Shown here: positions 1-64,000 of the stretch, in pieces
Layout of the letters: the number at the start of each line of letters is the position of its first letter
Position numbering within the stretch: position 1 is the first letter of the stretch
Assembly: GCA_947494565.1 (NCBI GenBank)
Contig: CANLVG010000005.1
Coordinates: 186,001 to 250,000, forward strand
Length of the DNA stretch: 64,000 nt
Direction: 5' to 3'
From: an uncultured Flavobacteriaceae bacterium
Lineage (GTDB): Bacteria; Bacteroidota; Bacteroidia; Flavobacteriales; Flavobacteriaceae
Translations under genes and position numbers: made by a program
The notes under the pieces: generated by a model
Database searches by the model: none
Seen by the model: the letters and a program-made list of their open reading frames with translations, nothing else
What the model was told of the DNA's origin: nothing

Positions 1-101
1 CTTTTGAAGAATGGATTAGTCTTAAAAAGAAAATTAGAGATGGTCAATTGCTTATGATTAAAAAATCAAAACGATTTAACCCAACAATAAAGAAACAATA
101 G
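1..101 (+). CDS. 3' end of an unrecognised phage gene (partial)
   Basis: Only the last 32 residues are inside the window, read from base 3 to the TAG at 99-101. The tail is very basic (many Lys and Arg) and lacks any recognisable motif. It runs in the same direction as the following small phage genes and ends 4 bases before the next ATG, so it is probably part of the same operon. No function can be proposed. Confidence 0.5.
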   Translation, partial: FEEWISLKKKIRDGQLLMIKKSKRFNPTIKKQ

Positions 102-105
102 AACT

Positions 106-261
106 ATGAAAGCAAATGAATATTTCGAGAAAAGCGAATACAGTAAAATTTATTTTGGAAGCAATCCTAAGTTGTTCACTGAAAAAGAATTAATCGATTT
201 TGCTGAAGATTATCATAGAGAACAGGTAGCCGGAGCCCTCAGACATTTACTTGATAACTAG
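106..261 (+). CDS. Small phage protein, 51 aa, unknown function
   Basis: An ATG at 106 opens a 51-codon frame closed by TAG at 259-261. The product is charged, with no membrane segment or cysteine motif; its second half (FTEKELIDFAEDYHRE) looks helical. It lies 4 bases after the preceding gene, as expected in a tightly packed phage operon. A further 15-codon frame at 302-349 follows but is too short to judge. Function unknown. Confidence 0.55.
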   Translation: MKANEYFEKSEYSKIYFGSNPKLFTEKELIDFAEDYHREQVAGALRHLLDN

Positions 262-352
262 GTTAAAAAATTAATACCAGAACCCCCTAAAGAACAATAA
301 CATGAAAGACAAACTATCAATAGAGGAAGAACAAAACATAAAAGAGTAGAGA

Positions 353-751
353 ATGAAAGATCTTATACCAATGACGGATTATTTGCCCGACCACCCTTAT
401 TCCAAATTCCTAAAACGGCCCTTGACCTTGGGAATGTTCGTTCCCTGTAATGAAGAGGGAAGACCGATGGATGAACCTGAAAACTATCAGCTTTGGAGAA
501 AACACGGAAGTTTCACCCAATATGGTGAAGAATTGACCAAGAAGTGTGTTCATTATAAAAAAGCCAAGGAAAAGGTATTGTTCGAAGGGTTGCTAATCGT
601 AAGCCAAGGAAATTATGGGATGACGTTTGCAAAACCTGGTTCAAAGCCACATGAAACGATAACCTACAGGTATAGAACTGGGTTCGTCGGGTTAAAAACA
701 ATCGAAGACCTGACCCATCTAGGATTAAAATACAAGGAACCTATTAAATAA
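353..751 (+). CDS. Hypothetical phage protein, 132 aa
   Basis: A complete ATG frame sits 5 bases upstream of the ASCH gene in the left plus-strand operon. The protein is soluble and basic, with a proline-rich start, one Cys near residue 32 and another near 65. The N-terminal half (PLTLGMFVPCNEEGRP) resembles small accessory proteins of Bacteroidota phages, but I cannot name a family. There is no signal peptide or membrane helix. Its position suggests an accessory rather than a structural role. Confidence 0.7.
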   Translation: MKDLIPMTDYLPDHPYSKFLKRPLTLGMFVPCNEEGRPMDEPENYQLWRKHGSFTQYGEELTKKCVHYKKAKEKVLFEGLLIVSQGNYGMTFAKPGSKPHETITYRYRTGFVGLKTIEDLTHLGLKYKEPIK

Positions 752-756
752 ACAGA

Positions 757-1221
757 ATGGAAGAAATCAGATCATTATCGTTTAAACAGCCCTATGCATC
801 CTTAATGCTACACGGGAAAATCGAAACCAGGTCTTGGCCGACAAAGTATAGGGGCAGGGTATTGATATGCGCGAGTAAAAAACCGTACACGGAATCCGAG
901 ATGTTGGGAATATCCGGTGAAGTCCAGACCCAAAGAATCCTTATAAAGATACATGGTGAAAAAATGAAAGAGCCAGAAGGAGTGGCAATTGCAGTAGGCA
1001 ATCTAGTCGACTGTAGGCCGATGACCAAAGAAGACGAGGAAAAATGCTTCGTTAAATTTCAAGAAGGTCTATGGTGCCATATATATGAGGATGTCCAACC
1101 TCTAAAACCATTTCAATGGAAAGGAACCCAAGGTTGGAAAAAACTCGACTTCTTCCAAAAACACGACATTAAGATTGCGCTAGGTCAATATCAGGAAGAG
1201 CTAAATAAACAGAACCTATGA
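757..1221 (+). CDS. ASCH-domain protein, probable RNA/nucleotide-binding
   Basis: The N-terminal 40 residues read SLSFKQPYASLMLHGKIETR followed by a Trp, a Tyr-Arg-Gly and a VLICASKK strand, the usual opening of the ASCH (PUA-like beta-barrel) fold; the acidic, Trp-rich second half completes the fold. Family members bind RNA or modified nucleosides, and some are amidohydrolases or ribonucleases; which activity applies here is not visible. The stop overlaps the next ATG by 4 bases, so the two genes are translationally coupled. Confidence 0.8.
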   Translation: MEEIRSLSFKQPYASLMLHGKIETRSWPTKYRGRVLICASKKPYTESEMLGISGEVQTQRILIKIHGEKMKEPEGVAIAVGNLVDCRPMTKEDEEKCFVKFQEGLWCHIYEDVQPLKPFQWKGTQGWKKLDFFQKHDIKIALGQYQEELNKQNL

Positions 1222-1619
1222 AAGCGGAAGAAGTAAAGTATAAGAATTTAGTTGAGTACGACGGAAGGATTTTCGAGATCCATATGATAGCAGAGGAATT
1301 CCCAGCACTGAACACCGATGAATTCGGAATAGGTGTAGTGGACTGGAACAATATCAAACCTATCCCCCTTACCGAAGAGTGGTTGATAAGGTTCGGGTTT
1401 AATACATGGAAAGGATGGCTTTGTTTGGATGCATTTTCTCCGGGACACCCATCCCAAAGATTTGATTTGTATTGGTCCAAGGAAGATGGGTTTAATTGCA
1501 AATCAAGATATCAAGGAGATGTTGAATTAGGCTACAAAATGAGACACATAGAGCATGTTCACGAACTTCAGAATCTGTTTTACAGTTTAACAGGAGAGCA
1601 GCTAACCCTTAAACCCTAG
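1218..1619 (+). CDS. Conserved Bacteroidota-phage hypothetical protein, 133 aa
   Basis: Starts inside the stop of the ASCH gene (ATGA-type overlap). The centre carries IKPIPLTEEWLIRFGF, a motif I associate with a small protein common in flavobacterial prophages and mobile elements and having no known role. It is soluble, with several Trp residues and no signal peptide. A function cannot be assigned; the coupling suggests co-expression with the ASCH protein. Confidence 0.75.
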   Translation: MKAEEVKYKNLVEYDGRIFEIHMIAEEFPALNTDEFGIGVVDWNNIKPIPLTEEWLIRFGFNTWKGWLCLDAFSPGHPSQRFDLYWSKEDGFNCKSRYQGDVELGYKMRHIEHVHELQNLFYSLTGEQLTLKP

Positions 1620-1622
1620 ACT

Positions 1623-1952
1623 ATGAACAGACCATTAATAACAATTCTATTAGTCTTAATGTCATTATACTGTTCATCTCAGGATAAAATGATTGACACT
1701 AGTACAGTAAACTATGAAAACTTCAAACCTGAAATGTTTGCGGATATCAATCAATCAAGAACTGAATATGAAGCCATCTACTTGCACATGCTCTTTATTA
1801 TGATGACCCAAGATTCAATAATAACCATGCAGCTAGAATTGATAGACCGATATGAATTTCATTCAAAAGTAATTGACGGAAATATTGAAATGCTAATTGA
1901 ATCAATAAGGGAGTGCGACCCTAATCTTTACAATTTACTCAAGAAAAACTAG
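1623..1952 (+). CDS. Small exported protein, possible lipoprotein
   Basis: The first ~20 residues (MNRPLITILLVLMSLYC) form a signal sequence ending in L-Y-C, so either a lipobox with Cys17 or a plain Sec signal cleaved at SSQ. The mature part of about 90 residues is helical and acidic with two further Met-rich stretches. Prophage-encoded exported proteins often change the surface of the lysogen; that role is only an inference. The gene lies between two conserved phage hypotheticals with 3-4 base spacing. Confidence 0.6.
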   Translation: MNRPLITILLVLMSLYCSSQDKMIDTSTVNYENFKPEMFADINQSRTEYEAIYLHMLFIMMTQDSIITMQLELIDRYEFHSKVIDGNIEMLIESIRECDPNLYNLLKKN

Positions 1953-1956
1953 GACT

Positions 1957-2226
1957 ATGACAGTAGAAGAGGCAATACAACTTGGATTCGAACCGGTATC
2001 ACATTTCACCGTAATGAATGTCCACACCTTCGATTTAGGAAGAGGGAAAAAGTTGTCATTTGGCAACATAGGAAGCACCAATGAAATGATTTTCATACAG
2101 GAGAAAGCTTTAGGGGCCAATCACATAGCTGATACAGTATGCATCCACAATTTTGATCATAACGGATACATGACCAAAGAAAGATTAGGCGAATTACTAA
2201 AATGGTTTAGAACACCTAAACAATAA
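1957..2226 (+). CDS. Small conserved phage protein, 89 aa
   Basis: A compact soluble protein that opens MTVEEAIQLGFEPVSHF, followed by a predicted beta region containing LGRGKKLSFGNIG. It resembles short proteins seen beside other accessory genes in Bacteroidota phages, but I cannot name a domain. It is tightly spaced (4 bases from the previous stop, 3 before the next ATG), supporting a genuine gene in the operon. Confidence 0.65.
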   Translation: MTVEEAIQLGFEPVSHFTVMNVHTFDLGRGKKLSFGNIGSTNEMIFIQEKALGANHIADTVCIHNFDHNGYMTKERLGELLKWFRTPKQ

Positions 2227-2229
2227 ACA

Positions 2230-2454
2230 ATGAATGTAATCGAAATCATGGTCGATATTATCGGATACCTGGTCCTAATGGCCGGGGGGCTTCTTTTGAC
2301 ATCCCTGATAGTCTATAAGATGATCGATTTTGCCTACGTGAAATGGGTAAACATCACGAAACTAGGAAAGCTATTTATCGAATTCCTTTACAGGATACAT
2401 GATTTCAGAATGTACATGAGAAAAATCAACGAGCCTCAAGATGAAGAGGAATAA
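2230..2454 (+). CDS. Single-pass membrane protein, 74 aa
   Basis: Residues ~5-30 (VIEIMVDIIGYLVLMAGGLL) form a strong transmembrane helix, followed by a basic then acidic cytoplasmic tail ending in EDEEE-like residues. There is no cleavage site, so it should stay in the inner membrane with the tail inside by the positive-inside rule. Possible roles include a holin-like or superinfection-exclusion protein; nothing in the sequence decides this. Confidence 0.6.
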   Translation: MNVIEIMVDIIGYLVLMAGGLLLTSLIVYKMIDFAYVKWVNITKLGKLFIEFLYRIHDFRMYMRKINEPQDEEE

Positions 2455-2477
2455 CCCCACCTAAAGACAAGCAAGAT

Positions 2478-2780
2478 ATGAGCCACAATGAAAGAATCAT
2501 CAAAAGATGGGCCTTGACCAGATTAGAGCGAAGACTTGAAAATTGTACTATATCCAAAGCGCCTCATCCCGACGGTGAAATGATATATTGGAATGACAAG
2601 GAGGGCAATATGATAAAAAGCCTTGCACCAAACGGATGTATTTGTATAAACCTTTACAACAAATATGGAGAGTTGTTTGGGGGCGTGATAATAATGGAGG
2701 GAGAAGAAGACTGTGTATGTCAAATCGATTGCGCAACACCTTTTCCGGAGTCAATGAAATTTGTAATGGCAACCTATTGA
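2478..2780 (+). CDS. Hypothetical phage protein, 100 aa
   Basis: A complete frame 23 bases after the membrane-protein gene. The N-terminal helix is basic (RIIKRWALTRLERRLEN), the rest beta-rich with Cys residues near 24, 55, 82 and 86. No signal peptide. I do not recognise the family. The last gene of the operon follows after 3 bases. Confidence 0.6.
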   Translation: MSHNERIIKRWALTRLERRLENCTISKAPHPDGEMIYWNDKEGNMIKSLAPNGCICINLYNKYGELFGGVIIMEGEEDCVCQIDCATPFPESMKFVMATY

Positions 2781-2783
2781 GAT

Positions 2784-3062
2784 ATGAGCGAAGCGGAAAA
2801 GTACATCAAACAAAACTATCACTATCTACAAGACGTAGTATATGAGGACGACAATGGAAATGATATCGAAATGTCCGAAGTCCTTCAATCCTTCGCCGAT
2901 CACTATCTAAAGAAAAAGCTTGAGGGGTTCGATGATGTAAAGATATCCGAAATGTTCCCATTAGTACATTCAGGATTGGAAGACGTATTCAAGAACGTAC
3001 TTACCAAAATGAGCAGGGAAGAGGGAGCAAAGGCCATACTTAGGGAGTTGGGGGAACTTTAA
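2784..3062 (+). CDS. Hypothetical acidic phage protein, 92 aa
   Basis: Last gene of the left plus-strand operon. The product is acidic and helical, without membrane segments or known motifs. Its stop overlaps by 4 bases the stop of the giant minus-strand virion gene, so the operons converge tail to tail with no room for a separate terminator hairpin. Confidence 0.6.
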   Translation: MSEAEKYIKQNYHYLQDVVYEDDNGNDIEMSEVLQSFADHYLKKKLEGFDDVKISEMFPLVHSGLEDVFKNVLTKMSREEGAKAILRELGEL

Positions 3063-6000
3063 TTCTTCTCCAAATCTTCCTTTATCTGGATATATTCTTT
3101 CTTAACGGCATCAGTCAGTATCCCCTTGGCCAGTTTCATTTGGCGCACAACATTTTTACTGTCCTCGCTACCATCAGTGATATCACCGTACCTGTTCCAA
3201 ATCATTAGAGCGCGCACTTTCGCATTGTCCTCGAACTTGATATCAAGAATGTTACGATCGACGATTTTACTCAATCGCTTTGAGTCCTTGATTCTGTTGA
3301 TCAGTTTTTTCGTTTCTTTTTTATCGAGATCCATACTTTTAATACGGTCCTTTAAGCCATTCATATCAACGGTACCGGCCATAAATTCCTTTGCCAATTT
3401 CTTGACTTCTATATTTCTGATATCCTCTTTCAGGGCTTTGCTTCTTTCCTCTTCCAGAAACTCCCTATTTTTATTGTACGACCTGTTGAACTGACTGGTA
3501 TGGCTTACCATTCTTTTGATAACGGATTTCTGAACGTTCTTTGAAAAGTCCTTACCGATTTCGTTCAAATCCTTATCGGAAGTCATCGCTTCAGCACCTC
3601 CATACAGCATTCCAATGAACGGATTGGTGCTCGGAGTTGTTATCATACTCTCTACAGCACCTTTTAATCTTACTGACGAAAGTTCATGTTCCTTGGCCAG
3701 TACCTTATAGAAATCCTCAACGGACTTTGAACTCAAGCCTTCTGCACCCTCTTCAACTTTACCTATATCAAAGGATAATGGTTGGTCCCTATAGAAATCG
3801 TATCCGGTCGCATAGGTCAAAATTGCCTTGGTAACAGGTGTCCTGGTAAGGTTACCGGAAGCGGAAGTCAGATCAACGGGGCTTATGTTGTTGTTAAAAG
3901 CATTGAAAACTTCCTGAAATACCATTTTGGAACTTTTCCGTTTTTTACCGACGATATCCGAAATCTTATGGTTCACGATATTATCGCTTATGGATAGGAT
4001 AGGGGCCAATTGCTGGTTCTTTGCGATTTTTATAACCTCATACTCACCTTCCTTGTCTTTTCGACCTGTAACGATGTTCATATACTGCATGCGTTGATAC
4101 TGGCTTAATCCTTCTTGGGCTTCAAGGTAGATTTCCCATGAGGTCTTTTCATCGTCCTCTTCGCCTTTTAAGGAAGAAATTAGCATCAAGGAGATACCGG
4201 CCGTTGCTGAACTCACAACGGCACCGGTCTGCAGTACCCTGAAAGTGATCGCTGCTGGGTTCTTTGCAAACGCATCAGCTGCGACCCGTGTGCCTTGCAC
4301 GGCTGTATTCAGGTAGGGAATCACCGTTTCAAGGTCTTTGGTAATCGTACCGCCTTGATTGAAGTCTAATAAACTTCTGGCTCTGGCTACCGCTGCATTA
4401 TAGATGTCGTCTTTTTCCTGTTGGGTTTCGACGTCATCAATATATTCAAGTTTACGCGATTTTAGTTCGTTCTTGATGGTCCTATCGAATAATGCCATTC
4501 TAAACATTATCTCGGAATAATTGGACAACTTTTTCAATGTGACATTGTCCAGAATACCTTTGGCGATATCTTTGGTTTTAGGGTCGATAACCTTGTCGAC
4601 AAGTTTTCCCAGATAGGTGTCTTTTTTTAATCGACCCTGTGTGCTCAAAAAGCTCATATCGCCCCCGTATTCTATATATTTCGAGAACAGATTGTCTGTC
4701 GTTCCTTTTTTACCGGATTTCCGAATTTCATTGATAGCCTTAAAGGTGTCCTTGGCCACCTGTAACATTGCCTTGGGAACAAAGGTGCTGTATTGGTCGC
4801 TGAACACGACATTGAACATAAAGTCTCGAGGTGTATTTACGATGGCGAACGCTGGATTGTTACCAGTGGCAATACCTTTTAATAACGCACTGCCGGATGC
4901 ATACGAAATAGCTTCTTTGTAGTCCGAACCTATCATTCCGTTTAGGTTGTTGAACCATGAGTCGTGCAGTCCTTCCTCTATGAAAAACTCCTTACGGACA
5001 CCTTTTTCATACCAGTAGGCTTTCTTGAAATTTTTTGGTGCCTTATCATATTTATAAGTAGGATTGCCATTCTTGTTGAGACCTGTAGTCGGATTGTCGA
5101 TTATTCTTTGGTCTAACTCACCGAAGTACTTAATGAATCTGGTTTCTTCTCGGCTCAATTGTTTGGCATCCTTGGCCTTAAGCTTCTCAAAATGCTTTTT
5201 AGCTTTGGGGTATTCCTCCTTAATGAACTTTTTATTGATATTGTTCATGGCCATAGCCTTCATGCGACCGACAAGGCTGGTCGATAATAGCCATTCCGAG
5301 TTGGTGACCAAACTTCCTTCACTACCCTCGTCCAAAGAATTTATCTGCTCTTTTGACAGTCCTCCGGTATCTCCTTTCTCTACGCTATCACGGCCTAGGG
5401 AAACATTTCCTTCATAGTCGGTTATGTGCTGTAGGAAGAGGCGGGGCTGATAATCCAATCCATTAAGGCTGTCATATGTTTCCTTGGAAATCAATCCATT
5501 GGCGTAAACATCGTCCAACAGTTTTTTGTAGGTTTTAAAATATTGATCTGCGCGATCGTTCAGGTCCTTGAACTTTTTATCGCCTAAATCCTTTTTATAC
5601 TGTTCAAGCGATCTTTCGGATATTACCCCATCGATAAACCCGGGATGGATAATTTCAGGTAAATCCTTACCGGCACGATTGTTATCGATAGCTATAAAAC
5701 GACGTAGCTGAATGATCTCATCAAGGTTTTTCCTATCGGTTTTGGATAACTTATTGTAGATTTTGTTGTAGGCGTCAGTAAAGAGTCTTTTTGCCTTACC
5801 CGACGCTCCATGTGAGTTGATCATCAGGTTCTTGGTACCGTCCATTCCAGCTTCATCTACAAGTTTTTTGGAAATGAACTGTCTGTCCGTGAATTTCTGT
5901 ATCAATCTACGAATAGCCTTCTTCTTGATTGCTTTGAAGGGGGTTTTTGGACTTAAGGTGTTATCCGAATCTTTAAAGACTTTGTTGGTTTTTTCTTTGG

Positions 6001-9000
6001 CTGCTTCCGGGGAAGTGGAGTTCGTCTCTTCGATGGTTGTGCGAAGCATATCCTCTAAGGTATTCTCATTGATTTCAGCTTTTTCGGAAACGCTAAGTTT
6101 TTTGTACCATTGTGATTTTTGTATGGCCTTTAATCCTGCTTGAATCACTTCTTGCGTAGTAGCGGCAGTCTTTACTGCCAAACGCATAGCCTTGACAGCA
6201 GTTCTTGCTACGGCAATAGGCAGACCGATACCCAAATTCTCGTCAGTGAACTTTTTAAGGTCGTTTTCAAGTCCTCCGAGGAAATCGTCGAGTTTTCGTA
6301 GGTTAGACTTTTCTGTTGGAGTGATTTTATTTAAGCTGTCCTTTGATTTAGAAAGGTATTCTTGGTATTCGTTTAAGTTTGCAGTTGTGTATTTTTCAAT
6401 AAATTTGGCGGCGTTTGATTTTCTAGTACTTCTACTTAAGTCTATAAAGTGTATTCCGCTTGGTTGATCGAAATAGAAATTATTCGATTTGCTTAAATCT
6501 AAGTCGATTTTGTTTTCCTCTAAATACTTTATGTCTTTAAAAAGCTGTTGTTTATTTGATTCACTCAACTCAATCTTTGTGTCGGAAACAAGAGGATATC
6601 CTTTAGCTAAGGTCATAACGGAATAAAAATGTCCATCGACGAAACCCAATTCTGTGTTTACATGAATATTGGAAGTTCCCTCGACTTCTGCGGGATTTAT
6701 TTCATGTAATAAAACAACGCCTTTTTTAATGGCGTGTGTATTATTGAAGTTAAAAACTTCAGTTCCATCTTTTTGACTTATATTATCTTTAAGATTTTCT
6801 TTTTTTAAAATATTAGTTCTGTTTTTAATAACATTTTTTTTTATAAAATCTATGTATTTTTCAATAGATACAATCGACGAACTTAAGAACAATGGACCCC
6901 TGCCCTCTTCTAATTGCATTTCGTTATTTAAGGCTTGAATTTTTTTCCTCAAATGACTAATAATCTCTTTTTTATTAGTAATTGAGGTTAGACGATTTTT
7001 TAAATCTTCTACATTTTTCGCTTGCGAACCTTTTGTAGTCTCTGGTCCACTATCTTCGCGTACTCCGGATCCTTCTGCGCTTTCTGAGCTATTTTCGCTC
7101 GTAGTCCCGCCCTCATTGCCGGGGTCAGCTTTGGGGTCTTCGATGGTTTCTTGGAAGGCTTGCTCTCTTTCATTTGATAAATTTACTAATTCTTCATCGG
7201 TTAAACTATCCAATGGCTCATATCTTGAGTCTTTGGTATTCTGCTGGTCAATGGCCATTTTGATATACCTATCATTGGCCGGAAGCCCTGTTAGCTTTGT
7301 GAAGGCTTCTTGCAGCGGTCTAATATCGTTATCACGCACCTCTTTATAGACGTCGTTCGCGCCGTTTTGATAGGTATCGATGTGGTCAACAATATCCTGT
7401 GGGGTGATTTCTATACCATAGTCCTCACTAAGTTCTTGGGCTATGGTATCGATGGACCTACCTTCTTTGGAGAAATAGGATTTGGCCATGCTGGCCCCGA
7501 TATTGTTCTTGTCACCGAAATTTATATAACTTTTACGGTCGATTTTGCCTCCGATATTTTCGGCAATAGCCTTTGTCTTGTAGTCTACTTGGTTTTCTAT
7601 AAACTCTTTGGTGTTTACGCTATTAAGGAGATTGGCGATTTCTGCCGGATTTTTGGACTCTTTGGCGATGATTTCGTTAACATCGGTTTTAGTATCCTCT
7701 GGTATTTTGGCTTCTTTCCCCTTGGTAAAATCAAAGTCATTTGCATATTTCTGTTGGATTTTCCTCCGTGTTGGAGCTGACGGTTCATTGCCCTTTGAAT
7801 CTTTTATATTGAGAGTACCATCCTTAAATTCAGCCGTATATTTTGGAGCGGTCTTAGAGTCACTTACGGAATAGGTTTTAACCGCTTCTTTACCTCCTTC
7901 AGGCTCAATGGGGGATTGTACTTCTTGTTGTTTATCGATGTTATCCGTAGGTCCAGGGTTTCCATCAACATCAGTATTTTCGGTCTGTGTTGTTTCATCT
8001 GATTTTAATTCACTCGAATTCGAGGGGTTTTCAGTGGTTGCATTTTTTGCATCAACTGGTTTTGATTTTTTAGGTTCTATCAGAATTGTTTTTGATTCTA
8101 CAAGTTCTTCAGCCGTTTTAGCTTTTTCTGCAAGCAACAGTTTTCTCGAGTCCTCCGACAGTTCAGGATTGTTCTGTATAGCATCATACTCGGTCTTGAG
8201 TTTGTCAAGTTGGCCCTCCAGCTCACCTAGTTTTTGCCTCTCTTCCTTGGAAAGGGACTTGAACTTATCGTATTCCGACTGGACTATGCCTTCCTTTTGA
8301 TTTGACAGGTTTTCTTTTGTCGCCCTCAATTGGTCCTTTAGGTTAGGGTCGATGTTCTTTTCAAGGTCGGCATCCAGATTGGCTATTTGCTCATCGATCG
8401 AAGAGACTTTTTTCTTGGTGTCACCGTCCATTACCTTATTGGCCCCTATAGTGGCAACTGAAATTCCACCTCCCATAATTCCCCCTATAAGCGCAGCATC
8501 GGCTACGTTTTTCCAGAAGTTCGCGGTAGTTATGGATAGGTCCTTATCTTTAAAAAAGTCGTCAGAAAGTTGTTGTGCTATTGTGGTAGCGGCTTCTGAT
8601 GTAGCTTCCATCCCCATCGATTTCAATGTGTTTTCAACGAACTTTTCGGAAAATTCCGAAGCCATTTTACTATTTCCCTTGAAAACACCTTTGAGCGGTT
8701 TCAACAAGCCGGCGGTCACCCTTTCAAAGACACCTTCGGCCGTACCGGTTACAATTGAATTTAGGATGGTATCCGAATCGAGACCTTCTCCCTCTCGCTC
8801 CAAGGATTCCTGTTTTTGTGAAGCGCTTCCCGCGCCAATGGCCAACAACCCACCAGGTGCAGCGGCCAACACCAATGAAGGTGCGCTACCGGCAATCCCA
8901 TTGGCTATACGTGCGGTCGCTTGCTCGATATTTCCACTGGTAATGTCATCCATGATATTCCCTTCGTACTGGATGGTCTTTTTGTTGATTTCCTCCGAAA

Positions 9001-9652
9001 AATCGGTCAATCGGTTCTGTTGCTCTGCGCCTACAGAGGACAGAGCACCTGAAATGGGATTTTGTGAGGATTCCAATTGGCCTATAAGCTGTTCCCTTTC
9101 GGCTTCGGGCATGGCGTCAACTTTCCTTTCGAATTCCTCGACACCTTCGATTCCCAACGATTTCCCTATTCCTATGGTGGAAGCGAACTTTATCTTATTG
9201 ATGAAATTGGGTATACCTGCCAACCCTGCCAGGGTTTCGGCGCTTCCGGATTTAAGATGCTCAAATGCATCCTTGCCTTGGGCCACTCTTAACTTAAATA
9301 GGTTCTTAGCAAAGTTGATTCCTTGATCAAGTATGGATTTCTCCGCCGTTTTTTCTATACCATCCGAAGAACCAGCTTCGATTTCTGGCTCCGATACCAA
9401 CGGCGTATCCGTTGCAGTAGATTCGGGGCCTTCGATCGGATCGGGCTTTTTTTTTACAGAGGGCGCAATTTTGGCCTCGAATTCCTCAATGGTCCCTAGA
9501 TTAAAATCCTTTCCTACACCGTTATAGAAAACTTTCCTTTTTTCAGGGTCCTGTAATTTGGCCTCGAATTCCTCGTAAGTGCCCAGATCATAATCTTTTG
9601 ATACAGCATCATAGAGTATCTTTGATTTGTCGATAGGTGTAGGTTGTAGCAT
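3059..9652 (-). CDS. Giant polyvalent virion protein with kinase-like domain, 2197 aa
   Basis: Probable internal virion protein ejected with the DNA. Residues ~10-65 hold two copies of a ~28-residue repeat ending EEFEAKL/EEFEAKI. Gly/Ala-rich hydrophobic stretches at ~250-275 and ~395-412 could insert in membranes; coiled coil covers ~420-530, and an acidic Ser/Thr/Pro-rich linker follows. Residues ~885-1105 contain DLDLSKSNNFYFD and, 20 residues on, HFIDLS, the catalytic-loop and metal-binding pattern of kinase-fold domains found in phage polyvalent proteins. This stretch is far more AT-rich than its flanks (about 12% GC at 6781-6840). Near residue 1784, VIPYLNTAVQGTRVAAD resembles the terminal conserved region of large polyvalent proteins (LPD38-like). 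Last gene of the virion operon. Enzyme activity is not proven. Confidence 0.75.
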   Translation of the reverse strand: MLQPTPIDKSKILYDAVSKDYDLGTYEEFEAKLQDPEKRKVFYNGVGKDFNLGTIEEFEAKIAPSVKKKPDPIEGPESTATDTPLVSEPEIEAGSSDGIEKTAEKSILDQGINFAKNLFKLRVAQGKDAFEHLKSGSAETLAGLAGIPNFINKIKFASTIGIGKSLGIEGVEEFERKVDAMPEAEREQLIGQLESSQNPISGALSSVGAEQQNRLTDFSEEINKKTIQYEGNIMDDITSGNIEQATARIANGIAGSAPSLVLAAAPGGLLAIGAGSASQKQESLEREGEGLDSDTILNSIVTGTAEGVFERVTAGLLKPLKGVFKGNSKMASEFSEKFVENTLKSMGMEATSEAATTIAQQLSDDFFKDKDLSITTANFWKNVADAALIGGIMGGGISVATIGANKVMDGDTKKKVSSIDEQIANLDADLEKNIDPNLKDQLRATKENLSNQKEGIVQSEYDKFKSLSKEERQKLGELEGQLDKLKTEYDAIQNNPELSEDSRKLLLAEKAKTAEELVESKTILIEPKKSKPVDAKNATTENPSNSSELKSDETTQTENTDVDGNPGPTDNIDKQQEVQSPIEPEGGKEAVKTYSVSDSKTAPKYTAEFKDGTLNIKDSKGNEPSAPTRRKIQQKYANDFDFTKGKEAKIPEDTKTDVNEIIAKESKNPAEIANLLNSVNTKEFIENQVDYKTKAIAENIGGKIDRKSYINFGDKNNIGASMAKSYFSKEGRSIDTIAQELSEDYGIEITPQDIVDHIDTYQNGANDVYKEVRDNDIRPLQEAFTKLTGLPANDRYIKMAIDQQNTKDSRYEPLDSLTDEELVNLSNEREQAFQETIEDPKADPGNEGGTTSENSSESAEGSGVREDSGPETTKGSQAKNVEDLKNRLTSITNKKEIISHLRKKIQALNNEMQLEEGRGPLFLSSSIVSIEKYIDFIKKNVIKNRTNILKKENLKDNISQKDGTEVFNFNNTHAIKKGVVLLHEINPAEVEGTSNIHVNTELGFVDGHFYSVMTLAKGYPLVSDTKIELSESNKQQLFKDIKYLEENKIDLDLSKSNNFYFDQPSGIHFIDLSRSTRKSNAAKFIEKYTTANLNEYQEYLSKSKDSLNKITPTEKSNLRKLDDFLGGLENDLKKFTDENLGIGLPIAVARTAVKAMRLAVKTAATTQEVIQAGLKAIQKSQWYKKLSVSEKAEINENTLEDMLRTTIEETNSTSPEAAKEKTNKVFKDSDNTLSPKTPFKAIKKKAIRRLIQKFTDRQFISKKLVDEAGMDGTKNLMINSHGASGKAKRLFTDAYNKIYNKLSKTDRKNLDEIIQLRRFIAIDNNRAGKDLPEIIHPGFIDGVISERSLEQYKKDLGDKKFKDLNDRADQYFKTYKKLLDDVYANGLISKETYDSLNGLDYQPRLFLQHITDYEGNVSLGRDSVEKGDTGGLSKEQINSLDEGSEGSLVTNSEWLLSTSLVGRMKAMAMNNINKKFIKEEYPKAKKHFEKLKAKDAKQLSREETRFIKYFGELDQRIIDNPTTGLNKNGNPTYKYDKAPKNFKKAYWYEKGVRKEFFIEEGLHDSWFNNLNGMIGSDYKEAISYASGSALLKGIATGNNPAFAIVNTPRDFMFNVVFSDQYSTFVPKAMLQVAKDTFKAINEIRKSGKKGTTDNLFSKYIEYGGDMSFLSTQGRLKKDTYLGKLVDKVIDPKTKDIAKGILDNVTLKKLSNYSEIMFRMALFDRTIKNELKSRKLEYIDDVETQQEKDDIYNAAVARARSLLDFNQGGTITKDLETVIPYLNTAVQGTRVAADAFAKNPAAITFRVLQTGAVVSSATAGISLMLISSLKGEEDDEKTSWEIYLEAQEGLSQYQRMQYMNIVTGRKDKEGEYEVIKIAKNQQLAPILSISDNIVNHKISDIVGKKRKSSKMVFQEVFNAFNNNISPVDLTSASGNLTRTPVTKAILTYATGYDFYRDQPLSFDIGKVEEGAEGLSSKSVEDFYKVLAKEHELSSVRLKGAVESMITTPSTNPFIGMLYGGAEAMTSDKDLNEIGKDFSKNVQKSVIKRMVSHTSQFNRSYNKNREFLEEERSKALKEDIRNIEVKKLAKEFMAGTVDMNGLKDRIKSMDLDKKETKKLINRIKDSKRLSKIVDRNILDIKFEDNAKVRALMIWNRYGDITDGSEDSKNVVRQMKLAKGILTDAVKKEYIQIKEDLEKN

Positions 9653-9654
9653 TT

Positions 9655-11091
9655 TTAGAATCCTTCAATTGATTTTTTCTTTTGAGATACTTCGCCTTTG
9701 TGCGCCTTTGCTTTTCCCTCTTCAACGGTTTGACCTAGTTGGCCATGTATTCGCGCTTCATCCTCGTTTTTGACGATAACCGAGCCCCTTATGTTCTCTC
9801 CTGGCAATGTGATACGGGTCTTGCCCTGCTCATCAAAGAAAATATTCTCTTTTTGTTCCTCCGTTAATTCGTCGATTTCGGTCTTTGAAATTGATTTCGT
9901 CTTTGGCACCACTACGTCGAGCACCATTTCTCCGTTTTCGTTATAAGTGTAGTTCTGGACCTTGGCATTACTATAGGTCTTACCGTCCCGGCCGACTACG
10001 GTTTCAAGTTTTACATTGTCCACACCGATACTATTGACCTTTTCGGGGTTAATATTGGTGGCCTTGAAATCCCATATTTCATTACTGGGTGTTACGGGCT
10101 CGGATAGTTTTGGATTGTCGGAATCGGCCTTTTTGGCCAATCGATTTTCTTTTATCCGTGAAGTAATTGCGGATTGGTCGACTTCCTTATTCGAAGTGCT
10201 CCCTATTTTTGATTTGGTCAATTCAAGGAAATCGATTTCACTCTGTTTCAGGTTTTCCGGAGTGACTTCCAAACCGCGTTCACGTAAAGCCGATTTCGCA
10301 AATTCCTTTGGTGAGCCATCCGGATTGTAGAATAGCCGATTTACCCTTAATGATAGTTTGTCGTCGTCAACGCCCTTTTCGGAAATCGTGGTGAATCCCT
10401 CTTGTTTTGACTCATCTTCGATTGCCGCTGTTTTAGCAAGTTCATCCGAAATAGCATCAACATTGAACCTTTTTTCGAAATTGAACGTGGGTATCCCCTT
10501 TTTTATCTGTTCGTAGGGCTGGACATCCAAAACCCCATCACCGTCCCTATCCACGAAAGCCACAGTTGGAAGACCGGTATCGTCAAGTCCTAACTGAATA
10601 TTGCTGAATCCATTGGCAAAGGCTTTTTCATACTCTGGATTTTCAAATAAAGTACCGGACTCTTTCCCTTTCAGATACGATTGGTGTTGGTTGGTATAGA
10701 AATCGGTGACATTTTTCAGATTTTCGGGCAATTGGTTCAAGGTCTGAAGTCGTATCTGGGCCTTGAGTTTTTCTTCGTCCGACACCGTATCGCTCTCGAG
10801 AGTCTGTATTAATGGGATATATTGCTTTGTAGCTTGTTGTAGCAAGCGACCTTGGATTTCGTTCAATGAAGTCGACCCGGTGTCGTAATTGTTCAGGGGC
10901 TTAACGTACTTGTCGTACAATGCTTGCTTATCAAGTTTTTGATTACGCTCCCTATCGTATCTCTCGTTGTCGTTCAATCGTTGTTCCCGTCGCCTTTGAG
11001 CGGCATCTTCGTTCCAATATCTTACGTCCGAGCTTAGGGTGTCCGGTACTTTGGTAAGTTGTTGATATGCGGCGTTTGTCTGTTTGGCCAT
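9655..11091 (-). CDS. Probable internal virion protein, 478 aa
   Basis: Lies 2 bases upstream of the giant virion gene. The first 80 residues are very charged and Gln/Arg-rich (coiled-coil-like, e.g. DAAQRRREQRLNDNERYDRE), the middle is helical, and a Asp-rich segment near residue 190 reads DRDGDGVLD, an EF-hand-like calcium loop. There are no membrane helices. In short-tailed phages the genes between tail proteins and the largest ejected protein usually encode internal virion proteins; that is the basis for the call, not a recognised domain. Confidence 0.6.
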   Translation of the reverse strand: MAKQTNAAYQQLTKVPDTLSSDVRYWNEDAAQRRREQRLNDNERYDRERNQKLDKQALYDKYVKPLNNYDTGSTSLNEIQGRLLQQATKQYIPLIQTLESDTVSDEEKLKAQIRLQTLNQLPENLKNVTDFYTNQHQSYLKGKESGTLFENPEYEKAFANGFSNIQLGLDDTGLPTVAFVDRDGDGVLDVQPYEQIKKGIPTFNFEKRFNVDAISDELAKTAAIEDESKQEGFTTISEKGVDDDKLSLRVNRLFYNPDGSPKEFAKSALRERGLEVTPENLKQSEIDFLELTKSKIGSTSNKEVDQSAITSRIKENRLAKKADSDNPKLSEPVTPSNEIWDFKATNINPEKVNSIGVDNVKLETVVGRDGKTYSNAKVQNYTYNENGEMVLDVVVPKTKSISKTEIDELTEEQKENIFFDEQGKTRITLPGENIRGSVIVKNEDEARIHGQLGQTVEEGKAKAHKGEVSQKKKSIEGF

Positions 11092-11092
11092 C

Positions 11093-11779
11093 TTAGATTT
11101 CGTAAGGTTTGGGTTCGAACATTTTAAAATCGCTCATATAGTCCGGTACACCAAGAGCGCTTATAGCGGCTTGACTAGGCCTGAAAATCTGATCGAGGGT
11201 CGAGTCATTGTAAAAAGGTTTTGCGCTACCTATCGGATTGGCACCGACCGTAGAGGAAACATTGGAATTACCGTTCCCTAATTGACCGTTCCTGAATCCT
11301 GAGATTGCAACATTGCCCAATCCCCTAATACCGGCCAAAGTCTGTTGTCTTCCAACATCTATTTGGTTTCCTATTCCAGCTAGTTCGGCATTATCCCTGT
11401 TTTCTTGAACACCCTGTATCCTTCGATTATCTTGGGCGATATTATAGTTCCTGTCGATTACCTGGTCATCTATCAATTGGGCGGCTTGTTGATTGTTACG
11501 ATTGGTCTGTGCTTGGATTTTTGGTATAGCTCCAAGTACCCCTCTGATACCTGCCTCCTGGGCGGCTTGGGTGGCGCTGGCCGATTGAATATTGTTCTGT
11601 TCGATTAAAAGATCTGAACCATATGTAGAAATAGGTACATCTTCAAATACGTTATTAAGTTCTTGTCTTTCGAACTCTTCCAACGATTTCTGACCGGCCT
11701 TTCGTTGTTTTTCGCCTTGATATATGGATGCCCCTGCGACTACTCCTCCTATTATCAAACTTGCGGTACCTGCTGCCAT
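11093..11779 (-). CDS. Probable internal virion protein with N-terminal membrane segment, 228 aa
   Basis: Opens with a small hydrophobic Gly/Ala-rich helix (TASLIIGGVVAGASIY), followed by a long Gln/Asn-rich helical region. This architecture, and the position next to the larger internal proteins, match the T7 gp14-like class of ejection proteins that enter the cell envelope during infection. The match is architectural only. A TAACTTTG -7-like box lies 17 bases before the ATG (11796-11803), but no -33 element is visible. Confidence 0.55.
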   Translation of the reverse strand: MAAGTASLIIGGVVAGASIYQGEKQRKAGQKSLEEFERQELNNVFEDVPISTYGSDLLIEQNNIQSASATQAAQEAGIRGVLGAIPKIQAQTNRNNQQAAQLIDDQVIDRNYNIAQDNRRIQGVQENRDNAELAGIGNQIDVGRQQTLAGIRGLGNVAISGFRNGQLGNGNSNVSSTVGANPIGSAKPFYNDSTLDQIFRPSQAAISALGVPDYMSDFKMFEPKPYEI

Positions 11780-11810
11780 ATTGTTATGTTTTATACAAAG
11801 TTAGCACAAA

Positions 11811-12224
11811 TTATAATTGTATTATCATTTCAGTGGTTCCTATAGAGCCTTCTACAAATCCACAGTCTACCAGCCTTTGTTTAAGGCTAGGGTGTTTCAG
11901 GCTCATAAAAACATAGGTTTTTCCCATCTGTTTGCATATTTCGGTTAGGGCTTTGATAAGAAAATTTAATGCACTTTTTCTAAGCTCACGGTCCTTTACG
12001 TCGAAATTGGCTACAGGATATTCGATCATTGCGCCGTTCTTAATAGTTGTGTTAATTATAAATCCAGCACAAATATCCACTCCCTCGTGTGAGACCATTA
12101 GGCCCTCAAGTTGGCCGTCCACCATAGGCAAATCATCCAATCCCAATGGCGTAAACCTGTTTTTTGTCCACCATTCCACTAAAGTATCGTGATCATTTAA
12201 TGATAGGAGCCGCCATTCCATCAC
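11811..12224 (-). CDS. GNAT-like N-acetyltransferase in the virion operon
   Basis: A 137-aa single-domain protein with GNAT layout: an early GLMVSHEGVDICAGFI beta pair, a helix after KSALNFLIKAL, and a C-terminal HPSLKQRLVDCGFVEGS segment, the usual end of the acetyl-CoA-binding fold. GNAT enzymes transfer acetyl groups from acetyl-CoA to amines; the target is unknown. Such genes are found among the tail genes of several podoviruses. The start overlaps the preceding gene's stop by 4 bases. Confidence 0.6.
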   Translation of the reverse strand: MMEWRLLSLNDHDTLVEWWTKNRFTPLGLDDLPMVDGQLEGLMVSHEGVDICAGFIINTTIKNGAMIEYPVANFDVKDRELRKSALNFLIKALTEICKQMGKTYVFMSLKHPSLKQRLVDCGFVEGSIGTTEMIIQL

Positions 12225-12946
12225 ACAAATGATTTCACCGCATTGGACGAAACCGCAAAAATCTCAACGACGTCGGTATCATCGTTTTCCAATTCAACTT
12301 CCAAGAAATACCCTCTGATTTCACTTCCCTCTATACGGCTGGGTTTCTTGGCAAAAGCGAAATACCCGTTGACCGGAGCTGTCACTATAGCCGATACCGT
12401 TATGACCCCATTGGCCATATTGGTAATCGTACCGATTTCCTCATTGTTACTGCCGTTGACCTGATATAGAACATCCCCGACACTAACGATGTTCGGGAGC
12501 TGAGAAAAAGTAAGCGTGTTACCACTGTTCGATGATATTACACCTATGCCCTGTGCGGAATTACCATGTAGATCTTCATCGTCCTCGTTTTTCCTTAGAT
12601 ATGCGAATTGTCTACTTTCCTTTTGGATGAATTCCTCTTTTGCCAATGTGGATTCCGTGTAGTTGGTCTTCAGTTTGGCGGACCATGGACCCTGACTTTC
12701 CAATACTAGGTTCTTGAATATTTTATCATGGCCCGGACTTTCATTTAAGACGGTTGTGATTTTTGAATTATACTGTTGACCGTAAAAATTGTTCCTTATG
12801 GGATTGTCCCTGTCATTGTGGAGATATACCTGGCCGTTCTTGATAGTATAGAACCTATTGTTCAATCTACACATGGCCTCCGGTATCCAACTATGAAAAC
12901 CGGTCCATCCCTTGTTCTTTTCCGAAAATGTTATCGTTTCTGGCAT
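12221..12946 (-). CDS. Probable tail/structural protein, 241 aa
   Basis: Beta-rich, no signal peptide or membrane helix; its N-terminus has KGWTGFHSWIPEAMCRLNNRFY, like beta-propeller or adaptor proteins that assemble on short phage tails. It sits 3 bases downstream of the 1624-aa tail protein and overlaps the GNAT gene. Assignment rests mainly on position. Confidence 0.55.
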   Translation of the reverse strand: MPETITFSEKNKGWTGFHSWIPEAMCRLNNRFYTIKNGQVYLHNDRDNPIRNNFYGQQYNSKITTVLNESPGHDKIFKNLVLESQGPWSAKLKTNYTESTLAKEEFIQKESRQFAYLRKNEDDEDLHGNSAQGIGVISSNSGNTLTFSQLPNIVSVGDVLYQVNGSNNEEIGTITNMANGVITVSAIVTAPVNGYFAFAKKPSRIEGSEIRGYFLEVELENDDTDVVEIFAVSSNAVKSFV

Positions 12947-12949
12947 ATC

Positions 12950-15900
12950 TTAAACGTTATATCCTAATTCCTGTAGGGCCGATATTATCTGGTCCCGATA
13001 GTATTGTGCGGTTCCGCCGTCCGTAATGTCATATTTAAAGAGAACTTCCGCTCTGTCCGAAAGGCCATTGGATAGATTATAGAGTCCCGTACCATTTTCC
13101 ACGGCCTGAACAAAACCTTTGAAGTCCGGCCCGGCTGGAAAATCCACTTGAAATACAACTCCCCGATAGAAGTCGGGTGCAAAACCGGCCAATCTGGTCC
13201 TGAAGGCGGCGATATCGGTATCGTACTGGGCCGTTCGTGTCGCATTCGGGTCGAACACGGCACTGGCGTCGTGGTAAATGGGGTTGGACTCGTCCATGAA
13301 TACAAGCACGATTTGGTTTCCGACCGGTGGAGCGGCACCTTTAAAGTCCAACATGTCAAGCATTCTTTCACCTGCATCTTGGATAACCTGGACCTTATTA
13401 TTGTATTCGGTCTCATTATCGTACAACGGTAGTAACGCATCCTTCAGCAAGGTATCCCTCATGGTCTGGAGCGGCACTAATGTATCGTCCATGGAACCGG
13501 ACGAATCAAAGTAGATATTGATAAAAGTGTCGTTGTCGATGATAAGTTCGCTAATATCCAATGTAACCGTAGCGACATTACTGTCCGAGTTGCCGTCATT
13601 GACCTTGTAAGTAAACGAATCACTGAAATTGGGGCTATTATCGTGCGTATAGGTGATGGTGTTATCCCCGTTGACCACCGCGGAACCATGGGAAGGTTGC
13701 GTAACTATAATCGGAACAATAGGGTCCGTATCCGGGTCGCTATCGTTGGCCAATACATCGATAATCACCGAATCCCCTTGTTGTACCATTGCCGAATCGT
13801 TTACCGCTATGGGAGCTTGATTGTTAAGGGCGTAGTCCCATATAAGATAAAGGTGGTGGTTTTCGCTCGGTCTGTTGAAAATGAAACTACCCGAATGAAG
13901 GTTCGAGTTTTGGCTAAGTTCGCTAAAGGTGACGGGCACAAAGGTCGCCGCTGCCAATATGGTATTAATGTCAGCTTGGGTATACAACTGGTCCGTGACC
14001 AAATAACCAATACGGTTCTGTTCGGAAAGCAAGAAATCACCCGTGCTCAAAGTATCCTTGAATGCTTGAATAGTTACGGTTTCTCCGCTTGCGGGAAATT
14101 TACCGACTCCTTCACTTCCATCCTCCACCAAGAACTGACTCACTCCTTCTACATCGAAAAAGTGATTATTGGAATAATACTGACCGTTGTTCCTTTTGAA
14201 CCTGTTGATAATGGTATTACCGATGTCGGCATCGTCATTGGTTACGATGCTTATCAGTTTCATCGAATTTCCTACAGGGCAGCTATTGCCTATCTCTATT
14301 GAAGCGGAACCACCTACAGGGGTAATGGTAACGGATACCTTGTTATCCGTAAGGACCCTTGCTATATTGATCGAACCAACTCCGGAAATATTGGAAACCA
14401 CATTGGAAACGCCATCATGGATCGCTTCGATGGTGGCATTGCCCAAATACACATCGTAGTTAAGGACTATCTCACCCGATAGACCGTTAAGTTGTAGTTC
14501 ATAGGTAAAAACCTCGTCAACGATTTTATTAATGGTATTGCCACAGGATAGCAACAAGACCCCTCCCACATCATCATATGAGGTCAAAGCGTATTTTTTA
14601 TGGTAAGGGTCGTATCCTCCAAGTTTAAGTGAATTAGGGTTGTCGATGAAAAGGTCCCTGAAATGCGATACCATACCATAATTGATTTCGCTAATACCAT
14701 CTATAGACAACCTAATAGGTGTACCTCTTCTTGGATTTACGTAGTAGATCCTGAAAGCATCCCAAGCAATACTCTCAGGATTGAGCCCGACACCGTTTTC
14801 CCCGGCATATGGCACATAGCCTCCAAGTATTTCCGGAACCTCTGCGACAATAACATCGCCATTGGCCTGGCGTATAAGATCCTTTCCAAATAGAACATAT
14901 CCGACCTTATCCTCCTGGAACACGATTAAATTGGTGTCCCTACTGAAAAGAAATTGGATGCTATTGTACTGTTTATCAAGTTCTTTGAAGTTTATAGTAG
15001 ATACATTAAAAACGTTCAAGCCGTTGAAGTTCGTGCTCTCGACGAAAGGTTCTCCAAAGGTCAGATCAGCGAACCTTCTGATTTCCTTATACGGCTCGAT
15101 TGTAGTGGTAGTGGGCTTGAAATCTATATTTAAGTACTCGGCATCGAGCGCGTCCTTTACACGATAACTTTCTACGCCGTTCCCTTGAACGAAACAATTG
15201 AAAAAATTAAGGTTGAGCGATGCAGGGTCGGATACGGTCTGATTAGATACGTTTCCAAGATGTAGCCCATTCTCGATATCGAAAGTCTGTTCTGTCTCAT
15301 AAAATATTTCCGAATCCAAGATTGGCTGCTCGGTCTCAAATACAACAACACCTTCCGAAAGGATAATATCTATTTGACAGCTAAGTTTCGATTCCTCGAA
15401 AATGGTGCCGTTATCGTTTCCGGTCACCGCAAGAAATAAAGCATTGTTGCTTATCGGCGCCGGTGATCTGAAAAAACCATAGGTAAACCTGCTTTCCTGG
15501 TCACCCAAATCCACCACCTCTGCTGCCCACCACGCCTCAAAATTCACATAGTCGGCCTGAACGATATAGCTTTTTTCGAATAGGCCATTGGTTTCGTCTT
15601 TTTCGTATTGATGGAATTTAATGGAAATCTGACTTCCCGCTTTGATTTCATAATCCACGTAAAGATCGGTATCAGGATTGAGGTAACCGGCCAAGGAACC
15701 TTGAGCTCCACCTAAGATTACCGACGGGTTTCCACTGCGTGTTCGAGTAAATGCGGGGTAGGTAAAGAAGGCATCCTCTTGATTTAGGTTCATGTCGAAA
15801 CCGGAAGGCTTTATCTTCATATATAGGCCCGCCTTTTCCTTTATTTCGAAACCGCTATCACCCGTATTGCCTGTGATAAAATCATCCTCCTGTTCCGATA

Positions 15901-17824
15901 GTTCGATTACACGAACCTTGATAAGCTCATCCACTGGGCCGCTCAGGTCGGATTTAACGATAAGGGTGTCACCTTCTTTGACTTTGTCCTTATTGGCCCC
16001 ATCCAGTTTGATCCATCGAAACAATCCGTCAACATAAAATGTGCTGACGAATATATTCTGGTATTGTAATGCGGTCGCCTTCACTACGATTTTATAGGAT
16101 TCTGCCCAGTATGGGGGAAGGTGATTTACATTTACAAGTAGCCGATTTTGAAAAGTGCTGAGTTTTTGCGGAATGTAAACGGTGTTACTATTACTTACTA
16201 AAACCGTTGATTTTCTTATCCAATGGTCCTGATACAGAAATCCTATTTCATAATCCATGTTGGTCTTGCAACTGGCGAAAGACTCGAGATTACTGTATAG
16301 AATCGAGGTGGCCGAGGTAAACTCGAACTGCACGTCTTCCGTGGTGTCCGGGTCGGGGCTATTATCTATGGTAAATGTCAGGACGATAGCATCTATTGTA
16401 ATGGTGTTGGCCGTTGAACCTGATATATCGAAAGGGGTGTTCGCGGTTTGATTATAGTTACCAGGTACGGTGGCCTCATATCCGGAAATGAAGTTGTTTG
16501 TAAGTATGGTCTCGATAAAGTTGATAAAATCATCGTTAGCGGCCAACTGGGTCGCATCATCGAAATCTTGCGGTAAGATAAATTCCAAAAAGCCAGTGAA
16601 CGAACCGGAATATGTGCTCTCCGAAAGTCGGAAATCGAATATAATCCTGTTTCCCTCATTGTACTCGACTTCCGATGGGAACGTAAGTTGTATGCTTTCT
16701 CCGTTGGACAAAAGCGTTACCGGTATGGTAGTTCCGGAAATATCGTTGGACTGGACATCTATGGTATAGTCCATCTTTATTGTATCCCCCGATTCGGTTA
16801 TCATGTCATAACCTTCGACGTAATTACCCAAAACAGGTATATTCTCGATAAGGGACAGGGCCTTTGCCTTTCGGGGTACATTATCGAACGTCCTGAAATA
16901 TTCCTTCTCCGCGATCGGCTTGTAGTTTTTGTTGTTCGAAAAGATAAGGTCCCGCATCTGGTCGTCACCCCATCCCTCTTCCTCTTTATTAAAACGGGCA
17001 ATAAGAAAAGGAATAGTGGAATTACTTTTCTTACCTATTACCTCGATATCGGTTACCTGCTTTTCACCCGTGTCGAATTGGATGCGCACCGCATTAAAGG
17101 AGTTTACCATCCCGATGTTCTCCATGGTCTGATAGTCCAATTGGAATTTTTTCGGGCTAAATTCACAGTTAGAGTAAGTGGATATCGCGCTTCTTTCCCC
17201 GTCCAGGTATTTGTATCGATAACCAAAAGAGATAATGGTCTCTTCGAGATAATTGCTTTCCTCACTGGAGTAGGTCGGCGTAGTGATAGGAGCGGTTTTC
17301 GGCTGCTTCTTTATCAGGTAAACGTCCTCACGTTCAAAACCGTTTTCCACCCATGATTTGGCACGTTCGATATTTATGCAAAATATTTCGATGTTGTTGT
17401 CGGTCCATATAAGTAGGTCATCTTTAGTGTTTTCACTGATTACCTTTATTATTCCGGTAATCCTATGGTCATCATCCAAGTCCAATACACGGCCATTTCC
17501 GGAGGGCCTACTATCCTTTAGTACGATTGAAGTAATATTGTTTCGGGCATCGTATTCGAGAAGGAAGGTTGCTGTATCGGATTTTTCGAACCAGTATAGT
17601 TTATCCTCGGCCTCATCCTCATATTTGCCAAGATTGATTGGATTTAATCCTAAATCTATATTTGTAAGTTGCTTATTGGAAAGTGAATTTTCTACCGCAC
17701 CGACATCGGATCCTTCGGAATCTATAACTTCTATGTTCAAGGCATCCTTATAATCACCGTCCGATAATAGACGCTCATCTACATCCTTGTTCAATCTGCC
17801 GTTTACAAAAGTTTTTTTAAGCAT
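12950..17824 (-). CDS. Large tail stabilisation-type protein with Ig-like and vWA domains, 1624 aa
   Basis: The N-terminus (FVNGRLNKDVDERLL, then a SEGSDVGAVEN segment) is a pattern I know from tail stabilisation/tail-tube-B-like proteins of marine podoviruses and crAss-like phages. A long beta-rich body follows. Residues ~1345-1430 form a cadherin-like/tandem-95 Ig repeat (APIAVNDSAMV, VLANDSDPDTD, FTYKVNDGNSDSN). Residues ~1435-1620 begin NIYFDSSGSMDDT, the DxSxS MIDAS motif of a von Willebrand A domain, a metal-dependent adhesion fold. The arrangement suggests a tail protein that carries its own adhesion tip. Spacing to both neighbours is 1-3 bases. Confidence 0.7.
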   Translation of the reverse strand: MLKKTFVNGRLNKDVDERLLSDGDYKDALNIEVIDSEGSDVGAVENSLSNKQLTNIDLGLNPINLGKYEDEAEDKLYWFEKSDTATFLLEYDARNNITSIVLKDSRPSGNGRVLDLDDDHRITGIIKVISENTKDDLLIWTDNNIEIFCINIERAKSWVENGFEREDVYLIKKQPKTAPITTPTYSSEESNYLEETIISFGYRYKYLDGERSAISTYSNCEFSPKKFQLDYQTMENIGMVNSFNAVRIQFDTGEKQVTDIEVIGKKSNSTIPFLIARFNKEEEGWGDDQMRDLIFSNNKNYKPIAEKEYFRTFDNVPRKAKALSLIENIPVLGNYVEGYDMITESGDTIKMDYTIDVQSNDISGTTIPVTLLSNGESIQLTFPSEVEYNEGNRIIFDFRLSESTYSGSFTGFLEFILPQDFDDATQLAANDDFINFIETILTNNFISGYEATVPGNYNQTANTPFDISGSTANTITIDAIVLTFTIDNSPDPDTTEDVQFEFTSATSILYSNLESFASCKTNMDYEIGFLYQDHWIRKSTVLVSNSNTVYIPQKLSTFQNRLLVNVNHLPPYWAESYKIVVKATALQYQNIFVSTFYVDGLFRWIKLDGANKDKVKEGDTLIVKSDLSGPVDELIKVRVIELSEQEDDFITGNTGDSGFEIKEKAGLYMKIKPSGFDMNLNQEDAFFTYPAFTRTRSGNPSVILGGAQGSLAGYLNPDTDLYVDYEIKAGSQISIKFHQYEKDETNGLFEKSYIVQADYVNFEAWWAAEVVDLGDQESRFTYGFFRSPAPISNNALFLAVTGNDNGTIFEESKLSCQIDIILSEGVVVFETEQPILDSEIFYETEQTFDIENGLHLGNVSNQTVSDPASLNLNFFNCFVQGNGVESYRVKDALDAEYLNIDFKPTTTTIEPYKEIRRFADLTFGEPFVESTNFNGLNVFNVSTINFKELDKQYNSIQFLFSRDTNLIVFQEDKVGYVLFGKDLIRQANGDVIVAEVPEILGGYVPYAGENGVGLNPESIAWDAFRIYYVNPRRGTPIRLSIDGISEINYGMVSHFRDLFIDNPNSLKLGGYDPYHKKYALTSYDDVGGVLLLSCGNTINKIVDEVFTYELQLNGLSGEIVLNYDVYLGNATIEAIHDGVSNVVSNISGVGSINIARVLTDNKVSVTITPVGGSASIEIGNSCPVGNSMKLISIVTNDDADIGNTIINRFKRNNGQYYSNNHFFDVEGVSQFLVEDGSEGVGKFPASGETVTIQAFKDTLSTGDFLLSEQNRIGYLVTDQLYTQADINTILAAATFVPVTFSELSQNSNLHSGSFIFNRPSENHHLYLIWDYALNNQAPIAVNDSAMVQQGDSVIIDVLANDSDPDTDPIVPIIVTQPSHGSAVVNGDNTITYTHDNSPNFSDSFTYKVNDGNSDSNVATVTLDISELIIDNDTFINIYFDSSGSMDDTLVPLQTMRDTLLKDALLPLYDNETEYNNKVQVIQDAGERMLDMLDFKGAAPPVGNQIVLVFMDESNPIYHDASAVFDPNATRTAQYDTDIAAFRTRLAGFAPDFYRGVVFQVDFPAGPDFKGFVQAVENGTGLYNLSNGLSDRAEVLFKYDITDGGTAQYYRDQIISALQELGYNV

Positions 17825-17825
17825 A

Positions 17826-18347
17826 CTACTTTTCTTCGATTATAAGTCTTGTGCCGTTCGCATCCTGATATCCGGTCGAAGCGGAGCCATCCGTTCTCTG
17901 TATCCGGAATCGGATTACGTCGTTGGCGCTTAGCGCTACAATATCGTTGTACATAGTACTTTGACCGGAATCATATCCCCTTTGATAGACCGCCGACCTT
18001 GCTCCGCTAGGCTCGCTTCCGTTAATTTCCATCCATATACTGTATTCGGTTCTTGAGGTAGATGAATTGTTGATATAAGTATCGAATGATATCCTGTAAT
18101 TTCCGGCCTTCGTAACGGTCAACTCGTTACTTGATAGAACTAAAACCGCTGTGTCCGTATTGACCCTGGTATTGTTCAGTACCAAAGTTTGAGACGTTCC
18201 CGCTATTCCCGTCAATCCGCCCGTATCGAGATAAAAGGAGGCATACTCCTTGCTTCCCCCTCCCATCGAATCGATTTGGGATTTCAAGGCGTTCAATTTT
18301 TGGGCTATTACCGTCAATAGTGCGGTTACGCGGCTCTGTCTGCTCAC
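17826..18347 (-). CDS. C1q/TNF-like jelly-roll virion protein, 173 aa
   Basis: The first ~25 residues (MSRQSRVTALLTVIAQKLN) nearly duplicate those of the adjacent gene, suggesting a shared attachment segment. The rest is a beta sandwich with the C1q/TNF-like pattern: a strand ending with VTKAGNYRISFDTYI and a later ANDVIRFRIQ strand. Such trimeric domains decorate capsids or form fibre heads. It overlaps the preceding gene by 1 base. Confidence 0.55.
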   Translation of the reverse strand: MSRQSRVTALLTVIAQKLNALKSQIDSMGGGSKEYASFYLDTGGLTGIAGTSQTLVLNNTRVNTDTAVLVLSSNELTVTKAGNYRISFDTYINNSSTSRTEYSIWMEINGSEPSGARSAVYQRGYDSGQSTMYNDIVALSANDVIRFRIQRTDGSASTGYQDANGTRLIIEEK

Positions 18348-18820
18348 TAGAAACTGATTAAGGCGTTGAACTCCGCGACAAAATCATGCTCTGCGTTACC
18401 CATTTCGGTAGAACCTGCAGCGGCTATATTGTTTCGGGCCTGGTCTTGTTGTGGAGTTGTGAACGACTGGGAAGCGCTTGCGCTTACAAGCCCTAAATCC
18501 GCGGCTTGAAGAGCTCCTATCGCGTCGGCCAAATCACTAACGTCCTCTCCTTCAAGCGCCGTACTGATTGCACTGGTAATTTCGCTATTTACCTTAGATC
18601 CCGACCATGCTTCCGTGCTGTTCGTGGCCCCGTCATTTATAGTTACTCCACCTCCACCAGCGGCATCGGCCGTGGCCTTGACCTCGTTTATTGCGGCCAC
18701 TAGGCTCGATTTATCGGTCGTGCTAAGACCCGCCGTTAAATCCCCTATCTGTGACTTTAATGTGTTCAGCTTTCCTGTAATGGCTGATACGAATGCCGAA
18801 ATCCTTGATTGTCTACTCAT
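18347..18820 (-). CDS. Fibre-like virion protein, 157 aa
   Basis: N-terminus MSRQSRISAFVSAITGKLN parallels the neighbouring jelly-roll gene. The middle is Ala/Ser/Thr/Gly-rich with a GGGG hinge and a TPQQDQARNNIAA segment of a kind frequent in phage fibre proteins. It ends DFVAEFNALISF, matched by EDEFLTLIAF at the end of the next gene upstream. The shared ends point to a modular fibre/decoration family. Confidence 0.6.
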   Translation of the reverse strand: MSRQSRISAFVSAITGKLNTLKSQIGDLTAGLSTTDKSSLVAAINEVKATADAAGGGGVTINDGATNSTEAWSGSKVNSEITSAISTALEGEDVSDLADAIGALQAADLGLVSASASQSFTTPQQDQARNNIAAAGSTEMGNAEHDFVAEFNALISF

Positions 18821-18821
18821 T

Positions 18822-19136
18822 TTAAAAAGCTATTAATGTTAAAAATTCATCTTCGAAATCGAATTGGGGCTCACCGTAGTTATCGGTGACCCATTGTTTA
18901 ATATCCTCTACCTGGAACAACTCGTCCAGATATGTGATCAGTTCTGTGGAGTTATCGAAAGTATCCCCTGATTGATTACGTATGGTGCTCCAATCGGCGT
19001 TGAAATCCCCTTTTCCATCACCTTCGTTGGTAATAGTGACCGTTCCATTATTTATGGAATAGGAATACCCCAGAACGGGCATAGGCTTTCTGCCCTCGAT
19101 TATCAATAGATCCGATTTCCTATATATCTTCGCCAT
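18822..19136 (-). CDS. Small virion-associated protein, 104 aa
   Basis: Soluble, beta-rich, acidic. Its C-terminus EFLTLIAF resembles that of the adjacent 157-aa fibre-like protein (EFNALISF), while the N-termini differ. The N-terminal 17 bases of the gene overlap the preceding frame. Function unknown; a structural role is inferred from position and the shared tail motif. Confidence 0.5.
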   Translation of the reverse strand: MAKIYRKSDLLIIEGRKPMPVLGYSYSINNGTVTITNEGDGKGDFNADWSTIRNQSGDTFDNSTELITYLDELFQVEDIKQWVTDNYGEPQFDFEDEFLTLIAF

Positions 19137-19764
19137 GTCTTATCTTCCTTACATAAGCGCTTATATTATAAACACTACCGTTTCCATCGATGGTGCATTT
19201 CAGTTCTCCACCATTATTTATAAAGTTCTTACCTATGAACATGGGAAAGTCAACGCTTATTTGTTCCGCTATTCCTGCATCATCCGAACCTGTAAATTTT
19301 CTTGGATTGAACCTGTCGACAACACCTATGTCCATATTGAATTTCCCCTTTCTATCGGCAACATCGGTCTTTAAAAAGAATTCTACCCTTATTTCGATAT
19401 TATCACCTTCATTTGGAGGACTTAGTTTGTTACTTTCATTATCTATAAAGTTCCCAAGGCCCGCAGGTGAATTGGAATCCAAGTTGAAGTCGTTTCTTAA
19501 TGGAAATGTAAATTCTTGTGACGCACTGAAAAAGTATGGATTCTGCTCGGTATGTAGAGTGTTGACGAAATAAATCCAGCCGGTTTTTATAAGTTCATCG
19601 ACTTGATCTTCTACCGCTCTGTTTCCTATATATGTCGGCTCTCCTAAATTATTGGTAACATACTGTATCGCATAGTCGTTTCCATTTTTCTTAATGAAAT
19701 AGACCTTATTGGGTAACCAGATTGAGGGCTCGGTCGCGGCTCGAATAAGTACTTCATCGTTCAT
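19120..19764 (-). CDS. Virion-associated protein, 214 aa, unknown
   Basis: Beta-rich soluble protein without signal peptide, ending in a basic YVRKIRHGED tail. It lies between the connector-like 289-aa protein and fibre-like genes, where tail adaptor or fibre proteins are expected. I recognise no domain. Confidence 0.5.
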   Translation of the reverse strand: MNDEVLIRAATEPSIWLPNKVYFIKKNGNDYAIQYVTNNLGEPTYIGNRAVEDQVDELIKTGWIYFVNTLHTEQNPYFFSASQEFTFPLRNDFNLDSNSPAGLGNFIDNESNKLSPPNEGDNIEIRVEFFLKTDVADRKGKFNMDIGVVDRFNPRKFTGSDDAGIAEQISVDFPMFIGKNFINNGGELKCTIDGNGSVYNISAYVRKIRHGEDI

Positions 19765-19765
19765 T

Positions 19766-20635
19766 TTACCAAGAGTTTATGCCCCAAGGACTTGATGAGT
19801 TATCGAATACCGTAATCTCTTGTTTAGGTGAATCGGCATATTGGTCGGCCACTACGACCGTGTTGAGCTGCGTGATGTTAAAATGGAGATTGTCCATCTT
19901 GGCAGTATGCAAAAGCGCTTTGTACCTATTCTGAAAATCCCTTTTGTCCTGAATTCTTACACTTCGTCTTAGTCTGACCGTTTCGTAATGCACATAGGCC
20001 ATGAGGACCTGTTTGAGGTTCTTATGGATACTTATTTCGGAGTCCGAAAGATTATGCATTTGAAGTCCGTCCGAAATGTATTCGATGACCACTTCTTTAT
20101 CTTCAAGGTCGGTACTGAATCCGATCCTGCCGCGTTGCTCATCTATTACATATTCCCCTTGTGCGACCTCTCCGGGACAGAAGGTATACTTGCGAGCGGG
20201 TTTGTTGTACAGATTGCTACTGTCCGCCATCATTATGGCACCATCGTTATCAAAAAGAAGCTCATAATCGCTATCCTGTAGATAACCGACAGCCGTTTGG
20301 ATATTATTGTTGGGCCGAAGGGCCTTAAGACGAAATTGGTCCGTTACCACGGAAATCCGGACAATATCGATAAAATCTTGTGGGAGGACGATAAATAATT
20401 TTGGTCCTACCGTAATCTCTGCGGCAAGTATCGTCTTTTTCACTTCGCGGTTGAGGACCTGGATGCCGTTCTTGGCTTTGGTCAAGAGTTTGCTCCTTGG
20501 AGTATTGGCCAAATAACTATCGGTATCGACAGTTTCCATCAAAAGTTCGTCGAGCACTTCTTTTAAAGTGATATAGGCGTACTTCCCATGTAGGCTTTCG
20601 TCTTCGTGATATGTCTGGGCAGTTTGGATGGGCAT
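19766..20635 (-). CDS. Head-tail connector/ring protein, 289 aa
   Basis: Contains the pattern KLFIVLPQDFIDIVRISVV followed by FRLKALRPNNN and, later, VVIEYISDGLQ, which I associate with ring/connector proteins that sit under the portal in crAss-like and related podoviruses. An alpha-helical C-terminal segment (YVHYETVRLRRSVRIQDK) is also typical. Forms part of the series capsid, head protein, two connectors, tail. It starts 2 bases after the previous gene. Confidence 0.6.
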   Translation of the reverse strand: MPIQTAQTYHEDESLHGKYAYITLKEVLDELLMETVDTDSYLANTPRSKLLTKAKNGIQVLNREVKKTILAAEITVGPKLFIVLPQDFIDIVRISVVTDQFRLKALRPNNNIQTAVGYLQDSDYELLFDNDGAIMMADSSNLYNKPARKYTFCPGEVAQGEYVIDEQRGRIGFSTDLEDKEVVIEYISDGLQMHNLSDSEISIHKNLKQVLMAYVHYETVRLRRSVRIQDKRDFQNRYKALLHTAKMDNLHFNITQLNTVVVADQYADSPKQEITVFDNSSSPWGINSW

Positions 20636-20637
20636 GA

Positions 20638-21333
20638 TCAGTTAGTGTTGGATTGGTTGAAATCGACTTGGTCCTCGTTCATGCTCATTTGGATGATGTC
20701 GGACTCCTTGAGGTTAATGCCAAAGGCCAACAAGACCCGTCTTACCATTTCGTTCTCTTCACTAGGATGGATATCGGCATCCTCGAAATCAGGGGCCGAA
20801 GGATTGAAAAGTTCAGTGTTACCGTTAAGTTGAAAGGTCCATTTTGGAAATTTGACCTTACGCCAATAGGTAATCTGCATCAAACCGGAATACTCAGGAT
20901 ATAACCATACCGTATCACCTGCCATCCTGTAGATCGGATATTGCTCGGTGGCTGCGGGTTTAATAATATTGAACTCCTTTTTGTTTTTGCAAAATTCGAA
21001 CGTTTCGCCGCTGGCCATTTCGATTTCGTCAATGTATTTGCAATCGTCCGGAATGTTTCGTGACGAAGCCGTATCAATAGGTAATGAATCCGTAATGATG
21101 TAATGATTGACCTTTTCCTGTATTCTATCAGGTATATTGGCAAGAAAATGTGTTCCCAGACCTCTGTTTTCACGATTTACCGCCCTATTGATATCGAACA
21201 CGTATTCTTCGTTCCTAGACTGAATAGCGTTATGGAGAAGTAGGTTGAATTCTGAAGGGCTTACATTTCCCCGAACTTCCGTATTGATCAGCGTCTTGAC
21301 TTTAGTGTAAATGTTATCTATCAAAAAGGACAT
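20638..21333 (-). CDS. Head-tail connector/adaptor protein, 231 aa
   Basis: N-terminal helices (YTKVKTLINTEVRG, SEFNLLLHNAIQ), a beta section with YRMAGDTVWLYPEYSG and ITYWRKVKFPKWTF, and a helical C-terminus with an acidic end. This helix-beta-helix plan and the Tyr-Trp-Arg/Lys-rich strand fit head-completion or tail-adaptor proteins of podoviruses. It is the first gene of the leftward segment downstream of the divergent control region at 21334-21417. Confidence 0.55.
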   Translation of the reverse strand: MSFLIDNIYTKVKTLINTEVRGNVSPSEFNLLLHNAIQSRNEEYVFDINRAVNRENRGLGTHFLANIPDRIQEKVNHYIITDSLPIDTASSRNIPDDCKYIDEIEMASGETFEFCKNKKEFNIIKPAATEQYPIYRMAGDTVWLYPEYSGLMQITYWRKVKFPKWTFQLNGNTELFNPSAPDFEDADIHPSEENEMVRRVLLAFGINLKESDIIQMSMNEDQVDFNQSNTN

Positions 21334-21417
21334 AGTGGAGATGTTAACAACACAAAATTAAACAATAAAAGCATAACTTTAAATTGTGTTATTATTATGT
21401 AATGTATATTTTTAGGA
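21334..21417. promoter_or_regulatory. Divergent control region with AACACAA/TTGTGTT sites
   Basis: This 84-bp gap separates a minus-strand connector gene from a plus-strand regulator-like gene. It holds AACACAA at 21349-21355 and its complement TTGTGTT at 21384-21390, the heptamer that also clusters before the early operon. A TAATTTTG -7-like box reads leftward at 21353-21360 without a clear -33. Rightward, TTG at 21384-21386, 18 bases, then TATATTTT at 21405-21412 approximates the Bacteroidota promoter. The heptamers would overlap both promoters. Confidence 0.45.
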
Positions 21418-21627
21418 ATGGATGTCGATTTAGCCAATGGAATTTTGAACGCAATTGATGCCAAACACCTTAAAACAGGAGGACATTCTGGATTAAAACC
21501 TGTGGAATTGATCGATTTGACAGGGAGGCCGTACATGGAAATCAGCAGGTGCCTAAACCGACTTTACGAGGAAAATAAATTCAAGGTGAGAAGAGGTGTC
21601 AATTGCCATTTACTATTTAAAGCATGA
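21418..21627 (+). CDS. Small winged-helix DNA-binding protein, 69 aa
   Basis: A lone plus-strand gene pair starts here inside the minus-strand virion module. The sequence follows a short winged-helix plan: helix, GLKPVELIDLTGRPYMEISR (a helix-turn-helix) and a wing ending in KFKVRRGVNCHLL. Probably a transcription regulator of the flanking genes. Its ATG lies 6 bases downstream of the TATATTTT box, so a near-leaderless message is possible. It overlaps the next gene by 4 bases. Confidence 0.6.
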   Translation: MDVDLANGILNAIDAKHLKTGGHSGLKPVELIDLTGRPYMEISRCLNRLYEENKFKVRRGVNCHLLFKA

Positions 21628-21848
21628 TGATCAAAAAGAAGATAAGGGAAACGGAGGCATTCAAGTCACTTGATAAGGTGAAGAAAATCGTTTTCTTAAG
21701 CAAGAACAACATAGAACTGATACGCCACGGACATAAAATGTCGTGTATGACCAGTTTTGAAAACTGGGTAAAAGTGTGTAGTCCGAAAAACACGGTACAT
21801 GATATCGTAAAGGAGTTGTTGGAAAACCAAAAACCCCCAAATCAATGA
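21624..21848 (+). CDS. Small basic protein, 74 aa, partner of the winged-helix gene
   Basis: Starts inside the stop of the preceding gene (ATGA overlap), so the two are co-translated. Basic N-terminus (MMIKKKIRETEAFKSLDK), then helical; no recognised domain. Possibly an accessory factor to the DNA-binding partner. The stop lies inside the hairpin at 21830-21855. Confidence 0.55.
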   Translation: MMIKKKIRETEAFKSLDKVKKIVFLSKNNIELIRHGHKMSCMTSFENWVKVCSPKNTVHDIVKELLENQKPPNQ

Positions 21849-21855
21849 GGGTTTT
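21830..21855 (+). terminator. Hairpin terminator after the 21418-21848 gene pair
   Basis: AAAACCC at 21830-21836 pairs with GGGTTTT at 21849-21855 (7 bp, 12-base loop that includes the stop codon). The U-rich 3' arm fits a weak intrinsic terminator on the plus strand. Confidence 0.4.
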
Positions 21856-21908
21856 ACTTCGGGAAAGAAGCGAATACATAACTAGATTAGACTAACTATG
21901 GATTATCA

Positions 21909-22874
21909 TTATGAATTCAGCTGGGCCAAGATCCATGCTAAATCGTTTTTCTTGTTGTTGGCAACATCCTTTTCGAACATTTCCTTGTAAAGCCTTCTAG
22001 CTTCCTCCAAACTGATCGGGGGCTCGTCCTTGGTAGGGTCTAAAACTACGTCATTTTGATCGGTCGGCAAAGTATCGGTCAACGTCTTTTCCTCAATGAT
22101 ATCATTGATTTCGTTTTCGGCCGTAACCGGTACGTTCTTGACATAGCTCCTTTTGATCAAGGTCTGGATTTCTTGGAGCGTGATCATGGATTGTTCCGAA
22201 TTTTCGGAAAGGAACGAACCTAGCACATCCACTGGTTTTTTACCTACGGGAACGGTAACGATCACCTTGCCATCCGACCAGGTGACGGCCGTTTGTCCTG
22301 CATTGGTAAGTACAACTCCCTTCATCAGACCCAGCGCCGCAACGTAGCGCGCCTTGTAATCTGGTTTGACCATTTCGTGTAACAAGGTCTTTGCCTCTTT
22401 GTGGGCCATACGTTTCAAGGCCGCACGGATTTCAGTGTTGGATTTGGACAACATGCCCTCACCTATAATTACGACGGCGATTGCCTGAGCCTCGTCATCG
22501 GAGGTTACGTTCACTTTTTCCAACGCGTTCTCGATGGCATCGTACTGGTCAAGTTCCTTCAAAGCTTTGGCCTCACTATCGACAAGCTCGAACTTTTTAT
22601 TGAACCATCTGTGGTTCTTCAACAGGAAGATAAGTGGTTTGTTATCCGGATGCACATCCAAAAAACCATCACTCATCCAAACTTCTTTCGGTTTTTCGTC
22701 ACCCTTGTAATCCTCTACATAAACACTTTCCACTCCGGGAATATAGTGTACCCTTTTTTGGACCCTTTGACCATTTACGGTTTTTGGGAGCATCATGTTC
22801 TTTAATGGAATTTGGTAGTTTGGCGGTCTCAGTTCGCCGATTAATTGAAATCTTACTGGTTTTGTATTGTTCAT
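21909..22874 (-). CDS. Conserved head-associated protein, 321 aa
   Basis: Lies directly downstream of the major capsid gene and its terminator. The N-terminal half is beta-rich (IPGVESVYVEDY), the centre is helical (AKTLLHEMVKPDYKARYVAA), and the C-terminus, ARRLYKEMFEKDVANNKKND, is a conserved type of tail I associate with capsid-proximal proteins of Bacteroidota phages. Likely a minor head protein. It is followed by the plus-strand regulator pair. Confidence 0.55.
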   Translation of the reverse strand: MNNTKPVRFQLIGELRPPNYQIPLKNMMLPKTVNGQRVQKRVHYIPGVESVYVEDYKGDEKPKEVWMSDGFLDVHPDNKPLIFLLKNHRWFNKKFELVDSEAKALKELDQYDAIENALEKVNVTSDDEAQAIAVVIIGEGMLSKSNTEIRAALKRMAHKEAKTLLHEMVKPDYKARYVAALGLMKGVVLTNAGQTAVTWSDGKVIVTVPVGKKPVDVLGSFLSENSEQSMITLQEIQTLIKRSYVKNVPVTAENEINDIIEEKTLTDTLPTDQNDVVLDPTKDEPPISLEEARRLYKEMFEKDVANNKKNDLAWILAQLNS

Positions 22875-22887
22875 CTTTCCTCTTATT

Positions 22888-22917
22888 TAAAAAATGGGGA
22901 GGAATACACCTCCCCAT
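22888..22917 (-). terminator. Intrinsic terminator downstream of the major capsid gene
   Basis: A perfect 9-bp stem, ATGGGGAGG (22894-22902) with CCTCCCCAT (22909-22917), loop of 6, followed on the minus strand by a run of Ts at 22893-22889. It lies 22 bases after the capsid stop, as expected for a terminator or attenuator that lets capsid be made in excess over downstream genes. Confidence 0.8.
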
Positions 22918-22938
22918 TGCTGTTATTAACTATACTTG

Positions 22939-24273
22939 TTATGCGTAGTATCCCGCTCCGGTCCTAACGGCATGGAACTCGTTCGCACCGATGACCTGGT
23001 TCAAGAACTCGCTCTTGAAGTGGGTCGTCTGGATATCGAACTTATGAGCTGTACCACCTGGTCCGAAAAGCTTGATCTCCTTTTTGAAGTTCACTCCGGA
23101 TCCTTGACGGTAACGTGTCGATAGGTAGGGCTTGCTTACCGTGTTGCCGTTCTCCTGGGCGTACTTCGTTCCTGATGGAATGATCAAACAGGCCAATCCA
23201 CTGGCGCGGAACTTTTCCGCACCTAAAAGGCTAGGATCGTCCAAAAGGCTCCAAGGGGTGAAGTGGAAGGTGCAACCATCGATGTATACGGATTTGAAGC
23301 CTAACATCAGGGCCATATCCATACTGTTGTCGAAAGATCCGTAATTGGCACCTGTGGCATAGTGGGCGTTTACTCCTGACATCATTTTTCGAAGTTCCGC
23401 TCCTTGCTGGTGGTTGTGGAAAATATGGAACTCACGACAACCTCCTTGTTGCTTGGCCCGGAAGGCGACGGCTGAAAGGGCCTCGATATCGTCGATATAC
23501 TCATTTCCAACGTTACCCCTGGTCTCGATCTGGGGAAGCACCCCGATTACACCACGGGCGTTACCAGTGGTTTTCCGTTCATGGAAAATCTGGGTAAGTT
23601 CTACCATATTATCGAACATAGTGGAAGTACGCTCGATCTCATGATTGAACCAGCGAGGTCCGTCCGGAGTCTGTACCCATGATTTATGCGCCATATCCGA
23701 TACGCTTACGTTGTAATTCTGTTTCAGGATATGGGTGAAATTGTAATACGGGTTAGGGTTCCATCTTTTACTTCCAACGGCATCCGCACTTCCCTTTTCA
23801 TAGGAATTCGAGAAATCGCAGATTACGTCGACAACACCGCCAAATCCAAAAGCTCCACCGGCATCATTGGTGGCCTCGAAAATGAATTCGTCGGTAATTG
23901 CGGTAACAGTGGCCTGTCTCTCGATATCCCCATCCGACACCTTAACGGTATCACCTACTTTAAGGTTATGTTCGATAGGGGAAGTAAAAGTGGTGCCTAC
24001 CACGGCTACATCCGTAATGGTGTTGTGCAAACGGCCCTCTTCCATGTGCTCGATCTTGTCCGACTGGTAAGTGGATTCGTGACCGCAAATCTGAAGGAAA
24101 CCGGTAATTTTTCCCAATCCGTTGGCCATATGCAACTGAGGGATCAGTTCCGGCATGTACTGTTGGGCGTATGTGTATAGGTCTATAAAGTTATCGGGTC
24201 CCGCGACGACGTTGGCCGGCTGCGTGATGACCGAAAGACCACTTAAGTTGTTCTCTCTTAAATCAAAAGGCAT
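22939..24273 (-). CDS. Major capsid protein (HK97-fold, crAss-like type), 444 aa
   Basis: Typical length and position (after scaffold). Recognisable segments include the FTHILKQNYNVS strand, a long helix (RTSTMFDNMVELTQIFHE) followed by KTTGNARGVIGVLPQIETRGN, and later FRAKQQGGCREFHIFHN, the order I know from crAss-like and related podovirus capsids. Residues ~90-150 hold an inserted beta domain (VGDTVKVSDGD). Transcribed from the promoter at 25581-25610 together with the scaffold, with a terminator right after the stop. Confidence 0.75.
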   Translation of the reverse strand: MPFDLRENNLSGLSVITQPANVVAGPDNFIDLYTYAQQYMPELIPQLHMANGLGKITGFLQICGHESTYQSDKIEHMEEGRLHNTITDVAVVGTTFTSPIEHNLKVGDTVKVSDGDIERQATVTAITDEFIFEATNDAGGAFGFGGVVDVICDFSNSYEKGSADAVGSKRWNPNPYYNFTHILKQNYNVSVSDMAHKSWVQTPDGPRWFNHEIERTSTMFDNMVELTQIFHERKTTGNARGVIGVLPQIETRGNVGNEYIDDIEALSAVAFRAKQQGGCREFHIFHNHQQGAELRKMMSGVNAHYATGANYGSFDNSMDMALMLGFKSVYIDGCTFHFTPWSLLDDPSLLGAEKFRASGLACLIIPSGTKYAQENGNTVSKPYLSTRYRQGSGVNFKKEIKLFGPGGTAHKFDIQTTHFKSEFLNQVIGANEFHAVRTGAGYYA

Positions 24274-24275
24274 GA

Positions 24276-25550
24276 TTAACTGGTTTTAAATTGTTCTATT
24301 GAATATTTAACCCCATGATTAGACTTTGTGCCGGGAATCGGGATGACCTTTGTGCCATTGCTCCCGCTTGACGGCATACTCTTATTAGTATTGAAATTGG
24401 CGTTCATGCCGAATTTCGTAAACTCTTCCGCTTGCTGGGCAAGCGCTTTATGTATTAGTGAGTTTATCGCTTTTCCCCTGAATGAAGGGTCGTACCATAG
24501 CACATTCTCTTGATGTTTCGCATGGTCGATTCCCCCTTCCTTGGTTCCCGATATTTTCTGTACCATTTGGTTGACATCCATAGCGTAGGACACCATATCA
24601 TGCTTGTCCTCCTTGGAATAATCGTAGTTTAGGTCCATTATCTTTTCGGTACCATTGTCGTCGATCTTTACAGCGACGCTTGAACTCGTGATCTTATCCG
24701 TCGAGTTTTTGATAGCGTCTACGTATTGTAGGCGTTGACTTTCCATATTTTCATAAGCCTCCTTCGGCATAACCATTCCGTTTTCAAGCTTGACCATTTC
24801 GGGTCCTTCTTGTTTTGGCGGTTCGGGTTTAGCGATTGGCTGCTTGTATTTTTCCTTTTCGGCAAGTTTGTTCTGGATAAAGTCCTTACCGTACGCATTT
24901 AATCTTGCCGCATCGATTTTGTCCAATTCGGCAATATCTTCGATTCCGAGTTCCTTTTCCAAGAATTCGTTGATTTCGGTCTGATTGAGCTGACCGTCGG
25001 TAAACTCCATCGCTTTTTGCTGCGCAATTTGTAACGGGGTCATTTTGCCGTAATCGATATTCAGTTTTTGAAAATCTTCATAATCTCTCCCTGTCTCGGC
25101 ATTGAACTTCAAATACTGCTGGGTCTCTTCCGGAAGGTTTGCATAGGGGTCGACAGGGTCGGGGGTCTTGAAAAGGTCGTCTATCGAACTGAGTTCCTTT
25201 CCCGATTTCTTCCTTAGATAGTCCAACACGGCATCGTCGGTATATTCGACAGGTCCTTGCTGTTCCAAGGGTGTATCCGTAGGAGGGGCATCAACGGGAA
25301 CGGGGTCGGATTGAGGTGGCTGGGCACCGTCGTCCGTAGGTTGTGTTGGTGGTTCAGGTTCGGGTGGAGTAGGGGGTGTAGGCGTCGGAGAGCTGTCAAC
25401 GACCGGAACCGGTGGGGTCGGGACCGGAGGTTCCGTAGCATTAGTAGGTGTTGGCTCTGGCGCTGGTTCGGTCGTGCTGGGTTCAGGTGGTGTATTCACC
25501 GATTGACTTGGCTTGATAAACTCGCTTCTAAAATCTTTCCCTATCTCCAT
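24276..25550 (-). CDS. Capsid scaffolding-type protein with Pro/Thr-rich N-terminus, 424 aa
   Basis: Residues ~15-95 are almost entirely Pro, Thr, Glu and Ser (repeated TPPTPPEPEPPTQP-like blocks), followed by an acidic, helical body. Position between portal and major capsid protein, the acidic coiled body and lack of motifs fit a scaffold. I choose the ATG at 25550 (MEIGKDF): an upstream in-frame ATG at 25583 would place the coding start within the promoter/inverted repeat. The body ends with a basic tail (KSNHGVKYSIEQFKTS), as scaffolds often do for capsid binding. Confidence 0.65.
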   Translation of the reverse strand: MEIGKDFRSEFIKPSQSVNTPPEPSTTEPAPEPTPTNATEPPVPTPPVPVVDSSPTPTPPTPPEPEPPTQPTDDGAQPPQSDPVPVDAPPTDTPLEQQGPVEYTDDAVLDYLRKKSGKELSSIDDLFKTPDPVDPYANLPEETQQYLKFNAETGRDYEDFQKLNIDYGKMTPLQIAQQKAMEFTDGQLNQTEINEFLEKELGIEDIAELDKIDAARLNAYGKDFIQNKLAEKEKYKQPIAKPEPPKQEGPEMVKLENGMVMPKEAYENMESQRLQYVDAIKNSTDKITSSSVAVKIDDNGTEKIMDLNYDYSKEDKHDMVSYAMDVNQMVQKISGTKEGGIDHAKHQENVLWYDPSFRGKAINSLIHKALAQQAEEFTKFGMNANFNTNKSMPSSGSNGTKVIPIPGTKSNHGVKYSIEQFKTS

Positions 25551-25556
25551 TTTGCT

Positions 25557-25602
25557 ATAGATATTTACTATGACTACATACAAAAGTATAGTAAATATCT
25601 AT
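25557..25602. repeat. Perfect 15-bp inverted repeat around the capsid promoter -7 box
   Basis: ATAGATATTTACTAT (25557-25571) and ATAGTAAATATCTAT (25588-25602) are exact complements with a 16-base spacer. The spacer contains most of the minus-strand -7 box TACTTTTG (25581-25588). The symmetry suggests an operator; in RNA from upstream it could also form a hairpin next to the scaffold start. Confidence 0.75.
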
Positions 25603-25610
25603 AAATACAA
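25581..25610 (-). promoter_or_regulatory. Bacteroidota-type promoter for scaffold and capsid genes
   Basis: On the minus strand TTG (25610-25608), exactly 19 bases, then TACTTTTG (25588-25581), an exact match to TTG-N19-TAnnTTTG. Transcription should start near 25573, about 23 bases before the scaffold ATG at 25550. The -7 box lies within the inverted repeat at 25557-25602. Confidence 0.75.
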
Positions 25611-25612
25611 CA

Positions 25613-25636
25613 AAAACATAAATTGAATTATGTTTT
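25613..25636. repeat. 9-bp inverted repeat AAAACATAA/TTATGTTTT upstream of the capsid promoter
   Basis: AAAACATAA (25613-25621) and TTATGTTTT (25628-25636) flank a 6-base spacer, just upstream of the -33 element. The same half-site occurs at 11784-11792, 39604-39612 and twice in 45113-45149. Placement suggests an activator site; it may also help end portal transcription. Confidence 0.5.
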
Positions 25637-25651
25637 AAGACCTTTCAGGAT

Positions 25652-28084
25652 TTAGGCCAATAGCTCTTCCAAATCGAATTTTTTCTTAAAATCGAAAGCT
25701 CCCAAATCCTTTTGTCGTTGCTCTATCAATTGGCTTTGACGCGTCGATTGATGGTCCACACGATCGTCCTTGGCCTTCTCTTTGAACTGGGTCAAATGGA
25801 TATCCCTTAAGGATTTTATCTTTTCCAAATAAACATCCCTTTGGAATTGGGCCTCTTTTTCCGGAGCGGTGATCTGTTGCATTGCCAGAGCCTCTTCAAG
25901 ACGTAATTGGCTCATATTCATTTCCTCTTGCATTTTTAACTGTGAAGCTGCCTGTTTCAATTGTAGGTCCGCTTGCATCTTGGCTTGGGCGGCTTGGGCA
26001 TTGGATTGGGACTGTAGCTTTTGCTTGTATTCGTTCTCGCGCATCTGTTCCTTGATCTTCCTTCTTCGGATGAATCGCATATATTCGCTGGCCTGTTTGG
26101 TATTTACCCTTGCGATACGCATAATTTCCGCTTTTTCGGATACATCGACGGTACCTTCTTTTAAAGATATATTGAGGTCTTCTCGAAGTTCGTCAAGCTC
26201 GGCCTTTGAGGGTACCATTTCGATACTGTAACCGAATTCATGGAGGTGTCTGTGTTTTAGGCTTTCGATTGCATCGATATTGTGTTTGCCGACGGCATTT
26301 CGATACATTTTTTGTAAATGCCTCGCCTCTGGTAGTTTGAATATACCCTTGACCCTGGCACTAATGGTCTCACAGACCCGTTTGTCCCATGCGACCGCGG
26401 CATCCACTATATGTTTGGTTACCACATTTCCTGCCAACTGCATCATCTGGTTCACTCCGACAAGGGAATCCTTGCCCAAACTGCCGTCCATGGCGGGGTT
26501 TATACCGGTCGTTTCCCTTATGATATTGTAGTAGTGGGCCCAAACGTTCAATAACGGGGCCAATGCGGAACCTTGCTGGTTCGTGGCCGGTCTTGCACTC
26601 TGCCCTCTTTGGATACCTCCCTCGTCGCCCAAATCAATGGTCTTTTCTAGGATTACACCTTTGACATTGAGTATGGAAAGGGCCGTTTTCCAATTGCTCT
26701 GCTTGCTTTCCCCTTCAACATCGGGGTTGAGTTCGGCAAGCTGATCAAGGTTGATTACCGTGAGATCGGGCTTGAGTTCCAACATTAAATGCTGGATCTT
26801 GAAATCGGCCATGATCAGTTTATTGACAATCGGCACTATATTGCTCAAGAAGGATTTCAACTTGTTTTTATAAATATTAGTGGATTGTGCAATGAAAGGA
26901 GGTAGCACCCTGTCCATATCATCCTTGGCCAGGTTCTCGCTTTCTTTCCAACCCCAGATATATTCGTTGCTGCCTACGATATACGAACCTTCGTACCAAG
27001 TATCCATTCGTTTGGATAGACGACTGTTTTCTTGACCTTCCGGAACCTTGAAATTGCTGTCCCGACGGGCGACCTTAACGGTTTTTTCCTTTTTATAGAG
27101 ATATTTTTTAAACACGATTTCCTTGTCGCCCTTGACGCAAAAGCGCATTACGTGCACTTTGTATTCCAATACCCTGTTGATATCAACGATATCAAGATTA
27201 AGAGTGTTCTTTTGGTTGTTTCCGGCATACATTTTGGCGATTTTCCTCAAGTGAAGGTCGTCCCAACCGGTTTCCCTTCGGATATCGTTTATGGTGATTT
27301 CCTCCACCACGAAATGATAAAATGCATCCTGGAAATCGTTTCTTTCGACATAACTATGTCCGTAGGATTCAGGATCCACACTGTCGATCATGACACCATT
27401 GTTCGGGTCGGTATAGACCCTTGCCACCATCAGGTCGTTGACAACCAGGTCCTTATCCCCTTGGTCCTTGATATGCTGCCAACTACTGATATTCTTGACG
27501 AAGTTTATCATGATTTCCTCGGCGATTTCCTGTTTGGGGCGTTCCTTGATTTCGCTATAAAGGCTCAGTTCCTCTTCGTCTTCCGGAACGAAACCTTTGG
27601 GCAAAAGGTCTATACCTTGGAGTTCCTTGGCCTTTTCGAGCATTTTCTTGGCATACATGTTCTTTTTGTGCTCCAAGACCTTTTTTCGTTTCTGCTCCAA
27701 TGTAAAACGATCGGCCGATCTAATATCCAAACGGTAATTTTCCTCGCCGATGCCATTGATGACACGGTTCGTGAATTTCTCCGCGTAATTGGTTATATGC
27801 CAATCCATATTCAGATAGGAATTGTCCTCTTCCTGTCTGGCCATGATTGTCTTATAATAGGCAATATCCTGTTCGCCCCTATTGAAAATCCGAAGTTCTC
27901 TAATGCGCTGATGTCGTTGGGCGAACAGGGAGTTTGTGGTGATCATCCCGCCGCCGAACCATTCCTGCTGGATGGAGGTAGCGACTTTTAAAGCATATTG
28001 GTCCGTAAGTTTTTCCTCGTTCGGGGCCAAAGGGTCCGGTAATCCGCTGATGTCCAATGGTTTTAATTCTGGGGCATTTTTCAT
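25652..28084 (-). CDS. Portal protein (crAss-like type), 810 aa
   Basis: The portal forms the dodecameric ring through which DNA is packaged. Length (~800 aa), position after the large terminase and features fit crAss-like portals: helical N-terminus with RIRELRIFNRGEQDIAYY, the YLNMDWHITNYAEKFTNRVI segment, a central VVNDLMVARVYTDP strand, and a long Gln/Glu/Met-rich C-terminal helix (residues ~690-790) resembling a portal barrel. It starts 2 bases after the terminase stop. Confidence 0.75.
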   Translation of the reverse strand: MKNAPELKPLDISGLPDPLAPNEEKLTDQYALKVATSIQQEWFGGGMITTNSLFAQRHQRIRELRIFNRGEQDIAYYKTIMARQEEDNSYLNMDWHITNYAEKFTNRVINGIGEENYRLDIRSADRFTLEQKRKKVLEHKKNMYAKKMLEKAKELQGIDLLPKGFVPEDEEELSLYSEIKERPKQEIAEEIMINFVKNISSWQHIKDQGDKDLVVNDLMVARVYTDPNNGVMIDSVDPESYGHSYVERNDFQDAFYHFVVEEITINDIRRETGWDDLHLRKIAKMYAGNNQKNTLNLDIVDINRVLEYKVHVMRFCVKGDKEIVFKKYLYKKEKTVKVARRDSNFKVPEGQENSRLSKRMDTWYEGSYIVGSNEYIWGWKESENLAKDDMDRVLPPFIAQSTNIYKNKLKSFLSNIVPIVNKLIMADFKIQHLMLELKPDLTVINLDQLAELNPDVEGESKQSNWKTALSILNVKGVILEKTIDLGDEGGIQRGQSARPATNQQGSALAPLLNVWAHYYNIIRETTGINPAMDGSLGKDSLVGVNQMMQLAGNVVTKHIVDAAVAWDKRVCETISARVKGIFKLPEARHLQKMYRNAVGKHNIDAIESLKHRHLHEFGYSIEMVPSKAELDELREDLNISLKEGTVDVSEKAEIMRIARVNTKQASEYMRFIRRRKIKEQMRENEYKQKLQSQSNAQAAQAKMQADLQLKQAASQLKMQEEMNMSQLRLEEALAMQQITAPEKEAQFQRDVYLEKIKSLRDIHLTQFKEKAKDDRVDHQSTRQSQLIEQRQKDLGAFDFKKKFDLEELLA

Positions 28085-28086
28085 GA

Positions 28087-30408
28087 TCAGGCTACTTTAG
28101 AGATTATACCGGAGTTGTCGAAGCGCTGGAACGGATTGACCGCCGGTTTTGATTTGGTCTGTTTTTTTACGTGTTTTTGGTTTCCTACCAAGGATAGTGA
28201 GAAGCCGATATAGGCATCGTATTTTGTCCTTTTTTCGGTATCGACGTCCTTTAATTGTAATAACGTGCGAGTAAAGGGCATGTCGCCCATTTGGCCCAAT
28301 TGTCTGTTGTTATTGTCCCTGGCGACCCCGACATAGTCCTGTACATAGGCTTCGGTTGCATAGAACTGGCCCTCACCGATTTTACTGTCCTGTTGCGGGG
28401 CCCCGCCGAATTCGATTTCCGTAGGGCTCAATTGGTTGAATTTTTTGAAGGGATTGTTCATGCTGAAATGCCGGTAACCCCTATCCTTGACATACGCCAG
28501 GAATCTTTCGTTGGAAAGTTCCGCTAAAAAGGGTATAGAAAAGTAGACCGATATCATGATGACCTCTTCAAAGAATATCTCGACCTTTTTTGGTCTATCG
28601 ATATACTCAACTATCATCGTCTTGTTCGGAAGTTCATCGCAGGTATGTGTTTTAGTGGTCAAGATTATGGCACCTTTCGAACCACGTCCGTCCGCATTTT
28701 TGCTACGGTTATAGGGGTCGACCCCAAAGGTGCCTATGTGACCGGCAATGGGTGCTTTTGCCAATATGCCGTTGCGGCTTACAAGTTCGTTCTGGTTGCG
28801 GAACTGCTCTGGGGGATGACAGCCTTTTTTGATGAAGAACCTGCCTTTCGGATCCGGGGTCCAAAGCACTATGGTATCCTTGATGCCGTCCTTCCACCTG
28901 ACATTACCTCGCTCAAGGTCTTCGTTTCCGTTGAAATCGTTTTCGTTCTTGAAGTCATCCTCCAGTTCATAGGTGTTATGTTCGATTTGCTCCTGAATAT
29001 GGATTAGATTGAATTCACACTCATCGCTTTCATCGCGAAACGCATCCTTAATGGTCTCGGGGTTTTGACGCATGAACTCATTTAGACCTTCGGGGTCGTT
29101 CTGCAGCGCATCGATGGAATTTTTAAGGAAGGATAACGTTCCATAATCGACCATTTCGCCTTGATCGGTCATAATGGGCTTTTCAGGGTCTTCCACTATG
29201 GAAAAGCCATACTGGTCGAACATACCTTCCAAACAGTATTTTGTAGGTATGAACAACCTATAAAGGCCCGATTTGGTGCGACCGTTCAAATCTCGGTCGG
29301 TACAGTCACTTTGGTCCCAGACCTTTTTATATTCCGCGCCTCCTTTTTTAAGCGCGTTAACGGTGGAAACGACCATGGCCTTTCCTTTAATCATAATACC
29401 TTTTCTATGCGACGTCTTGACCACTTCCCAGTATTTGGAGAAGGGAACATCCTTTGGCCATTTACCGGCTTCATCGATCAGCGAACGAAAGATTGCATCA
29501 CCGTCCATCGCGTTACCTTCGGTATTGTGCCATTCGACCATGGTTCCAAGACCATTTCCCATGGCCACGGAGTCACCGACGGATTTTCTTTTGGTGGCCT
29601 CTTCAAGGTTTAGTTTTTTCTTGGGATTGTTGGTGCCGTCCCAAACGGGTCTGAAGAAAGAAGGTAATCTCTTGAACCCCTTAACGAAACGGCCGAATAT
29701 CTTGCCGGCATCATCACCTTTTTTGGAAATCAATCCAAGTAGTTTATCCTCATGATTGGTGGCCGAATTGCTGATTTCGAATAGCGCCATTAAGGAGGCT
29801 CCCATACGACGGTTCTTGACGTATTGCATTCCAAAACATCTGGGGTCTGCTTTACAGGCTTCCCAAAAAATCATGAGTTCGTTCTGTATGACCCTGAAAT
29901 CCGGATAATCCTCGATTTCCCTGAACCATTTGATGCCGAACCAATACGTGCCCGTAAGGTACATGGGTACGCCCTTGATGAATATCCAAATTCCTTTTTC
30001 CCTTTTCTCGTACTGCCTATCGATATAGGTCTTATGCTTTTGGAACAGGGTCTTCATATAGGAATCTATCTGCTCCTGTTTTTGTTGCCGGGTGCCTGTG
30101 TACTTTGAAGTGACCAGGTCTATGGATTCATAGGTAAGTTCATTGGGCATTTCATCATCCGTTCTATCCCATTTTTGTTGTAATGGATGGATGTCGTAAT
30201 TGATGATATCCCGGTCCTTTGGTTTTTCGGGCAAACCGATGTTCAGCCCCATTATATTGTATACCTCACCGAGTGTACCGTCCTTGGAGATTACTACGGT
30301 ATCTATATCGGGGTGATAGCCATAGGTCCAGTTTCCCAGCTTGCTTTTTTGTTTTTTCTTGGTAGCTGAGATAGGTATATCGACTAATTTACCTAAGTAC
30401 TGGATCAT
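28087..30408 (-). CDS. terL: Terminase large subunit, 773 aa
   Basis: DNA-packaging motor. Near residue 205, VKNRRMGASLMALFE is a variant Walker A; near 312, FRSLIDEAGKW is the Walker B with catalytic Glu; MVVSTVNA near 350 fits the coupling motif. The C-terminal RNase H-like nuclease begins near 560 with GTFGVDPYNRSK, with GAIILTTKT and further acidic residues later. Size and motif spelling match TerL of crAss-like phages. It overlaps the preceding small gene by 1 base. No small terminase is recognised; the 115-aa upstream protein is a positional candidate. Confidence 0.85.
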   Translation of the reverse strand: MIQYLGKLVDIPISATKKKQKSKLGNWTYGYHPDIDTVVISKDGTLGEVYNIMGLNIGLPEKPKDRDIINYDIHPLQQKWDRTDDEMPNELTYESIDLVTSKYTGTRQQKQEQIDSYMKTLFQKHKTYIDRQYEKREKGIWIFIKGVPMYLTGTYWFGIKWFREIEDYPDFRVIQNELMIFWEACKADPRCFGMQYVKNRRMGASLMALFEISNSATNHEDKLLGLISKKGDDAGKIFGRFVKGFKRLPSFFRPVWDGTNNPKKKLNLEEATKRKSVGDSVAMGNGLGTMVEWHNTEGNAMDGDAIFRSLIDEAGKWPKDVPFSKYWEVVKTSHRKGIMIKGKAMVVSTVNALKKGGAEYKKVWDQSDCTDRDLNGRTKSGLYRLFIPTKYCLEGMFDQYGFSIVEDPEKPIMTDQGEMVDYGTLSFLKNSIDALQNDPEGLNEFMRQNPETIKDAFRDESDECEFNLIHIQEQIEHNTYELEDDFKNENDFNGNEDLERGNVRWKDGIKDTIVLWTPDPKGRFFIKKGCHPPEQFRNQNELVSRNGILAKAPIAGHIGTFGVDPYNRSKNADGRGSKGAIILTTKTHTCDELPNKTMIVEYIDRPKKVEIFFEEVIMISVYFSIPFLAELSNERFLAYVKDRGYRHFSMNNPFKKFNQLSPTEIEFGGAPQQDSKIGEGQFYATEAYVQDYVGVARDNNNRQLGQMGDMPFTRTLLQLKDVDTEKRTKYDAYIGFSLSLVGNQKHVKKQTKSKPAVNPFQRFDNSGIISKVA

Positions 30409-30755
30409 TATGTTTTAGCTCTTGCTTTTGTTGGATGGGTGTATCCTTCCATTTTTTTTACTGTTGTCAATGGCTGATTTTGACCAGGTTCTTTATTTTC
30501 GGCAAAGTGGTGTTCCAGACTTGCTATTTTATCAAGGAAAACATCTACTTGCTCAAGAGCGGCGCTGCGCTTTTTTATTTTATCCAATTTCTTTTGCTCC
30601 ATACTGACCTTATCGTCCTTTTCGTCATCAACTTCGATTTCTTTGTTGTCATCGAAAATTTGGAACACATTATCAATAAGCCCCATGTATTTGTCGATCA
30701 GCTCGAGTGTCTTTTTTTTACGGTATTCCTTTATGTCAAGCTCGTTTTCCATCAT
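30408..30755 (-). CDS. Small helical protein upstream of terminase, 115 aa
   Basis: Acidic helical protein with a coiled-coil-like centre and a basic C-terminal tail (GYTHPTKARAKT). The start at 30755 is chosen because its ATG overlaps the upstream TGA (30754-30752), the coupling used throughout this operon; an earlier ATG at 30803 would overlap by 52 bases. Its position makes it a small-terminase candidate, but no DNA-binding motif is visible. Confidence 0.5.
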   Translation of the reverse strand: MMENELDIKEYRKKKTLELIDKYMGLIDNVFQIFDDNKEIEVDDEKDDKVSMEQKKLDKIKKRSAALEQVDVFLDKIASLEHHFAENKEPGQNQPLTTVKKMEGYTHPTKARAKT

Positions 30756-31357
30756 CCCGTAGTTTTCAGTTCCATGGCCATGAGATATTTGTTCTTGGTC
30801 CATAGGTATTTTGTGTTTTCGAACCAGATATCGACGAACATTGTGCCTTTAGTGAATACGACAGTGTTTTTATCCACGCCTTGGGAAATCAGATCCGGAT
30901 TACTGAATGCGATTTTGCCCTTATTGTCTACCGTCTTTTTTTGTGCGGATTCAGGAATGATCAATTGACCTGATTTTAGCTTAGCGGCCAGTACGGGCTC
31001 GAGCAATAGATTTTCACCATGACCGATCCAATTCCCGTTTAATGGACGATGCATGATTATCATATTCGGATGAACTTTATAGAGTCCTTTTTCCCTATCG
31101 ATCAAATTCCGGTTTTCCTGCTCACCTCCTTTTACATAGGATTGCCACAAGAGGACGGTCGGATCTACAAAAAGTTTATCACCGATGTTTATCGGGCCAT
31201 TATACTTAAGTGGTAGCTCCAGAACATCGACGACATTGTTCATCACCACTTTGGCGCTGAACCTTCTGTCCGCATGCAGCACGACACCCGATTCCGTCTT
31301 AAAGGTTTGACTGAATTTCTCAGGTATTCGTACTATAAAGTGCTTTAATCCTTTCAT
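30752..31357 (-). CDS. Hypothetical phage protein, 201 aa
   Basis: Start at 31357 overlaps the upstream TGA (ATGA). Beta-rich protein opening MKGLKHFIVRIPEKFSQTF, with LEPVLAAKLKSGQLIIPES near residue 120 and an MFVDIWFENTKYLWT end. It has the look of a small virion or head-assembly protein in the crAss-like packaging module, but I cannot name it. Confidence 0.55.
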   Translation of the reverse strand: MKGLKHFIVRIPEKFSQTFKTESGVVLHADRRFSAKVVMNNVVDVLELPLKYNGPINIGDKLFVDPTVLLWQSYVKGGEQENRNLIDREKGLYKVHPNMIIMHRPLNGNWIGHGENLLLEPVLAAKLKSGQLIIPESAQKKTVDNKGKIAFSNPDLISQGVDKNTVVFTKGTMFVDIWFENTKYLWTKNKYLMAMELKTTG

Positions 31358-31755
31358 TGTGTTATTAGTATTCCGGTCGCTATTAACCCCCCGATTATTA
31401 TGCCTTTCATATATGCCCATACCTTAGTAAAAAAAGGCAGGTCCCTGAATTCGGGTTTTTTGTTCAATTCATATTCTAGGGCCTTTAGCAACTCCAATCT
31501 GCTTTTTTCCATCCACTCCGATTCGAATGTCTTCGACTCAAATATCCCTTGGTACTGCTTAATCTCTACTTTGGCGTTACGGAGCTGCCTATCACTTATG
31601 TCGAGCAGGTCCAAAGCTTGAGAGCCATATGAAATGGCCCTTTTAATCGAATCTTTTTTCGCCTCTGGGAATGACTGTCCTGAGCAAGCTATCAAGCTCA
31701 GCATCATCAATACCGTCGGCGCGTATTTTTTTATGTCTATCATTGACTTGGTCAT
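31354..31755 (-). CDS. Unimolecular-spanin-like lipoprotein, 133 aa
   Basis: Two features stand out: an N-terminal signal with lipobox LSLIAC (Cys at residue 24 from the first ATG, residue 20 from the ATG at 31743) and a C-terminal transmembrane helix (KGIIIGGLIATGILITQ, last ~18 residues). Between them lie ~85 helical, charged residues. A lipid anchor in the outer membrane joined to an inner-membrane helix is the architecture of unimolecular spanins such as T1 gp11, also ~130 aa, which fuse the membranes at the end of lysis. It lies directly after endolysin and a membrane protein. Function is inferred from architecture and place. Confidence 0.6.
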   Translation of the reverse strand: MTKSMIDIKKYAPTVLMMLSLIACSGQSFPEAKKDSIKRAISYGSQALDLLDISDRQLRNAKVEIKQYQGIFESKTFESEWMEKSRLELLKALEYELNKKPEFRDLPFFTKVWAYMKGIIIGGLIATGILITQ

Positions 31756-31975
31756 ACCTGGATTCCAAAATGGAATCTTCTTTTTTTATTGAGGAAATAG
31801 TATCAAGTCGTTGATTGACGACATTCAAAATACTATCCTTGATCCCCTGCTCTTTTTCAAGGTCCAATTTGACCGGCACAGTTTTTTTGTGCCAAATCAA
31901 ATAACCTATGGCTATACCGATGCTAACACCTAATATCAAGGCCGAGATATATGCTATTATCTGCCTGTTGATCAT
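31643..31975 (-). CDS. Membrane-anchored periplasmic protein, possible i-spanin, 110 aa
   Basis: N-terminal helix (IIAYISALILGVSIGIAIGYLIW) followed by a charged helical domain, the plan of Rz-like inner-membrane spanins. It overlaps the next gene (lipoprotein) by 113 bases in another frame, as Rz and Rz1 genes do. The downstream partner also has its own inner-membrane helix, so two-component and one-component spanin models both remain possible. Start overlaps the endolysin stop by 4 bases. Confidence 0.55.
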   Translation of the reverse strand: MINRQIIAYISALILGVSIGIAIGYLIWHKKTVPVKLDLEKEQGIKDSILNVVNQRLDTISSIKKEDSILESRYDQVNDRHKKIRADGIDDAELDSLLRTVIPRGEKRFD

Positions 31976-32448
31976 CTTCTTTCTATTTGGTAATCACGGT
32001 ACCATGTACCTCCGACTACTTTATAGACATATGCGTCATTGCATTCGTTTTGATAATCCCCATGAATGAAACCGCCTTGGTGTTCCTTGCCGTTTTTGTC
32101 CACCCATTTGGTGTGGTAGACCGCAAGTCTGGTGTAGTCGGTATGTTTTATCAAATATTCAAGAAGGATTTCCCAGTTCTCAGGATAATCGTCACAAGTA
32201 ATGTCGGTGGCCCCTAAGTATCCATATGTATGGGGGCTGTAACCAGAACGCTTCTTTAATTTTTCCCACCATTTCGGTCGCCAAGAGCTCTTAAGACTAA
32301 CGTATACATGGAAATCGAATTTCTTGTATATGAGCCTGTCGATATAGATTAGATAGTTCATGTGGCAAACACGAACTATCTGCTCGATTTTTTTATCGAA
32401 ACCTTTACCGGTAATATCATAGGACGCTATGTCGTGAACGCTGTGCAC
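31972..32448 (-). CDS. Endolysin, M15-type zinc peptidase, 158 aa
   Basis: Probable peptidoglycan endopeptidase. The zinc site of the M15 (D-Ala-D-Ala peptidase/VanY-like) fold is visible: SPHTYGYLGATDIT supplies His and Asp, and GGFIHGDYQ supplies the last His near the C-terminus; EHQGG precedes it. No signal peptide, so export needs a holin. The GTG start at 32448 overlaps the previous TAG. It is surrounded by small membrane proteins and spanin-like genes, forming a lysis cassette. Confidence 0.75.
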   Translation of the reverse strand: MHSVHDIASYDITGKGFDKKIEQIVRVCHMNYLIYIDRLIYKKFDFHVYVSLKSSWRPKWWEKLKKRSGYSPHTYGYLGATDITCDDYPENWEILLEYLIKHTDYTRLAVYHTKWVDKNGKEHQGGFIHGDYQNECNDAYVYKVVGGTWYRDYQIERR

Positions 32449-32723
32449 TATTTGCTTTTTAATCCTACCAACTTTCTCTTAATATCATCTAATTCCTCTT
32501 TTAGAAATTCCTTGACGTCTTCGAATTTTTCCTCGACCTTTTCGTCCAGGGTGCTCAAATCCTTGAGTGCTTGCCAATTCAACGCGACAAAAGCGGACAA
32601 AAGGTAACCTCCAATCGTGATAAACATGTTCCACCCTAGGAAGAACCATATTGCCAATGCGGCTACAACTAGTCCAAAGTTTTCGATTCCGGTTTTTTCC
32701 AACCAAGCTTTTAATTTTTTCAT
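32448..32723 (-). CDS. Holin candidate with hydrophobic hairpin, 91 aa
   Basis: Residues ~15-52 form one or two adjacent hydrophobic segments (FGLVVAALAIWFFLGW and FITIGGYLLSAFVAL) followed by a highly charged coiled-coil tail. Small size, two helices and a charged C-terminus next to the endolysin suggest a holin. The protein at 33712-34056 is a competing candidate. Confidence 0.5.
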   Translation of the reverse strand: MKKLKAWLEKTGIENFGLVVAALAIWFFLGWNMFITIGGYLLSAFVALNWQALKDLSTLDEKVEEKFEDVKEFLKEELDDIKRKLVGLKSK

Positions 32724-32734
32724 GATGTTGTGAT

Positions 32735-32995
32735 TTATTTATGTTCGATTAATACATGATTTTTAACCTTTCTATCAATGCGATAATTGAGGGCCTCGAT
32801 TTTTTTCTCGACCTCGATATTGTTCCTTTCCCAATCGGCCCTTAGACCTCCTACTTCATCAATAATTTTTTGATCCAGGCCCATTAATGTGAAAAAGGTT
32901 CCGCCTAACGAAAAGCATATTACACCGACCCAGACTACGAATCCGATACTAATGGGATGCTTCTGTTTAAATTCATCAGGTGTCATTCTCTTCAT
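32735..32995 (-). CDS. Single-pass membrane protein of the lysis region, 86 aa
   Basis: A short cytoplasmic start (DEFKQKHPI), one transmembrane helix (GFVVWVGVICFSLGGTFF), then a charged helical tail of ~45 residues. It may be a holin, antiholin or i-spanin; the sequence does not decide. The first ~20 bases overlap the cupin gene's end; a second ATG at 32986 is possible. Confidence 0.5.
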   Translation of the reverse strand: MKRMTPDEFKQKHPISIGFVVWVGVICFSLGGTFFTLMGLDQKIIDEVGGLRADWERNNIEVEKKIEALNYRIDRKVKNHVLIEHK

Positions 32996-33419
32996 TTATA
33001 AATTTTCCTTCCCATCCATTCTCGAAATGCGGGTGCCAGTGGATAAATGCCATTGTGTCTTCTTCAAATACAACAGCATGTACTTCGCCGTAAGGGAATA
33101 CATATGTCTGTCCGTACTCGATATATGCAATCTCTTTTTCGGTGATAATCTTTATTTTTCCCTTCTTGTTCAGTACAGTGATCATTTCATCACTGTATTT
33201 ATGGATATGTGGAGGAAAAACCGAACCTTTTTTTCCTTCGTAAAGGGCATTGGAACTGTTCATGTCAATAGGGAAGACTACTTCTACCCATCTATCTTTG
33301 GTTCCAAGGAAAAAGTCCCAATCCTTCGGTATTTCAGGTATGTTAACCACCTCCGCCTTCTGGCCCTTTCCTAATAAGGTCAAAGTTGTAATCGCCCTTG
33401 CTTTTTTTAGAAAACTCAT
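32976..33419 (-). CDS. Cupin-like protein, 147 aa
   Basis: The pattern FPPHIHKYSDEMITVLNKKG, then EYGQTYVFPYGEVHAV and FIHWHP, fits a cupin beta-barrel with metal-binding His/Glu residues (PHIH...E and a later His). Cupins bind small molecules or modify sugars; the substrate here is unknown. Its place among lysis genes is unusual. Soluble, no signal peptide. Confidence 0.6.
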   Translation of the reverse strand: MSFLKKARAITTLTLLGKGQKAEVVNIPEIPKDWDFFLGTKDRWVEVVFPIDMNSSNALYEGKKGSVFPPHIHKYSDEMITVLNKKGKIKIITEKEIAYIEYGQTYVFPYGEVHAVVFEEDTMAFIHWHPHFENGWEGKFINEENDT

Positions 33420-33712
33420 TTCGACAATCTTGTTTGTATGATATCCAATATCAACTGTACCTTCGGATTTGTGTCACTGGTTTTGCTTTTAATCTCACCT
33501 ACGTCGGAACCTAGTAATTCCGCATTTTTAGAAAGGGTAGACAGCATTTCCAAATTTGCTTTGTCCTGCTCACGTATGTATTCAGAATCCTTTATGGATT
33601 TTTTCCATTGTATTACATTAGCCGCTATCAATATGAAACAGAAGCACAATAAAAGACCGATAGCCGTTGCGTCACTTGTGTTCAATAGTTCCTTTGCTGT
33701 ATCTATTTGCAT
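33416..33712 (-). CDS. Single-pass membrane protein, 98 aa
   Basis: A short N-terminus, a helix with small and bulky residues (AIGLLLCFCFILIAANVI), then a charged helical domain of ~55 residues. Such anchors followed by coiled coil occur in spanins and holin partners. It overlaps the neighbours by 1 and 4 bases. Confidence 0.5.
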   Translation of the reverse strand: MQIDTAKELLNTSDATAIGLLLCFCFILIAANVIQWKKSIKDSEYIREQDKANLEMLSTLSKNAELLGSDVGEIKSKTSDTNPKVQLILDIIQTRLSK

Positions 33713-34056
33713 TAATTCGGGGGTTTTTTAAGGGTTTTATTTCCGGTAATTTTAGTTTTGTCCGAGCCAGTGGCCAATGCGATACCTAAAAGAACATACC
33801 CGCCTTTGTTGGTGGCCTCGACAGCAAATCCCAAAGTGTGCAGTACTTCGGTAAATTCCGGAACAACCATTATGACTATTGCGAAAACTAGGTTCAGGGC
33901 AAGGCAAACTAACCAAAAGTACTTGTTGTCATTAAAGAATTTTTTTCCACTAAAACCTTCGTTTTGAACTATTTTCCAAACGCTCACAAGAGCATATAAT
34001 AGCGCACCTAGAGCGCCAAGTCCGAATACTAAGAGGATGTTTATAAATGTTTCCAT
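33712..34056 (-). CDS. Holin candidate with three membrane segments, 114 aa
   Basis: Hydrophobic segments at ~5-28 (INILLVFGLGALGALLYALV), ~47-68 (YFWLVCLALNLVFAIVIMVV) and ~85-98 (GGYVLLGIALATG), then a basic tail (ITGNKTLKKPPN). Size, three segments and a charged tail fit class I holins. It sits first in the lysis cluster, directly after the fibre genes. Confidence 0.55.
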   Translation of the reverse strand: METFINILLVFGLGALGALLYALVSVWKIVQNEGFSGKKFFNDNKYFWLVCLALNLVFAIVIMVVPEFTEVLHTLGFAVEATNKGGYVLLGIALATGSDKTKITGNKTLKKPPN

Positions 34057-34057
34057 A

Positions 34058-35782
34058 TCAATCTATACCTATTAAAAAATCGTTTATTGGTGTGCTTTCT
34101 GTGTGAACGACTCCAAATAGAATCTCGTCGCCATGTAATAGATCCCGGTACGTGAAATATGTATTAAGGTTCGAATACCCATTTACATTTACGTTACTGT
34201 ACCCGTAATCTACCTTCGAGAAACCTAGGAGCGCCCCCGACCTAGAAGGGTTAGGGTAACTGTCCGAACCACCATCGTTACCCCCTGTCCCATAAAATGC
34301 ATGTGAATACGAATACTCTCGGATTAATTGATTATCGATGGTTATCGTGTTCGACTGATTACCGTTCATGTCGTGCATCTTGGTTTCGTCCAAGTAGATA
34401 GCGTAGTTCTTATGATAGGAGTCCCGACCAAGATTGCCGCCTGAATTCGACCTATCACCTGGCATTGCCCTACCGTCGAAATTCGAGACAAATGCCCAGC
34501 CTCCCGAATAGATAGCACTACCCGATATGTAGCTTACATGGACGAAATCACCTGTCGAGGAACTTGAACCGCCCTGTATCATGAAAAGTTTACCGTCGAA
34601 AAACCTTAGCCCGTATAGGTTGAACCCTCCATCAGTGAAAAGGTAGAATTCATTGTTCTGTGCGCTCAATCCGTAGGCGTGATGCCCTGCATCCAAAGTG
34701 ATCGAGTAGGCAAAGGTTATAGTGTCACCGACTATCGTATAAACATCGTTCTGACTTGCTGCACTGGGAGCGGAAGCGTTGATAAAAAGGTAGTTTCCTA
34801 GAGGCGATATAGAATAGCCTCCCCCTTGCGGATCAAGTGTGACAAAATCGGCTATTATCGTATCCGTAGAAACACGATACACAACACAACGGAAAGTACC
34901 TCCGTCCACCGCTTGCAATGGCACCAAGTCCATATCCCAAGAAAATTGGGAATCCGCTACCCCGCCTATAAAGGAATAACCGAGACTTGAAAAATCCCGT
35001 ATCAAGGTTTGTGTAGTTCCACCGCTTCCGTTCGCTACCCTTTTGTATAGGATACCCGGATTATTAGTGAAACTGTATGATGTATCATCTTGCTTATGGT
35101 CGATGTAGTTACCAAATGAGCCTCCATAGGTGACATCTTGAAATGATGTCGTATTAATGAATTTTGGAGAGGTGGTACGGGTGACAAAAAGGTTTTCACT
35201 TGCTGTGAAACCATGTAAGCTAGGATATTTCGGTTGATCATTGTTCTCGTCTGCGCCAAAAGTTGCCCGAAGCTCCTTGAGTCCAAAGGAATTAGCGTAT
35301 GCCGTGTTGTTGGTAGGTTCTACAAAATCGTTGATATTAGGGTCTAAACTTGTACGATTAGGATAATCTGTAAGATTGACCAAAGGCGCCATTCCAACAC
35401 GCTCCAATGGGAACAGATCGGTGTACGCCAATCTTGGGGTACTGTATGAGTTGTAATTCGTGTCCGTTGCATTGAAAGCCCTGATACGGAAATAGTTCAC
35501 CCGATAGCGTTCCAAATTATAAACCGTTGCCGAATTACCATTAAAGGTCACCGCTGGCGTTCCGCTAACGCTCAAGGTCTGCCATCCGGTCACATCGTTA
35601 GGGTCAAGGGGTGCCGTTGCGTTGGTATGGGAAACATACTGTATCTCGAAAGATGTAGCGCCGGGCACCGCATCCCAGACCAAACCAATGTTATTGATTC
35701 GCTGATAATCGGATGTAAAGGATTCCCACTGCGAATTAGCAACGACTCCAATTAAAAACAGTATATAAAATATTTTTTTCAT
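34058..35782 (-). CDS. Exported fibre-like protein with FnIII-like N-terminus, 574 aa
   Basis: The first ~18 residues (MKKIFYILFLIGVVANS) form a Sec signal peptide with likely cleavage before Gln-Trp. Residues ~30-120 look like a fibronectin-III domain (GLVWDAVPGATSFEIQYV, then YRVNYFRIRAFNATDTN). The rest is a long beta-rich, Gly/Ser/Tyr/Asn-rich region reminiscent of a beta-propeller or fibre shaft. It overlaps the larger fibre gene by 1 base. A signal peptide on a late virion-region protein is odd; it may be a surface-exposed host-interaction protein instead of a virion part. Confidence 0.6.
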   Translation of the reverse strand: MKKIFYILFLIGVVANSQWESFTSDYQRINNIGLVWDAVPGATSFEIQYVSHTNATAPLDPNDVTGWQTLSVSGTPAVTFNGNSATVYNLERYRVNYFRIRAFNATDTNYNSYSTPRLAYTDLFPLERVGMAPLVNLTDYPNRTSLDPNINDFVEPTNNTAYANSFGLKELRATFGADENNDQPKYPSLHGFTASENLFVTRTTSPKFINTTSFQDVTYGGSFGNYIDHKQDDTSYSFTNNPGILYKRVANGSGGTTQTLIRDFSSLGYSFIGGVADSQFSWDMDLVPLQAVDGGTFRCVVYRVSTDTIIADFVTLDPQGGGYSISPLGNYLFINASAPSAASQNDVYTIVGDTITFAYSITLDAGHHAYGLSAQNNEFYLFTDGGFNLYGLRFFDGKLFMIQGGSSSSTGDFVHVSYISGSAIYSGGWAFVSNFDGRAMPGDRSNSGGNLGRDSYHKNYAIYLDETKMHDMNGNQSNTITIDNQLIREYSYSHAFYGTGGNDGGSDSYPNPSRSGALLGFSKVDYGYSNVNVNGYSNLNTYFTYRDLLHGDEILFGVVHTESTPINDFLIGID

Positions 35783-38700
35783 TAGTTTGCTTCAAGTCCT
35801 TTGATTATTAGCACATCTCCTGGTGAACCGCCTCCAATAGCTCGAACGTTCAAATTTGGGGGTGTGGATGTTGCTGCTTGGGCAGTAAATGTAAGATCGG
35901 AGAAGGTGTCTGAGGGGGTTTCAGTTTCATCACTGGTCCAACCGTTTACGGTTCTCAACCTTAATTGGAAATAATTTGCCGCTGCCGTTCTATTGGCCCT
36001 AAAGGACACCGTGTAGGTTGTTGCTGAAACAAGTCCGGTGAGCGGGATATCGAAATCATATGCTGTTCCTGTAGCGGCTATCCGTTCGACCCTTAACGCG
36101 AATTTACCCGCATCTTCAGGGTCAACTATTGCCGTTACATCGAATTCCGCAGGATTCCATGTGATTCCGTCCAGGTCGTTTTCGTTGATAATGCCGTTAA
36201 GGGCGTTGCCCTCGGTGTAGGTTGCCGGTGGCGCACTAGTCGATACCGTTCCTCCACTGACAAAAATCGTATTGCCCTGAACGTAACTTGTTCCGGTTGA
36301 ATTGGCCACCGTCCAAACATCTCCGGTCGTTCCGCCTCCGTAAGTGGAAAATGTGTAGCTACTGGAAGATTCCAAGGTATTGATAATAGTGCCGTTGTAG
36401 GCTGGTATTGGTAATGGGTAATTAGCGTTGGGCGTTATTACCGCATCGGTCCAATCAACGTTCTGTGTGCTTCCATCGGTTACGGCAATACCCGATCGAG
36501 TTCCTTCGTTGCCGGAAGTGGACAGGACAAAATCCTCTGCGGATAAGTTGTGTGTGGCCCCTCCCGATTTAACATTGGGTTCGAACTTTCTTGTATTAGC
36601 GATACGGTTGGATTGTTCGGTTGTGAGAGAACCTGTTCCTGTTTCATCATTTGCTAACACTATAACTCCGCCGACTTGTTTTAAAACTTGTCCTTCAGAA
36701 CCATTTGCACTTATTTTTCCAGATGTAATGGAAGCGTCTTGAATGTCGTTGGTGCCATTGATACTGAAATCTTGGATATCCGTGCCTGTTATCGAACCAT
36801 CCTGTATTTTACTTGAATCTATCGCATCAGCGGATACCTTATCACTGGTAATAGCCAAAGCGGCTATTTTTCCAGATGTGATGGAAAGGTCTTGGATATC
36901 ATCCGATCCGTTGATACTGCCGTTCGATATATTCCCGGAATCTATGGTGTTATCATCTATGGTAAATACGGTTCCAAATCCGCTAACGGTAATATCGCCT
37001 TTATCACCATCGGTGACTCCGCCGCCTATTGGAGTTCCGTTTACTGTTGGAGTTTGGGTAAAATCGACTACCTCAGACGCATTGACGGAAAATATTTCAT
37101 CGTAATTGGTGCCATCATAGCGGCCGAACCAGTAATCCATTTCATCCGCTCCACCTAAATTCTGTAATACATGGAAAAAGGTTTGTGCAACTACACTTGC
37201 TCCAGGAATATAACGTTGTACTCCAAAGTCGTTGACATAGCTTTTACCATCTGTAAAGTTTATCGTAGCGGCAAAGGTTGCCTCTGTGTCGTCGGTATTC
37301 CATATTGCTTGGTTACCCCCGTTGAAATCAAGGACACCTATCTTGTTGCCTCCACTAGAGCGCATTGTGACCACATCATTATTTTCGAAAATCGAAAGGT
37401 TTACCTGTTGTGGTGTAGTTCCGTCGATAAAATTGATGGATGAACCAATGTCGAGACTTGCGGTCTGTAAGTCGGAATCTCCCAACCTACTACCTCCGAA
37501 CGATGGAGTTCCACCGGTAGAGAATCGTCCGGCAAAATCCGCGAATGTAGGTGCTATTCTAGCGCCGGTAGCGTTCAATGTGCCGCTCACATCCAATTCA
37601 TAGGCCGGAGCTTCATTATTTATACCTATAAAACCATCAGAACGTTGAATGGTAAGTCTTTTGCTGTCGTTCGAAGGGTTGGCATCGGCCGCATCATGCA
37701 CACCAAAATGGAATTTATTTGTACTCCCCTCGTATTGAATGTAACCGCCGTTGAATTGACCTGCAGTTTCAGAAAACCGAATATATCTATCGGCACTTGG
37801 ACCTAGTATACCTATTTGGGTTCCATCCCAAGTTAGGTTGGCCGAACCATCAATAGCATCGGTACCATTTCCAATTGCCAACTGATTGTCGGATATCGAA
37901 CCGCCGATACTTCCACCCCCTCCACTAAGTAAACTGTTTCCGTCCCATAATATATCGGTGTCGGTAACCGTGAGTTCCCTTGTTTGGGTCAAGGCATCAA
38001 AGTCTATGGAGAAGTTGGATGTTCCTCCGTCGTTTGAAAACCGAACATCACCATCGTTGTTAAAAAATATCTCCCCAAATCCTGAAGGTGCGTTCCTGTT
38101 GGTGTTGTTTACGGTCTTTCTAAAACCTAAAAAAGTGCCACTGTTTACAGCGCCTAAGGAAAAGTCGAGTACCACATTTCCGGTAAATGTCTTAACATCG
38201 TCGATTGCCTGATCTGTATCTGCATAGACAACATTGCTTGAAGATGAGAGGTAGTTCTTGGTGGCCAAAAATGCATCCAAATCGAAAGTGGGGTTTGTCT
38301 GCCCGGAAACATTAAAGGTCAAAGTGCCTCCACTTTCCGTTACAGCGGTAAGAAAATCGTTTCCATCGCCTCCGGCACCACTGATATCATTGAAGTTCGC
38401 TGTTAGGTCTGGCAGTCCGCTGCGAGTAAGGGTAATCGTTTTGGTAGTCGTTCCGGTTACCGTTATCCCGTCTACATAATTATTTACGTTGTCGAGATAA
38501 GGGTTAAGGTCAATGGTATTGGTACCCCTTTCCAAAGTGATGATATTACCGGAAATGGATATGGTCTGGTCATCCGTGTCAACGGTATGGGACAGATCGG
38601 AAATCTGTGATTCGGTAATAGTTACACTTGCGTCACCGGGATAGCTGACCTTTGTATTGTTGGTATTGGTATCGGATTCCAATACGTCCAAGTCTACCGA

Positions 38701-38958
38701 CTGAGTAATCGAGATGTTGTTGAGCTTGGCTTGATCCGTTCCGCTCAGTCCACCTCCAAGATTAACGAACACACCATCTTCCCATTTTACGTGATTTTTG
38801 GTATCGGAATTATAGTAAATATCGCCATCGGCCTTATTGGGAATGGCCGTCAATTCGGCCGTTGTCCCAATAGTAAAACCATATCCATCGGCCAATTGCA
38901 CTTGTGAGTATGCGCCGAAACAACTAAATAACAGTAAGAGGATTAGTAACTTTTTCAT
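35782..38958 (-). CDS. Exported tail-fibre-like protein, 1058 aa
   Basis: Opens with a clear Sec signal (MKKLLILLLLFSCFGAYS, cleavage before Gln). Next comes IGTTAELTAIPNKADGDIYY, a segment I know from flavobacterial phage fibre proteins. The body is Gly/Ser/Asp/Thr-rich; residues ~690-780 hold short repeats of the type ITSGKIxxxAI/DIQDxSI, typical of beta-helical shafts. The last ~130 residues form a beta-sandwich domain, possibly carbohydrate-binding. The fibre would be expected to stay in the cytoplasm for assembly, so the signal peptide is notable. Confidence 0.65.
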   Translation of the reverse strand: MKKLLILLLLFSCFGAYSQVQLADGYGFTIGTTAELTAIPNKADGDIYYNSDTKNHVKWEDGVFVNLGGGLSGTDQAKLNNISITQSVDLDVLESDTNTNNTKVSYPGDASVTITESQISDLSHTVDTDDQTISISGNIITLERGTNTIDLNPYLDNVNNYVDGITVTGTTTKTITLTRSGLPDLTANFNDISGAGGDGNDFLTAVTESGGTLTFNVSGQTNPTFDLDAFLATKNYLSSSSNVVYADTDQAIDDVKTFTGNVVLDFSLGAVNSGTFLGFRKTVNNTNRNAPSGFGEIFFNNDGDVRFSNDGGTSNFSIDFDALTQTRELTVTDTDILWDGNSLLSGGGGSIGGSISDNQLAIGNGTDAIDGSANLTWDGTQIGILGPSADRYIRFSETAGQFNGGYIQYEGSTNKFHFGVHDAADANPSNDSKRLTIQRSDGFIGINNEAPAYELDVSGTLNATGARIAPTFADFAGRFSTGGTPSFGGSRLGDSDLQTASLDIGSSINFIDGTTPQQVNLSIFENNDVVTMRSSGGNKIGVLDFNGGNQAIWNTDDTEATFAATINFTDGKSYVNDFGVQRYIPGASVVAQTFFHVLQNLGGADEMDYWFGRYDGTNYDEIFSVNASEVVDFTQTPTVNGTPIGGGVTDGDKGDITVSGFGTVFTIDDNTIDSGNISNGSINGSDDIQDLSITSGKIAALAITSDKVSADAIDSSKIQDGSITGTDIQDFSINGTNDIQDASITSGKISANGSEGQVLKQVGGVIVLANDETGTGSLTTEQSNRIANTRKFEPNVKSGGATHNLSAEDFVLSTSGNEGTRSGIAVTDGSTQNVDWTDAVITPNANYPLPIPAYNGTIINTLESSSSYTFSTYGGGTTGDVWTVANSTGTSYVQGNTIFVSGGTVSTSAPPATYTEGNALNGIINENDLDGITWNPAEFDVTAIVDPEDAGKFALRVERIAATGTAYDFDIPLTGLVSATTYTVSFRANRTAAANYFQLRLRTVNGWTSDETETPSDTFSDLTFTAQAATSTPPNLNVRAIGGGSPGDVLIIKGLEAN

Positions 38959-39206
38959 GTTTGTTGATTTTTTGGTGGTCCCGATATTCTTTTGAGATCC
39001 AATACGTGTCCATCCTCATCAAGGAGGTATTGTTTATTGTCCAAAGTTTTTGTGCTGACCGTTTTTTCCCCTTCCCTGATTTGGGAAAATCGTTTCCCTT
39101 TTTCAGGTCTTAAGGGTTTTGGCGCTATCAATATCAGATAGACCGTTCCAACAAGGGAGCTAAGCGCTACGATTCCGATAATTATAATAGCGGTCAATTC
39201 GTTCAT
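38955..39206 (-). CDS. Small membrane-anchored protein, 83 aa
   Basis: One N-terminal transmembrane helix (LTAIIIIGIVALSSLVGTVYLILI), followed by a basic soluble tail. Overlaps the flanking genes by 4 bases on each side, so it is tightly coupled to the fibre gene. No known family. Confidence 0.55.
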   Translation of the reverse strand: MNELTAIIIIGIVALSSLVGTVYLILIAPKPLRPEKGKRFSQIREGEKTVSTKTLDNKQYLLDEDGHVLDLKRISGPPKNQQT

Positions 39207-39532
39207 GATCTTACGCGGGCTAAAAAGTTAACATGGGAATCGTCCGTGGGCGGGAATGTGGTGACCCCGGGCTTTATAGTTGCAAAAAAATGTCTTCCAC
39301 TGTTGATGCCAGGTGCGCTGGTACTTGCATCGCCGGGTACGTTTCCAACGATATGTTGAAGTTCCTTGGTAGCATCGTTGACATTCTGAAAATCCAGTGC
39401 TATCAACTCGTTCTGAATGGCGGCATATAAATCGAACTGTACCGTTTGGCCCGATGGGAGAGATCCTATTACCGTACAGCCGGCCACTAATGATGCCAGG
39501 TTATAGACATTTGTGTCGTTGATTAGGGGCAT
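39203..39532 (-). CDS. Hypothetical phage protein, 109 aa
   Basis: I use the ATG at 39532 (MPLINDTNVYN): an upstream in-frame ATG at 39571 would overlap the -7-like box at 39560-39567. Soluble, with one Cys, a beta-rich start and a Gly/Pro-rich C-terminus. First gene of the leftward fibre-lysis operon. Function unknown. Confidence 0.55.
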   Translation of the reverse strand: MPLINDTNVYNLASLVAGCTVIGSLPSGQTVQFDLYAAIQNELIALDFQNVNDATKELQHIVGNVPGDASTSAPGINSGRHFFATIKPGVTTFPPTDDSHVNFLARVRS

Positions 39533-39621
39533 GTTATAGATTTTGTCGATGGTTCTCCACAAAATTATCATTAATTTTTATGAAAATTGTATTTTTATTG
39601 TGTAAAACATAATCTGAATTG
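39533..39621. promoter_or_regulatory. Divergent control region before fibre-lysis operon and regulator gene
   Basis: Holds a leftward TAATTTTG box (39567-39560) placed 27 bases before the ATG at 39532. It also has the 14-mer TTTATTGTGTAAAA (39594-39607), found identically at 47601-47614 upstream of the RepL-like gene, and AAAACATAA (39604-39612), shared with the capsid promoter region. No good -33 is visible for the leftward box. Confidence 0.4.
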
Positions 39622-40242
39622 ATGCCAAATACCAAAAAGCCCATAAAATCTGATGCGAGTGCACTAGAAAAAATCGGCCCTAACACCAAGACAACCTTGA
39701 AAAACCATAAAGCCGTGATACGAATGAACGCCGACCCGGTCAATCGCCAGATGAAGTATTCAAAGTCAAAGAGGATGTTGTGGTTCAAGAGCGGATATGA
39801 CCTGTTGGAATACTCGATAGTCGTAAAACCTTATATCTACAAGAAGTATCGAATGAAGAGTCAATTTGAACTGGACGCTTTATTGTACCTGTTTCCAAAG
39901 CAGTTCTTCAACCAAGCGGACTTTAATCTACTTGGACTAAAACAGTACAATATCTCGATAAAGACGATGATCGAGAGCAATTATCTGGAAGAGGCCATTT
40001 CGCGCACAAAGACCGCCGGTTCGATATATACTTTGACCGATAAGTCGATCAAGTTAGTTCGCGAGTACTATGAATACCTCTCCGGAGAGAAGGTGTTGAA
40101 CGCCAAAAGCTATACCAATCCCTTTCGGGGCGCCGAGTCGGCGAAAGTGGACAAACTTAGGGAAAGGGTGATGCTGAAACTGAAACATCAGTCCGAGAAT
40201 TATCCGGACCAGTTCAGGAAAGGGCTTTATAAGAAAATCTAG
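39622..40242 (+). CDS. Probable winged-helix transcription regulator, 206 aa
   Basis: Basic protein on the plus strand between minus-strand modules. After a Lys/Arg-rich N-terminus, residues ~75-150 (ELDALLYLFPKQFFNQADF, ISIKTMIESNYLEEAISR, GSIYTLTDKSIKLVREYYEYL) follow a MarR-like winged-helix plan. Starting divergently from the fibre-lysis operon, and with repeated motifs in its promoter, it is a candidate late-gene regulator. ATG at 39622; a TTG at 39619 is less likely. Converges with the next minus-strand gene (4-base overlap). Confidence 0.55.
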   Translation: MPNTKKPIKSDASALEKIGPNTKTTLKNHKAVIRMNADPVNRQMKYSKSKRMLWFKSGYDLLEYSIVVKPYIYKKYRMKSQFELDALLYLFPKQFFNQADFNLLGLKQYNISIKTMIESNYLEEAISRTKTAGSIYTLTDKSIKLVREYYEYLSGEKVLNAKSYTNPFRGAESAKVDKLRERVMLKLKHQSENYPDQFRKGLYKKI

Positions 40243-40487
40243 TTAAAACCTATATGGGATTGAATCTCTATTCCTTTCATTACATTCTCGTAACTGGCAT
40301 TCGCTACATAGATTTCCCCATTGCTACCGATTTCGCAGTATTCACCGTATGGCCTTATGAAAGCAATCTGATAGAAAGTATGGGTCTTAAGATCGGCACT
40401 TTCTATAGGGTCTTCAATTTCAACCCCCATTTCGGCCTTTTTTTGCTGTTCCGCGGTATTCCAAAATATTTGAACGGTAATCGGCAT
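40239..40487 (-). CDS. Hypothetical protein downstream of the GroES-like gene, 82 aa
   Basis: Start at 40487 (MPITVQIFWNT) lies 3 bases after the co-chaperonin stop; an upstream start would overlap that gene. Soluble, mixed alpha/beta, with no motif. Last gene of the middle-module operon. Function unknown. Confidence 0.5.
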   Translation of the reverse strand: MPITVQIFWNTAEQQKKAEMGVEIEDPIESADLKTHTFYQIAFIRPYGEYCEIGSNGEIYVANASYENVMKGIEIQSHIGFN

Positions 40488-40489
40488 AT

Positions 40490-40747
40490 TTACATTATGA
40501 AAAGTACGTTCTTTTCTTCTTCCAGGAAGATTGTGGGTTTGCCTTCCCATGGGTAGTCAACGGCCGTCTGATGATCATAGCGTAGCACGTCACCTACCTT
40601 TACCACTTCTACTTTCGGTCCGATTGCCAGGACTTTACATCTGTACTTATTGAGGTTGGCGGACGCCATAATGATTCCGGCCGGTGATTTCTCTTCCGGA
40701 AGTCGCTCAGCAAAAATTTTATCCTTTGTGGGTTTTGGTAATTTCAT
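40490..40747 (-). CDS. GroES-like co-chaperonin, 85 aa
   Basis: Resembles the 10-kDa chaperonin fold: KPTKDKIFAERLPEEKSPAG opens like GroES, IIMASANLNKYRCKVLAIGP matches the strand after the mobile loop, and KVGDVLRYDHQ precedes a C-terminal VLFIM strand. It would cap host GroEL and change its capacity, as T4 gp31 does to fold the capsid protein. Start taken at 40747 (MKLPKPTKDK); a longer frame to 40795 overlaps the RuvC gene. Follows the resolvase by 2 bases. Confidence 0.75.
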   Translation of the reverse strand: MKLPKPTKDKIFAERLPEEKSPAGIIMASANLNKYRCKVLAIGPKVEVVKVGDVLRYDHQTAVDYPWEGKPTIFLEEEKNVLFIM

Positions 40748-40749
40748 AA

Positions 40750-41205
40750 TTATTTGGTTTTGACTAGGTCCATAATCCACAGTGCGTCGGCGCAATTGTC
40801 ATCTATTACATCTTGAAACGGCCACTTCTCTTTGGCCGCCTGAATCATTATATCTTTTCCTGAATTGCCTTTTCCCGTCGCATGTTTTTTTATAGTCCCG
40901 ACAGGAATGCCTTCATAGGGAATTTTGTTTTCTTCACACCAGGAGGTAAGTATTGCCAATAGACCTCCGTATACATGTGCTGCGGTCGTGCCTACATGTC
41001 GTCGCACTTCCTCAAAGTAAATTGCCTCGATTCCACCTGAAATAACCTGCATATCCTCAAGCCATTTCTTGAATTTCAAAAAACGCATACCGCCTCCTGA
41101 AAATCTGTTGTTCTGGAAAGATTCGGTACCACATGTCAATGAATCAAAGGTTCCATTAAGGGCCCATCCGGTCTTGCTTCCTAGGTCTAGTGCTAATATT
41201 TTCAT
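40750..41205 (-). CDS. RuvC-like Holliday junction resolvase, 151 aa
   Basis: RNase H-fold nuclease with the acidic residues of RuvC: MKILALDLGSKTGWAL (first Asp), IEAIYFEEVRRH (Glu), and DDNCADALWIMDL (late Asp). Phages use such enzymes to resolve branched replication or recombination intermediates before packaging. Length fits phage RuvC (~150 aa). The start overlaps the preceding stop by 4 bases and the GroES-like gene follows. Confidence 0.8.
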   Translation of the reverse strand: MKILALDLGSKTGWALNGTFDSLTCGTESFQNNRFSGGGMRFLKFKKWLEDMQVISGGIEAIYFEEVRRHVGTTAAHVYGGLLAILTSWCEENKIPYEGIPVGTIKKHATGKGNSGKDIMIQAAKEKWPFQDVIDDNCADALWIMDLVKTK

Positions 41206-41789
41206 TCCGCTTTATTAAAGTGTTCAACAAATTTTACGGGGTCCTTTTTATACTCTTTCACTATTTTCCGAACCACTAACAAGTGTTCTAGCGGCATAGC
41301 TCCGATATCCGACGTAAAACCATCGAGTTCGTTCATGACCTCTTGGGCGATGTTCTCTTCGGTGCCGTATACCTGGTCGTACATTTTGGTAGCGACCCGT
41401 TCTACCTCGTTGTTGCTTTTAGTAAGTACCGACTTCATCCGTTTGTCGTCACCGAAATCCTGAATCAAATCATCATCGAGCTCGATAAGTAATTGGGCCA
41501 GCACGGTTCGCTTCAACATTTTCTGTGAAAATTCGGCTATGAAGGCATTGTCCTCCTTCAAAAACTGTTTCAACTGATGCTCATTGATGGCCTTGTACTT
41601 TCCGTCTACCAATTTTTGACGCACTTTGGTGAGGTCCGTTTTAATATGTCGGTTCTTTCTCCGAAGGTGACAGATGTGCGGATTTTTAGCGCTCTGCAAT
41701 ACGTGGAACACCACACCGTTTTCAGTGGCGACATACTGGTCCAAAATAGTTTGGAGGTCGATTTTAGGTTTATCGGGTGTTTCGGTCAT
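41202..41789 (-). CDS. Hypothetical phage protein, 195 aa
   Basis: Helical, charged protein with a His/Cys-containing segment near residue 33 (NPHICHLRRKNRHIK) and an acidic middle (LLIELDDDLIQDFGDD). No membrane segments. Coupled by overlap to the RuvC gene, so probably part of the replication/recombination module; no family recognised. Confidence 0.55.
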   Translation of the reverse strand: MTETPDKPKIDLQTILDQYVATENGVVFHVLQSAKNPHICHLRRKNRHIKTDLTKVRQKLVDGKYKAINEHQLKQFLKEDNAFIAEFSQKMLKRTVLAQLLIELDDDLIQDFGDDKRMKSVLTKSNNEVERVATKMYDQVYGTEENIAQEVMNELDGFTSDIGAMPLEHLLVVRKIVKEYKKDPVKFVEHFNKAE

Positions 41790-41793
41790 AATT

Positions 41794-41898
41794 CTATTCT
41801 AGTATCAATGTGCATTTTTTGCACAATGCTAATTCGGTGTCGCCTAAGTAGGTTCCTTCATTGGTTGGTATGGGATTGTCGCAATGGAGGCAATTCAT
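41794..41898 (-). CDS. Tiny zinc-ribbon protein, 34 aa
   Basis: ATG at 41898 follows the preceding stop immediately. The product has two CxxC knuckles, NCLHCDNP near the start and LCKKCTL near the end, separated by ~19 residues, the metal-binding pattern of a zinc ribbon. It may bind nucleic acid or a protein partner. Confidence 0.6.
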   Translation of the reverse strand: MNCLHCDNPIPTNEGTYLGDTELALCKKCTLILE

Positions 41899-42255
41899 TT
41901 ACTTCAATGCCTCTACAATAGCACAAAACAACCTGTCCTTTTTTTGTTGAAATTCGGGAAGTTCATTAAAGGGAACTAAACATGGATGGGTTTTTGCTGA
42001 GGGATCCTTTACTTCGCCATAGACCCAACCATCATCAATTTTGTCCTTCATCCAGGCATTATGTTGTGCGTCCTCTCCGGCAGCGGGATTGTTGATTTTA
42101 AATTCTACACCTTTGATAGCACTATCCCGCTGCCATTGCTCGGCCTCGGACCAAATCTTCTGTGAGTCATCATCATTTGCCTGGCACCAAACACGATTCG
42201 CTTCATGACAGGCTTTGGCTATATATGCTATCCGTAAATCCTTTTCTTCTTTCAT
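41899..42255 (-). CDS. RyR-domain protein, 118 aa
   Basis: The C-terminal part (GEVKDPSAKTHPCLVPFNEL followed by PEFQQKKDRLF) is a close match to the RyR domain named after ryanodine receptors and also found in bacterial and phage proteins. The N-terminal half is a helical, Trp-rich lead-in with ACHEANRVWCQAN. Molecular role in phages is not known to me. Lies between a zinc-ribbon gene and a KTSC gene with 0-4 base spacing. Confidence 0.75.
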   Translation of the reverse strand: MKEEKDLRIAYIAKACHEANRVWCQANDDDSQKIWSEAEQWQRDSAIKGVEFKINNPAAGEDAQHNAWMKDKIDDGWVYGEVKDPSAKTHPCLVPFNELPEFQQKKDRLFCAIVEALK

Positions 42256-42470
42256 TTTCTCTCAATTTTAAGTTTAAAATTCATTTTAAAGTTTTTATGA
42301 AAGTAGCTACCGATGCTCTCGGCGCTCTTGAACTCTTCGAACTTCTCTGCCGTTACCGGCGCGTAGGAATACAGTTTGTTGTTCCTGAAACGGATAAACA
42401 AAGTATCTTGTACATGACCGATTTCCTTGATTTGACTACTTTTTACCGGTTGGAATTTTACATTTTTCAT
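42252..42470 (-). CDS. KTSC-domain protein, 72 aa
   Basis: Short protein with the KTSC pattern: VKSSQIKEIGH, then LFIRFRNNKLYSYAPV and a SIGSYFHKNFK end. KTSC domains occur as single proteins in phages and at the C-terminus of a bacterial lysyl-tRNA synthetase; they are thought to bind nucleic acid. Overlaps both neighbours by 4 bases. Confidence 0.75.
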   Translation of the reverse strand: MKNVKFQPVKSSQIKEIGHVQDTLFIRFRNNKLYSYAPVTAEKFEEFKSAESIGSYFHKNFKMNFKLKIERK

Positions 42471-42823
42471 TTGGTATTGTAGATTTTGTTACTGAATCTT
42501 GCAACGGTTCTCGCCAATGACCGTGCAACAGAGTGTAAAACCTCCTTGTCGTTATTTCCGTCTAAAAACTTGACGAAGTCACCCTTGTTATCCCGAATAA
42601 TCTCGGAGTTGAACTCTATTAGAATCCCACGAACATGTTTGTCGTCGATTTTATCATTTTGTTTAAATATCATGGTAAAATCATCGTTGACTTCTTCAGG
42701 AATTGGAGGTAAATCAAATCGGCGGAACGGGAATTCGCCTTCGCTTATTTTTCTAACATTCTTACTCATATCTGGTTCACATTTACATTGGCCGACACTC
42801 AGCCAACAGTTACAGTTTCTCAC
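42467..42823 (-). CDS. Cys-rich phage protein, 118 aa
   Basis: GTG start at 42823 gives an N-terminal cluster (NCNCWLSVGQCKCEP), a four-Cys potential metal site I associate with small Bacteroidota-phage proteins; starting at the ATG at 42769 would lose it. The rest is a soluble alpha/beta domain with RSLARTVARFSN near the end. Overlaps the preceding gene by 14 bases. Confidence 0.5.
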   Translation of the reverse strand: MRNCNCWLSVGQCKCEPDMSKNVRKISEGEFPFRRFDLPPIPEEVNDDFTMIFKQNDKIDDKHVRGILIEFNSEIIRDNKGDFVKFLDGNNDKEVLHSVARSLARTVARFSNKIYNTK

Positions 42824-43502
42824 GAGTTATTTCTTCGAGGATTTTTTTAATTACCATGTAGGGCTCTCCTTTTCTTCCTTCAAAATTCCAAAACTTGGGG
42901 TTTGACTTATAAGTACCATCACACATCGATTTAACTGCCTTATAGATTCTATTTTTGACAATTGCAAATTGTAACAAGTCTAATGGCCCCGTCTTTATCT
43001 CATCAACCAAAATCTTTACATCGTAGTATTCAGAAATATCCATAGCTTGAGATTTAAACAACTTATCCTCCACTTTCTCCAAAGACCGCTTCCTGTCAAA
43101 GTAGTTTCCGAATATGTCGGAATTATGCATGGCGTTAGGAATGAAGATTTCATCTTTGGATTCCTTTGCCTTTTTAAGCTTATCGGCCATTTGCTCGGCG
43201 GTCAAAAGAACATCGAAACTCAAAGTGTTCCAAAGTGCTTCGTAATTCCACGAATCACTCATTTGACTTGCGGAATTGAAATCAAGTTCATGGATGAAGC
43301 GATTTATTTCTTCTTTTGAGGCTTCGGGATTATTGAACCAACCGGCCATTATATCGACCAGTGCATTGTACAGAAGTGAATTGTTGTAGGGATTGGTCTC
43401 AGCACCCAAAACCTGCCCAAGTTCCTTGGCAAATTGCTTGTCGATTTCGAGCTGCAGTTTGATGCTGTTCAGTATGCCTATGAAGTTTTCTTTAGATTTC
43501 AT
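42810..43502 (-). CDS. Hypothetical phage protein, 230 aa
   Basis: Helical soluble protein without signal peptide. Its C-terminus (GRKGEPYMVIKKILEEITRE) and general make-up give no family. The preceding gene's 3' end overlaps its start by 11 bases. It lies between a pair of small paralogous-looking genes and the Cys-rich gene. Confidence 0.55.
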   Translation of the reverse strand: MKSKENFIGILNSIKLQLEIDKQFAKELGQVLGAETNPYNNSLLYNALVDIMAGWFNNPEASKEEINRFIHELDFNSASQMSDSWNYEALWNTLSFDVLLTAEQMADKLKKAKESKDEIFIPNAMHNSDIFGNYFDRKRSLEKVEDKLFKSQAMDISEYYDVKILVDEIKTGPLDLLQFAIVKNRIYKAVKSMCDGTYKSNPKFWNFEGRKGEPYMVIKKILEEITREKL

Positions 43503-43890
43503 TTCTTAGGACAAGTGATTTTTCTGGCTCAAAAGAATTATTTACTGCAGACACAAAAAGAGTCTTATCTAATGAAGGCTTTTCTACTATGAAAAAGGTA
43601 ATTCCATCCATGTATATGATAGAGTCAACTAAAAAGGCATTTGGATTATACTCTTTCCTTGAAAATTTACCGGAAACCCCAGAATAATAGCTATTAACAG
43701 TGTTAATATGTTTTTGTATTTGAGAATAGGTTTTGGGTGCTGAAAAGACATAAAACTCCCTATTCTCAATTGATGGATTTAGCTTTTTTAAATTAAAACT
43801 AATATCAGATAAGGTGTTTAAGTCTAAATCAATAGTGTTTCTAACACTTCCTTTTTTTTCAACTTCTAAAATTAAATCTTGTAATTCCAT
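43492..43890 (-). CDS. Hypothetical protein, 132 aa, related to the next gene upstream
   Basis: ATG at 43890 (MELQDLILEV) preferred over 43917 because AAGAAG sits at good spacing. AT-rich relative to its neighbours. Contains VDSIIYMDGITFFIVEKPS, similar to FYIDGTSFHFLTSLKD in the 43965-44363 product, so the two may be diverged paralogues. Function unknown. Confidence 0.5.
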   Translation of the reverse strand: MELQDLILEVEKKGSVRNTIDLDLNTLSDISFNLKKLNPSIENREFYVFSAPKTYSQIQKHINTVNSYYSGVSGKFSRKEYNPNAFLVDSIIYMDGITFFIVEKPSLDKTLFVSAVNNSFEPEKSLVLRNEI

Positions 43891-43964
43891 AATACTTCTT
43901 TCCCTTTTATAAAACACCGGCCCTAATACGCATCGTAATGATAGGCGGGGCCGGTATGTTGATG

Positions 43965-44363
43965 CTATTTTATAGATATGTCTTTTAGGCTTGTTAAAAA
44001 ATGAAAAGAAGTCCCGTCTATGTAAAAGGCCCTGCTGGGTAGATTTTTTTCGTTATTGAAACTTCCTACTATTTGATTGTCCGATTTAGGAAGACTTTTA
44101 AAAATCCTATCAATATCTTCTGTGTTGCAGATTACCAAAACCTCTTTGCTTTTTTCAAACAATTTTTGAAGTAAAGCATACTGCTTTTCATTCTTGTCGT
44201 TTTTCCAATTTTCCAGATCTGCATGATTCACTTCGGAAAGTCTTTCTTCTAGCCTTTCGTTTTTTGGATCCATGGGGTGGTCCAAATATCGTTTTCTGCG
44301 TTCTTCGGACAATAGGTAGTTTCCAAAACCGACCATATCCTTTTTGTTGAATGTTGTTACCAT
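43965..44363 (-). CDS. Hypothetical protein, 132 aa
   Basis: Charged N-terminus (EERRKRYLDHPMDPKNERLE), helical middle, then LVICNTEDIDRIFKSLPKS and a C-terminal FYIDGTSFHFL segment similar to one in the following gene. No recognised family. The 173 bases upstream (44364-44536) hold no convincing gene, only two imperfect copies of a CAC-GGATAGCC string. Confidence 0.5.
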   Translation of the reverse strand: MVTTFNKKDMVGFGNYLLSEERRKRYLDHPMDPKNERLEERLSEVNHADLENWKNDKNEKQYALLQKLFEKSKEVLVICNTEDIDRIFKSLPKSDNQIVGSFNNEKNLPSRAFYIDGTSFHFLTSLKDISIK

Positions 44364-44536
44364 CTTCTTTATTTTTCATGGTTACACGCCTACTGTTCCA
44401 GGTTTCGGCTATCCTGTGATTTTCTTGGCCTTGGCTATCCGGTGATCAATCCGGAAATATCGAACGGTAAGGAGGATTGTACTTCTCCATCTTACTACTT
44501 CGAGACTTTCACCAAGGCACTCTTCTAAATGTTTGA

Positions 44537-44640
44537 TTGAGGGGTAGGATTCGAACCTACGGCATGGGTTTGTCAGTTGCTACCCATGAAGCCAACCGTT
44601 GCGACCGGTACATTGCGACTCCTGACCTCGCTTCCCTCAA
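44537..44640 (-). tRNA. tRNA-like RNA with long variable arm, 104 nt
   Basis: On the minus strand a 7-bp acceptor stem forms between TTGAGGG (44640-44634) and CCCTCAA (44543-44537), a T arm GTAGG-TTCGAAT-CCTAC (44560-44544), and a D arm GCGA/TCGC with a GG-containing loop. Between them a short stem ACCG/CGGT encloses a 7-base loop GTCGCAA (formal anticodon CGC), and a 7-bp variable arm CATGGGT/ACCCATG follows. The anticodon stem is weak and four bases, not one, separate it from the D arm, so this may be an unusual class II tRNA or a degenerate one. CCA is not encoded. Confidence 0.55.
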
Positions 44641-44650
44641 ATTCTTAATA

Positions 44651-45022
44651 CTATTCTTCTTCCTCGACATCCGAGCCGGTAGCCTTATCCAACAAAGCCT
44701 CCAATGCAGCGGATTTCTTGCCACCGGTATTCCTGAAAGCCGCGATGACATCGATGGCACCGTCCTCCAAAAAGACACTAAGGTTGTACTTGCCCTCTTC
44801 GGCCTTGACGGTAATGGATTCATCGGGAACCTCCGTTTCTTCCTTGGCCTCTACCAATTCGGCATCGACCTCGATTTCGGGATCCACCGAATCCGTGGCA
44901 TCCTCCTGTTGTTTTGCGGAAATATCCGCCGTCAGTTCGGCAACGGTCTTATCCTTGCCATCTTCTTTTGTAATGGAAACACCCAATTCCTTGGCCTGTT
45001 CCTGTAATGATGCTTTTGACAT
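44651..45022 (-). CDS. Acidic hypothetical protein, 123 aa
   Basis: The N-terminal ~40 residues (KASLQEQAKELGVSITKEDG then KTVAELTADISA) resemble a SAP/HeH-like two-helix motif seen in phage proteins; the rest is very acidic, ending in DVEEEE. Could be a DNA-mimic or a small nucleic-acid-associated protein; undecided. Its stop lies 10 bases before the tRNA-like gene, suggesting joint transcription. Confidence 0.5.
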   Translation of the reverse strand: MSKASLQEQAKELGVSITKEDGKDKTVAELTADISAKQQEDATDSVDPEIEVDAELVEAKEETEVPDESITVKAEEGKYNLSVFLEDGAIDVIAAFRNTGGKKSAALEALLDKATGSDVEEEE

Positions 45023-45216
45023 GATATTTTGTGTTAATGTGAAGGGAGGAAACGGACATTAACGAACCATTTCTTTCCCGAAAATTCAACGTTACGTACA
45101 AACTTAGCTAAATTATGTTTAAATGATAATAAATTTATATAAAACATAAGTATTTGGTGTTTTCAGCATCGCATTATAAGTGCCGATAATTTGGACGGTA
45201 TTGCTACCTTTATTCA
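45023..45216. promoter_or_regulatory. Divergent intergenic region with repeated AAACATAA half-sites
   Basis: Contains TTATGTTT (45113-45120) and AAAACATAA (45141-45149) as an inverted pair, the motif also seen at the capsid promoter. A leftward TAAGTTTG box lies at 45106-45099, about 77 bases before the 44651-45022 start. AACACAA/TTGTGTT occurs at 45029-45035, just before that start. No -33 is clear. Confidence 0.4.
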
Positions 45217-45426
45217 ATGGAAATACCTGAAGACCTAAAAGAGAAAGTAAAAGGGAACGACCTGGAATTCCAGAGCGAACCTGTCAATGGGGATTGGTAC
45301 CTGTGTACCTTGCAGAGACCGTCCGGATTCACGCTGTTGATAGAAGAGGTAAGGCGCGACCAAATACGAAGCTGGATAATCGAAAAGTTGGATTTTCTGA
45401 AAGGAGGTAAGGATTGGGTCAAATAA
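45217..45426 (+). CDS. Small plus-strand protein, 69 aa
   Basis: Isolated plus-strand gene between minus-strand operons, closed by a hairpin terminator. Acidic/basic mixed, with NGDWYLCTLQRPSGFTLLI and a basic VRRDQIRSWIIEKLDF helix. No family recognised. Its isolation and divergent promoter region suggest independent expression, perhaps in the lysogen. Confidence 0.5.
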   Translation: MEIPEDLKEKVKGNDLEFQSEPVNGDWYLCTLQRPSGFTLLIEEVRRDQIRSWIIEKLDFLKGGKDWVK

Positions 45427-45430
45427 GAAA

Positions 45431-45451
45431 GCCCCGCTCATCGAACGGGGC
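45431..45451 (+). terminator. GC-rich hairpin after the 45217-45426 gene
   Basis: GCCCCG (45431-45436) pairs with CGGGGC (45446-45451) across a 9-base loop, 5 bases after the stop. The following bases are only moderately T-rich, so termination may be partial. Confidence 0.5.
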
Positions 45452-45522
45452 CATCATTTCTGATCAATCATAATGTTCTATTTAGTAGTTGGGTTCGTTC
45501 CCACGGGCCAAAGATATGCAAA

Positions 45523-45547
45523 ATAACACAACATTCGATTGTGTTAT
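45523..45547. repeat. Perfect 9-bp inverted repeat ATAACACAA-N7-TTGTGTTAT
   Basis: Arms 45523-45531 and 45539-45547 are exact complements. Each arm contains the AACACAA/TTGTGTT heptamer that clusters upstream of the rightward early promoter, and the 14 bases AACACAACATTCGA nearly recur at 48348-48360. Probably a dimer-binding operator, although it lies between convergent 3' ends and could instead be a weak hairpin. Confidence 0.5.
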
Positions 45548-45555
45548 GTGTGTTT

Positions 45556-45909
45556 TCATACGTTCTTGAACTCGATATGTTCCGGATTGTACTTTTTATC
45601 AACATATCCCTTGATTATAGCCAACTGCTCTTGGTCTAGGTATATCCCCTCGTTTATCTTTACCGTCAGTATCCCGCCCTCCCTGTTCTCGGACCACGGC
45701 CTTGACCTTCCATCTCCACCAAGAACATGCTCGTATGTCCCAAATCTCTCTTCAAAAGTAAAGTAACTTTCTATTCCGTTGTACAGCTCGGAAGTATCCG
45801 GTTGCCGACAATTTCGGATCTTCAAATACCTTTCACGGTATTTCATAGCCTTGGTTTCAAATTCCTCTATTCGGTCCTTTAGAAACTGTTTCTCCTGTTC
45901 TAGGTTCAT
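45556..45909 (-). CDS. Hypothetical phage protein, 117 aa
   Basis: Starts within the last 53 bases of the HNH gene. N-terminal coiled coil (EQEKQFLKDRIEEFETKAMK), then a beta region with GGDGRSRPWSENREGGIL and a helical end. No recognised domain; likely co-expressed with the nuclease. Confidence 0.55.
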   Translation of the reverse strand: MNLEQEKQFLKDRIEEFETKAMKYRERYLKIRNCRQPDTSELYNGIESYFTFEERFGTYEHVLGGDGRSRPWSENREGGILTVKINEGIYLDQEQLAIIKGYVDKKYNPEHIEFKNV

Positions 45910-46408
45910 GTGATTTCACTAAAATTCTTAATTCCTCTATCGTCAAAATATGGTCGTCCTTGATCAGATTGCACTCATGACAAAGTATCTGACCGTTGCG
46001 AAGCGCATTGCTGCCTCCCTTTGAAACCGGCACGATATGGTCAAAGGTCAACCCATCGACCACATAACAGCAAGCGCATGCCGCATCATGGCCCCGCATT
46101 ATCAACTGGACCACCCGTTTCGGGTGTTTTTTGAGCCAGTACTTCTTCTCATCGGCATAACCTTCCTTGACCTGGTGCTTTTGGTCTTTTATAGGTTCGA
46201 TCTTGGCCCGGACAGGTCGGTTACCGTTCAAGGCCTTCTTCTTGTCCTCCGGGGCGATACGTTTGCGCCGTAACGAACGACCATCGATCGATACTATCCG
46301 TTTCGCCTTCTTCTTGCACAAAGGACATCTATTGGTCCATTGCTGCTGGCAGTCCCAACAACCGACCTTGCGGACTATCAACCTTTCAAGAAATTGGATC
46401 GGTTTCAT
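45857..46408 (-). CDS. HNH endonuclease with N-terminal zinc motif, 183 aa
   Basis: N-terminus has CWDCQQQW followed by CPLCKKK (zinc knuckles). A basic, partly repetitive linker leads to the HNH domain: CACCYVVDGLTFDHIVPVSKGG and later ILCHECNLIK give the CxxC, DH and CHxCN metal-site residues. HNH enzymes nick or cut DNA; next to a replication-type module it may act in packaging, homing or exclusion. Start chosen at 46408 (MKPIQFLERL) from several ATGs. Confidence 0.75.
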   Translation of the reverse strand: MKPIQFLERLIVRKVGCWDCQQQWTNRCPLCKKKAKRIVSIDGRSLRRKRIAPEDKKKALNGNRPVRAKIEPIKDQKHQVKEGYADEKKYWLKKHPKRVVQLIMRGHDAACACCYVVDGLTFDHIVPVSKGGSNALRNGQILCHECNLIKDDHILTIEELRILVKSHEPRTGETVSKGPNRGI

Positions 46409-46416
46409 TATTCGGA

Positions 46417-46602
46417 TTATGAATATAAACTCCATTCGTAGTCCAATATCTGATCAGGATGTGACCACTCGCTACATTTTGGACATTGCATCAAATCTTT
46501 TTCGTAATCAATGTTCCATCGTTTAGATTCCTTGTCGGAATCGCTTTCCGTGCAGCTCTTACAACCACATTTCGAACTCTGCTTACATCTCGGACAATAC
46601 AT
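46417..46602 (-). CDS. Zinc-ribbon protein, 61 aa
   Basis: Contains CPRCKQSSKCGCKSC at the N-terminus and MQCPKCSEW later, several CxxC pairs that should bind zinc. The centre is acidic. It lies 8 bases upstream of the HNH start and may be a partner or a separate nucleic-acid-binding factor. Confidence 0.6.
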   Translation of the reverse strand: MYCPRCKQSSKCGCKSCTESDSDKESKRWNIDYEKDLMQCPKCSEWSHPDQILDYEWSLYS

Positions 46603-46607
46603 ATTCG

Positions 46608-46727
46608 TTAATTTTTCATCCTACTCTTAATCTGCCATATCTTCTCTATCACGTTCCGATAAGTAGGCCCAAACGGAAGTTCATCGAACCCCTCAAGCCA
46701 CTCCAACAATTCATCCAATGGGTCCAT
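46608..46727 (-). CDS. Tiny acidic-to-basic protein, 39 aa
   Basis: ATG at 46727, TAA at 46610-46608. The N-terminus is acidic and Leu-rich (MDPLDELLEWLEGFDEL), the C-terminus basic (IWQIKSRMKN). It fills the gap between two phage genes in the same direction with 5-10 base spacing, supporting reality. Function unknown. Confidence 0.5.
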   Translation of the reverse strand: MDPLDELLEWLEGFDELPFGPTYRNVIEKIWQIKSRMKN

Positions 46728-46737
46728 CAATATAGTT

Positions 46738-46926
46738 TCAGCTTGTAATTCCCAAATGCCTCCTTGCGATATTGACCGCAGCCGCTATGGACTCATCATC
46801 CACTCCGTTCATAAAGCATATGCCATACGCAGTATTCGAGTCGCAGATGATATCATTGCCGCTCTTGTAAAAAGTGCCGTCATCGATAAACCCGCTCACA
46901 ACGATGTTTAAATTGCCTTCTTTCAT
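46738..46926 (-). CDS. Small hypothetical protein, 62 aa
   Basis: Soluble protein with FIDDGTFYKSGNDIICD and a C-terminal helix (SIAAAVNIARRHLG). Starts inside the stop of the upstream 52-aa gene (ATGA). Unknown function. Confidence 0.55.
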   Translation of the reverse strand: MKEGNLNIVVSGFIDDGTFYKSGNDIICDSNTAYGICFMNGVDDESIAAAVNIARRHLGITS

Positions 46927-47081
46927 AATAACTTCAATTGACCTGTTTGACTTTTCTTCTCCGTGCTGCGCTTATCATGGGAGTACATCCTAGCTATCTC
47001 CCTAGGACTCTTCCTAAGCTTGGTCAGCAACCTCAACTTCTCCCGCAGACCCTCAGGGTCATATTCCCACCAATTATCCAT
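46923..47081 (-). CDS. Small helix-turn-helix-like protein, 52 aa
   Basis: Encodes an acidic start (MDNWWEYDPEGL) and a basic helix pair with KLRKSPREIARMYSHDKRST, in which SPREIARMY resembles the recognition part of a short HTH. It lies 2 bases after the RepL-like gene's stop and overlaps the next gene by 4 bases, so it may be a helper of that gene. Confidence 0.5.
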   Translation of the reverse strand: MDNWWEYDPEGLREKLRLLTKLRKSPREIARMYSHDKRSTEKKSQTGQLKLL

Positions 47082-47083
47082 AA

Positions 47084-47485
47084 CTATCTTGACTTAGACT
47101 TTATCTTGCACCACGTCCTAGGGTTTATCTTATACCTTCCAGCTATAGTGGTCGGCTCCAAATAACCCAACTCAACATACAGCTTTATAGCCGCCCTAAA
47201 AGGCCTACCGGTCAATACATGCTTCCAATCACCCTCAACTATCCTGACCACACCACTCTCATAAGGATTATCCGTCTTGGGCACTTTATCCAAGATAGCC
47301 AACAACAACTTCACCTCGTTACCGGTACAGTTGTTCAACAGACTCCGGATGAAATCTTGCTTTATACCCGCAGTGCCACGACTGGGCACATAAGAAACAT
47401 GCCATTTGTTACCATAGAACAACTCCTTCTTAAATCTCTTAAAGTAGCGGTCAACATCCTCATAAAACCTATCGTAACGTCCCAT
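47084..47485 (-). CDS. RepL-like winged-helix replication initiator or regulator, 133 aa
   Basis: After a basic, aromatic N-terminus, residues ~55-130 form a winged helix: GNEVKLLLAILDKVPK, a Gly-rich turn, WKHVLTGRPFRAAIKLYVELGYL (helix-turn-helix) and AGRYKINPRTW at the wing. The ending Tyr-x-Ile-Asn-Pro is typical of RepL-family plasmid initiators. The gene lies next to a 17-bp inverted repeat and AT-rich spacer, so origin binding or autoregulation is plausible. ATG at 47485 preferred; a GTG at 47521 would add 12 residues. Confidence 0.55.
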   Translation of the reverse strand: MGRYDRFYEDVDRYFKRFKKELFYGNKWHVSYVPSRGTAGIKQDFIRSLLNNCTGNEVKLLLAILDKVPKTDNPYESGVVRIVEGDWKHVLTGRPFRAAIKLYVELGYLEPTTIAGRYKINPRTWCKIKSKSR

Positions 47486-47588
47486 AAAAAAAGACCCTTC
47501 GAAAAACCACAAGGTGTTCACTCCAAGTAATCAATCGTTAGGTCAAATATCTTTTCCAAATAGCCCCAAGTGAACAACAACTACAAAA

Positions 47589-47596
47589 CAAACATA
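47589..47596 (-). promoter_or_regulatory. Leftward -7-like box before the RepL-like gene
   Basis: TATGTTTG on the minus strand matches TAnnTTTG. At the -33 distance the sequence is TTTC rather than TTG, so the match is partial; the neighbouring inverted repeat could recruit an activator. Confidence 0.35.
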
Positions 47597-47620
47597 ACAA
47601 TTTATTGTGTAAAATGAAAT

Positions 47621-47694
47621 ACATAAGTCGGTAGTTTCTACCGTTTACCCCATATTTCTAAATACATAAGTCGTAAAAAACTACCGACTTATGT
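47621..47694. repeat. 17-bp inverted repeat with a third ACATAAGTCG copy; origin/operator candidate
   Basis: ACATAAGTCGGTAGTTT (47621-47637) and AAACTACCGACTTATGT (47678-47694) are exact complements 40 bases apart. ACATAAGTCG recurs at 47664-47673 as a direct repeat, and the left arm overlaps a palindrome CGGTAG-TTT-CTACCG (47629-47643). Closely spaced direct and inverted copies next to a RepL-like gene resemble an initiator-binding origin. Confidence 0.6.
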
Positions 47695-48231
47695 CAAGTT
47701 GTAAGATATTGATAAACAAGTATTTGCAATGTTTTTATTGAGATAGGAGAGTACCTTTAGAAATACTACTCTATACTTAGCTAGTTTGACGACATTCTAT
47801 ACACGATAACCTACTCGGGATGGAATACATCAAATAACGCATTGGCCCGTCATCGGAAAACGCGATTCCCAGACCCCACGGGGTACGTTTTCGTTCTTCC
47901 TCCGTTTTAGATTTTGACTTTTTGTACAGCTAATTATGGTCTGTGAATGGACATACTAATTTTTTGAATCTTACCAGGGTCACAACAAATCTAGGTTAAC
48001 CTACTGTCAATTAGGAAAGTAGCACATTATCGTCCTGCATTTGTCCGGTTATTGTCCGATCGTGCCATTTTACCTCTCTGAGAATCGCGTATTTGAAAAC
48101 AAACTGTACAATGGGCCGGAATATCTCAAGCATTCTAAGCTAATAGACTGGTATTCATACGTTCACGCGCTCATCCCTACGTTTCAAACCCCCAATACCA
48201 AACTAAAATTTAGGCAAGACTAAACAAAATG

Positions 48232-48366
48232 TTGTGTTTAATAAAAGAATTGGTTGTGTTGTGCTATGATTGTGTTTTTAGTTGGGTGTTAAAACCTCTG
48301 TTAAGTACTGTAAACATTGGTGGTATAAGGAATATCTATTGATGTGGAACACAACATCGACACAAA
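48232..48366. promoter_or_regulatory. Operator-like cluster of TTGTGTT/AACACAA heptamers
   Basis: TTGTGTT occurs at 48232-48238, 48254-48260 and 48270-48276, AACACAA at 48348-48354, and a near match ACACAAA at 48360-48366, all within 135 bases upstream of the early promoter. The same heptamer forms the perfect palindrome at 45523-45547. A phage repressor or activator is the likely binder. Confidence 0.55.
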
Positions 48367-48377
48367 GAATAATGATG

Positions 48378-48410
48378 TTTTGTTTATGTTGATAACAAAG
48401 GGTACTTTTA
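48378..48410 (+). promoter_or_regulatory. Rightward early promoter
   Basis: TTTTG (48378-48382), 20 bases, then TACTTTTA (48403-48410), close to the Bacteroidota consensus TTG-N19-TAnnTTTG with one mismatch. Transcription should begin near 48418 and the first gene starts at 48478. Confidence 0.55.
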
Positions 48411-48477
48411 CACCCGAAGTCAATGTTTATGGGGCTTTACAGAGTGTATTTATTAACAATTTAAAAATAGTAGAGTT

Positions 48478-48597
48478 ATGACAAGTAAAAGAAAGGTTGT
48501 GTCGAATTTGTATTTATTGCTAGCGCGTTTGAGTGCGTTGGTAGTGCTGAGTGTGGTTTACTGGGTGATTGTGTTCACGTTCTTTATTAAAGGGTAA
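48478..48597 (+). CDS. Small membrane protein, first gene of early operon, 39 aa
   Basis: Encodes a basic start (MTSKRKVVSN) and a single transmembrane helix (SALVVLSVVYWVIVFTFFI). It ends with TAA whose last A begins the next ATG. First product of the rightward operon; a small inner-membrane protein expressed early may affect host physiology or exclusion, but this is a guess. Confidence 0.6.
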   Translation: MTSKRKVVSNLYLLLARLSALVVLSVVYWVIVFTFFIKG

Positions 48598-48767
48598 TGA
48601 AGACTAAACTAAACACGGTAACATTGGAATTGACTGAGGGTCATAGGATGGTATTTCAGAGTGCTATTAACATTGCGCGTCTACAACGGATGTACGTGAT
48701 AGGTAAGGAGCAAGGTGTACCGATGAGGGATACGGTTCAGAGAATCGAGAGTGTGACGATAGAATAA
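48597..48767 (+). CDS. Small early protein, 56 aa
   Basis: ATG overlaps the preceding stop by 1 base. Helical protein with HRMVFQSAINIARLQRMYVIG; no motif. The stop is followed directly by the hairpin at 48766-48795. Unknown function. Confidence 0.55.
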   Translation: MKTKLNTVTLELTEGHRMVFQSAINIARLQRMYVIGKEQGVPMRDTVQRIESVTIE

Positions 48768-48795
48768 AACGCCCTGATTGGGAAAGCGGGGTTTT
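48766..48795 (+). ncRNA. Hairpin between early genes (partial terminator or processing element)
   Basis: AAAAC (48766-48770), a bulged G, CCC (48772-48774) pair with GGG-GTTTT (48788-48795) around a 13-base loop. The T-rich 3' arm looks like an attenuating terminator, but the operon continues 35 bases later. Confidence 0.4.
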
Positions 48796-48829
48796 AAAGC
48801 GAATAAAATAACTATTAAAGATTAAGATT

Positions 48830-49759
48830 ATGACAACGGAAACAAAGAACATTTACAAGAAGTATTGTCCAAATGTATTCGTGGCAAAATGTCCACAGGA
48901 ACACAAAAAAAGTGATGTAATCATTTTAACTACCAAATACGGTAAAGAGCATGAATGTATCGTGTTCAATTTAGTCGGTAAGTCCAACGACGGACATTTT
49001 TTCTATTCGATAGTACGGGCCGACGGTTTCAACGCTCAGGAAAGGGCCAAAGCTAAGGCCGAAAAACTTCATGGTTATGCCGGTAACGCGGATAAAAGGA
49101 GTGACGAGGCCTATAATTCAAGAGCCACCAAGCACGAGTTAGAATTTATGTCACTAGGGGAGCCTATTAAGGTTGGGCACCATAGCGAGAAGAGACACCG
49201 CAAGTTGTTCGAGAAGTACGACCGGAAAATGCGCAAGAGTGTTGAAGAAGGCGAAAAAGCGGAGGAATACAGAAGACGTGCGGAGTACTGGGAGGCTAAG
49301 ACCAATGATATCAATTTGTCGATGCCGGAGAGTTTAGGGTATTATGAGTTCAAATTGGAAGAGGCAAAGAAGCACCACCAATACTTAAAGGATAATCCTA
49401 GTGCGCGGGAACATAGCTATTCATTGACCTATGCAAAGAAGGCGGTCAACGAAACCGCTAAGAATCTTGATTTGGCCGTCAAATTGTGGGGGAGTGCCGA
49501 AGAAATCGAGCAAATCAATAAGGAGAAGGAGCAGGAAGCGCGGGCAAAAGTCGTGAAAACTTCTAAGGTGGATGAGCTGATCAATAAATATGGCGGGTTT
49601 TTCTTCTTTGGTTCTGATGGGAAGGCCTTTAAAGAGAAGTACGACGCTATTTTAAAGTCCGGGCATGTTATTGAGGGTGAGAAGGTCCGACACGTCGCCC
49701 ACGGTCTTTATTTGCCTTCAAAAAATGTTGATGCATACCTAAAAGAAATGAAGTTATGA
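48830..49759 (+). CDS. DUF3560-family protein, 309 aa
   Basis: The centre carries the DUF3560 signature: GEPIKVGHHSEKRHRKLFEK followed by a helical region with KAEEYRRRAEYWEAKTND. An N-terminal beta region and a C-terminal ~50-residue domain (INKYGGFFFFGSDGKAFKEK) frame a long coiled coil. DUF3560 proteins are common in plasmids and phages next to DNA-modification genes; their role is unknown. It overlaps the next small gene by 4 bases. Confidence 0.75.
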   Translation: MTTETKNIYKKYCPNVFVAKCPQEHKKSDVIILTTKYGKEHECIVFNLVGKSNDGHFFYSIVRADGFNAQERAKAKAEKLHGYAGNADKRSDEAYNSRATKHELEFMSLGEPIKVGHHSEKRHRKLFEKYDRKMRKSVEEGEKAEEYRRRAEYWEAKTNDINLSMPESLGYYEFKLEEAKKHHQYLKDNPSAREHSYSLTYAKKAVNETAKNLDLAVKLWGSAEEIEQINKEKEQEARAKVVKTSKVDELINKYGGFFFFGSDGKAFKEKYDAILKSGHVIEGEKVRHVAHGLYLPSKNVDAYLKEMKL

Positions 49760-49878
49760 CGGATATACAGATTTTAGAGCATCTAATGTACGGGCATCAT
49801 TTAGAGCCAAGAGAACTGGAAAAGGCCGAAAGAATACTTTTCGAATTAAATAGATCATTAAAACATCGTAAAAATTGA
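49756..49878 (+). CDS. Small helical protein, 40 aa
   Basis: ATG overlaps the DUF3560 stop (ATGA). Product MTDIQILEHLMYGHHLEPRE followed by a Lys/Arg-rich helix. It ends 4 bases before the methylase ATG, so it belongs to the operon. Unknown function. Confidence 0.55.
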   Translation: MTDIQILEHLMYGHHLEPRELEKAERILFELNRSLKHRKN

Positions 49879-49882
49879 AATC

Positions 49883-50773
49883 ATGGCTAAGATATCAAAG
49901 AGACTATTGAACAAGCATAACGAAGCGGTGAATATGCTAAAAAAGGAAAAACTAAATTTTAACGAACGCCAATTTGTTTTTGATAATTATCATGAAGGAG
50001 CGGGTAAAATGAACAATTTGATCAGCGCACATTTTACACCTTATCAAATTGCTAAGTCTATGACTTTTAACATCGCTTACACAGATTGTTTTATTGATTT
50101 ATGTGCAGGAATAGGAATATTATCGTATGCCTTATTGAGACAAGAGGAAATGAGCTTCAATAAAAAGTTATTCGGTATCTGTATTGAAAGAAGCACCGAG
50201 TATTACGAAGCAGGGAAAAAATTACTACCTGAGTTTCATTGGATCAACGGTGATTGTTTTGACCCCAAAGTTATTGAACAGGTAAGGGATTTAATGAAGG
50301 ATAAAAAATTCAGCGTTATCTCAAATCCGCCTTATGGAAAACAAGTTAAGTCGAATACCGAAGACCTCTTAAGATATACTGGTAGTAATTTCGAACTAAA
50401 GGCCATCGAGTGGGGCGCGATGATAGGAGCATTCGACGGAGCATTTTTAATACCTCAAAATGCGGCGAATTTTAGGCTAAGCGGAAGAGAAGCAAAATAT
50501 AAACCTGTCTATGACGAAAATTACAAAACTAAAGAATACTTAAAATTTGTTGCTCAGACCGGTTTAGAAATGAAGGCCAACAATGGATTTTCCACAGATT
50601 TAATTGAGGGTGAGGAATTTGGCCCGACTTGGAAAGATGTAACAATTACAACCGAAATAGCTTGTGTTGATTACGATGAATACAACTATACTCCAATTAA
50701 TCAGCTTACAAAAAAAGAAAAGACTTCCGAACCATTGGAAAAGGAAGCAATTCAAACTAGTCTGTTTAACTAA
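49883..50773 (+). CDS. N6-adenine DNA methyltransferase-like protein, 296 aa
   Basis: SAM-binding motif DLCAGIGILSYALL near residue 73 and catalytic NPPY (SNPPYGKQ) near 152 identify an amino-methyltransferase. A GDCFDP segment and INGDC acidic residue fit motif IV/III surroundings. No target-recognition or restriction subunit follows, so it is an orphan methylase that probably protects phage DNA from host restriction or modulates expression. Confidence 0.8.
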   Translation: MAKISKRLLNKHNEAVNMLKKEKLNFNERQFVFDNYHEGAGKMNNLISAHFTPYQIAKSMTFNIAYTDCFIDLCAGIGILSYALLRQEEMSFNKKLFGICIERSTEYYEAGKKLLPEFHWINGDCFDPKVIEQVRDLMKDKKFSVISNPPYGKQVKSNTEDLLRYTGSNFELKAIEWGAMIGAFDGAFLIPQNAANFRLSGREAKYKPVYDENYKTKEYLKFVAQTGLEMKANNGFSTDLIEGEEFGPTWKDVTITTEIACVDYDEYNYTPINQLTKKEKTSEPLEKEAIQTSLFN

Positions 50774-50783
50774 AAAAAACCCG

Positions 50784-50839
50784 TTCGTTGTCAGCCCCGA
50801 AAGCTATGCGAGTAGGGGCGAGAGCGGACATAAAACGAA
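50784..50839 (+). ncRNA. Structured RNA candidate in the 5' leader of the 50845 gene
   Basis: Stacked helices can form: TTCGT/ACGAA (50784-50788 with 50835-50839), TGTC/GACA (50789-50792 with 50827-50830) and GCCCC/GGGGC (50794-50798 with 50815-50819), with a 16-base loop GAAAGCTATGCGAGTA and internal loops GAGAGCG and TAAA. The many paired bases in a 56-base gap suggest a genuine element; class unknown. Confidence 0.4.
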
Positions 50840-50844
50840 TCATT

Positions 50845-51126
50845 ATGAAATTTCAAGGAACAAAAGGAGAATGGGCAGTATCAGCTCAAGCGGATGTAAT
50901 ACAAATAGTTACCGCTAATCTAATCATAGGGGAGGTTTATGATAACGCTTCACGAAAAATTGATAAAGATACCTGCCTAAACAATGCGAGACTTATGGCA
51001 TCCGCTCCGGTATTGCTTAAAGCATTGGAAAGCATTAGGGGTATTGAGGCCCATATCAATGACAATCAAATGAAATCGCTATTTCAAAAGACAGTTTATC
51101 CAGCAATAGAAAAAGCAGTAAAATGA
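50845..51126 (+). CDS. Conserved phage protein with NARLMASAP motif, 93 aa
   Basis: I choose the ATG at 50845 (MKFQGTKGEW), just after the structured leader. The protein has a short beta domain (QIVTANLIIGEVYDN) and the C-terminal NARLMASAPVLLKALE helix, a motif common in small Bacteroidota- and other phage proteins. It overlaps the next gene by 4 bases. Unknown function. Confidence 0.6.
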   Translation: MKFQGTKGEWAVSAQADVIQIVTANLIIGEVYDNASRKIDKDTCLNNARLMASAPVLLKALESIRGIEAHINDNQMKSLFQKTVYPAIEKAVK

Positions 51127-51341
51127 AAACAGAAGTAAAATTTATAGTTCAAGCACTGATAATATTTTTGGCCTTGACAGCCTATGACATTTTAGTGCCA
51201 AGGATCCATGATATAGAGCATATCCAGAACGTTGACGAGATGCAGCCGACACCGGAGGAAATATACATTTTCACAGATGACGCGAAGTATCTTTTCGATG
51301 GTGAGAAATTGGAGTACATAAGCGAAATACCTAACGATTGA
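51123..51341 (+). CDS. Membrane-anchored small protein, 72 aa
   Basis: Residues ~7-23 (IVQALIIFLALTAYDIL) form one membrane helix; the acidic C-terminal 45 residues (EEIYIFTDDAKYLFDG) are probably exposed outside or in the periplasm. No known family. Tightly coupled on both sides. Confidence 0.55.
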   Translation: MKTEVKFIVQALIIFLALTAYDILVPRIHDIEHIQNVDEMQPTPEEIYIFTDDAKYLFDGEKLEYISEIPND

Positions 51342-51344
51342 GTT

Positions 51345-51446
51345 ATGGAAGCTATGACGGTAATAAGTATAGTTTTCGGTCTGATCGGCCTTGTACTATT
51401 GATATGGGTACTGATTATTTTACATAATGAAAAGAAAGACGATTGA
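51345..51446 (+). CDS. Tiny membrane protein, 33 aa
   Basis: MEAMTVISIVFGLIGLVLLI then WVLIILHNEKKDD: almost all a single membrane helix with a charged tail. Starts 3 bases after the previous stop. Small membrane peptides of this kind occur in many phage early regions. An 18-codon frame follows at 51450-51506. Confidence 0.5.
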   Translation: MEAMTVISIVFGLIGLVLLIWVLIILHNEKKDD

Positions 51447-51449
51447 GTT

Positions 51450-51506
51450 ATGAAAAACGATAATACAAGAGTACGGCAGCTATTGAACCTCATCGATACT
51501 ATATAA
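51450..51506 (+). CDS. Very short ORF, 18 aa
   Basis: MKNDNTRVRQLLNLIDTI, 3 bases after the previous stop and just before the structured leader at 51533. Too short to distinguish a real peptide from a leader ORF; kept because the spacing is regular. Confidence 0.25.
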   Translation: MKNDNTRVRQLLNLIDTI

Positions 51507-51532
51507 GAATCCCATCAATTTGAATTAACAAC

Positions 51533-51605
51533 AGCGGTTCCCTTGGCACATTATAGATTAGTAGGTGTTTGGTTTGGTTTTTTATTAATCGCCGGGGGAA
51601 CTGCT
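51533..51605 (+). ncRNA. Long stem-loop RNA in the 5' leader of the 51620 gene
   Basis: AGCGGTTCCC (51533-51542) pairs with GGGAACTGCT (51596-51605) over 10 bp with one G-U pair; inside, GGC/GCC (51545-51547 with 51591-51593) and GATTA/TAATC (51556-51560 with 51586-51590) extend the stem. The loop is T/G-rich. It ends 14 bases before the ATG and could control translation or message processing. Confidence 0.45.
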
Positions 51606-51619
51606 TAAAAAGGAATAAA

Positions 51620-52018
51620 ATGAAAGAATTAGTAGAAAGCATCAAGCAATATTTGAGTATCAAAAATGAAATTTCACAAATACAATCTATTGTCGTGCCC
51701 GAATTTCCAAAAACACAAATTTCGTACACTATAAAGGAGTGGAACGATTATATCGTGAATAAGCAAGGGTATGATAAAGCGGTAAACTTAAAAGGAGATA
51801 AGCTAAAAGAACTATCAAATCAACAGTCAGATCTTAAAGTGTCTATTATCGGTAGCTTACCAAAGCGCAATACTTGGTTTATACTTAAAGAAAAAGATTT
51901 TCACTATGCAGTAGGTTCTAGATCGAATGATTGGCCAACTAGCCCCGGCGACTTGTTATTGATTGAAAACCCTGTACGTGAGGAACTCCAAGAAATAAAA
52001 CACCAAGTAATAAACTAA
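51620..52018 (+). CDS. Hypothetical early protein, 132 aa
   Basis: ATG at 51620 with AAGGAATAAA spacing is preferred over an upstream start. Coiled-coil-like N-terminus (ELVESIKQYLSIKNEIS) and a C-terminal alpha/beta portion with DFHYAVGSRSNDWPTSPGDLL. No recognised domain. Its stop (52016-52018) abuts stem II of the hammerhead ribozyme. Confidence 0.6.
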   Translation: MKELVESIKQYLSIKNEISQIQSIVVPEFPKTQISYTIKEWNDYIVNKQGYDKAVNLKGDKLKELSNQQSDLKVSIIGSLPKRNTWFILKEKDFHYAVGSRSNDWPTSPGDLLLIENPVREELQEIKHQVIN

Positions 52019-52083
52019 TTGATCGAAACGCCCTTAACAGGGTGTCATGCGCTGGCGGTTAGGGCGCATCTGATGAGACCGCA
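52019..52083 (+). ncRNA. Type II hammerhead ribozyme
   Basis: All conserved core residues are present: GAAA (52025-52028), stem III ACGCCC/GGGTGT (52028-52033 with 52040-52045, loop TTAACA), the GUC cleavage triplet ending at C52046, stem I ATGCGC/GCGCAT (52047-52052 with 52064-52069, 11-base loop) and CTGATGA (52070-52076). Stem II is open-ended, G52077-C52024, A-T, a C-A mismatch, C-G, then G-T. Self-cleavage is expected between 52046 and 52047, splitting the early transcript between two genes. Type II hammerheads are known from bacteria and phages. The weak stem II is the main caveat. Confidence 0.8.
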
Positions 52084-52119
52084 GGGAAAGAATCTAATAT
52101 TAACTAAAATCATTTAACG

Positions 52120-52200
52120 ATGGAAAAAGAGAGTATTGAGGACTACGTCTTCATTTTGGAACTGAACGATGTATTAACTGAAATCGGTATCGACTTATGA
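52120..52200 (+). CDS. Tiny acidic protein, 26 aa
   Basis: First gene downstream of the hammerhead. Product MEKESIEDYVFILELNDVLT plus six residues, mostly acidic. Its TGA overlaps the next ATG by 4 bases (ATGA). Unknown function. Confidence 0.45.
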   Translation: MEKESIEDYVFILELNDVLTEIGIDL

Positions 52201-52334
52201 GAACTCCGCAATTAGTACCGGATTGGACACGGCAGAAAAAGAACCTTGTAACGGGGTTGATCGTTAACCGCCATAATGCGGAGGACAGCAGAAAAACGTA
52301 TAAACGACTAAAGGCCAAGAAAAATGGAGAATAG
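52197..52334 (+). CDS. Small basic protein, 45 aa
   Basis: Strongly basic C-terminal half (DSRKTYKRLKAKKNGE) suggests nucleic-acid binding. Overlaps the preceding gene by 4 bases and the next by 11, which supports a real, coupled gene. No family. Confidence 0.5.
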   Translation: MRTPQLVPDWTRQKKNLVTGLIVNRHNAEDSRKTYKRLKAKKNGE

Positions 52335-52860
52335 ATTTTTTACTATTACGACCCACGATAACGAGCAGCAATTTAATATCGGTACTATATCGGCTAAGGA
52401 CTATAATACCTTGCTAGAAGCTATTAAAAAGCCCCTAGAGCAGCATTTTGATGGTAGTCTGGTAAGCACTGGACTAAGTCCGGAAAGCTATGATATGCTA
52501 GTTAGTAAATCGGGGCAGCGATTCCCGTTCAAAATTGAGGTTGAAGATATTGACGGGGATTCGTTGCGCGATTTCTTTTGTCTTAGTCAAACTTGTTTAT
52601 ACCAAACGGAAAAATTCCCGAATGGTTTCGACTCTTGGCAAGAGACGCATTTTGAAATCTGCCAAGAAATTGCAAATCAATTCTTAACGGATTCAAGACC
52701 TGAAGGACGTGTAATGCAAGCACATGAAACGGGAGGTCATGGTTCTTTATACGAATTGGCAAAAGAAATGACGGACAAATTCGAGAACCTTCACAAGGAC
52801 AGACTGTGGGACGGTGAGTTTTTCGAAGAGATTGAATTGTTCATTGAATCGGAACTATGA
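52324..52860 (+). CDS. Hypothetical acidic early protein, 178 aa
   Basis: Mixed alpha/beta, acidic, without membrane segments. Contains HETGGHGSLYELAKEMTDKF, reminiscent of small phage proteins of unknown function, and an acidic end (EFFEEIELFIESEL). The acidity is compatible with an inhibitor or DNA-mimic role, but there is no direct evidence. Overlaps the next gene by 4 bases. Confidence 0.55.
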   Translation: MENRFFTITTHDNEQQFNIGTISAKDYNTLLEAIKKPLEQHFDGSLVSTGLSPESYDMLVSKSGQRFPFKIEVEDIDGDSLRDFFCLSQTCLYQTEKFPNGFDSWQETHFEICQEIANQFLTDSRPEGRVMQAHETGGHGSLYELAKEMTDKFENLHKDRLWDGEFFEEIELFIESEL

Positions 52861-52937
52861 AAACCCCGAGTAAAAAGGATGTAGCGTACTGGGGCATCAT
52901 TATCATTTTGATGCTCGCAGTACTTAGTTTAATTTAA
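52857..52937 (+). CDS. Tiny membrane protein, 26 aa
   Basis: MKTPSKKDVAYWGIIIILML plus six residues: a basic start and one membrane helix. ATG overlaps the previous stop. Third single-helix membrane peptide of this operon; function unknown. Confidence 0.45.
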   Translation: MKTPSKKDVAYWGIIIILMLAVLSLI

Positions 52938-52947
52938 ACCTCAAGTT

Positions 52948-53097
52948 ATGTTTACAGCAATGGAATTGATACCGGTAAAAACCGATATGAACTATATCAA
53001 GATTATCAATGGCCGATGGCATTTGAATTTTAAGCCGTTTAAGGAAATGACACTTAACGAGCGGAATACATTGGCCGAGAAAATCAAAGAATCCTAG
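52948..53097 (+). CDS. Small hypothetical protein, 49 aa
   Basis: Soluble, with NGRWHLNFKPFKEMTLNERN; begins 10 bases after the previous stop and ends 3 bases before the HTH gene. No motif. Likely real because of regular spacing. Confidence 0.5.
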   Translation: MFTAMELIPVKTDMNYIKIINGRWHLNFKPFKEMTLNERNTLAEKIKES

Positions 53098-53100
53098 AAA

Positions 53101-53331
53101 ATGGACGCAATTGAAATACAGAACACGGATCATCTTAAGGTATTGGAGCTACTTACCCAGATAAAGAAGAAGCGACAACGATTGGGTATTACCCAAGAAA
53201 CGTTGGCCGAAATGATAGGTATGGATCGTAGCCATTACTCCAAGATAGAAAAAGGAAAGAAACCAGGTGTAACGCTATGGTTTATTATTAGGCTTGTAAA
53301 TGCCATGAATATGGAGCTTATTATTAAATGA
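53101..53331 (+). CDS. XRE-family HTH protein (Cro-like), 76 aa
   Basis: Classic helix-turn-helix: RLGITQETLAEMIGMDRSHY then SKIEKGKKPGVTLWF. As a one-domain XRE protein at the end of the rightward operon, it may repress lysogeny genes, in the manner of Cro. A strong terminator follows. Confidence 0.8.
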   Translation: MDAIEIQNTDHLKVLELLTQIKKKRQRLGITQETLAEMIGMDRSHYSKIEKGKKPGVTLWFIIRLVNAMNMELIIK

Positions 53332-53355
53332 TATAAAGGTCGTCTTGCGACAAGC

Positions 53356-53390
53356 AAAACCCGTACTACTGAATTGTGGTACGGGTTTTT
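53356..53390 (+). terminator. Intrinsic terminator ending the rightward early operon
   Basis: AAAACCCGTAC (53356-53366) pairs exactly with GTACGGGTTTT (53379-53389) over 11 bp with a 12-base loop and T-rich tail. It separates the early operon from the convergent lysogeny genes and can work in both directions. Confidence 0.85.
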
Positions 53391-53409
53391 ATCTAGTATT
53401 TAGTGGGGA

Positions 53410-53685
53410 TTATTTAAGTCCTTCCCAGCAAATATCGTCCTGTTCTATCTGTGCCCAGTAAAAATCGTAAGTGGATTTTCCAACAAGGAAATTTTGCTCT
53501 TCGTCAGTGTCGAAATCGGTTACGGTTATCAGAATGTTACAATCATCGTTGACGCATTCGCCTGTAATATCGGTTACCTGCAGATTGCATGTAGCATCCG
53601 GATCCGGTGTATCGTTATCGTCGCTGCACGACAATACTAACGATACAAATAAGATAAAAGTAGCAACTCTTCTACTGTTCTTCAT
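53410..53685 (-). CDS. Small Cys-containing lipoprotein, 91 aa
   Basis: Signal with lipobox LVLSC (Cys20), then an Asp-rich linker (SDDNDTPDPDATC) and a compact domain with four further Cys, probably disulphide-bonded outside the cytoplasm. It overlaps the repressor-like gene by 14 bases, so it is expressed with it in the lysogen. Candidate surface or superinfection-exclusion lipoprotein. Confidence 0.65.
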   Translation of the reverse strand: MKNSRRVATFILFVSLVLSCSDDNDTPDPDATCNLQVTDITGECVNDDCNILITVTDFDTDEEQNFLVGKSTYDFYWAQIEQDDICWEGLK

Positions 53686-54067
53686 AGTCCTTACTATTTA
53701 ATAACATGTCAAGTTTTTCCTCTATCCGATTAAGTTGTTCGGGCAGGTCAAGGAACTGTTTTATCTTGAATATATCCATGTTATCCTCTTTGGAAAGTGG
53801 AATGTTCATGATATTGGCCTGTGATATGGTGCCTTGTTCGTCCAACAGGATCGGTAGTTCCTGATTCGTCATGAAATTGTAGTTGACATTCGGGAATGTC
53901 CTTACTATCCGGTCCATCATTCCGGGGCTGAGTTTTGCCAGACCGTTTACTACGTGATATACCGATGCATGGCTTTTGTAGCCCAATTTGGTCGACAGTA
54001 TGTTCGGATTGATACCGAGCGCTTCGATAATCTGTTTGATAATTTCTGAATCCGCTAAATTTCCCAT
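53672..54067 (-). CDS. Repressor-like HTH protein, 131 aa
   Basis: The N-terminus has an XRE-like helix-turn-helix (LGINPNILSTKLGYKSHASV then HVVNGLAKLSPGMMDRI), like Bacteroidota prophage regulators. The C-terminal half ends in a coiled coil (LPEQLNRIEEKLDMLL) that could dimerise; no peptidase active site is visible, so it is not LexA-like. A good promoter lies at 54105-54134. It is the best repressor candidate. Confidence 0.65.
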   Translation of the reverse strand: MGNLADSEIIKQIIEALGINPNILSTKLGYKSHASVYHVVNGLAKLSPGMMDRIVRTFPNVNYNFMTNQELPILLDEQGTISQANIMNIPLSKEDNMDIFKIKQFLDLPEQLNRIEEKLDMLLNSKDYEEQ

Positions 54068-54104
54068 TTACTTAAATTTTGATTTTTTAGGTTATACCAC
54101 AGGC

Positions 54105-54134
54105 ACAAGGTAGGGGATTTGATAAAAAAGGCAA
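54105..54134 (-). promoter_or_regulatory. Promoter of the repressor-like gene
   Basis: Minus strand TTG (54134-54132), 19 bases, TACCTTGT (54112-54105): one mismatch from TTG-N19-TAnnTTTG. Start near 54098, about 30 bases before the ATG at 54067. It lets the repressor be expressed apart from integrase. Confidence 0.6.
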
Positions 54135-54152
54135 TATTGGGGTCGATATTTT

Positions 54153-54902
54153 TTAATTGCAGACCGGGTCTACCCTTAGAATTTCGGAACCGTCGAATAC
54201 TCCATGTAGTCCGTAAATAAGATTGCCGTTACTGAAAGCATGAAAGTCCTGTTCGTTCACTCCTTTTGGTATCAAGAATTCATAATAACCCAGTTCTTCC
54301 ACTTGGTATTCGGTTATTACCTGACCATCGATCTCAAAGGTTATCCTATCGACGCAGGGAGCTTGGATATTGACCCAAAAACTCTCCAACTCCATAGTTT
54401 CTATGCCTGTACGGATTTCGGCATCCGCTGGCGGGTCGAATCGCTTTGCGCAGAAAACGGTGCCGTTAATGGTCAGATCATCTTGGACCGATATAGGAAA
54501 AGGAACTATAATATCGGCAAACCCGACTACTTTCTTATCCTCTTCGGAGGGTACCGCATACAGTGTATTATTGCCGTCCGTTAATAGGATTTCGATAACC
54601 TGATAATCCCCTACCGGCAAATCCATTTCTTCGATAGTGGTAATAACACCTTCGTTTGAGATATTTATTTTTGATGTCTTTCTCCATACCGCATCATTGA
54701 CGTCCTGAAAGGCCATTTCGACCTGTGTAGGAGTACCTTCGGAGCAATCGGGAACGAAAGTCTTTGATGTTAATGTCGATGGTATGGCCCCATTGAAATC
54801 GATATAAGCGAACTCCTTTAATCGTAATGGGTCGTCTTTCGAACAGCTTGCCATTATGGCCACTATGATAAGGACTAATAGTAAAATGATCGATTTTTTC
54901 AT
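54153..54902 (-). CDS. Lipoprotein, 249 aa
   Basis: Signal with lipobox MASC (Cys20), followed by a beta-rich mature domain of ~230 residues with repeats of IDFNGAIPST-type strands and acidic patches. It overlaps the integrase gene by 4 bases (ATGA), so it is translated with it. No enzymatic motif. As a lysogeny-region lipoprotein it may be exposed on the outer membrane, for example in exclusion of related phages. Confidence 0.65.
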   Translation of the reverse strand: MKKSIILLLVLIIVAIMASCSKDDPLRLKEFAYIDFNGAIPSTLTSKTFVPDCSEGTPTQVEMAFQDVNDAVWRKTSKINISNEGVITTIEEMDLPVGDYQVIEILLTDGNNTLYAVPSEEDKKVVGFADIIVPFPISVQDDLTINGTVFCAKRFDPPADAEIRTGIETMELESFWVNIQAPCVDRITFEIDGQVITEYQVEELGYYEFLIPKGVNEQDFHAFSNGNLIYGLHGVFDGSEILRVDPVCN

Positions 54903-56191
54903 TGTTGACTTGTTTTGAAATTACTATACTTTTTATCCCATGCCTTCTTGAGGTTATCGGCACTTTGCTGCTTTGTCTTTTTTACGTAATGTCTCATCAT
55001 TTCCTGATTTGCCCAGCCGCCCAGTGTTGTTAGGTCGCTATCGGGGATTACTCCGTAAAGATTGGTTGTAAAGCTTCTTCGACAAGCATGGGAGGATATA
55101 AGTTTGTATTTCGGGTAATCCCCTTCAATGGCCCTTTTTTTGAAACCATCGTATAATCTACCCCTCATTATATTGTCGATATCCGCCAACTTACAGATTG
55201 TCTTGATATGTTTATTGAAGTAGGCATCGTTGTATTTGGGAGGAAGGAACCCACCACGTTTTTTGAGTATAGATTTTACATGGGGATGTAACGGCACCAC
55301 TACCCAAGAACCCGTTTTGGTCGTCTTGATGCGAATATAACCATCTTTTATGTGGTCGACATCGAGTTGATGGTTAAAATCTGAAATCCTTAACCCTGAC
55401 CATAGGCCGATAATGGCATTGTCCCTGATACTTTCCAATTTAATGTCACCGGATAGGTCAAGGCCGAATACCCGATTGATTTCGTCCTCGCTCAATACAG
55501 GGTCGATTATTTCCTCACCTTTTGAGACATACACCCTATCATTGTACGAGTCGGATGTCTTTACGCCTTCGGTCTCGGCCCTATGAAGGAAGAACCTCAG
55601 CCTACCGATATGTCTTTTAATGGTATTCTCGGCATAACCTTCTACATCCTCCAACCAAGTGACGAATTTATCTATAAGCAACGAATCGATAGATTTTATC
55701 GTTAGCTTCTTTCCGCTGGAGAACCTGCGCCACATCTGAAGGAAGGACTCATATTGACTGATAGCACGTTTTGAAAGGAATTTGTTCTTACCGGTTTTCC
55801 ATATAGGGGCTTTGTTTTCCAACCACCATTCGGCGAATTGTAGGTAATAGATAAGATGGGGCTCTATTTTTCCTTTTTCCTCTTGAACTGGCCTACCGTA
55901 GTACTCTTTTACGGTCTTTTCGAGCCACGGCTTATTGATTACCTCACCGAATCTATATGCGTCGTTATATGCCTCCAGGACATGTAGCTTTAGTTTCTCC
56001 AAGTCCAGGTGCTTCTTGTCACGGTCTTTTATGGCCGATACGTTCTTATAGTTTGAAGCTTTGGGATCCCAGTGGTCGGGATCGACCAATAGGCCGGTCT
56101 TGCCCGAAACATCTATATTTCCGTGGTAGAACCTGATATGTATGGTAGAGGGGTTTTGCTTGCCCCTAACAAGTAGCTTAATTTTCGCCAT
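54899..56191 (-). CDS. Tyrosine-type integrase, 430 aa
   Basis: Catalyses site-specific integration and excision. N-terminal arm-binding region (residues ~1-55), a SAM-like core-binding domain (~120-210), then the catalytic domain: SGLRISD (Arg, ~264), TTKTGSW (Lys, ~292), HACRRSF (His and Arg, ~367), GGW (Trp, ~390) and MMRHYVKK (nucleophilic Tyr, ~401). All active-site residues are intact. It lies 870 bases from attR and has a 22-bp palindrome just upstream. Confidence 0.9.
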   Translation of the reverse strand: MAKIKLLVRGKQNPSTIHIRFYHGNIDVSGKTGLLVDPDHWDPKASNYKNVSAIKDRDKKHLDLEKLKLHVLEAYNDAYRFGEVINKPWLEKTVKEYYGRPVQEEKGKIEPHLIYYLQFAEWWLENKAPIWKTGKNKFLSKRAISQYESFLQMWRRFSSGKKLTIKSIDSLLIDKFVTWLEDVEGYAENTIKRHIGRLRFFLHRAETEGVKTSDSYNDRVYVSKGEEIIDPVLSEDEINRVFGLDLSGDIKLESIRDNAIIGLWSGLRISDFNHQLDVDHIKDGYIRIKTTKTGSWVVVPLHPHVKSILKKRGGFLPPKYNDAYFNKHIKTICKLADIDNIMRGRLYDGFKKRAIEGDYPKYKLISSHACRRSFTTNLYGVIPDSDLTTLGGWANQEMMRHYVKKTKQQSADNLKKAWDKKYSNFKTSQQ

Positions 56192-56209
56192 CTTTCCCTA
56201 TGGTTTCAA

Positions 56210-56231
56210 AAGTGTTCAAATTTGACCACTT
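56210..56231. promoter_or_regulatory. 22-bp near-perfect palindrome upstream of integrase
   Basis: AAGTG-T-TCAAATTTGA-C-CACTT: 20 of 22 positions are symmetric. It lies 19 bases before the integrase ATG and ends at the 56231 gene's stop, a fitting place for a repressor or directionality-factor site. Confidence 0.55.
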
Positions 56232-56476
56232 TATAATTTAGTAAAATTGTAGCCTTTTAATATTGGTTCATTTAATAGAACTCTATATGGTCCCACCAGT
56301 TTGTGGGTCTGATAAACAGCTTCATATTGTGTCTCTACGCCATAATTCTCTAACCTACGTTTAAAATCTTTGGGATAATGGGTTACCAAAAAAAAAGAAG
56401 TTTTACCACTATCTAACTCGTTAATAATCATTTTGACCATAGCATCGGTTTTACCTAATCTTCTCGTTTTTTTCAT
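56231..56476 (-). CDS. Hypothetical cargo protein, 81 aa
   Basis: Basic start (MKKTRRLGKTDAMVKMIINE) and a soluble alpha/beta body. ATG overlaps the preceding stop by 4 bases. Unknown family. Located between integrase and attR with the 147-aa gene, under its own promoter at 56972-57001. Confidence 0.55.
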   Translation of the reverse strand: MKKTRRLGKTDAMVKMIINELDSGKTSFFLVTHYPKDFKRRLENYGVETQYEAVYQTHKLVGPYRVLLNEPILKGYNFTKL

Positions 56477-56916
56477 ATCCCCAATTGCTGCATAAGCCGT
56501 TTTAGCTCGGATTTGTTTTTGATGGTGCCGTGAAAGTGTAACTCACCTTTGCTGTCATCTGGATGGTAAAAGCGAATAGAGATTGTAACATCTGTGTAAA
56601 TCCTTAATCTCCATTCTGCATATTTTGGATTTGAAAACATTTGATACTCTCTACCTTTTATCATTTTCCACCCCAGCTCTTCTATATCCTGACGGTCCAG
56701 GTATTTGACTCGGACTTGTTTTTCATCAATATGATACTTCAGAGCTTCAGGCCAATCCGACATTCCAAAATCATATACGTCGCTTTCGGTTCCAAAACTA
56801 AAACTATTCCAATCCCCATCATCTTCTTGAAACCCTTCATTGCTGAGTATCTCATATTCGAACCCAACATAAAACTCTTCGATTGAAGGAGTGTAGTATT
56901 TAGATTTTTCGCTCAT
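56473..56916 (-). CDS. Conserved Bacteroidota-phage hypothetical protein, 147 aa
   Basis: Contains SIEEFYVGFEYEIL and VRVKYLDRQDIEELGW, two segments I recognise from a small protein common in Bacteroidota phages, of unknown role. First gene after the attR-proximal promoter. Possibly expressed in the lysogen. Confidence 0.65.
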   Translation of the reverse strand: MSEKSKYYTPSIEEFYVGFEYEILSNEGFQEDDGDWNSFSFGTESDVYDFGMSDWPEALKYHIDEKQVRVKYLDRQDIEELGWKMIKGREYQMFSNPKYAEWRLRIYTDVTISIRFYHPDDSKGELHFHGTIKNKSELKRLMQQLGI

Positions 56917-56971
56917 ATCTTTCCCAAATTATGTTAGCGGTTGTCCGGAATATTCCCGACTTATAGAGGGC

Positions 56972-57001
56972 CAAATATAATGTTTATTGTATAAAAAACA
57001 A
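56972..57001 (-). promoter_or_regulatory. Bacteroidota promoter of the cargo-integrase operon
   Basis: Minus strand TTG (57001-56999), exactly 19 bases, TATATTTG (56979-56972): an exact consensus match. Start near 56965, about 49 bases before the ATG at 56916. It can drive both cargo genes and possibly integrase. Confidence 0.75.
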
Positions 57002-57059
57002 GTTTTTCATATGTTTTTATATGATTTAATAAAATATAAACATCATAAAAACACAATAA

Positions 57060-57080
57060 TCGAATCCTGCCGGGGTCACT
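57060..57080 (+). other. attR: tRNA 3'-end fragment at the prophage right end
   Basis: TCGAATCCTGCCGGGGTCACT matches part of a T loop, T stem (CCTGC), acceptor strand (CGGGGTC) and discriminator A of a tRNA lacking its other parts. The intact tRNA should lie at attL, left of the window. Sequence left of 57060 is AT-rich phage DNA. The tRNA's identity cannot be read from this piece. Confidence 0.7.
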
Positions 57081-57091
57081 ACAAGCAGAAA

Positions 57092-57113
57092 ACCACGCCT
57101 TTTTGGCGTGGTT
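57092..57113 (+). terminator. Terminator following the tRNA fragment
   Basis: ACCACGCC (57092-57099) pairs with GGCGTGGT (57105-57112) with a T loop, followed by TCTTTGTTTT. It probably ended the tRNA transcript before integration separated them. Confidence 0.7.
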
Positions 57114-57225
57114 CTTTGTTTTTGGAGAAATTGAAGTCAGAGCTTCAAAATTTTGGAAAAAGCAAAGAATTAAGGCGATAGCCTGTGGTTTTCTATTTGC
57201 AAAGGGGAGCTCATTTGGGATATGC

Positions 57226-57243
57226 AATCCTGCCGGGGTCACT
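57226..57243 (+). repeat. Second copy of the tRNA 3'-end core (att scar)
   Basis: AATCCTGCCGGGGTCACT is identical to 57063-57080 and lies 163 bases downstream. The bases before it (TATGC) do not continue the tRNA. Probably the remnant of an earlier element that used the same site. Confidence 0.65.
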
Positions 57244-57250
57244 TAGATGA

Positions 57251-57278
57251 AGGTCTTTCCGATGGGAAAGCCTTTTTT
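57251..57278 (+). terminator. Hairpin with T run after the second att copy
   Basis: AGGTCTTTCC (57251-57260) pairs with GGGAAAGCCT (57264-57273), 9 of 10 positions including wobbles, followed by TTTTT. Like the first copy, the tRNA fragment is directly followed by a terminator. Confidence 0.55.
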
Positions 57279-57507
57279 AATACAGTATGTTCTACGTCTA
57301 TATACTATAAAGTCAAAGGCTGGAAGGCTGCATAGTGTCTAACGTAGTTTCGCAAAAGGGCATTTAAAAGCATAAATGAAAGAAGCAGAATCGAGTACCT
57401 TAAATAGTTCGTTTTACAGCACTTAATAAATGCGGGGCTGAAAAGCAATAACTATTTCTTAATTTGTTTAACTTGTAATCCTTCCCCTAAAGAAATTCGA
57501 AGTGTAA

Positions 57508-59520
57508 ATGAGTTCGGACGATAATTTGCGCAAAAATTTTCAAGAAGAATCATCAAAGGGAATGCTAGTTAAAAAACTGACCAAAGCAATCGAGGCCAAT
57601 TTGAACAATGACCAGTTCGGGGTCGATAACCTTGCCCAAACTATGGGAATGAGTCGATCTAGCCTACACCGAAAATTGCATAAACTCTTTGGCATCTCCA
57701 CAAGCCAATTCATTAGAGAGTATCGATTGAAAAGGGCTTTGGAAATTCTCAAAAACGAAGATGTAACGGCTTCTGAAGTGGCCTATCGCGTAGGCTTTAG
57801 TAGCGCAACTTATTTTAGCTCCTCGTTTCATAAATTCTACGGATATACACCGGGAGAGGTAAAATCCAGAATCAGCAATGAAGTTGAAAAAGGAACTGAA
57901 CAATCCATCCCTGAAATAACAAAAGGCTTACCGCTAGATTCTGTAAATTCAAAAATCACTAAAAGCTTGAGTAAAAAAACCGTTCTCTGGGTTGGGCTGC
58001 TTTTAGTGCTAATAGCATCAGCTTTATTTTTTTACAATGCTTCTTCAAAAGATGATGAAAGAAATGTAGCGAGTGAAAAAACGACCGATAAGAAATCCAT
58101 TGCAGTACTGCCCTTCAAGAACTTGACGGGAAAATCAGATCTGGAATATGTGAGCGATGGCATGACCGATGCCGTAATTTCTAGACTCACAAAGGTCAGT
58201 GCCATCGGTAAAGTAATTCCATTTACATCTACCCACGTCTATAAGAAAACCGATAAAACTATTGAAAAAATAGCAACGGAGTTAGGCGTTGCAACACTGT
58301 TACAGGGCAATCTACAGATTTCAGGAGATCGAATTAAAATCAATCTACAATTGATCGATGCTGTCACAAGTGAACATATTTGGTCGGAAGAATATGCTCG
58401 AGATTGGAAGAGTGACGAAATTTTTAAGATGCAGACTGAAGTCGTAGAAGGTATCGCTGCCAATATGAATGCCTTTATTGCTAATGATGAGTTGGCTGCT
58501 ATTAAAAAAGTTCCTACCAAAAGCAAGCTAGCCTATTCCTATTATCTTCAAGGGGAGTTTCAACGACAAAAAGGAAACGAACTATCATATTCAAATGCTA
58601 TCAACCTTTATGAAAAGTCAATTGTAACAGATTCGAATTTTGTGGAACCCTATATAGAAATGGCTAATGTTTGGCATATGGGTGGGTCAGTTTGGGGTTT
58701 TTATGATGAGCAAAAAGCTTGGAGCAACGCAAAGGCGTATTTAAAACAAGCATTGAAAATAGAACCGGGCAATCTACGGGTTGCCGAAGAACTTAATACT
58801 GGAAGGTTTTTTTATGATTGGAATTTTGAACTTGTAGAGAAATTTTATCAAAGTATACCACGCAACTCCATAGAGGACAAGCCATCTGTCATTTCACTTG
58901 ATTATCCCATTAAAACTGGAAGGCCCGAAGAAACCCTTAAAGCGATTGAACGTTTAATGATAAATGACCCGTCAAATGTTTTTTTTCCGTTCTTTCGAGC
59001 AGAGGCGATGTTCTATTTAGGTTCTAATGATGAAGCCGAAGAAATATTAACACAAACGGATCCCTTGTATAATGACAACTGGTTTTATTTGCGAGAATCC
59101 GCGAAACTATATTTTTACCTCGGAGAAAATGAAAAATCAAAAAACCAATTGCACAAATTATTGACGCAATTCCCAGATTATCCCCCAATTTTAATGTGGT
59201 TGAACGCCGTGCATGCTGAAATGGAAGGCAATACAAAAAAGATAACCGAGCACTTGACCGAACTACGCAACAAATACAATGAAGGTTCATCTGGCAGCCC
59301 AGCTTGGTTCCTTGCGTTGTTCTATTCCACCATTGAAGATTACGAAAAAACCTTTACGTGGTTACAAAGGTCCTATGATCGACATGAGGTTGAAATGACC
59401 TGGTTAAGAGAAGAACCGCTGTTGGCACCCGTTAGAAACGACCCTCGATATATCGATTTATACGAAAAAGTTGGGTTTTCCAACATCGGCTTACCCATAA
59501 AAACTTCCTTGGAGAATTAA
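57508..59520 (+). CDS. AraC-type regulator fused to TolB-like and TPR domains, 670 aa (host)
   Basis: Residues ~20-125 form an AraC HTH pair (MGMSRSSLHRKLHKLFGIS and VAYRVGFSSATYFSSSFHKF). A membrane helix follows at ~153-172 (VLWVGLLLVLIASALFF). Then a TolB/FlgO-like domain (SIAVLPFKNLTGKSDLEYVSDG, ~195-310) and TPR-like repeats to the end. This membrane-bound one-component type is common in flavobacteria and senses unknown cues. First host gene after the att site. It may control the genes downstream. Confidence 0.75.
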   Translation: MSSDDNLRKNFQEESSKGMLVKKLTKAIEANLNNDQFGVDNLAQTMGMSRSSLHRKLHKLFGISTSQFIREYRLKRALEILKNEDVTASEVAYRVGFSSATYFSSSFHKFYGYTPGEVKSRISNEVEKGTEQSIPEITKGLPLDSVNSKITKSLSKKTVLWVGLLLVLIASALFFYNASSKDDERNVASEKTTDKKSIAVLPFKNLTGKSDLEYVSDGMTDAVISRLTKVSAIGKVIPFTSTHVYKKTDKTIEKIATELGVATLLQGNLQISGDRIKINLQLIDAVTSEHIWSEEYARDWKSDEIFKMQTEVVEGIAANMNAFIANDELAAIKKVPTKSKLAYSYYLQGEFQRQKGNELSYSNAINLYEKSIVTDSNFVEPYIEMANVWHMGGSVWGFYDEQKAWSNAKAYLKQALKIEPGNLRVAEELNTGRFFYDWNFELVEKFYQSIPRNSIEDKPSVISLDYPIKTGRPEETLKAIERLMINDPSNVFFPFFRAEAMFYLGSNDEAEEILTQTDPLYNDNWFYLRESAKLYFYLGENEKSKNQLHKLLTQFPDYPPILMWLNAVHAEMEGNTKKITEHLTELRNKYNEGSSGSPAWFLALFYSTIEDYEKTFTWLQRSYDRHEVEMTWLREEPLLAPVRNDPRYIDLYEKVGFSNIGLPIKTSLEN

Positions 59521-59715
59521 TCTTCTCAAATGACCTTTTCAACATCAGTTGAAGGTTCTGCACCATAATTTTAATCGCTGACCGAAAGCTTAACATCCTT
59601 GCAACATGTCTATTAGGCTTGACACAAGCCTTATTTCCATCTTTGATTCATCGATTTATAGGCGATTAAAAGATTCTGAAAAGACAGAATCATGTATTCA
59701 CTTAAATAGTAAAGT

Positions 59716-60219
59716 ATGAAAACAAAAATGACATTTGCAACACTTCTAATCTTTGGAATTTTAATTTCTGGATGCATGGAAAAAGCTTCAGCCCAAGAGG
59801 CAAAAATCGATTTGTTGAATGATCAATTTCCTGAAGCACAACAAGAAATAATGGAAACTTTCGGTGCCATAGGGCAAAGCCTTAAAGACGGGGACATGGA
59901 TAAGCTAATTTCATTTCATGCCTACGGACCAAAGTTTACCGAATTCAAAAAAGGAGAACCACGTAATGGAGGCGAAGCTAATGAAATATTTGAACGTACT
60001 GTTTTTGGGGGTGTTTCAGAAGTAGTCAAATTCGACGCAAAAGACGTACAGATTGCAGTCTACGGCGATGTGGCCAATGTGACCTTTCATTCTGATTTTC
60101 ATCTAAAATTCGGTGAAGACCTCGTTGTCGTTAACGACCAAATAACACTATTGTTCTTGAAGACGGCCAATGGATGGAAAATTGTTCACGAGCACCATTC
60201 CCCTTTAAACAAGGTATAA
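59716..60219 (+). CDS. SnoaL/NTF2-like lipoprotein, 167 aa (host)
   Basis: Signal ILISGC (Cys20) is a lipobox. The mature domain has the NTF2/SnoaL-like layout: a helix with MDKLISFHAYGPKFTEF, then beta strands VQIAVYGDVANVTFHSDF and WKIVHEHHSPL at the end, the usual DUF4440-type finish. Such proteins are small-molecule-binding or isomerase-like; the ligand is unknown. The gene is 195 bases from the AraC-type gene, with nothing else visible in the gap. Confidence 0.7.
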   Translation: MKTKMTFATLLIFGILISGCMEKASAQEAKIDLLNDQFPEAQQEIMETFGAIGQSLKDGDMDKLISFHAYGPKFTEFKKGEPRNGGEANEIFERTVFGGVSEVVKFDAKDVQIAVYGDVANVTFHSDFHLKFGEDLVVVNDQITLLFLKTANGWKIVHEHHSPLNKV

Positions 60220-60403
60220 AATTAAAACCCGACGTATCGGGCCAGTTAAAAAATAATTACCACTTGAATAATCCATTGACCGCAAATATGGCTGCCAATT
60301 GACCAGAATGATCAAAGCCTATTTCTTACTGTTTTCTTAACCCTACAATACCACTTAGTTCCCCCGAACAACTAAAATAAGTATTCACGTAAACATAAAA
60401 ATC

Positions 60404-61459
60404 ATGGAACTAAACGAAGAAAAATTAAACGAATTATTAGGAAAAGTAGTAACCGAAATGGGCGCCGCCGCGAATGGACCTCTGGTGCTCTTAGGAGATA
60501 AATTGGGGCTTTTCAAATCGTTGGCGACATCGGGGCCAATGAATTCCACGGAACTGGCAGATGAGACAAACACCGCCGAAAGATACGTGCGTGAATGGTT
60601 GTCGGCTCAGGCGGCATCTGGCTATGTCTCCTATGATGCCGAAACCAAAAGTTTTTCAATGACGCCTGAACAAGCGGCTGTTTTTGGAGATGAAAATAGC
60701 CCCGTATTTATGACCGGCGCATTCTACGCCATTACATCGGTCTATACTGATGCGCCAAAAATGGAAAAGGCATTCCAATCTGGCGAAGGTGTCGCTTGGG
60801 GAGATCATAGTACCTGCCTTTTCTGCGGAACTGAAAAATTCTTTAGCCCATCATATGAAAGCAACTTAGTAAACCAGTGGATTCCATCTTTGGAAGGGGT
60901 CGAGGCCAAATTAAAAGACGGCGCCAAGGTTGCCGACATCGGTTGCGGTCATGCGGCTTCCACTATCATTATGGCCAAGGCCTATCCGAATTCTACTTTT
61001 ATCGGATATGATTATCATGATGAATCCATAGAACAGGCCAGAGAAAGAGCAAAGGAAGCTGGGGTAACCAATATTTCTTTTGAAGTGGCTACCGCTAAAG
61101 ACTTTCCGGGAGAAGATTATGATTTTATCGCCTTTTTCGATTGTCTACACGATATGGGGGATCCGGTTGGCGCATGCGCCCATGTAAAAAAAGCATTGAA
61201 GCCAGATGGCACATGTATGATCGTCGAACCTTTTGCAAATGATACCCTTGAGGAAAACCTCAATCCCGTCGGAAGGGCCTTCTATGCCTTTTCAACTACG
61301 CTCTGCACGCCGTGCTCCCTCAATCAGGAAGTCGGTCTGGCCTTGGGTGCCCAAGCCGGTGAAAAACGGTTGCGGGAAGTAGCGACTTCGGGCGGTTTTA
61401 CCCAGTTTAGAAGGGCCACCGAAACACCATTCAATTTGATTTTGGAGGCTAAGGCCTAG
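60404..61459 (+). CDS. Class I SAM-dependent methyltransferase with winged-helix N-terminus, 351 aa (host)
   Basis: Residues ~25-95 form a dimerisation/winged-helix module (LADETNTAERYVREWLSAQA), and residues ~178-290 a Rossmann fold: VADIGCGHAASTIIMA (motif I) and FIGYDYHDESIEQA (motif II), then FIAFFDCLHDM. It resembles Rv2258c-like and O-methyltransferase-related enzymes of unknown substrate. No signal peptide. Confidence 0.75.
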   Translation: MELNEEKLNELLGKVVTEMGAAANGPLVLLGDKLGLFKSLATSGPMNSTELADETNTAERYVREWLSAQAASGYVSYDAETKSFSMTPEQAAVFGDENSPVFMTGAFYAITSVYTDAPKMEKAFQSGEGVAWGDHSTCLFCGTEKFFSPSYESNLVNQWIPSLEGVEAKLKDGAKVADIGCGHAASTIIMAKAYPNSTFIGYDYHDESIEQARERAKEAGVTNISFEVATAKDFPGEDYDFIAFFDCLHDMGDPVGACAHVKKALKPDGTCMIVEPFANDTLEENLNPVGRAFYAFSTTLCTPCSLNQEVGLALGAQAGEKRLREVATSGGFTQFRRATETPFNLILEAKA

Positions 61460-61515
61460 TGTCAGCCGCGAAGTGTTAAGTCAAGTTCCCCCTTAAAAAT
61501 CGAAAAACAAAACAA

Positions 61516-63963
61516 ATGTATATGGTACACAAAATATACCATCGTTTTCTATTGGGAGTTTTAGTTTTATCCGCTTCGCTATTTTCATATGGCCAAAACT
61601 CCATTGACGGAAAAGTGCAAGATGAAGTGGGTGATCCCTTAGCCTATGTTAATGTATTATTGCTAAAGACGGGGGATTCCACTTTGGTCAAAGGAGCCAT
61701 AACCGATAAGAGCGGCATATTTTTAATGGAGGATGTTGCCAAAGGAGCATATACCGTATCTGCTAGCATGATGGGATATAAACCAAATTCAACCGAGTCA
61801 TTCGAATTTGAGGGGAGTTCAAAAGTAACACTGTCCACGATTGTACTTTCCCAAGGTGTCGAATTGGATGAAGTTACGGTGTCATCAAAAAAAAATCTAT
61901 ACGCCCAAAAAATCGACCGTATGGTCATCAACGTGGCAAGTAGTATTCTCTCCGTTGGATCTTCAGCGCTTGAAATTCTTGAACGCTCACCAGGAGTAAT
62001 TGTCGATCGGCAGAATAGTTCAATTTCATTGGTGGGCAAGAACGGGGTTGTTGTAATGATCAATGGCAAACAAAGTTATATGCCGGCATCGAGTGTTGTG
62101 CAACTTTTGCAGGGCATGAATGCGAATAATATCGAAACTATTGAATTGATTACGACACCACCTGCCAATTTCGATGCAGAGGGCAATGCGGGTTTCATCA
62201 ACATTGTTTTCAAAGAACGGACCGATGTAGGACTCAATGGTTCTTATTCTCTGTCGTTCGGAGTTGGTAATGGTACGACAACTTCCGACAATATCAATTT
62301 CAATTACAGAAAAAACCGAATCAACCTTTATGGCAACTACTCTTTTCAACGAGACGCCCAAGGTCAATTGTTTGAGTTTGATCGGAATTTTAGTAATGCG
62401 AACGCATTGCCGGTCAACATTTCCACCATTTCAAATCGAGACCCGATTCAGCGCAATCATCGCATTCGTGCGGGCTTGGATTACCAACTATCTGACAAAA
62501 CGGTGATGGGCCTGTTGGCATGGGCCAATGATAACAAGTGGACCATGGATGCCTTAAACCAAAGCAGGGAGACGGAAAGCGGAATGGCAAGGGCTTTTGT
62601 CGAATTGTTGAATACCGAACGTAACCAGTTGCAACATTTTGGTTCGAACATCAACTTAAAACATGATTTCAATGAAGACGAGTTCATCAGTATTGATTTT
62701 GATTATTTGAAATACCGACTTGAAAACCCGACCGTATATACCAACAGTTTTTTCGATGGTAACAATGATTTTTTAAGGGAAGAACTTACCCAAAGTGATA
62801 AAACCACGCCGATAAGCATAACGGTCGGTAAAATTGACTACAGCAAAAAAGTAAGCGACAAGCTTCATTTGGATGTGGGGATAAAAGGAGCCTTCAGCGA
62901 CTTTGATAATGACGTAAGCGTTGGCACTTTTCAAGGGCAAAATTTTATTGAAGACCCAAGTCTTACTGACATGAGTAACCTCAAAGAACGTATACTGGCT
63001 GGCTATGGAAATCTTGATTACGCCATAAGCGATAAGACCAATCTGCAATTGGGGCTTCGCTATGAGCATACCGATTCCGAACTTGTGTCGAACGTGCAGG
63101 GTAAAGTTGTCGATAGACAATTTGGAGAGCTTTTTCCGACTGCTTATATCTCACATAAGGTAAGTGATACCCTAAGTTTAAATTTTTCGTATTCCAGACG
63201 CATTACCAGACCTACTTTTAACGATATGGCTCCATTTGTCATTTTTGTCGATCCAACTACTTTTTTTGCGGGCAATCCTTCAGTTCAGCCAGCCATTTCG
63301 AATTCGGCAAAATTCGATGTCAATTATCGGTCAGCCCTATTATCGGCGCAATACTCCGTGGAAGATGGCACGATTTCCACATTCCAATCACGCTTCGACG
63401 AGGAAAATGAGCGGCTCATTTTCGGAGCCTCGAACTTAGACCGCTCCCAAATTTTTTCATTGACCCTAGGCTTACCTTTGACGGTTACCAATTGGTGGAA
63501 AATTCAGAATAGTTTTATATTTCTCAACACCAAAATCACAACAACATTGGACGGGTCGTTATTCAACTTTGAACAAAATTCGCTTAATATCAATCATACC
63601 CAATCATTTACCATGGCAAAGGACCTTACCTCTGAAATCAACTTTAATTACAACAGTCCTTCAATACTCGGCTTTATAGGAACCTCGACCCTCGAAGAAT
63701 TCTACAGCTTCAATATAGGTGTGCAAAAAAAACTTGGCGAAAAGTGGGGTACGATCGGCTTCAAAATAAATGATTTGTTCGATGCAGTGAAATGGACGGT
63801 GGTTACGGATATTCCTGAACAAAACTTAAATATGGTAAATACGTTCGATATATTCAATCGTACCTTTATGCTGATCTATTCCAACAGCTTTGGCAACCGT
63901 AAGCTCAAGTCGGCAAGACAAAGGGGCATTGGGGCCGAGGAGGAAAAAAATAGGGTTGATTAA
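61516..63963 (+). CDS. TonB-dependent receptor-type outer membrane protein, 815 aa (host)
   Basis: N-terminal Sec signal (to ~residue 26, ending FSYGQ), a carboxypeptidase-regulatory-like domain (~28-110: SIDGKVQDEVGDPLAYVNVL), a plug region (VVIKVASS-like segment, LEILERSPGVIVD, MINGK) and a C-terminal beta-barrel. The barrel fits the outer-membrane beta-barrel family 3 of Bacteroidota. It probably imports or binds a complex nutrient; no SusD partner is within the window, the gene ending 40 bases from the edge. Confidence 0.75.
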   Translation: MYMVHKIYHRFLLGVLVLSASLFSYGQNSIDGKVQDEVGDPLAYVNVLLLKTGDSTLVKGAITDKSGIFLMEDVAKGAYTVSASMMGYKPNSTESFEFEGSSKVTLSTIVLSQGVELDEVTVSSKKNLYAQKIDRMVINVASSILSVGSSALEILERSPGVIVDRQNSSISLVGKNGVVVMINGKQSYMPASSVVQLLQGMNANNIETIELITTPPANFDAEGNAGFINIVFKERTDVGLNGSYSLSFGVGNGTTTSDNINFNYRKNRINLYGNYSFQRDAQGQLFEFDRNFSNANALPVNISTISNRDPIQRNHRIRAGLDYQLSDKTVMGLLAWANDNKWTMDALNQSRETESGMARAFVELLNTERNQLQHFGSNINLKHDFNEDEFISIDFDYLKYRLENPTVYTNSFFDGNNDFLREELTQSDKTTPISITVGKIDYSKKVSDKLHLDVGIKGAFSDFDNDVSVGTFQGQNFIEDPSLTDMSNLKERILAGYGNLDYAISDKTNLQLGLRYEHTDSELVSNVQGKVVDRQFGELFPTAYISHKVSDTLSLNFSYSRRITRPTFNDMAPFVIFVDPTTFFAGNPSVQPAISNSAKFDVNYRSALLSAQYSVEDGTISTFQSRFDEENERLIFGASNLDRSQIFSLTLGLPLTVTNWWKIQNSFIFLNTKITTTLDGSLFNFEQNSLNINHTQSFTMAKDLTSEINFNYNSPSILGFIGTSTLEEFYSFNIGVQKKLGEKWGTIGFKINDLFDAVKWTVVTDIPEQNLNMVNTFDIFNRTFMLIYSNSFGNRKLKSARQRGIGAEEEKNRVD

Positions 63964-64000
63964 ATTATGTCCATAAAAGGGCCGACTTCCAAAACGGCTC

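Follow-up and report, generated by a model that had tools for sequence, protein, structure and literature searches.

The closest described relatives of the ribozyme reported here are the type II hammerheads (Rfam RF02276; Perreault et al. 2011, PMC3088659). According to the main text of that paper, type II hammerheads occur in prophages and may have a 2-bp stem II and a pseudoknot between loop I and the 3' tail, the latter being common in the class but not universal. Three tandem arrangements cleaved during in vitro transcription and one set cleaved inside E. coli, and 4 of 18 consensus-matching candidates were inactive in vitro. The same text also proposes a processing step that turns long transcripts of phages into shorter mRNAs. 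According to passages of a later paper (PMC10085705, 2023), why bacterial hammerhead and twister ribozymes show their gene associations is, biologically, still unknown.

The motif at 52023-52082 (plus strand) of the window, which is the whole 64,000-nucleotide stretch of DNA analysed here, adds one member to this established class. It shares with the published ribozymes (main text of PMC3088659) the circular order, the core, the 2-bp stem II, a possible pseudoknot and an intergenic prophage site. It differs from RF02276 in scoring under the gathering cutoff of that family, and R1, a model built from its viral-contig relatives, matches only its own genome among 395 of the class. Six annotated phage records, namely D3112 (AY394005), Spike (MK144667) and Chromohalobacter, Alteromonadaceae, Pelagibaca and Rhodovulum phages, carry ribozymes of the same class between annotated genes. 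In these records GAAA follows an annotated stop codon by 2-3 nt, whereas the spacer in the window is 6 nt, and the annotated neighbour genes are unlike those of the window.

Anatomy of the ribozyme and its place in the prophage

The ribozyme consists of the following elements, with core positions given in the hammerhead numbering scheme.

52023-52082, plus strand: type II hammerhead ribozyme, whole motif with stem II and pseudoknot tail
52023-52024, plus strand: 5' strand of stem II, UC, partner of 52077-52078 (GA)
52025-52028, plus strand: core GAAA (G12 A13 A14 A15.1), read from the sequence
52028-52045, plus strand: stem III hairpin, 7 pairs including A15.1-U16.1, loop 52035-52038 (UAAC)
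52044-52046, plus strand: cleavage triplet GUC, predicted cut 52046/52047, after H17, from established hammerhead chemistry
52047-52069, plus strand: stem I hairpin, 52047-52053 with 52063-52069, loop 52054-52062
52055-52059, plus strand: predicted pseudoknot, loop I strand GCGGU, complementary to 52078-52082
52070-52076, plus strand: core CUGAUGA, read from the sequence
52077-52078, plus strand: 3' strand of stem II, GA
52078-52082, plus strand: predicted pseudoknot, 3' tail strand ACCGC, with 52078 common to stem II

Structurally, the plus strand follows the type II order, consisting of UC, GAAA, stem III hairpin, GUC, stem I hairpin, CUGAUGA and GACCGC, and the initial annotation had placed GAAA, stem III, GUC, stem I and CTGATGA correctly in this circular order. 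Three helices surround the core (7 pairs in stem III, 7 in stem I and 2 in stem II); stems I and III are closed by loops and stem II is open. The features of the hammerhead class are observed directly: the CUGANGA and GAAA cores, A52028-U52045 as the A15.1-U16.1 pair, and GUC as the NUH triplet. Stem III is formed by A52028-U52045, C52029-G52044, G52030-U52043, C52031-G52042, C52032-G52041, C52033-G52040 and U52034-A52039. It had been described as a 6-bp stem; the hairpin stands, and the count is 7 pairs with A15.1-U16.1 and one G-U pair included. The perfect 6-bp stem I that had been described is present as six Watson-Crick pairs (52047-52052 with 52064-52069), to which a U52053-G52063 wobble is added. 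Stem II comprises two pairs only, C52024-G52077 and U52023-A52078; this short helix and the pseudoknot potential between loop I and the 3' tail had been overlooked. The identity as a type II hammerhead is borne out by the agreement of three lines of evidence: the Rfam model, covariation among relatives, and a control with a structural descriptor (in order GAAA, stem III, UH, stem I and CUGANGA, each of the two stems having 5 pairs or more, together with a 10.1/11.1 pair).

The surrounding genes support the prophage setting, as terminase, portal, structural and integrase families are all found in the window. The gene before the ribozyme ends at 52018; behind the ribozyme, a run of small ORFs that overlap one another begins at 52120.

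19766-20635, minus strand: structural protein
22939-24273, minus strand: structural protein
25652-28084, minus strand: portal
28087-30408, minus strand: terminase
51620-52018, plus strand: upstream gene of 132 aa, taking ATG 51620 as the start (ORF as listed 51569-52018), stop UAA 52016-52018
52120-52200, plus strand: small ORF of 26 aa downstream, which overlaps its successor by ATGA
52197-52334, plus strand: downstream ORF of 45 aa that overlaps its successor; the codon score does not decide between frames
52324-52860, plus strand: downstream gene, 178 aa, phrog_34395 (unknown function), E 2e-16
54899-56191: integrase

The plus-strand cluster at 48830-53331 encodes a DUF3560 protein, a methyltransferase-like protein, proteins of unknown family and an HTH gene. 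The DUF3560, methyltransferase-like and HTH genes, opposite in strand to the structural genes, suggest an early operon. The codon score of the upstream gene is modest (0.184 in frame versus 0.078 and -0.085), and this gene has no PHROG or Pfam match at E<=0.001 and no confirmed relative in the phage collection or the genome contigs. For the 26-aa ORF, the in-frame codon score is the highest of its three forward frames, on 26 codons only, and the 45-aa ORF has no PHROG or Pfam match. The 178-aa gene was found in its own genome alone among 98 relatives; two viral loci carry relatives of it and two carry relatives of the methyltransferase-like gene. When four viral flanks were compared by blast with annotated phages, one of the four had a match. 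Promoter-like sites numbered 12, compared with 15.3 in shuffled sequence.

We consider it probable that the motif is a self-cleaving type II hammerhead of the prophage plus-strand cluster which cuts the message between genes. What the analysis shows directly is the sequence, its fold, the family covariation and the gene context. Upon transcription of the cluster, the RNA would fold and self-cleave at the C52046/A52047 junction; both the cleavage and its end groups follow from established hammerhead chemistry. The upstream message would end just 3' of the stem III hairpin, 28 nt past the stop codon, with a 2',3'-cyclic phosphate, and the stem I hairpin would form the very start of the downstream message, which would carry a 5'-hydroxyl. 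One long transcript would become two, each new end carrying a hairpin, and the amounts and lifetimes of the halves could differ. We infer that the ribozyme would be expressed and cut in the cell, that the hairpins would protect the new ends, and that operon processing would be its use. Message cutting between prophage genes is the likely use and the one with the best support, and it agrees with what the main text of PMC3088659 proposes.

A hammerhead of another type is found near a related gene. In the viral loci L024-L027, Rfam at E<=0.5 gave no hammerhead, yet the descriptor finds a type I hammerhead in L025 (at 6508, plus strand), located after a homologue of the gene at 52324-52860. An ORF at 6249-6521 lies between them, reads through CUGAUGA and terminates in loop II. 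The two ribozymes are alike in belonging to a self-cleaving class, in residing in a phage module with this shared gene and in being tied to a stop codon. The L025 ribozyme is open at stem I and lies downstream of the shared gene, whereas that of the window lies upstream.

Position of the ribozyme relative to the upstream stop codon

In the window, 4 nt separate the stop codon at 52016-52018 from stem II and 6 nt separate it from GAAA. This stop codon had been described as directly abutting stem II; the closeness holds, and with a real gap of 4 nt the wording is loose. Following this one ribozyme exposed a positional trend, with type II hammerheads starting at a stop codon (cluster-median spacer to GAAA of 1-7 nt) in 96 of 144 upstream-protein clusters.

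The type II set comprises 206 distinct ribozymes passing the descriptor, the window included, and 185 of them have an upstream ORF, defined as one of 60 aa or more whose end lies from -150 to +70 nt relative to the core. Between stop and GAAA, the spacer measures 1-7 nt in 129 of the 185 (2 nt in 51 and 3 nt in 31), 8-36 nt in 26 and at least 40 nt in 21, and nine ORFs end inside or beyond the ribozyme. UGA, UAA and UAG serve as upstream stop in 63, 62 and 60 cases, respectively. Of the 161 type II relatives that have an upstream ORF nearby, 156 also have an ORF start codon within 150 nt downstream.

Type I hammerheads behave in a comparable manner. An upstream ORF is present in 155 of 178; CUGAUGA follows its stop immediately in 24 of the 155, and in 18 of the 155 the stop is the first UGA of the core CUGAUGA itself (for example L163, L174 and L181). 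A stop abutment specific to type II was rejected, because type I also shows it. The viral contig L181 carries five type I hammerheads, with the stop right before CUGAUGA in four and inside it in one. Among 31 type III candidates, 24 have an ORF and one of these is close, a set too small to serve as a firm control.

The placement was further compared with a null in which the total slack of each gap was kept and the ribozyme was placed uniformly, with minimal spacers chosen and start codons crudely called. Spacers of at most 7 nt were seen in 126 of 156 type II cases, versus 81.9 (sd 5.0) predicted, and in 111 of 139 type I cases, versus 77.2 (sd 5.0) predicted. In the same 201 contigs, terminator-like hairpins lie within 7 nt after a stop in 10 of 84 cases. 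The corresponding figure for type II ribozymes, taken at the outer end of their open stem, is 147 of 185, and overlapping ORFs are counted in both.

Named genome records, searched with a narrower pattern, gave 13 matches, 11 of them with a 7-pair stem III. In two of these 11, stem I is unbroken for only 1-2 pairs, and in six a long-ORF stop lies 2-5 nt before GAAA. In seven annotated phage records, the annotated stop precedes GAAA by 2-3 nt in six, including the known phage D3112, and by 19 nt in one; the seven are not independent, because two share a genus and others have like neighbours. Four of the seven passed the scripted stem test, and D3112, Spike and the Pelagibaca phage were read by eye. 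Streptomyces phage phiScoe1 (L414) carries two tandem type II motifs between annotated genes, the second of them read by eye. In Rhodovulum phage RS1 (L412), at 950, the annotated downstream gene starts at an AUG inside CUGAUGA.

The placement behind a stop codon is a strong trend across the family and is loose in the window itself. On positional grounds, the trend may reflect gating by ribosomes, protection of the message end or simple packing. It hints at a possible link between self-cutting and protein synthesis that is simple and testable. In a gated arrangement, a ribosome ending at UAA 52016-52018 would, by the reach of the footprint of a terminating ribosome, cover stem II and GAAA and prevent folding, so that cleavage would occur chiefly under weak translation of the upstream gene or once its translation is over. 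The short spacers of type II ribozymes and of their cluster medians, the excess over uniform placement, the different behaviour of terminator-like hairpins and the type I stops at or within CUGAUGA would all fit such gating. However, abutment would also be expected from phages that merely pack the ribozyme in after the stop or favour a short 3' end; 56 of the 185 type II spacers fall outside 1-7 nt, and the gap to GAAA in the window is 6 nt and not the modal 2 nt. We regard gating in the window as a tentative and rather unlikely reading. Its general form is put forward with equal reserve: phage type I and type II hammerheads may have their 5' edge built onto the upstream stop, such that a terminating ribosome would hold the ribozyme open and cleavage would report the end or absence of translation. 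If true, this rule would mean that many phage ribozymes behind different genes share a single function.

We found no earlier report of the stop-codon trend in the literature searched, most subscription papers and supplements being beyond its reach. The main text of PMC3088659 does not discuss it; 'codon' occurs there twice, and words beginning with 'ribosome' or 'translation' do not occur.

Covariation, model scores and occurrence

Relatives were fetched from viral contigs with the pattern GAAAC-N14-GUC-N22/23-CUGAUGAG, which matched at least 120 stretches, with 80 loci among the matches listed. The window and the 80 loci listed gave 86 pattern matches; in 83 of these, stem III reaches 5 or more pairs and stem I 4 or more. 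Leaving out the three with failing stems, rows near a contig end and rows more than 85% identical to a kept row, alignment A1 comprises 52 rows, the window and 51 viral-contig relatives from the matches listed. GAAA is invariant in A1, but was set by the fetch pattern. Across the 16 hammerhead pairs, 97.7% of 832 cells are paired versus 58.9% in shuffles, the percentages of stems I and III being inflated because both stems were selected for pairing. Both sides changed in 286 cells versus 88.5 in shuffles, and the covariation score is 0.932 versus 0.192 in shuffles and no more than 0.170 when partners are slid. Two-sided change occurs in 13 of the 16 pairs, a count no greater than in shuffles (13.0).

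Within stem II, the pattern fixed only the G after CUGAUGA. Both stem II pair positions are nevertheless paired in all 52 rows, and the second pair varies between GC (26), UA (18), CG (7) and AU (1). A pseudoknot of at least 5 bp can form in 34 of the 52 rows, compared with means of 8.3 for shuffled tails and 11.4 for tails dealt among the sequences, and with 14 rows for reversed tails. In the window the predicted pseudoknot has 5 bp, and at least 5 bp arises in 17% of shuffles, which is not significant alone.

Model R1 was built from alignment A2, consisting of 45 relatives with the window left out. It matches the window at 52021-52086 with 49.7 bits (E 3.5e-12), a score that is partly circular because the relatives were fetched by 16 fixed core bases present in the window. 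Across the genome the E value is 3.0e-10 and the next match has 18 bits. The Rfam score is without that circularity. The covariance-model match called for in the initial annotation is found, with RF02276 (Hammerhead_II) aligning to 52021-52090 at 30.7 bits and E 1.2e-4 (cmscan, permissive filters, 251 nt); the score stays below the gathering score of 37 bits, and no Rfam family attains its own within the window. A gathering score is a curation threshold, not a chemical definition. The sole other Rfam match on those 251 nt is a snoRNA family at E 1.4. Over the 5.39-Mb genome, 52021-52090 is the best of three RF02276 matches at E<=10 (E 6.1e-4), the next having 21.2 bits. Among 14 control genomes, none matches at E<=0.01 and 10 match at E<=10, and weaker genome matches at E<=10 are meaningless because of the latter. 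The descriptor has a single hit in the window and no hit across 300 dinucleotide shuffles (38.4 Mb, both strands); relaxed to 4-pair stems, it finds two across the shuffles. The folding free energy is ordinary (z -0.26 and z -0.97) and uninformative.

Occurrence in related genomes bears on whether the ribozyme might be a passive or decaying passenger, competent now or once, and without effect on prophage gene expression. It is a single copy in its genome; RF02276 at E<=0.01 matches one of 249 genomes of the family, its own, and none of the other 248, and R1 at E<=0.001 matches none of the other 394 of the 395 genomes of the class. The prophage, moreover, may be inactive. The core bases and the stems, even the weak 2-bp stem II, are nevertheless intact, and the intergenic placement is like that of many relatives. 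Such a passenger appears doubtful to us, somewhat more so than gating by ribosomes. As DNA, the ribozyme region has no match in 58 relatives besides its own genome and none in the phage collection.

A chance resemblance, in which two hairpins fit the core by accident and never cut, is very improbable, since the sub-gathering Rfam score and the inactivity of some hammerhead-like sequences (main text of PMC3088659) stand against the absence of the motif from 300 shuffles, the genome E value of 6.1e-4 and the structural agreement with 51 viral-contig relatives.

A further observation concerns the upstream gene: a 7-nt segment at the end of the upstream gene (51969-51975) is perfectly complementary to the 3' side of stem III (52037-52043). 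This pairing could compete with folding; an attenuator based on it was set aside, as the complementarity is possibly due to chance.

Within the phylum, RF02276 at E<=0.01 matches nine of 395 genomes, its own included, and one of the nine exceeds the gathering cutoff. Among the eight others, the descriptor accepts L028 and L029, which carry well-formed type II hammerheads of 37.6 and 35.5 bits, respectively; that of L029, likewise under the 37-bit gathering score, lies directly behind a stop codon, and that of L028 does not. The viral contig L018 carries two type II hammerheads above the gathering score, at 362-423 and 914-971 on the minus strand, about 0.5 kb apart.
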